7,277 bases of DNA. Source: a bacterium. GTDB lineage: Bacteria > JAJVIF01 > JAGGVT01. How positions within the stretch are numbered: position 1 is the stretch's first letter; the number at the start of each line of letters is the position of its first letter. The stretch covers positions 1 through 7,277 of the forward strand of contig JAGGVT010000154.1 in the NCBI GenBank assembly GCA_021157815.1, read 5' to 3'. Of this stretch, positions 1 through 7,277 are shown in pieces. The position numbers were made by a program, and so were the translations under genes. Under the pieces are notes generated by a model, which saw only the letters and a list, made by a program, of their open reading frames with translations, did not search any database and was not told the origin of the DNA.

Positions 1-1644
1 AACCACTTCCGTTTCCGGAAACTCGGTAACTTTAAAATTCTCCGGAACGAGTTCGAGGATGTAAACCAGCTCATGACCTGTATCCACGGTGTGCGCGAGT
101 TTGATTCGCGCCTTGTCACCCATTGAATGGATTTCGTAATATGCATCATAGAAAAGCTGCTTGCGCTTATCTATTTCAACAGGCCCGAAGACAATGTAAG
201 TTATCCCCTTGTGCAGGGAGAAAATGAGTGTGCGGTTTAAGTCCTCGTTGGGCATGCGATAACCGTGCCTGAACGCGTGGAAGAAAACCTCGGGATGCCG
301 CGCCATGATTGTCGTTTGCATGTTGGAGTTTTCGTTAATCCATTTTCCGGCTGGTATGTATGGATTCACATATCGCGCTTGAGCATCCAGGAGTTTAACT
401 GACTGGTTACATTCCGGTATCAGAACAGTCAGCATCAGAATTGCTAGAAGATAAACACGCCATTTGGCAATCCATCCCAGTTCGGATACTGCAACGATAA
501 ACCATGCAAGAACCAGCATCAGAACAGGAATCAGCGGCAGGAAATAGAGATTTTCAATTTTGATGGCAGGCAGCAGGAAAAACGATGGCCATGCCCAGAA
601 GATGATTCTTTTCAATCCTGATGGCGTTTTAACATCACCCCAATAGTAGAAAACGTAGAATAAAAGCGGGAGAAGGAAGATACTCAGATGAAGAAGGATT
701 TCGATTATCGGATCAAAAACCAATCTAAGGCAATAGAGGAAATTCCCGGCGTATTTCTTTGGCAGGATGCTCAGGTCTGTCAGAAGGTCACGCATTTCAG
801 TTTGCGCGACGTCCTCTAAAAACTGGTATTCAGTGGCGTCCAGATTGAGTTTGAAAAACAAATCCTCGCGGTTTTGGGTCGCTGTGATGTTGCCATCAAG
901 GTAAACATAAACAAACATCGATGGCAGCTTTTCCCCTCTTGCCATTAGCAGCAGATACGGAATTGAGAAAATTACAAAAAACACAACAAGAAACGGAATA
1001 AGAGTGTGAAGTAGCCACGGCTTGAATTGAATTTTTCCCGCTTTAATCCACATAATCCAGATTGGAATGACAACGAGAAGGTACATCATGCCATTGCTGC
1101 GCGCCAGCTGCGACAGTCCGATTACCGCACCGAGCATAAGAGCATCCCGAAGGTTTGGTTTCGACCAGTCGCGCGATTCAAAAACGTAAATTGAAAGAAG
1201 TGTCATCAGGGCGAACAGGTTGTCGCCGCGTATTTCAGCTGATTGCTCAATCAGAAACGGATTAAATATGCAGAATAAAGCCGCGATGATTGAGGGAGTT
1301 GTTTTCAGGAAACGCCGCCCCACCAGGAAAGTTAATGGCGGAATCGCGATGCCTACAAGAAAATTAAGAATCCGTCCTGACAGTGTTATATTCCTGATGA
1401 AGAAATCAAAAAGCAGCGTTAACAACGGGTAAAGGATGAAATAAATACGCTTGGGCACCTCGCCTATAAGTTCCGGATCTCGAATGTAAAGCGCGGTTGA
1501 GAGATAGCTGACACCATCCGCACTGAATTTCTCGGTGACAAGCAGAAGATACAGCCTGGGAATCGCGGCAAGGATAAGCAATGCGATAAGAATCGCTTTA
1601 TCTGATTTGATAAATCTCGCCCACAGTGATTTCATCAATTCCAT
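1..1644 (-). CDS. ArnT/PMT-like (GT39-type, GT-C fold) membrane glycosyltransferase, 3' end outside window
   Basis: Reading the minus strand from the ATG at 1644, the frame is open for 548 codons to the left edge, so the C-terminus is missing. The product is strongly hydrophobic, with about twelve predicted membrane segments (for example residues 17-36, 69-83, 92-109, 210-233 and several near 313-420), then a soluble C-terminal part of at least 110 residues. Family hallmarks are Asp43 in the first external loop (FSADGVSYLS), the usual catalytic acid position of lipid-phosphate-sugar transferases; the segment AEIRGDNLFALM; and a periplasmic-domain stretch PAGKWINENSNMQTTIMARHPEVFF, written here only as the landmarks PAGKWINEN and MARHPEVFF. 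Such enzymes move a sugar from a polyprenyl-phosphate carrier to lipid, glycan or protein at the outer face of the inner membrane; substrate unknown. Starts at 1635 (second Met) or 1698 are possible; the 1698 extension would only translate a palindromic repeat. Family confidence is high, specificity unknown. Confidence 0.
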   Translation of the reverse strand, partial: MELMKSLWARFIKSDKAILIALLILAAIPRLYLLLVTEKFSADGVSYLSTALYIRDPELIGEVPKRIYFILYPLLTLLFDFFIRNITLSGRILNFLVGIAIPPLTFLVGRRFLKTTPSIIAALFCIFNPFLIEQSAEIRGDNLFALMTLLSIYVFESRDWSKPNLRDALMLGAVIGLSQLARSNGMMYLLVVIPIWIMWIKAGKIQFKPWLLHTLIPFLVVFFVIFSIPYLLLMARGEKLPSMFVYVYLDGNITATQNREDLFFKLNLDATEYQFLEDVAQTEMRDLLTDLSILPKKYAGNFLYCLRLVFDPIIEILLHLSIFLLPLLFYVFYYWGDVKTPSGLKRIIFWAWPSFFLLPAIKIENLYFLPLIPVLMLVLAWFIVAVSELGWIAKWRVYLLAILMLTVLIPECNQSVKLLDAQARYVNPYIPAGKWINENSNMQTTIMARHPEVFFHAFRHGYRMPNEDLNRTLIFSLHKGITYIVFGPVEIDKRKQLFYDAYYEIHSMGDKARIKLAHTVDTGHELVYILELVPENFKVTEFPETEVV

Positions 1645-1656
1645 TTTACTATGAAT

Positions 1657-1680
1657 AGCGGAGGGTTTAAACCCTCTGCT
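1657..1680. repeat. Near-perfect 24-bp palindrome before the glycosyltransferase start
   Basis: AGCGGAGGGTTT is followed directly by AAACCCTCTGCT. The arms are complementary except for one position, which forms a G-U pair in one RNA orientation. It ends 12 bp upstream of the ATG at 1644 on the minus strand, so the leader mRNA would carry a stable hairpin beside the initiation region. It abuts the composite inverted repeat that follows and may be part of the same repeat family. It could act as a REP-like element, a translational hairpin or a protein site. Confidence 0.
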
Positions 1681-1683
1681 TGT

Positions 1684-1887
1684 AGCCCGGTTTCTCATGA
1701 GACTGTCTCAGAACCTGGCTTTTTCTGTCATCCTGAGCGAAGCGAAGGCTCTATTCCAGATAATGTAGATTAATTTCATCAGGTTTAATCATCAACACAG
1801 TCGCAAATAGATTCTTCGCTGCGCTCAGAATGACAAACCTTTTTGCTTATAATTGAGTTATGAGGCACTTTAATGGGAAACCGGGCT
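1684..1887. repeat. Nested (double) inverted repeat, MITE/REP-like intergenic element
   Basis: There are two concentric inverted-repeat pairs. The outer arms are 1684-1700 (AGCCCGGTTTCTCATGA) and 1871-1887 (TAATGGGAAACCGGGCT), matching at 15 of 17 positions after reverse complementing. The inner arms are 1726-1747 (beginning TGTCATCCTGAGCGAAGC) and 1814-1835, matching at 20 of 22; similarity continues inward to about 1755 and 1806 (TCTATT in both). A small GAGAC-T-GTCTC palindrome lies at 1699-1709. The core separating the arms is AT-rich and has no coding potential. The inner arm resembles the TGTCATTCTGAGCGAAGCGAAG-type repeat that I recall from intergenic regions of many unrelated bacterial genomes. 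No transposase gene is visible, so if mobile it would move in trans. Confidence 0.
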
Positions 1888-1985
1888 GCAATCTGTCCCT
1901 TTTAAACACTGCATTCGCTAATTAATCTCACGTCCCCTGCATCTAAAAAGATGAGATAAGTTATCTTAATACCCACCGATGCCGT

Positions 1986-2013
1986 TTGAGAAATGGCTCA
2001 AAAATGGTATAAG
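1986..2013 (+). promoter_or_regulatory. Candidate sigma-70 promoter overlapping a TTTGAG/CTCAAA dyad
   Basis: The -35 box TTGAGA (1986-1991) and -10 box TATAAG (2008-2013) are each 5/6 matches, separated by 16 bp; transcription would start near 2020. The inverted repeat TTTGAG-AAATGG-CTCAAA (1985-2002) covers the -35 box, a typical repressor position. A second, weaker candidate lies downstream: TTGACA (2058-2063), 17 bp, TACAAG (2081-2086). Either would leave a pilB leader of more than 200 nt. Confidence 0.
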
Positions 2014-2148
2014 TTTACTGGGGGACAATTTAACATTGGGAATTAACAAAGGTGTTTTTGACAGCCAGGTAATAGTGAGATACAAGTAATATTGGATTTC
2101 AACCAGGAAAAAATACGGGTGATTTATCCCATAGAAGAGTATTTTTGC

Positions 2149-2187
2149 TTCAAAAACGCTTGTTTTTCATTTATACTTACAGGTTCG
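2149..2187 (+). promoter_or_regulatory. Candidate pilB-proximal promoter with AGGTTCG downstream element
   Basis: TTCAAA (2149-2154), a 17-bp spacer and TATACT (2172-2177) form a plausible sigma-70 promoter, followed by AGGTTCG at 2181-2187. Very similar sequence recurs before the next gene (about 4161-4197), which supports a shared function. A perfect TATAAT also lies at 2232-2237 but has no recognisable -35 box. Confidence 0.
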
Positions 2188-2281
2188 AAGATTGTGGAGG
2201 TTATTTCAGCCTGAGCAAATCAGGTTAATTATATAATGATTTATATCTTATTCATTCCTTTCATACCCGTGCGTGAATGAC

Positions 2282-2302
2282 CACCTCAAACGGGTGGAGG
2301 TG
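2282..2302 (+). promoter_or_regulatory. pilB Shine-Dalgarno within a potential SD/anti-SD hairpin
   Basis: The purine-rich GGTGGAGGTG (2293-2302) sits 9 to 11 nt upstream of the ATG at 2312 and is the only good ribosome-binding site near the pilB start. The upstream CACCTC (2282-2287) is the exact reverse complement of GAGGTG (2297-2302), with a 9-nt loop, so the site can be masked in a 6-bp hairpin. This supports 2312 as the start rather than the in-frame GTG at 2273, which has no Shine-Dalgarno. Confidence 0.
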
Positions 2303-2311
2303 CAGGCTTTA

Positions 2312-4129
2312 ATGAGTCCGGCAAAAAGATTTGGAGATATGTTAGTCGAGGAGGGATTAATATCCCTCAGCAAGCTTGATGAAGCGTTGAAAATACAACG
2401 CTCAACGGGCAAACGTCTGGGTGAAGTAATGCAGGACATGGAGATTCTGGTTCAAGACCAGATTCTCGACATTCTGTCCAAGCAGTTGGATGTACCGAAG
2501 ATTGACCTTTTCGAGGAACCGGTTGACCGCGAGGTCGCGGGTTTAATCGACCCTGAACTGATTCAACGCCATAAAACGATTCCAGTTCGCCTTGAAAATA
2601 ATGAGTTAATAGTCGCGATGGTTGATCCGCTTAACCTGATGGCAATTGATGACATTCGTCTTGCAACCGGATATGAGGTCAGACCCCGTATCTGCAGTGA
2701 GCAGGCTTTGGATCGAATTTATCAGGATTTATTCGGCGTTTCACACGAGGCAAAAAAGCATCTTGAGGACTGGAAGAAGATCCAGATGAAGGAAGGCAAC
2801 ACGCTCCGCGACGCGTTAAAGGATGCATCCTCACTGGTTGAAATCGAAGATGCTCCTATCGTACGGTTTGTAGAAGCAATACTCGAGGGCGCTGTTGACC
2901 AGAAAGCATCCGATATTCACCTCGAACCCAAAGAGGACAAGATGCTTGTCAGGTATCGTGTTGACGGTCTTCTCCACAAAGTAATGGACATTCCACGAAC
3001 CGCCATGGCCGCTGTAATCGCGCGTTTGAAAATTCTTGCCGGCCTGGACACATCGGAGAGAAGACGCCCGCAGGATGGCCGTATCGATTTGAAAGTTCGC
3101 TCGCGCGCGTTTGATATTCGATTCTCAACACTTCCAACGCTGTACGGCGAGAAAATCGTTATGAGGCTGCTCGATAAATCGAAAATCTCGTTCAGCCTTG
3201 AACAGCTGGGATTCGAAGAAGACGAGCTCGCAGTCTGGATGGAGATTATTAATCATCCACATGGAATTATTTACCTTACCGGACCTACCGGTTCAGGTAA
3301 ATCGACAACGCTTATCGCATCGCTGGCAAGTGTCGCACGCGAGACAATCAACGTTGTTACTGTAGAGGACCCAATCGAGTATCAGCTGCCTACAATCAAT
3401 CAGGTACAGGTAAACAGAAAAGTTGATTTCTCGTTCACACAGGCTCTCAGAACCATTGTACGCCAGGACCCTGACGTAATCATGGTCGGTGAGACCCGCG
3501 ACAGCGAAACCGCGGATTTGGCTATGAACGCGGCACTTACAGGACACCTTGTTTTCTCGACGCTTCATACAAACGACGCCGCCGGTGGATTTATCCGATT
3601 GCATAACATGGGTATCGAGAGATTCCTTATCGTCGCGTCAGTTCTGGCGATGGTCGCACAGCGCCTCGTTCGTGTTCTTTGTAGAAACTGCAAACAACCG
3701 TATGAACCATCAGAAGCAGAGATGGATATTATCAGGCCTTACCTTCCGACGATTGAGGGCCAGACGCCAAAAAAAATCAAACTATACAAAGCCAAGGGCT
3801 GCGAAATGTGCCACAATCTTGGGTACAGTGGTCGAATGGCGATTTACGAAATCCTTCCCTTGAGCCAGAAAGTTCGTGAGATGTTCATGGCTGACGCATC
3901 AGTACAGGCATTGAAACGGCAGGCTCGTATCGAGGGTATGAACACGCTTTTCGAATCAGGATTGCGTAAAGTATTCAAGGGAGTCACCAGCCTTGAGGAG
4001 CTGCTCAGAGTATCCTCCGCGGCTGAGGACATTGACTCCATGGTTGAAGGCACCGAAGCGGAAGGATACAAGCGTGCGAAACCGCTTCTCGAAGAGCTTC
4101 CTGAAGAACTGGTCAGCGGTATTATTTAG
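2312..4129 (+). CDS. pilB: Type IV pilus extension ATPase PilB (GspE/PilB family)
   Basis: This is the cytoplasmic hexameric ATPase that drives pilin assembly at the inner-membrane platform; 605 residues from the ATG at 2312. The N-terminus carries an MshEN-type tandem motif: two 24-residue units (residues 6-29 and 35-58) of pattern R-[FL]-G-x3-(13 residues)-L-x3-Q, separated by RSTGK, the arrangement known to bind c-di-GMP. The rest of the N-domain runs to about residue 140. The ATPase core has Walker A GPTGSGKST (324-332), an Asp box VTVEDPIEY (349-357), Walker B DPDVIMVGE with Glu394, and a His box TGHLVFSTLHT (410-420). Zinc-type Cys pairs lie at 457/460 and 497/500. An acidic tail of about 38 residues follows the usual end. 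PilB is preferred over GspE because pilT lies downstream and no type II secretion genes are present. An in-frame GTG at 2273 would add 13 residues. The next gene starts 122 bp downstream. Confidence 0.
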   Translation: MSPAKRFGDMLVEEGLISLSKLDEALKIQRSTGKRLGEVMQDMEILVQDQILDILSKQLDVPKIDLFEEPVDREVAGLIDPELIQRHKTIPVRLENNELIVAMVDPLNLMAIDDIRLATGYEVRPRICSEQALDRIYQDLFGVSHEAKKHLEDWKKIQMKEGNTLRDALKDASSLVEIEDAPIVRFVEAILEGAVDQKASDIHLEPKEDKMLVRYRVDGLLHKVMDIPRTAMAAVIARLKILAGLDTSERRRPQDGRIDLKVRSRAFDIRFSTLPTLYGEKIVMRLLDKSKISFSLEQLGFEEDELAVWMEIINHPHGIIYLTGPTGSGKSTTLIASLASVARETINVVTVEDPIEYQLPTINQVQVNRKVDFSFTQALRTIVRQDPDVIMVGETRDSETADLAMNAALTGHLVFSTLHTNDAAGGFIRLHNMGIERFLIVASVLAMVAQRLVRVLCRNCKQPYEPSEAEMDIIRPYLPTIEGQTPKKIKLYKAKGCEMCHNLGYSGRMAIYEILPLSQKVREMFMADASVQALKRQARIEGMNTLFESGLRKVFKGVTSLEELLRVSSAAEDIDSMVEGTEAEGYKRAKPLLEELPEELVSGII

Positions 4130-4139
4130 TTGTTTATCA

Positions 4140-4169
4140 CAGCGTGAAATACGCCAGTGTAAAATACGC
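4140..4169 (+). repeat. Two adjacent 15-bp direct repeats after pilB
   Basis: CAGCGTGAAATACGC (4140-4154) is followed with no gap by CAGTGTAAAATACGC (4155-4169), identical at 13 of 15 positions. The outer ends also form an inverted pair, ACAGCGT (4139-4145) and ACGCTGT (4166-4172), with a 20-nt loop. The unit lies 11 bp after the pilB stop and overlaps the promoter-like module before the next gene. It could be a regulator-binding site or an mRNA processing hairpin. Confidence 0.
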
Positions 4170-4197
4170 TGTTGTTCTTTTATAAACAAAAGGTTCG
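4161..4197 (+). promoter_or_regulatory. Promoter-like module repeated from the pilB upstream region
   Basis: AAAA-ACGCT, TGTTnTTC, TTTATA and AGGTTCG occur in the same order and nearly the same spacing here and at 2151-2187; the distance from ACGCT to the end of GGTTCG is the same in both. TATAAA (4181-4186) would be the -10 box, but no convincing -35 is seen. A weaker relative (GTGTAAA, GCTG, TTTTATA, TTCGGGA) lies at 4718-4749 before pilT. Confidence 0.
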
Positions 4198-4208
4198 GGA
4201 GGGGATTT

Positions 4209-4235
4209 GTGAGATCATTACACAACCGAATTTAA
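4209..4235 (+). other. Possible 8-codon leader ORF with a strong ribosome-binding site
   Basis: GGGAGGGG (4197-4204) stands 4 nt before a GTG at 4209 that opens the micro-ORF MRSLHNRI and a TAA (4233-4235), ending 16 bp before the next start. A dyad TTGTG-N9-CACAA (4207-4225) covers its start. Coding status is uncertain; it may be a translational coupling device or chance. Confidence 0.
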
Positions 4236-4251
4236 AAAGGATGGTAAGTGT

Positions 4252-4695
4252 ATGTACGATCTCCGAGTCCTTATGATTTGGCTGGTTCTTGGATTCCTGC
4301 TTTATCTTATTACGATTAAACCTGAAAAGGCGGCATCGGAAAAAAAGCAAGGCGAGAATCAGTATGAAAGTGACGATATTGCTGGTTTGGACTGGAAAGG
4401 GCCGGTTACACAATCAGATCGCGAGGTTATGAATAAACTTCGCTCGATGCGGTTTATCGATCACATCGACATGACAGTGTTTAAATCAGCAGATTGTCCA
4501 ATGGGATTGCTTCCGGGTGAATTGATTCTTAATCTGGAAGTTATCCCTCTGAGAGTTGAGAACGAAACTCTGATTCTGGCGATGATTGACCCGTTCGATC
4601 TGAAAGCGATTGACATTGTTCGGGAAATAACAGGACATGAGGTCAAACCGGTGATTATCGCTCAAAAAGAGTTCAGGCAGATTATCGGGGATTAA
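4252..4695 (+). CDS. Membrane-anchored protein with a partial MshEN (GspE/PilB N-domain) module
   Basis: A 147-residue protein with no ATPase core. Residues 5-22 (LRVLMIWLVLGFLLYLIT) form one membrane segment, followed by a charged linker (about 23-60) and a C-terminal domain (about 69-147) that matches the second half of the PilB N-domain. From GELI (89-92) to the end it aligns without gaps to the PilB product of this window, with 27 identical residues of 61 by my count, sharing IP-R-EN--LI-AM-DP and AID--R--TG-EV-P. The tandem R-L-G/L/Q c-di-GMP motif of the first half is absent. Spacing is 122 bp from pilB and 126 bp to pilT, all on one strand. I infer a tethered partner or decoy for the PilB docking site on the platform (in type II systems the GspE N-domain docks on GspL); no function is established. 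The start has a modest AAAGGATGG ribosome-binding site. Confidence 0.
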   Translation: MYDLRVLMIWLVLGFLLYLITIKPEKAASEKKQGENQYESDDIAGLDWKGPVTQSDREVMNKLRSMRFIDHIDMTVFKSADCPMGLLPGELILNLEVIPLRVENETLILAMIDPFDLKAIDIVREITGHEVKPVIIAQKEFRQIIGD

Positions 4696-4749
4696 TCTGT
4701 TGTAGGGTAATCATGTTGTGTAAATTCTGCTGGTTTTATATCTTCGGGA

Positions 4750-4778
4750 TTAAAAATGTGAATTATTTATGCTATATT
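4750..4778 (+). promoter_or_regulatory. Candidate internal promoter for pilT
   Basis: TTAAAA (4750-4755, 4/6), a 17-bp spacer and TATATT (4773-4778, 5/6) give a transcription start near 4785 and a leader of about 35 nt. This could let pilT be expressed apart from pilB. There is no terminator between the middle gene and pilT, so co-transcription is also likely. Confidence 0.
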
Positions 4779-4821
4779 TCATATCATAGAATTAATACAG
4801 AAGGCAGGTTAGCGTATCGTG

Positions 4822-5964
4822 ATGGATTATACAATTGTGGACCTCCTTATTGAACTGAGTGAACGTCAGGCATCCGACCTTCACATCACACCTAGAATCC
4901 CTCCCACTCTCAGGGTGCATGGACGTCTGGTCAGGCTCGATTATGAGCCGCTCACTCCAGAGGACACCAGGGGGCTGGCTTTCTCGATTATGCGTGAGGA
5001 CCAGAGAAAAAGCTTTGAGAAAGAAAAGGAAATCGACTTCGGGTATTCCCAGAAAGGTATCGGGCGTTTCCGAGTCAACTGTTTCTGGACAAGGGGCAAT
5101 ATCGCAGTCGCGATGCGTTCCATTCCTGAACGTATTCCGACGATGCAGGAACTTCTTATCCCGGAGATTCTTGCTGATGTCATCCAGGAACCGCGTGGCC
5201 TTGTTCTTGTTACCGGCCCTACTGGAAGCGGCAAGACAACAACTCTGGCATCGATGATTAACGTTATCAACGAAAACTCCGACAAGCATATCATCACAAT
5301 TGAGGACCCGATTGAATATGTCCACGAGCACAAGATGTCGAATGTAAACCAGCGCGAGCTGGGCAACGATACATTGGGATTCAACATCGCTCTTATCAGG
5401 GCGCTGCGTCAGGATCCCGATGTCATTCTGATTGGCGAGATGCGAGACCTTGAAACCATTTCAACTGCGATCACCGCTGCTGAAACCGGACACCTTGTAT
5501 TCGCGACACTGCATACATCCAGCGCGCCGGCTACAATCGACCGAATCATCGACGTTTTCCCGTTTGGGCAGCAGGATCAGATTCGCGCGCAGCTGGCAAA
5601 CGCGCTTCAGTGCGTAATGTGCCAGGCGCTTCTGCCACGCGCGGACGGCGGCGGTCGTATCGCCGCGTTCGAGGTTATGATTAACATTCCGGCTATCAGA
5701 AACCTTATTCGCGAACGCAAGATTTTCCAGATTCACTCGACCATGATGACTCACTCAAAACTCGGAATGACAACTCTCGACCAGTGCCTGCGAGATATGT
5801 ATTTCCGCCGTGAGATAACTCTCGAAACCGCAATGTATACCGCGACCAGCCCATCCAACCTGCAAAGGCTTATCGCCGCCGGTCCAACCGGATTGGGTGG
5901 CGAAGAGGGTGAAGGCGGAGATGAAAGCGCACGAGCATCCGACTCAGGTTCAGACGCCGGATAA
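4822..5964 (+). CDS. pilT: Type IV pilus retraction ATPase PilT
   Basis: This is the cytoplasmic hexameric ATPase that depolymerises pili and powers twitching, retraction and DNA uptake; 380 residues from the ATG at 4822. The adjacent in-frame GTG at 4819 is equally possible; only a weak GAAGGCAGG lies upstream. An N-terminal PAS-like domain (about 1-100) leads into the ATPase core with Walker A GPTGSGKTT (132-140), an Asp box IEDPIEY, Walker B DPDVILIGE with Glu206, and a His box TGHLVFATLHT (222-232). The PilT signature AIRNLIRE (291-298) identifies PilT rather than PilB or GspE, as do the lack of an MshEN domain and of Cys-pair zinc residues. Two oddities: a CVMC pair at 264-267, where family members usually have small residues (LQGVISQ-like), and a Gly/Glu/Ser-rich acidic tail from about residue 355 that extends past the normal end. 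The terminator after it ends the cluster. Confidence 0.
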   Translation: MDYTIVDLLIELSERQASDLHITPRIPPTLRVHGRLVRLDYEPLTPEDTRGLAFSIMREDQRKSFEKEKEIDFGYSQKGIGRFRVNCFWTRGNIAVAMRSIPERIPTMQELLIPEILADVIQEPRGLVLVTGPTGSGKTTTLASMINVINENSDKHIITIEDPIEYVHEHKMSNVNQRELGNDTLGFNIALIRALRQDPDVILIGEMRDLETISTAITAAETGHLVFATLHTSSAPATIDRIIDVFPFGQQDQIRAQLANALQCVMCQALLPRADGGGRIAAFEVMINIPAIRNLIRERKIFQIHSTMMTHSKLGMTTLDQCLRDMYFRREITLETAMYTATSPSNLQRLIAAGPTGLGGEEGEGGDESARASDSGSDAG

Positions 5965-5996
5965 TAGAGTGTGGTTATAAACAATAGACAAAAAAC

Positions 5997-6022
5997 ACGC
6001 CGCAGATGCGGCGTTTTTTTTT
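5997..6022 (+). terminator. Rho-independent terminator after pilT
   Basis: A perfect 7-bp GC-rich stem ACGCCGC / GCGGCGT (5997-6003 and 6008-6014) with an AGAT loop is followed by a run of nine T (6014-6022). It lies 32 bp after the pilT stop. An A-run on the 5' side could give some termination in the other direction too. Confidence 0.
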
Positions 6023-6046
6023 ATGTATGCATTTTTCATAAGTTTA

Positions 6047-6055
6047 TGGTATAAT
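6047..6055 (+). promoter_or_regulatory. Extended -10 promoter of the lipoprotein gene
   Basis: TGGTATAAT is a perfect TGn-TATAAT extended -10 box; no good -35 box is seen, which is usual for this promoter type. Transcription would start near 6062, leaving a leader of about 40 nt. Its place directly after the pilT terminator makes the lipoprotein gene a separate unit. Confidence 0.
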
Positions 6056-6102
6056 AAATATTGGTTTAATCTTATACAGTTGATTTGAAATTGGAGGCTG
6101 AA

Positions 6103-6763
6103 ATGATGAGCCCCCCCCCGCAGTGTTTTACGCTTAACACCTATTCTCTTTGTGTTGTTTTTCCTTTTATTCCTGATTATCGGCTGTAAATCTGGACGTT
6201 CACCGATTATGCCCATTATTCCTGACAGTGATTATCAATTTCAGGCAAGCAATCGCATTATTCCCAGAACTTATGGTCAGGGCTATTCAGATGGAAACAG
6301 AGTTCGATTGATTGGAACAGGACCGTTGGAACTCTATGAATCACAACTTAATCCACCGCAGATGATAAACACTATGCCAGTGTTTTCGGTAAGATATGAT
6401 ACGCTTAATGATCCGCCAATCGGAACATTGAAATTCCCGCAAAACTGGAAACATAATATTTCATGGGAACTCAAATGCAGATACTGTTGGAATGACGGTG
6501 AGAACTGCGCGCATTATGAAACCACCACTGCAGATAGTGGTAGTTTTATATTTGACAGCGCTTTCGATGATACAAATCCGGATTTTCCCGACCTGTTGGA
6601 TTTAGGCATCACAACATCGGCATATCCAAATCCGGTTGTCATGTATGGCTATGAACTTGCTGATTACCTTGAAGAGATATTTACCAATGTTCCCTTGTAT
6701 GATGACGCAGGTTATCCTGATCCACCTTTTGATATCCATTGCTACAGCAAAAAGCGATATTAA
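6103..6763 (+). CDS. Lipoprotein gene with start out of frame across a C9 tract (phase-variable or frameshifted)
   Basis: The initiation signals are GGAGG (6093-6097) 5 nt before ATG-ATG (6103, 6106). In that frame the product is only 28 residues, because nine C (6111-6119) put it out of register. The body lies one frame over: removing one C (or adding two) joins the two ATGs to MMSPPRSV-, a long hydrophobic stretch and a lipobox IIGC with Cys28 as the lipidated residue. The +2 residue is Lys, not Asp, so outer-membrane sorting is expected. The only in-frame start without a shift is a GTG at 6152, with no ribosome-binding site and no charged n-region. The mature part is Asp/Pro/Tyr/Trp-rich with a Cys cluster CRYCWNDGENC and stops at a TAA at 6761. 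I recognise no family. The same frame stays open after that stop, so this may be the first part of a longer broken gene. Confidence 0.
6111..6119 (+). repeat. Homopolymeric C9 tract at the lipoprotein start
   Basis: Nine consecutive C begin in the third codon of the lipoprotein gene. Changing the count by -1 or +2 restores the signal peptide frame; the present count closes it. Poly-C and poly-G tracts of this length placed just inside surface-protein genes are classic slipped-strand phase-variation switches. A homopolymer sequencing or assembly error is the main alternative. Confidence 0.
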
Positions 6764-7277
6764 CTGGAACGTTCACCTCCTTATTATTATGATGGGGTGC
6801 TGGATGATCTGAGGGGATGGCACCCGTGTGATTTGTATGTATTCGCGGCGGGTTGGGATGAGGCGCCGGTTGGCCATTATCATCCTGAGAATATAAATCA
6901 CAAGTTGGTTTTTCCGATTTTGGGACTGCAGGTGTATACTGTAGATGAGAACGGTGTTACGGACATTATATGGAATAGCTTTTCACATTTTGGGCATTTG
7001 CAGATGGGAACACTGGGATGGGAGATGGATTTCAAGCCTTGGGGATCGCCCTTACTTTGGGATGAGGGAATGATGAATTTTCCTGCAGATTTTGAGATAT
7101 ACACCGAATGGGAAGATACTGAACATGAGGAAGTGCCCGATTGCACCTCTGATCCCGATTGCCCGCCGGGATATCCCAGTTGGCTTATGCAGGATTACAA
7201 GCGAACCGAATTGGCATTCCAGTGGTGGAATATCTCCGAGTTGCTTGCCGAATGTGAAAATTTCCAGGAGGTGGATA
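6764..7277 (+). pseudogene. In-frame continuation of the lipoprotein gene after a TAA, open to the window edge
   Basis: After the TAA at 6761-6763 the same frame stays open for 171 codons to the right edge. The residues look like real protein and match the composition of the upstream part (many Trp, Asp, Glu, Pro and Tyr). Examples are GWHPCDLYVFAAGWDE, NHKLVFPILGLQVYTVDENG, SHFGHLQMGTLGWEMDF and a Cys pair PDCTSDPDC. No Shine-Dalgarno precedes the first possible start, a GTG at 6797. The simplest reading is one longer secreted protein interrupted by a nonsense change or an assembly error. A separate downstream gene is less likely. No domain is recognised, and the 3' end is outside the window. 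Confidence 0.

Follow-up and report, generated by a model that had tools for sequence, protein, structure and literature searches.

A poly-C tract as a probable phase-variation switch in a family of exported-protein genes of an uncultured bacterium

A C tract lying between the start codon and the signal peptide of a predicted lipoprotein gene is probably a translational phase-variation (contingency) switch operated by slipped-strand mispairing, and the gene would be one copy of a family of exported-protein genes gated in the same manner, with the assembled allele in the OFF state. The window, i.e., the whole stretch of DNA analysed, is an entire contig (C89, 7277 bp) of a MAG (G000) of 3.2 Mb in 221 contigs, and other contigs of this genome are designated below by their numbers (C23, C194, and so on). 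From the sequence, we infer that tract length changes in cells, that the products are located at the surface, and that switching is beneficial.

Promoter, start codons and C tract of the focal gene

Upstream of the focal lipoprotein gene, pilB, a gene for an MshEN-domain protein, pilT, and a terminator follow one another, and all features described here are on the forward strand. The predicted terminator, a hairpin with a T run 3′ of pilT (5997–6022; 2 terminator-like sites vs. 0.2 in shuffles), separates pilT from the lipoprotein gene, which is therefore probably a transcription unit of its own. An extended −10 promoter element (TGGTATAAT, 6047–6055) is recognizable as a consensus match, and ATGGTACAAT or a similar sequence is present at the corresponding position in the paralogs described below; no −35 element was found in the promoter and terminator search at the focal gene. 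A Shine-Dalgarno (SD) sequence, GGAGG (6093–6097), precedes two neighbouring ATG start codons in one frame (6103 and 6106; 6103–6108), followed by a homopolymer of nine C (6111–6119), the putative slippage switch. The tract lies within the 5′ coding region, 8 nt from the first base of the first ATG, and is the sole C or G run of at least 7 in the window, with 0.01 matches expected per window in dinucleotide shuffles. The promoter element, the SD, the two ATGs, and the nine C had been reported in the first-pass annotation and were located at the positions given.

The tract length determines the product. With the nine C of the assembly, translation from ATG 6103 terminates after 28 codons at TAA 6187–6189 (6103–6189), whereas eight C lead into the signal peptide of the lipoprotein frame and yield 219 codons (MMSPPRSVLRLTPILFVLFFLLFLIIGCKSG...) up to TAA 6761–6763, and ten C yield only 11 codons; translation at each tract length thus bears out the first-pass claim of a 28-codon product at nine C and a lipoprotein signal peptide at eight. 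Accordingly, two features of contingency genes are found here: a repeat long enough to slip (at least 8 C or G) within the 5′ coding region and a product length (28, 219, or 11 codons) set by that repeat, although the 219-codon version is itself shortened by TAA 6761–6763.

The lipoprotein frame (6110–6763), identified by translation and paralog homology, comprises the signal peptide, the lipobox LIIGC (Cys codon 6185–6187), an N-terminal mature part, and the in-frame TAA. In the ON frame, a charged n-region, a hydrophobic core, and a lipobox with Cys (MMSPPRSVLRLTPILFVLFFLLFLIIGC), judged by eye, have the character of a signal peptidase II substrate. This frame opens at 6110, immediately past an in-frame TGA (6107–6109) that overlaps the second ATG, and contains no ATG, GTG, or TTG ahead of GTG 6152; because the latter lies within the hydrophobic core, the frame has no credible start other than the one on the far side of the tract. 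In the proposed mechanism, slipped-strand mispairing during replication would lengthen or shorten by one C the stretch that separates the start codon from the signal peptide's hydrophobic core, one tract length in three would connect the SD and ATG to the lipoprotein frame, and a focal ON cell would produce a truncated lipoprotein of 219 residues owing to the nonsense codon.

Tracts at other gene starts and the paralog family

Every C tract of at least 8 in the genome was examined, and the C37 locus, with seven C, was added. A C tract of 7–11 directly follows an SD-preceded ATG at eight loci, i.e., the focal locus on C89 and those on C23, C194, C174, C13, C37, C14, and C70; at each of them, a signal-peptide-like sequence comes next in one frame. 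In a related lipoprotein gene on C109, eight G are found just downstream of the lipoprotein signal peptide, and all nine tract loci would encode predicted exported proteins. With C174 and C194 counted as one, the distinct non-repeat tracts numbered 20, and 6 of them were in the start zone, generously defined as 6% of strand positions (P = 0.0009); upon collapse of the homologous copies, the count was 4 of 18 (P about 0.02, calculated by hand with the same 6% fraction). Furthermore, the AATG...C7 pattern matched 33 times, compared with 12 times for the reversed control, matches inside one tract being counted separately, and in the class-mates G001–G003 the SD-C7 pattern was no commoner than the reversed control.

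Other C and G runs were encountered in this survey. Many tracts of at least eight C are part of an intergenic repeat (CCCCCCCC TTAATCCCCCCGCGAGCGGGGGGA) and were left out of the gene-start class; this repeat, CCCCCCC(C)TTAATCCCCCCGCGAGCGGGGGG(A), forms a GC-rich hairpin, occurs in dozens of copies genome-wide (e.g., C4:6797, C11:7106, and C154:2010), and is the source of many C/G homopolymers. Seven C after an "ATG" on C35 were rejected as a gene-start tract, the site being near the protein end. On C75, eight G (1280–1287) directly follow the lipobox Cys of a lipoprotein (AVGCGGGGGDATW, by eye) and are in frame as assembled; this tract may represent a further switch, here set to ON.

As assembled, eight of the nine tract loci are out of frame. 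The focal tract of nine C would open with eight; C23, C194, C174, and C13 each have eight C and would open with nine; C37 has seven and would open with eight; C70 has eleven and would open with twelve (or nine); and C109, with eight G, would open with nine G to give 1095 codons. The remaining locus, C14, has nine C in frame and encodes 226 aa. The off-by-one changes needed are in opposite directions, the focal tract having one C too many and the paralogs too few, which fits slippage and does not fit a fixed programmed frameshift.

The focal frame matches large proteins of the same genome on C23 (1209 codons), C194 (1066 codons), and C208, to which the C109 protein (1070 codons) is also related, while C37 (1075 codons) and C13 match in the signal peptide region only and the C174 contig holds only the gene start. 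The bodies on C23, C194, C37, and C109 are open without a stop over 1209, 1066, 1075, and 1070 codons, respectively, in a frame that is unreachable from the start. A comparison of C23 with C194 over 552 codons, in the frame out of reach of both starts, gives a pS of 0.74 (saturated) and a pN of 0.27, and the body is thus conserved in these paralogs although out of frame. Stop-free bodies of more than 1000 codons together with this pS and pN indicate that the bodies are translated at least sometimes, and open paralog bodies under purifying selection in a frame not reached argue against gene death and against random homopolymer error.

The 5′ ends are far more uniform than the bodies. Five loci (C23, C194, C174, C13, and C37) have a nearly identical 5′ cassette consisting of promoter, SD, ATG, tract, and signal peptide, with more divergent bodies; the cassette DNA around the tract is 88–94% identical to a common query, and dS in the first approximately 40 codons is 0.18–0.73, i.e., these codons are far less diverged than the bodies. 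Such conserved 5′ ends on diverged bodies point to recombination, by which the cassette appears to have been spread or homogenised onto diverging bodies. The ATG-frame n-regions of the five copies remain rich in lysine and arginine, and C13 has a 9-nt insertion of its own between ATG and tract that keeps the frame; both are expected if the ATG frame joins the hydrophobic core in some cells. Tentatively, and somewhat improbably, a mobile "gating cassette" may have evolved in this uncultured lineage, and recombination may have placed copies of it on various large exported bodies, giving a lineage-specific, phase-variable surface set that is mostly OFF.

No homologue of the focal lipoprotein was found in the 58 other genomes searched, three of which belong to the same class, or in the named GTDB genome contigs, and two pattern scans of viral contigs revealed nothing related. 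For the lipoproteins, no Pfam match exceeded the cut-off and no NCBIfam match was obtained; for these proteins and the region, Pfam, NCBIfam, and Rfam yielded nothing useful. An AlphaFold model of the C194 body has PDB matches of the Ig/fibronectin-like type at a mean pLDDT of 47, at which these matches are merely a hint of adhesin-like beta-sandwich domains arranged in strings. The C-termini of the family differ: HExxH motifs are seen by eye in C37 and C109, a weak Amidase_6 match below the cut-off was obtained for C194, and His-Gly and Cys motifs resembling those of caspase-like peptidases are seen by eye in C23 and C208. Usually, a second exported gene lies directly 3′ of the family genes (C23, C194, C37, C109, and C208).

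Decay, assembly error and slippage during expression

The best surviving alternative, given rather less than an even chance, is decay, with the focal gene reduced to a pseudogene in which the tract indel counts as one lesion among others. The in-frame TAA 6761–6763 lies within the homologous body, as paralog homology is found on both sides of it and the same frame continues past it for 171 open, paralog-homologous codons (6764–7276, by alignment) until the gene is cut by the contig end. The focal protein also does not have an internal region that is present in C23, C194, and C208. In-frame stops occur in the related copies C161, C48, and C208 as well, and some loss is thus ongoing within the family. 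Against this, the focal body contains one stop in 385 codons (the tract aside), compared with a mean of 22.8 in shuffled sequence, and any decay would therefore be recent; in addition, the bodies of tract paralogs whose frame is broken in the same way are fully open and selected, and the focal body could have decayed behind a tract that once served as a switch. Between the focal body and C23, pS is 0.78 and pN is 0.35, over 52 codons only and for a focal body that also carries the nonsense codon.

The focal gene would therefore be either a recently damaged member of the family or the source of a short lipoprotein when ON; the copy is OFF, possibly also decaying, and may be heading to loss. The caution regarding decay in the first-pass annotation is partly upheld by the nonsense codon between paralog-aligned stretches and the missing internal part, and is countered by the open, selected paralogs. 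Among the readings, its proposal that a phase-variation switch is set to OFF fits best and gains support from paralogs of the same architecture far beyond what the window alone offers, whereas the focal copy, with its second lesion, is the weaker case; because of the nonsense codon and the internal gap, a phase-variable family is a firmer conclusion than a working switch at the focal copy.

Several observations weigh against the switch itself. Eight of the nine loci are OFF simultaneously, and the length of exactly eight C shared by the four homologous copies could reflect inheritance instead of switching. The nonsense codon and shortened body of the focal copy, the in-frame stops of C161, C48, and C208, and the lack of an SD-C7 excess over the reversed control in the class-mates count on the same side. 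Tracts of 7–9 are near the lower end of the lengths known to vary.

A sequencing or assembly error in the homopolymers, with the true genes in frame, is quite improbable. Several loci are one base under the open length (eight for nine), as in an undercall, but the focal tract is one base over, and the nine C of C14 are in frame. C/G runs of 8–9 in other long ORFs (eight G on C35, nine G on C41, eight C on C90, and nine G on C104) are likewise in frame, as are runs of eight A, one of them within pilB of the window; homopolymers are thus not broken generally in the assembly, although this control was drawn from open ORFs, which limits its weight. With C75 included, 2 of 9 tracts of at least 8 at exported 5′ ends are in frame, compared with 4 of 4 elsewhere (hand-computed Fisher p about 0.02, the copies not being independent). 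The homopolymer error that the first-pass annotation had listed as an alternative is thus unlikely as a general explanation, although it may apply to the single focal tract. A similarly low probability is given to a model with no genetic switch, in which the tract would induce transcriptional slippage or programmed ribosomal frameshifting and a small amount of lipoprotein would be made constantly: polymerase slippage on homopolymers is a known phenomenon, all four homologues with eight C share one length, and the family bodies are still under selection, but C runs support transcriptional slippage poorly in comparison with A/T runs, and the opposite shifts of the focal gene and its paralogs are not explained by fixed ribosomal frameshifting.

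Known systems and the surrounding window

The order of SD and start codon, tract, and signal peptide most likely represents translational phase variation in its classical form. In Neisseria, tracts of eight G vary in hpuA, lgtC, and hsdS, and pilC is the model case (PMC5320596). As in the poly-G/C phase variation of pilC, lgtG, and hpuA, the C/G tract is located here in the 5′ coding part, full-length protein results from one tract length in three, and predicted surface proteins at several loci per genome are concerned; unlike in Neisseria, the organism is a different one, the protein family is unrelated, variation is deduced from sequence, and five loci share a single 5′ cassette that apparently recombines onto divergent bodies. 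Tracts at the 5′ ends of prokaryotic genes are mainly poly-A/T, and poly-C/G tracts of more than 2 are generally under-represented (PMC2831843). The focal locus is similar to those 5′-end tracts (Listeria inlA and others) in that a frameshifting tract near the start leads to a very short product, and differs in being poly-C. Multi-copy phase-variable outer membrane families are also known, such as Neisseria opa (PMC5953494), in which, as proposed here, many related surface genes per genome each have their own repeat switch; opa has CTTCT repeats, whereas homopolymers and large lipoproteins without a Pfam or NCBIfam match above cut-off are found here.

If the proposed reading is true, a set of switches on large exported proteins in a sparsely sampled, uncultured lineage would extend the phenomenon and suggest that phage, predators, or a host exert selection on the surface. 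Host-associated bacteria provide the most familiar cases of C/G-tract phase variation. Searching MAGs for genes that are out of frame but have selected bodies would offer a general route to such switches.

In the PilB scan, the closest named matches were distant, namely the MAG AUK090 (59%) and a Ca. Obscuribacterium (42%). The AUK090 stretch around pilB-pilT contains no C or G run of at least 7; in it, pilT directly follows pilB and is itself followed by a pilC-like gene, and in the window the lipoprotein gene follows pilT. The protein encoded between pilB and pilT in the window (4252–4695) is short and combines a membrane segment with a single MshEN domain. Furthermore, an intergenic inverted pair (TGTCATCCTGAGCGAAGCGAAGG / CTTCGCTGCGCTCAGAATGACA) is located at 1717–1850 and is of a repeat type frequently seen in environmental genomes.
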